Origin: Myxococcales bacterium
Lineage (GTDB): Bacteria > Myxococcota > Polyangia > Polyangiales > Polyangiaceae
Direction of reading: 5' to 3'
DNA: 8,298 nt
Assembly (NCBI GenBank): GCA_020430865.1
Contig: JAGQIY010000035.1
Location: 1-8,298 of the forward strand
Under the pieces are notes generated by a model that was given only the letters and a program-made list of their open reading frames with translations, did no database searches and had not been told where the DNA came from. Positions 1-8,298 of this stretch are shown here, one piece after another (the stretch's first letter is position 1; every line of letters begins with the position of its first letter). Position numbers and translations under genes: made by a program.

Positions 1-797
1 CGGTAACTTTCGATGCGGGACAGACCCTCGTCGAGCTGGACACTGCGTTCCTGGCCAGGCGCCTCGCCGAGCGCGGAGTTCGGGCAGAGGTCGAGCGGCT
101 CGACGAGAGCACGCCCCTCGCCTGGAGCGAGTACGCCGCCGCCATGGCCGCGGCCGAAGGCGGAGAGCAAGCCTGGAAGCGCTTCATGCAGCGCCTGCTC
201 GCCGCGGCGGAGATCGTGCCTCACCCCCGGCCCCGAGGAGAGCAAGGCCAGGGGCTCGACGAGCGCGAGCGGCTCGCGGCGGAGCTGACCGAGTGGCTAT
301 GGGAGGAGCAGCCGAGGCAGAACCTGTGGCGCCGGCCGGTGCGCGGGATGTTCGAGCTGGCGCGCGAGCTGCGTGAACATCGCATCCCCGTTGGCATCCT
401 CAGCAATTCCGAAGGGAAACTCGAGCTGCTGATCGAAGAGCTCGGACAGCTGGACGCCTTCGACACCATCACCGACTCCGGCGTGGTGGGTTGCGAGAAG
501 CCGGATCCGGCGATCTTTCGCCTGACAGCCGCAGCGCTCGGGGTCGAGCCCGCGGAGCTGCTGCACGTCGGAGACTCCTTCGAGGCGGATATCCGCGGGG
601 CGCTGGGGGTGGGAGCCGACGCGATCTGGTTCAACGGCGCGGGCTTCGAGGCGCCGCCTCCGAGCGCGAGCGGATTCGAGCCTGTGCGCGAGGAGCCGGC
701 GTCGGATCCCAGGCTGCCAACCTCGCTGCCCAGCGTGCGCCGGGCGACGACGGCCTTCGAGCTGCGGGAGCACTTCTGCGAGCTCGGGCTGCTGTGA
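1..797 (+). CDS. HAD-superfamily hydrolase, 5'-truncated by the window edge
   Basis: Haloacid-dehalogenase-type hydrolase, probably a cytoplasmic phosphatase acting on a small phosphorylated metabolite; the substrate cannot be read from the sequence. The frame is open from base 3, so the true start is upstream and the first ATG in the window (144) is internal. Motif I is F-D-A-G-Q-T-L, with the nucleophile Asp codon at 12-14. Here the usual second Asp is replaced (D-A-G-Q-T rather than D-x-D-x-T), as in many DxGxT-type HAD members. Motif II is the Ser of I-L-S-N-S (codon 402-404), motif III the Lys of C-E-K-P-D-P (498-500), and motif IV is H-V-G-D-S-F-E-A-D-I (Asp codons 573-575 and 588-590). 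The helical stretch between motifs I and II fits a C1-type cap. About 65 residues follow motif IV, giving a slightly long tail. The stop lies 87 bases before proC on the same strand, so co-transcription is possible but unproven. Confidence 0.9.
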   Translation, partial: VTFDAGQTLVELDTAFLARRLAERGVRAEVERLDESTPLAWSEYAAAMAAAEGGEQAWKRFMQRLLAAAEIVPHPRPRGEQGQGLDERERLAAELTEWLWEEQPRQNLWRRPVRGMFELARELREHRIPVGILSNSEGKLELLIEELGQLDAFDTITDSGVVGCEKPDPAIFRLTAAALGVEPAELLHVGDSFEADIRGALGVGADAIWFNGAGFEAPPPSASGFEPVREEPASDPRLPTSLPSVRRATTAFELREHFCELGLL

Positions 798-884
798 ACG
801 CGCGGCTCCGGGGGTGCTGCGTTTGATCCGAACCTGCGCTTCCCGCGTGACCCCGCACGTTCAGCACGTACACTGCGGCGGCTC

Positions 885-1721
885 ATGCAGAACGAAAAGA
901 TTGGCTTCCTCGGCGCAGGCAACATGTCCAGCGCCCTCATCCGCGGCATGCTGGCGTCTGGTCTGGTCGCACCCGATCAGGTGCGGGCGAGCGACATCAG
1001 CGACGAGCGACTCGAGCGCCTGAAGAAGCAGCACGGCATCGAGACCACGAAGAACAACCTGGATCTGGTGCACTGGTCGACCATCCTCGTCTTCTCGGTG
1101 AAGCCGCAGGTGATCGACCGCGTCGTGCGAGAGACGGCGAACGCCTTCGGCCCGGAGACGATGGCGGTGTCCATCGCCGCAGGGGTCCCCATCGAGGCCT
1201 TCGAGCGTCGGCTACCCGCTGGTACGCGCGTCGTGCGCGCGATGCCCAACACCGCGGCGATCGCGCTGGCCGGGGCGACGGCCATCGCTCCAGGGACGCA
1301 CGCGACGGATCACGACATGAGCCTGGCCAAGCACCTGTTCGACGCCGTCGGGCGCACGGTGGTGCTCGACGAGTCGCTGATCGACGCCGTCACGGGGCTG
1401 TCCGGCAGTGGGCCCGCCTACGTGATGCTGATGATCGAAGCGCTGGCGGACGGTGGCGTGAAGGTGGGTCTACATCGCGAGACCGCCCTGCTCCTGGCGG
1501 CGCAGACGGTGTTTGGCTCGGCCAAGCTGCAGCTGGACACCGGTGAGCACCCCGGCCGACTCAAGGACATGGTGACGAGCCCAGGTGGCACCGCGATCGC
1601 TGGCCTGCACACCCTGGAGACCGGCGGCCTGCGCCGCACGCTGATCGACGCCGTGGAAGCTGCGACGGCGCGAGCCCAGGAGCTGGGCGTCGCGATGGCC
1701 AAGAAGCTCGACCAGGGCTGA
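885..1721 (+). CDS. proC: Pyrroline-5-carboxylate reductase
   Basis: Catalyses NAD(P)H-dependent reduction of 1-pyrroline-5-carboxylate to L-proline, the last step of proline biosynthesis, in the cytoplasm. The 278 residues match the usual family length. The N-terminal Rossmann fold starts at once with the dinucleotide motif G-F-L-G-A-G-N-M (residues 7-14), followed by S-V-K-P-Q (71-75) and the M-P-N-T motif (120-123). The C-terminal dimerisation and substrate-binding domain has the signature G-L-S-G-S-G-P-A-Y (171-179) and the T-S-P-G-G-T-A-I-A-G-L motif (231-241). All expected landmarks are intact and in order. The ATG at 885 places the Rossmann strand at residue 5, as is normal. There is no convincing Shine-Dalgarno, only a GGCGG run about 5 bases upstream. 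It sits between the HAD hydrolase and the peptidase gene on the same strand. Confidence 0.97.
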   Translation: MQNEKIGFLGAGNMSSALIRGMLASGLVAPDQVRASDISDERLERLKKQHGIETTKNNLDLVHWSTILVFSVKPQVIDRVVRETANAFGPETMAVSIAAGVPIEAFERRLPAGTRVVRAMPNTAAIALAGATAIAPGTHATDHDMSLAKHLFDAVGRTVVLDESLIDAVTGLSGSGPAYVMLMIEALADGGVKVGLHRETALLLAAQTVFGSAKLQLDTGEHPGRLKDMVTSPGGTAIAGLHTLETGGLRRTLIDAVEAATARAQELGVAMAKKLDQG

Positions 1722-1792
1722 TAGATCCGCGCGGCTTCGTCCGCACTCGTGGCTTGCAGCCTCCTTCGGCCTGGTGAAGGCTCGTTGCGCAG

Positions 1793-3622
1793 ATGTCTCC
1801 CCTGACCTCGACGGCCCGTCCGTCGCTCGCGTTCTTGCTTGGTGTGTTGAGCCTTGGTGCAGGCTGCCATGTGCGCGGCGCCGAGGCTCCGGATCCGCTC
1901 GCCGACTTGCAGCGGGATCCGGCCGGCGTCGTGCGCCGAGTGGCGGAGCTCCGAGGCCTGCCGGAGCGGCGCCCGACGCAGCTGATCTTCCAGGACGAGG
2001 CCGCCTTCATCCGCGATCTGGAGTCCGGCGGCGCCGCGCGGCCAACGGCTTCGGACTACCGCAGCGTCTACTCGGCATTTGGCTTCGACTTGCCGTCGGA
2101 AGCCAAGGGCACCTCGCCGCGCCAGGTGATGCACGAGCAGGTGATCGCGTTCTACGACCCGGACACTCACAGCGTGCACGTGCGCAAGAACGCCGGCGCC
2201 CTGAAACAGACCGCGGAAGACGTGAAGGGGATCGTCGCCCACGAGCTGGGGCACTCGCTGCAGCATCAGCATTTTCCCATCCCCAAGGTCGAGGACATGA
2301 GCGACCTCGACCAGCGGCTGGCATCGATGGCGCTGATCGAGGGCGACGCGATGCTGACCATGGTCGCTTACCTCGCGGATCTGAACCACATCAACCTGAA
2401 CCGCGCCCTGGTCGAGTCCGGCAAGGCCGTGAACCGTCGGGACACCGAGCGCGCCGCGGAAGGCACCGCGGACTCGGTCGCCCTGATGCGTTCGCCTGGC
2501 TTGATGCGAGAGCGCATGATCTTCCCCTACACTCAGGGGCTGACCTTCCTCACGGCGCTGCACCGCAGCGGCGGCTTCCCGCTGGTCAACCAGGTGTACT
2601 CCTCGCCGCCCAGCACCACCGAGCAGGTGCTGCACCCAGGCAAGTACGTTTCCGGGGAGCAAGCGGTGCCCGTCGCGTTCCCCGGGGTACCGCAAGGCTG
2701 GCAGCTCGGCCTGCGAGGCCGCATGGGAGAGCTGCAGACCCGCGTGATCCTGGAGAACTGCATGGACAAGGCCATCGCGACCCGCGCCGCCGCGGGCTGG
2801 GGAGGCGACGAGTTCATGCTGATCGAGCGCCAGGGCCTCGCGCTGGTCTGGCTGAGCGTCTGGGACACGCCAAGGGACGCCGAGGAGTTCGAGCTCGCGG
2901 CGCGCTCACTGGCCCAGTGCTGGGCGACCAAGCCCGGAGGCGCGCTGACGTCGGGAGTCGGTCAGGGCGAGCTGGTGCGGCGCAGCGGCCAGAGCGTCGC
3001 CATGATCCGCGGCATGAGCACGAGCGAGCGCGAACAGCTGGCGACGGCCAGCCTGGAGCTGACTTTCGCATCGCCCCAGGCGTCGCCGCCCCTCGGCCAG
3101 GTGGCGCTGCGGCCTATCCCCGAGGAACCAAGAGTCCACGCCCCCTACGTCTCCGAGAACGTGTACGTGAACCCCCGGCTCGGTATCAGCCTGCCGATGC
3201 CGCCCGGCTACACCTACAAGCTCGATGGTGACGAGCTGTCCCTCGATGCGCAGAGCGGCGTGGGCTCCATGCACGTCGGCCTCAGCGAGTGGGAGGTGAC
3301 CCAGGACAGCCTGGCGCACCTCTACGACGAGTTCGAGTCGGTGCTCAGCAAGGAGATCGGCCGTGGCGTGCGGCTCGCCGTGGAACAGAACTCGGAATAC
3401 GTGACGACCCTGGGCCGCGCCGTGACCCGCACCTGGTCCGTGCGCGGCACGCCGGTGCGCATCCGCTTGATCGTGCTACCGGTGTGTGGCTCCACGGGAG
3501 CCGTCATCCTCAGCAACGTCTGGTCAGAGCAGAACGCCTTCGACATGGCCACCTGGTGGGTCAACGGTCTACGCCGTATCTCCGCGGATATGCCTCCGGT
3601 GTGCAGCTACTTGAATCCGTAG
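1793..3622 (+). CDS. Predicted lipoprotein zinc metallopeptidase (HExxH)
   Basis: A 609-residue protein, probably an envelope lipoprotein with peptidase activity. Residues 1-25 form a signal peptide with hydrophobic core L-A-F-L-L-G-V-L-S-L and lipobox L-G-A-G-C (Cys25); the -3 residue is Gly, which is not canonical. The zinc motif H-E-L-G-H is at 150-154 (A-H-E-L-G-H-S-L-Q-H-Q-H). A downstream L-I-E-G-D-A at 181-186 supplies a likely third ligand Glu183, giving a gluzincin-like layout. A conserved-looking S-P-P-S-T-T-E-Q-V-L-H-P-G-K-Y block is at 271-285, and A-A-G-W-G-G-D-E at 333-340 is followed by a W-D-T-P-x-D-A-E-E-F element. I recognise this combination as recurring in uncharacterised bacterial proteins with an H-E-x-x-H-x-x-Q-D/H-Q-H-F pattern. 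The C-terminal part (about 455-607) looks like a separate mixed alpha/beta domain of unknown role. The ATG at 1793 is preceded by GAAGG (1776-1780), 12 bases away. That site could pair with CCTTC at 1763-1767, so initiation may be weak. Substrate unknown. Confidence 0.9.
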   Translation: MSPLTSTARPSLAFLLGVLSLGAGCHVRGAEAPDPLADLQRDPAGVVRRVAELRGLPERRPTQLIFQDEAAFIRDLESGGAARPTASDYRSVYSAFGFDLPSEAKGTSPRQVMHEQVIAFYDPDTHSVHVRKNAGALKQTAEDVKGIVAHELGHSLQHQHFPIPKVEDMSDLDQRLASMALIEGDAMLTMVAYLADLNHINLNRALVESGKAVNRRDTERAAEGTADSVALMRSPGLMRERMIFPYTQGLTFLTALHRSGGFPLVNQVYSSPPSTTEQVLHPGKYVSGEQAVPVAFPGVPQGWQLGLRGRMGELQTRVILENCMDKAIATRAAAGWGGDEFMLIERQGLALVWLSVWDTPRDAEEFELAARSLAQCWATKPGGALTSGVGQGELVRRSGQSVAMIRGMSTSEREQLATASLELTFASPQASPPLGQVALRPIPEEPRVHAPYVSENVYVNPRLGISLPMPPGYTYKLDGDELSLDAQSGVGSMHVGLSEWEVTQDSLAHLYDEFESVLSKEIGRGVRLAVEQNSEYVTTLGRAVTRTWSVRGTPVRIRLIVLPVCGSTGAVILSNVWSEQNAFDMATWWVNGLRRISADMPPVCSYLNP

Positions 3623-3672
3623 CGTCGAGCAACCGAGGACCATTCACAGTCTCGCGGTGCTACCCTCGAGAG

Positions 3673-4311
3673 ATGCGGCTGGGTGGTTTGCGCATCGACC
3701 GGCAGAGGTTCCTCACGCTGACCTGCGCGCTGGCCGCCTCTCACGGATGCGTATCGAGGGAGAAGGCTCGGCCAGCTTCGACGCTGCTGGTCGCTCCGCG
3801 CCCAGAGGAAGACGAACAGCCTCCGCCGGCACGGAGCTTGGCGAGCCGCTGCGACACGCTGGCTCCCTGTGCGGACGCCCACATCGACGACCAGCCATCA
3901 CAGCGAGCCGAGTTGTGTCACTGGATGGTAGCCGAGTTCCTGCCCGACGTTGCAGCGCGAGGCATCCGCTGCCTGGAGCAACAACCCGCGGCTTGCGACG
4001 CTTCGGACTGCGCAGTCGACGTCGAGCGCTGCGCCTGGGTAGCGTTCGAGAACGTTCGTCCCACCGATACGGAAGAGTGCGACCGCATGACTCCGCCCAA
4101 GGCGGAGCGGTCGCGTCTTTCGACGAAGGCGCGACACGCGAACGAGTACCGCAAGGCGAACTGCCGACGCTTCACTCCCGGTATGACGGCCACCGGCCGT
4201 CAACGCTTCGCGAGCTGCTTGGCCGCGGAGCTCTATCCTGATGCAAGCACGTGCCTGTGGCCCGAGCAGCTCTGTCGCCCGCTGACTCCTCCGTCCTGGC
4301 TCGAGAGTTGA
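3673..4311 (+). CDS. Exported cysteine-rich protein of unknown function
   Basis: A 212-residue protein I cannot assign to a family. The ATG at 3673 is chosen because it gives an export signal. R-I-D-R-Q-R-F-L-T-L (7-16) resembles a Tat motif with the second Arg replaced by Gln. It is followed by a hydrophobic run and A-S-H-G-C with Cys26, which is only a poor lipobox (His at -2). An ORF in the same frame stays open upstream to 3289, but that part overlaps the peptidase gene and is a shadow. Residues 35-55 are Pro/Glu-rich and probably a flexible linker. Fourteen cysteines occur, twelve of them after Cys26, an even number that fits disulfides outside the cytoplasm. A C-x17-C-L motif appears twice, at Cys82/Cys100 and Cys164/Cys182, each followed by two further cysteines. 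The Shine-Dalgarno is weak (GAG directly before the ATG). It starts 50 bases after the peptidase gene, so translation may depend on a shared transcript. Confidence 0.75.
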   Translation: MRLGGLRIDRQRFLTLTCALAASHGCVSREKARPASTLLVAPRPEEDEQPPPARSLASRCDTLAPCADAHIDDQPSQRAELCHWMVAEFLPDVAARGIRCLEQQPAACDASDCAVDVERCAWVAFENVRPTDTEECDRMTPPKAERSRLSTKARHANEYRKANCRRFTPGMTATGRQRFASCLAAELYPDASTCLWPEQLCRPLTPPSWLES

Positions 4312-4393
4312 CCAGCCGCCAAGACCTCCCAGGCCGAAGCGCGCGTATCGATTGGTGATTTCCACAAGGCATTAAAACGCCGATCACCGAGCC

Positions 4394-4407
4394 ACGCATG
4401 CATGCGT
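4394..4407. repeat. 14-base perfect palindrome between convergent genes
   Basis: ACGCATGCATGCGT reads identically on both strands and is centred in the 178-base gap between two converging genes. One such 14-base palindrome is roughly what chance allows in a window this size, so only its intergenic position makes it worth recording. It could be a protein-binding site or a small hairpin. No second copy was noticed in the window. Confidence 0.4.
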
Positions 4408-4438
4408 CCGTGGATGCTCGGAGCCAACGCAACCCTTG

Positions 4439-4457
4439 TGCCCGCCGCGGGCGGGCA
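4439..4457. terminator. GC-rich hairpin, possible bidirectional terminator
   Basis: TGCCCGCC / GGCGGGCA form a perfect 8-base-pair stem (4439-4446 with 4450-4457) around a 3-base loop. It lies 33 bases past the stop of the minus-strand esterase and about 130 bases past the stop of the cysteine-rich gene, the position expected for a terminator between convergent genes. Neither side has a T-run, so it is not a classical intrinsic terminator. It may instead mark an RNA 3' end or act with Rho. Confidence 0.4.
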
Positions 4458-4489
4458 TTCATCAACACACTGCTAGACAGGACGCCGCG

Positions 4490-7423
4490 CTACTCGGTCC
4501 ACTCGATCTCGGTCTCGGGCATCGTGCGGTAGCGGGTGTCGATCTCGTCGACCAGCTCCATCCACCAGCTCTCGATCTTGGGGCCCTTCTCACGCACGGA
4601 GTCCGTGAAGAAGGTGCCGCGGATGCACTCGGCTTCCTCACCCGAGGCGTTGGGGCGACAGCGACCGTCGACGTAGACGAGGATCGCCTCTGGCAAGCGC
4701 GAGGCCGAGGAATCGACCGGGCTGTTCATCCAGTTCCGCAAGAAGACGATGGCCGCCTTCAGATCCTCCGGGGTCTGCCCGTAGCCGTGCAGCATGTAGA
4801 TGACCGGGTAGCGCTTGTCCTGCGCCTTCTTGTTGGAGTAGCCGGGCGGGAAGTTGACGCTGACCGGACCCGAGCGACCACGAGAGTCGGTGAAGGTGAA
4901 GTCACAGCCACCGCGGATCTCGCAGATGTCCGCGCCGTCGACGGGATCGATCTCGGAGGCTTCGGACAGACCGCGCGGCGCGTCCGGCCAGTGGGAACCA
5001 ATGTAGTAGAGCGCGGACTGCAGGCGCCGCACGATCTGATCGGCAGTCCCGACGTGCTGACCGCTGCCGGAGTTGAAGTCGGCGTCCGTCGGCTCGGTCG
5101 AGCCGTAGCGCATCATCACGCCGCCGGGGATCGACGGCCAGTCGAGGTGTCCCGCCGAGAACAGGGACACGTCACCCAGCTTCTGCCCTGGGAGCTTGTC
5201 GAAGCCGGTGTAGTAGTGAACGATGCGCCCGCGCCCGGCCCAGCTGCCCATCATCGCCTGAGCCGAGACGGCGAAGTTGAACAGGTCACGGGTTCCACCG
5301 TCGGTCCACAGGTCCATGCGCGCCATCGCCGCGTCGTCGAACGGCTCCTTCTGCGTGCCCAGCGGGTCCTGCGTAATTACCGTACGAGAATCGCGCTCGA
5401 GGAAGGCCTTGTAGCCCGGCGACATATCGTACTTGCCGTTGCCTTCACCGAAGTCGTAGGGGCTGCTCGCGGTGCCCTGGACGCCGTCCAGGCCGTAGTC
5501 CTCGTAGGGCTCGCCCTCGTCGTAGCGCAGGTTGCCCTCGGTGCCCGTCGGGTTGTACTGGGGGTTCCAGTCGTCACCATTGGGGTCTTCATTGACGCCC
5601 GCCTGGTAGCCAGGCTCGTCCACGTTGGCCAGCCCGTCGACGCCGAGGTCCTCGAACCGCTCGTGGCCCTGGAAGATCACCGGCTCGTCTTCGTCGCGAA
5701 CACCGTTGTCGTTGTAGTCGACGGCCAGCGCCAGCTCCATCGGCTTGTTGTTGCTCTGATCCGACCAGGTGTTCGCGTAAGGCGTCAGGTCCGGCTGCTG
5801 CGGCGAACCATCGCAGAAGGTGATCACCGGGAAGGTGCCGTTCGGATTGAAGTCGTGGTCGAAGTAGTTGGTCAGGCGCAGTGTGTTGGCGCAGCGCTGC
5901 GCTGGGCACTGCTGCTCCAGCTCCTTCTGGTGAGCCTCGTTCGGGTCGTCGCCAATGGGATCGACCCACACCGCACACTCGCGATCCGTGCGATCGCCGA
6001 CCACGCTCGGATCATCCGGCGGCACGCCTGCCGGCAGGTTCTCGCCGCCTGGCATCTGGTTGTAGCTGCCCGGATTGCCGAACATCAGCGACAGATCGCG
6101 GAAGATCTGCACGTACTCCGAGCGCGGGAACGAGCCGCCGTTTCCGTTCTTCGGGTACTCGTACCACCAGCGATTGAACGACGAGGGGTGCTCGTAAGGC
6201 AGCTTGGTCTCGGGGAACTCCGGGAAACCAGTGGGCACCGTGGTGCCATCGTTGGGCAGGAAGCCGCCGATGTGGTTGTTGCGAATGTGCCCGAGCAGCC
6301 ACGTCCACTCGACCGGCCCACCCAGGGGAGCCAGCACGTCGAACTTCTCGTGGTTGCGGAAGCCAGTCATCGCAGTGCCGCCGCCGCCCATGCTGACGCC
6401 GACGATCGCGCGGTGGGTGATGCGGCGCTTCTTGGTCACCGTGCCGCCGTCGCTCTTGACGATCGCCTGGTAGGTTCCGAGCCACGGCGCCTGGAAGTAG
6501 AGCTTGTAGCCGTCGCCGTCCTCGATGATGCGCGGGTCCGCGATCGGGATGGCACGCGGGGTCTTCACGTTGGGTCCGGTGTACGAGACCGTCACGTGGC
6601 GCAGCCTCGCCATCTCCGGCATGGCCGCGGGGTTGATCGGGATGGTGAAGGGAATTTCCCTCGGGAATTTCTTGTCCGCAGGACCGAACGTCACGGCGGG
6701 GCCCAGCTTGGTGAAGCCGGTCGGCACCTGGTCTGCCGCGCAGCCGATCGTCGCGTCGAACGCCGAGACCGACCAGATGAAGCTGTTCTTGTTGGGCATC
6801 GTGGCGTTCTTCGGGTACCCAACGGACGCCAGTGCGAGGCCACCGCTGCCGCTCACGGTGCCGCCGTCGTCCACTTTCCCGGAGCCCGACCCGCTGCAGT
6901 CAGCGATGTCAGCGCTGATCACGTTGACCGGGATATCGATGGTGACGTCGCCGTCTTCCGTGGGGAACAGCGCCTTGATGGTCGTCTTGCCCGCGGCGCT
7001 CGCGGTGACATCCACCTTGGCCGTCGGCGTCACCAGGTCGATACGCGCGTCTCCGGGTGCAGCCGCGACGCTGGTGTCAGACGACTCGAACTTCATCATC
7101 CGCACGTCGCAGATGTCGGGATCCACGGTGATCTCCACCTGCCGCGTCTGCCCGGGCGCCAACACGACGGACTCCGGACTGACCCTCAGCTTGATCTGGC
7201 TCGCCTCGGGGTCGAAGCATTGTTCGCCGGGTTTCGGCTGAGGGACGCCACCGACGCCCGCGGTGCCTCCCGTGCCTCCGGCAGCGCCAGTTCCACCGCT
7301 GCCACCGCTACCTCCGCCACCGCTGGGCCCGTCGTCGGACGAACAGCTGACGCCGGCCAGGGCCGTAAAGAGAGACACGACGGCGACGGCGCCGACACGT
7401 AGGCGATGAGAGCTAAGCTTCAC
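4490..7423 (-). CDS. Large lipoprotein esterase (PF00756-like alpha/beta hydrolase), apparently circularly permuted
   Basis: A 977-residue predicted lipoprotein carboxylesterase, acting in the periplasm or at the outer surface; substrate unknown. The start is GTG at 7423, with GGAGGA 7 bases upstream. It gives a basic n-region, a hydrophobic core and Cys27 in A-G-V-S-C, an imperfect lipobox. The frame stays open 67 codons further upstream to an ATG at 7624, but that start would bury the signal peptide. Domains in order: a Gly/Ser/Thr linker (33-60); an Ig-like beta domain (about 75-170); a second beta-rich region (180-325) with a G-P-A-V-T-F-G-P-A-D run recalling ZU5-type domains; the nucleophile elbow H-R-A-I-V-G-V-S-M-G-G (337-347, Ser344); a large insert with acidic EF-hand-like loops (568-668); a candidate catalytic His790 (S-G-Q-H-V-G) followed by a helix; and last the block that normally opens an esterase, with V-N-F-P-P-G-Y (856-861), Y-P-V-I-Y-M-L-H-G-Y-G (872-882) and E-L-V-D-E-I-D-T-R-Y-R-T (956-967). 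I could not place the catalytic acid. Confidence 0.9.
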   Translation of the reverse strand: MKLSSHRLRVGAVAVVSLFTALAGVSCSSDDGPSGGGGSGGSGGTGAAGGTGGTAGVGGVPQPKPGEQCFDPEASQIKLRVSPESVVLAPGQTRQVEITVDPDICDVRMMKFESSDTSVAAAPGDARIDLVTPTAKVDVTASAAGKTTIKALFPTEDGDVTIDIPVNVISADIADCSGSGSGKVDDGGTVSGSGGLALASVGYPKNATMPNKNSFIWSVSAFDATIGCAADQVPTGFTKLGPAVTFGPADKKFPREIPFTIPINPAAMPEMARLRHVTVSYTGPNVKTPRAIPIADPRIIEDGDGYKLYFQAPWLGTYQAIVKSDGGTVTKKRRITHRAIVGVSMGGGGTAMTGFRNHEKFDVLAPLGGPVEWTWLLGHIRNNHIGGFLPNDGTTVPTGFPEFPETKLPYEHPSSFNRWWYEYPKNGNGGSFPRSEYVQIFRDLSLMFGNPGSYNQMPGGENLPAGVPPDDPSVVGDRTDRECAVWVDPIGDDPNEAHQKELEQQCPAQRCANTLRLTNYFDHDFNPNGTFPVITFCDGSPQQPDLTPYANTWSDQSNNKPMELALAVDYNDNGVRDEDEPVIFQGHERFEDLGVDGLANVDEPGYQAGVNEDPNGDDWNPQYNPTGTEGNLRYDEGEPYEDYGLDGVQGTASSPYDFGEGNGKYDMSPGYKAFLERDSRTVITQDPLGTQKEPFDDAAMARMDLWTDGGTRDLFNFAVSAQAMMGSWAGRGRIVHYYTGFDKLPGQKLGDVSLFSAGHLDWPSIPGGVMMRYGSTEPTDADFNSGSGQHVGTADQIVRRLQSALYYIGSHWPDAPRGLSEASEIDPVDGADICEIRGGCDFTFTDSRGRSGPVSVNFPPGYSNKKAQDKRYPVIYMLHGYGQTPEDLKAAIVFLRNWMNSPVDSSASRLPEAILVYVDGRCRPNASGEEAECIRGTFFTDSVREKGPKIESWWMELVDEIDTRYRTMPETEIEWTE
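5420..5722 (-). repeat. Acidic calcium-binding-like repeats inside the esterase
   Basis: This stretch encodes esterase residues 568-668. D-Y-N-D-N-G-V-R-D-E-D-E (569-580) fits a 12-position EF-hand loop, with D1, N3, N5, G6, D9 and E12. Two copies of an aromatic-E-D-x-G-[VL]-D-G unit follow, at 590-597 and 640-647. Related pieces are Y-D-E-G-E-P (634-639) and G-E-G-N-G-K-Y-D (659-666). Such D/N/G-rich units usually bind calcium in secreted bacterial proteins. Binding is inferred from family knowledge and not shown here. Confidence 0.6.
7244..7327 (-). repeat. Low-complexity Gly/Ser/Thr linker coding region
   Basis: Encodes residues 33-60 of the esterase, mostly G-G-S and G-G-T units, directly after the lipoprotein cysteine. 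It is best read as a flexible tether between lipid anchor and folded domains. The repetitive DNA could vary in length between strains. Confidence 0.8.
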
Positions 7424-7430
7424 TGGGATC

Positions 7431-7436
7431 TCCTCC
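7431..7436 (-). promoter_or_regulatory. Shine-Dalgarno that fixes the esterase GTG start
   Basis: On the minus strand GGAGGA lies 7 bases before the GTG at 7423. It is the strongest ribosome binding site in the window. It supports starting the lipoprotein here and not at the in-frame ATG 67 codons upstream. Confidence 0.85.
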
Positions 7437-7451
7437 AAGCAGACGAACGTT

Positions 7452-7481
7452 AGGTTAGGCCATCCGGCTCGGCTGTGTAAC
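7452..7481 (-). promoter_or_regulatory. Tentative sigma-70-like promoter for the esterase
   Basis: On the minus strand GTTACA (7476-7481; 4 of 6 to TTGACA) and TAACCT (7452-7457; 3 of 6 to TATAAT) are 18 bases apart and would start RNA just ahead of the Shine-Dalgarno. The match is weak and could be chance. Its support is position and being relatively AT-rich in a GC-rich region. Confidence 0.2.
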
Positions 7482-7809
7482 CGAATCCTCCGAAGCGCTT
7501 GAAACCACCCAGAAATCTCTGGCGAAGCCGGTGTTCCAGGGCGCTGACCCAACGGGTAGGACAAAGACTTACAAGTCGCACCGAGTGCCTCCTCGGGCCC
7601 TTCCGAGGGCGCGGCCGACGGCACCCCGCCTCGACGAACATTTCCGCGCGGCTCGGATCCCGTCGCTCTGCCGCGACGCGAATGTCACGCGTTCGGCGCT
7701 CGTCGAGGGCTTGGGGGTGAGAGCACGAGGCGCTCGAACGCCCACACCTGCCGGAAACCCGACCGCCCGGCGCCTGGATCCACGCGGCACCCTTTTGCGG
7801 CACGGCGTT

Positions 7810-7898
7810 TGCTGTCGCTCAGCGTGTGGGAGCGCTTGGACGAGCGCGCCGTCACGGCGCAGGCTACTGCATATGCACGTGCCTGCTGTTGCTCAGCG
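7810..7898 (+). repeat. Imperfect 15-base direct repeat around the lipoprotein start
   Basis: TGCTGTCGCTCAGCG (7810-7824) recurs as TGCTGTTGCTCAGCG (7884-7898) with one mismatch, 74 bases apart. The second copy encodes the hydrophobic core and lipobox of the lipoprotein. The first lies just before its proposed GTG. The offset is not a multiple of three, so the copies are read in different frames. Confidence 0.5.
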
Positions 7899-8298
7899 GC
7901 TGCGGCGGACGGCATGTCTCCCAAGCCGTGAGCCCGACGGACTTACCGCGGATTGCTGACGACTACCGAGACGGCTACGTACGACTGGAGAGCGGAGAAC
8001 GGATCCCCACCAGTCGGCTCAGCGAGGCCAAGCTCACCCTTCAGGCTTCCTGCGACGACTGGCGGCAAGAGCTGCATCGCGCCCAGTGCGGCGACGTCTC
8101 CCTCCCACTCGCCGAGCTGGGGAGCGATCGAGATCAGCTCACCCCGAATCGCAGTGAACCCTGGGCGATGGGCGGTCTGCGAGTCAGCGACGTCAGCCAC
8201 GCGAGCCTCGAGCTGGAGCTGGCGGGGTACGACCGGCTCGAAGAGCCGACGTTCGGCGTGGGTTCCACCTTCCTCGGTCCCGCGCTGTTCGCCACGTA
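7826..8298 (+). CDS. Lipoprotein of unknown function, truncated at the right edge
   Basis: The first 157 codons of a predicted lipoprotein, open to the window end. No ATG precedes the signal peptide in this frame after the stop at 7718-7720, so the best start is GTG at 7826. This gives a basic n-region (G-R-A-R-R-H), a hydrophobic core and a canonical lipobox L-L-L-L-S-G-C with Cys26. No clear Shine-Dalgarno precedes it, so the exact start is uncertain while the frame is well supported. The mature part begins C-G-G-R-H and contains D-Y-R-D-G-Y-V-R-L-E-S-G, then two cysteines (A-S-C-D-D-W and A-Q-C-G-D) that could pair. Near the edge it has a Gly-rich hydrophobic stretch (G-V-G-S-T-F-L-G-P-A-L-F) that might begin a membrane segment. 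I do not recognise the family. It is transcribed away from the esterase across the 402-base gap. Confidence 0.7.
   Translation, partial: MGALGRARRHGAGYCICTCLLLLSGCGGRHVSQAVSPTDLPRIADDYRDGYVRLESGERIPTSRLSEAKLTLQASCDDWRQELHRAQCGDVSLPLAELGSDRDQLTPNRSEPWAMGGLRVSDVSHASLELELAGYDRLEEPTFGVGSTFLGPALFAT

What the first reader, a model, noticed from the sequence alone, without database searches (positions are those of the whole stretch)
4490..7423. Esterase with apparently circularly permuted alpha/beta-hydrolase fold
Seen: the block Y-P-V-I-Y-M-L-H-G-Y-G ... I-L-V-Y-V-D-G ... E-L-V-D-E-I-D-T-R-Y-R-T is at residues 872-967, and the protein ends 10 residues later. The elbow R-A-I-V-G-V-S-M-G-G is at 338-347, far earlier. 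Known: in esterase-D/PF00756 enzymes the first block immediately precedes the R-A-I-A-G-L-S-M-G-G block. Inferred: the two halves have swapped order, with the new N-terminus cut between the pre-elbow helix and the elbow strand. No second elbow follows the stop in the 178 bases to the next gene, so a simple frameshift does not explain it. A duplication of the domain followed by loss of outer halves would produce this layout.
Basis: partly seen in the sequence, partly recalled or inferred. Interest (0 to 1): 0.7.

Follow-up and report, generated by a model that had tools for sequence, protein, structure and literature searches.

The report
Naturally circularly permuted myxobacterial esterase lipoprotein
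A family of predicted lipid-anchored bacterial enzymes carries the two halves of a common esterase domain in swapped order, apparently the same rearrangement that arose separately in a group of bioplastic-degrading enzymes.

The parts
4490..7423 (-). whole gene, 977 aa lipoprotein with circularly permuted alpha/beta-hydrolase domain (GTG start, TAG stop)
   Evidence: full-length homologues with the same C-terminal end
7430..7436 (-). likely ribosome-binding site GGAGGAG, 6 bases before the GTG
   Evidence: read directly from sequence
7343..7423 (-). signal peptide with lipobox cysteine Cys27 (residues 1-27)
   Evidence: sequence; Cys27 in 91 of 92 rows of A1; no signal-peptide predictor was run
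6968..7186 (-). Big_2 Ig-like domain, residues 80-152
6440..6895 (-). second beta-rich domain, residues 177-328
4988..6439 (-). first part of the permuted hydrolase, residues 329-812: strand 5, elbow, strand 6, cap, strands 7 and 8, last helix
   Evidence: model secondary structure, (strand numbers are my assignment); profile match to canonical columns 150-188
6383..6412 (-). nucleophile elbow RAIVGVSMGG, residues 338-347, Ser344
5324..6316 (-). large cap insertion between strands 6 and 7, residues 370-700, rich in invariant Asp/Glu (probably calcium-binding)
   Evidence: invariant D569, E588, D592, D596, D613, D617, E629, D642, D646, D657; calcium binding is inference
5285..5287 (-). Asp713, proposed catalytic acid after strand 7 (DGGTRD)
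   Evidence: D in 92 of 92 and 86 of 86 aligned sequences; position by analogy, profile match there not significant
5054..5056 (-). His790, proposed catalytic histidine after strand 8 (GSGQHVGT)
   Evidence: H in 92 of 92 and 86 of 86
4493..4987 (-). second part of the permuted hydrolase, residues 813-977: linker, strands 1-4, helices A and B
4778..4810 (-). oxyanion block YPVIYMLHGYG, residues 872-882
4526..4576 (-). helix B with ELVDEIDTRYR, residues 950-966, the seam to the elbow strand in ordinary esterases

Best explanation
The gene encodes an exported lipoprotein that carries an alpha/beta-hydrolase (PF00756/CE1-like esterase) domain circularly permuted at the loop between helix B and strand 5. 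The polypeptide starts the domain at the elbow strand, runs through strands 6-8 to the catalytic His, and then makes strands 1-4 and helices A and B last. Folded, it is one ordinary catalytic core. Ser344 attacks the ester, Asp713 and His790 complete the triad, and the oxyanion is held by backbone amides at Met345 and in the H879-G880-Y881-G882 loop. A ~330-residue acidic cap sits between strands 6 and 7. Shown: order, conservation, seam, predicted fold. Inferred: catalysis, residue roles, calcium binding, surface location. Unknown: substrate. The permutation is shared by both subfamilies and probably independent of the one in type-2 PHA depolymerases.
Against: No activity data exist. The Asp713/His790 part has no significant profile match to canonical esterases (probability 0.7%), and Asp569 is equally invariant. 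Foldseek alone gave no hit at E <= 0.001. On single sequences the Pfam gain from re-ordering is small: window 26.3 to 29.6 bits; P0134 30.3 to 35.3 bits with the hit still in two stretches. The survey of 250 is drawn from the top-120 lists of searches with permuted queries, which favour the same order. Independence from type-2 enzymes rests on three type-2 sequences plus NF050059 searches of six genomes.
Confidence: 0.87

Rival explanations
1. The family is a diverged branch of the type-2 extracellular PHA depolymerases, sharing one ancestral permutation rather than an independent one.
For: Same element order, and 2d81/2d80 is the only full-length structural match among the chains compared. 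One member carries a database name 'poly(3-hydroxybutyrate) depolymerase' (P0220).
Against: NF050059 (e_dPHAscl_type2) finds none of the permuted loci in 6 of 6 genomes at E <= 10 (only candidates of a loose first look were scored). Profile probability is 1.6% to type 2 versus 98.7% to canonical PF00756. 2d80 is absent from 52 PDB hits at E <= 10, whereas non-collinear CE1 esterases lead them. Type 2 matches type-1-like sequences strongly, pointing to its own origin.
Confidence: 0.07
2. The protein folds as a hydrolase scaffold but is catalytically dead or works as a binding or structural lipoprotein.
For: Very large acidic insertion and two beta-rich N-terminal domains; no activity data.
Against: Ser344, Asp713, His790, His879 and Gly880 are invariant in 92 of 92 and 86 of 86 aligned sequences.
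Confidence: 0.08
3. The layout is a truncated tandem: a broken or mis-assembled gene that has lost a C-terminal elbow half.
For: The block order alone would look like this in a single genome.
Against: 250 of 250 listed proteins with both blocks share it and end within 55 residues of the block; the core gives one high-confidence single-domain model.
Confidence: 0.01
4. Residues 840-977 are an independent add-on domain, and 329-812 is a complete but divergent hydrolase.
For: Unpermuted hydrolases align to the first ~490 core residues.
Against: 813-977 matches canonical columns 26-147 with E 7.3e-20, and the 2d81 alignment spans model 7..638, thus both parts.
Confidence: 0.03

Closest known systems
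Type-2 extracellular PHA depolymerases (NF050059; Penicillium funiculosum PHB depolymerase, 2d80/2d81)
   Different: No sequence relationship detected; this family has a ~330-residue cap. Type 2 itself matches type-1-like sequences in swapped blocks.
CE1/PF00756 feruloyl and acetyl-xylan esterases (7xrt BT_4077, 5vol, 1jjf XynZ)
   Same: Closest by sequence: 7xrt E 4.9e-19, 1jjf E 1.5e-13 with the family profile; same elbow and oxyanion motifs.
   Different: Those have oxyanion block then elbow; here the order is swapped and the acid/His segment is strongly diverged with a large insertion.
Type-1 extracellular PHA depolymerases (NF050058)
   Same: Alpha/beta hydrolase with GxSxG elbow; weak elbow-only match of P0134 and P0239.
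   Different: Unpermuted; profile match not significant (1.5% in native order, 12.2% re-ordered).
Engineered circular permutants of lipase B and RhEst1
   Same: Alpha/beta hydrolases with changed connectivity (CalB-cp283 described in PMC8540959, passages seen; RhEst1 seen only as a reference in PMC11757225).
   Different: Man-made; this one is natural and family-wide.

Membership tests
PF00756 esterase (CE1-like alpha/beta hydrolase) | profile match above curated cut-off | tested here: met
   26.3 bits against 22, but only positions 5-43; family profile to 26 canonical sequences E 4.6e-25 after re-joining
PF00756 esterase (CE1-like alpha/beta hydrolase) | oxyanion block precedes the nucleophile elbow | tested here: not met
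   elbow first in 250 of 250 listed proteins with both blocks
PF00756 esterase (CE1-like alpha/beta hydrolase) | Ser-Asp-His triad with GxSxG elbow and HG oxyanion loop | tested here: inconclusive
   S344, D713, H790, H879, G880 invariant, but the Asp/His segment has no significant profile match to canonical members and no distances were measured
PF00756 esterase (CE1-like alpha/beta hydrolase) | ester hydrolysis | not testable with these tools
   no activity data
type-2 extracellular PHA depolymerase | elbow N-terminal and oxyanion hole C-terminal to the triad | tested here: met
   criterion from PMC2666664
type-2 extracellular PHA depolymerase | collinear fold with 2d80/2d81 | tested here: met
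   [not shown]
type-2 extracellular PHA depolymerase | sequence match to NF050059 | tested here: not met
   no match at the permuted loci of 6 genomes at E <= 10; hhalign probability 1.6% to three type-2 sequences
type-2 extracellular PHA depolymerase | PHB depolymerase activity | not testable with these tools
   no assay
type-2 extracellular PHA depolymerase | substrate-binding domain | not tested
   not searched for specifically
bacterial lipoprotein | N-terminal signal peptide with lipobox cysteine | tested here: met
   Cys27 in 91 of 92 rows of A1; a lipobox pattern in the first 45 residues of 84 of 120 proteins P0134-P0253; some of the rest begin late or use another pattern; no signal-peptide predictor was run

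The most novel reading that the evidence does not exclude
Nature has circularly permuted the alpha/beta-hydrolase fold at least twice, independently and at the same seam (between helix B and the elbow strand): once in PHA depolymerases and once in this large, unannotated myxobacterial esterase-lipoprotein family. That would make the seam a privileged permutation site in one of the largest enzyme folds.
Probability: 0.75. Interest if true: 0.68.

Novelty: new variant of a known kind. Interest (0 to 1): 0.62.

Why it matters
Natural circular permutants of enzymes show which connections of a fold are dispensable. A second independent event at the same loop would be evidence that alpha/beta hydrolases tolerate new termini just before the nucleophile elbow, which can be tested directly in any model esterase. 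It also points to a widespread family (972 protein clusters at E <= 0.001 in one search, of which only the listed ones were examined) that ordinary profile annotation sees, in the window's protein, only as a fragment of PF00756.

Tried and rejected
Truncation, frameshift or assembly error: rejected, because the layout is shared by 250 of 250 listed proteins with both blocks. Of the 252 scanned, two (P0095, P0122) lack one block and were set aside; P0133 had been left out as the same protein as P0134; the window's own P0001 is counted among the 250.

Whole-protein fold searches were filled by Ig-like domains and said nothing about the hydrolase; the core was therefore modelled alone. Foldseek on the core gave no hit at E <= 0.001: best 1jt2 at 5.1e-3, 2d80 fourth at 2.2e-2. 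A sequential aligner on a permuted chain with a big insertion can be expected to do poorly.

His759 (GHLDW) as catalytic His: rejected, not conserved (10 of 92 and 6 of 86). Asp569 as catalytic acid: kept as a weaker alternative, equally invariant but lying at the start of the acidic insertion.

Search for duplication intermediates (two elbows or two oxyanion blocks in one chain): none in 250. Gene neighbourhood: the flanking genes in the window (HAD hydrolase, ProC, a putative metallopeptidase) and the open frames around L001, L002 and L005 (judged by eye only) share nothing obvious, so context gave no substrate. Canonical set: of 37 loci were taken for their long profile span; L039 was then dropped because the wrong frame had been picked, leaving 26. 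Ten loci (L016-L021, L050, L058-L060) were not used; L058-L060 are themselves members of the permuted family.

Literature: nine searches showed no paper that, from its title and the start of its abstract, describes this family or a permuted PF00756 esterase. I looked at passages only of PMC11878206, PMC2666664, PMC3741128, PMC538276, PMC11757225, PMC4686048, PMC8540959, PMC4602143 and PMC9487903; the other listed papers were not opened. The library lacks most subscription papers. Hisano et al. 2006 was not read: that 2d80 was described as a permuted fold is recalled.

Full report
WHAT IS THERE. The minus strand of window 7423-4490 encodes one protein of 977 residues with a GTG start preceded by GGAGGAG. 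It has a signal peptide with a lipobox cysteine at 27, a Gly/Ser-rich linker (residues 1-57 have pLDDT below 50), a Big_2 domain at 80-152, a second beta-rich domain at about 177-328, and then a hydrolase region from 329 to the end. Pfam sees only the short oxyanion block as PF00756, positions 5-42 of 251. A single-sequence PDB search already hits feruloyl esterase XynZ (1jjf) with two stretches in swapped order.

IT IS A FAMILY TRAIT. Searches found 533 protein clusters with the whole protein as query, 972 with the hydrolase region and 452 with a distant member (overlapping, best 120 listed each). Most of the names given are 'hypothetical protein', with organisms such as Polyangiaceae, Myxococcales, Archangiaceae and Deltaproteobacteria; a few read alpha/beta hydrolase, S-formylglutathione hydrolase FrmB or poly(3-hydroxybutyrate) depolymerase. 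Of 252 distinct listed proteins (the window's included) scanned with block profiles, 250 have both blocks. The elbow is first in 250 of 250; none has two copies of either block; the median number of residues after the oxyanion/helix-B block is 11, the maximum 55. The lists are the best hits of searches with permuted queries, so this shows that the layout is shared and stable, not that no unpermuted relative exists. There are two architectures: 125 of the 250 have more than 200 residues before the elbow (as in the window), 121 have fewer than 60, and 4 lie between. In the compact homologue P0134 the lipobox cysteine is residue 14, the elbow motif starts at 26, and the chain ends YRTLR. So the chain begins the hydrolase at the elbow strand and ends it with helix B. 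Both kinds share invariant acidic residues in the insertion, so I take them as one family with one permutation. Profile A2 finds matches in 59 of 195 genomes of the phylum of G004 and 74 of 282 sampled genomes of the phylum of G005, apparently a different one (phyla are not named). Only a few candidates per genome were scored and some hits are partial, so these are rough figures.

THE SEAM. I aligned the family profile with 26 unpermuted PF00756 proteins, 25 from the phylum of G004 and one from G002. In native order there are two separate hits: the C-terminal part to canonical columns 25-147 (probability 98.7%, E 1.5e-16) and the elbow part to 150-188 (95.6%, E 1.2e-8). Joining the end of the chain to the elbow gives one hit over 26-188, E 4.6e-25, score 190.6, close to the sum of the two (199.9). 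A scan over 29 circular start points shows the same wherever both blocks stay whole and joined, and lower scores otherwise. Independently, seven loci of the family match the PF00756 profile at E <= 1e-8 only over positions 1-115 or 1-114. On single sequences the gain in Pfam score from re-joining is modest: 26.3 to 29.6 bits for the window, with the hit extended from 5-43 to 5-146, and 30.3 to 35.3 for P0134, still in two stretches.

SAME TOPOLOGY, DIFFERENT ORIGIN. By sequence the family is closest to CE1 ferulic acid esterases: 7xrt E 4.9e-19, 5vol 6.7e-14, 1jjf 1.5e-13. 2d80 is not among the 52 hits at E <= 10 although it would be collinear. The NCBI type-2 model NF050059 finds none of the permuted loci in six genomes at E <= 10 (it does find other places, most of them weak, in five of the six). 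Three of 189 genomes of the phylum of G004 hold type-2 depolymerases above the cut-off. I used three of those four places and nine sequences that look like type 1 from their block order (not checked against NF050058). Type 2 matches type 1 in two swapped blocks (probabilities 97.8% and 97.3%, seam at type-1 columns 147/149), which is a positive control for the method. The new family matches type 2 with 1.6% and type 1 with 1.5% in native order (type 1 12.2% after re-ordering), but canonical PF00756 with 98.7%. The type-2 profile also matches canonical PF00756 at the elbow (85.2%), and type 1 matches it over columns 38-183 (96.8%), so all are distant cousins. The simplest reading is two independent permutations at the same seam. 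The limits are the small type-2 sample and the unknown age of the events.

HOW IT PROBABLY WORKS. Ser344, Asp713, His790, His879 and Gly880 are present in 92 of 92 and 86 of 86 aligned sequences (overlapping sets). Ser344 is in the elbow. His790 follows strand 8. Asp713 in DGGTRD follows strand 7, where ordinary members have a similar G-x-x-D motif, although the formal profile match there is not significant (0.7%). Asp569 is also invariant but opens the acidic insertion. I therefore propose a standard acyl-enzyme ester hydrolysis on an exported lipid-anchored enzyme, with the acidic cap (many invariant Asp and Glu) binding calcium and shaping the substrate site. Order, conservation and predicted fold are shown; catalysis, roles, calcium and location are inferred; substrate is open. 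Feruloyl, acetyl-xylan and polyester esters are the first candidates.

HOW IT AROSE. No intermediate was found in the 250 chains. Tandem copies of the already permuted gene exist in two genomes, so tandem duplication of this gene does happen.

VERDICT. [quoted passage not shown]

Noticed in passing
G061:C62 11859-14015 and 14437-16593; G062:C5 9063-11246 and 12767-14950: Neighbouring tandem copies of the permuted esterase gene; a tandem of permuted copies is also a possible route back to the ordinary order.
   Followed up: no
[not shown]
   Followed up: no
window 1793-3622, + strand: 609-residue lipoprotein-like protein with HELGH motif, only a weak sub-cut-off match to DUF6782 metallopeptidases.
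   Followed up: partly
window 3751-4311 and 7826-8296, + strand: Two open frames beside the esterase gene without any Pfam match at E <= 0.1.
   Followed up: partly
L078, L079, L080 (G032, G160, G112): Type-2 PHA depolymerases above the NF050059 cut-off in the phylum of G004; type 2 against type-1-like sequences shows a seam at columns 147/149, like the 147/150 seam of the new family.
   Followed up: yes
G166:C1 1919456-1921531: A permuted copy with one in-frame TGA; pseudogene or sequencing error.
   Followed up: no
window 4493-4924 (residues 834-977): Cysteines 922 and 933 (92 of 92 rows of A1) and 834 and 840 (90 of 92 each) suggest disulfides near the new C-terminus, fitting an exported protein.
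   Followed up: no
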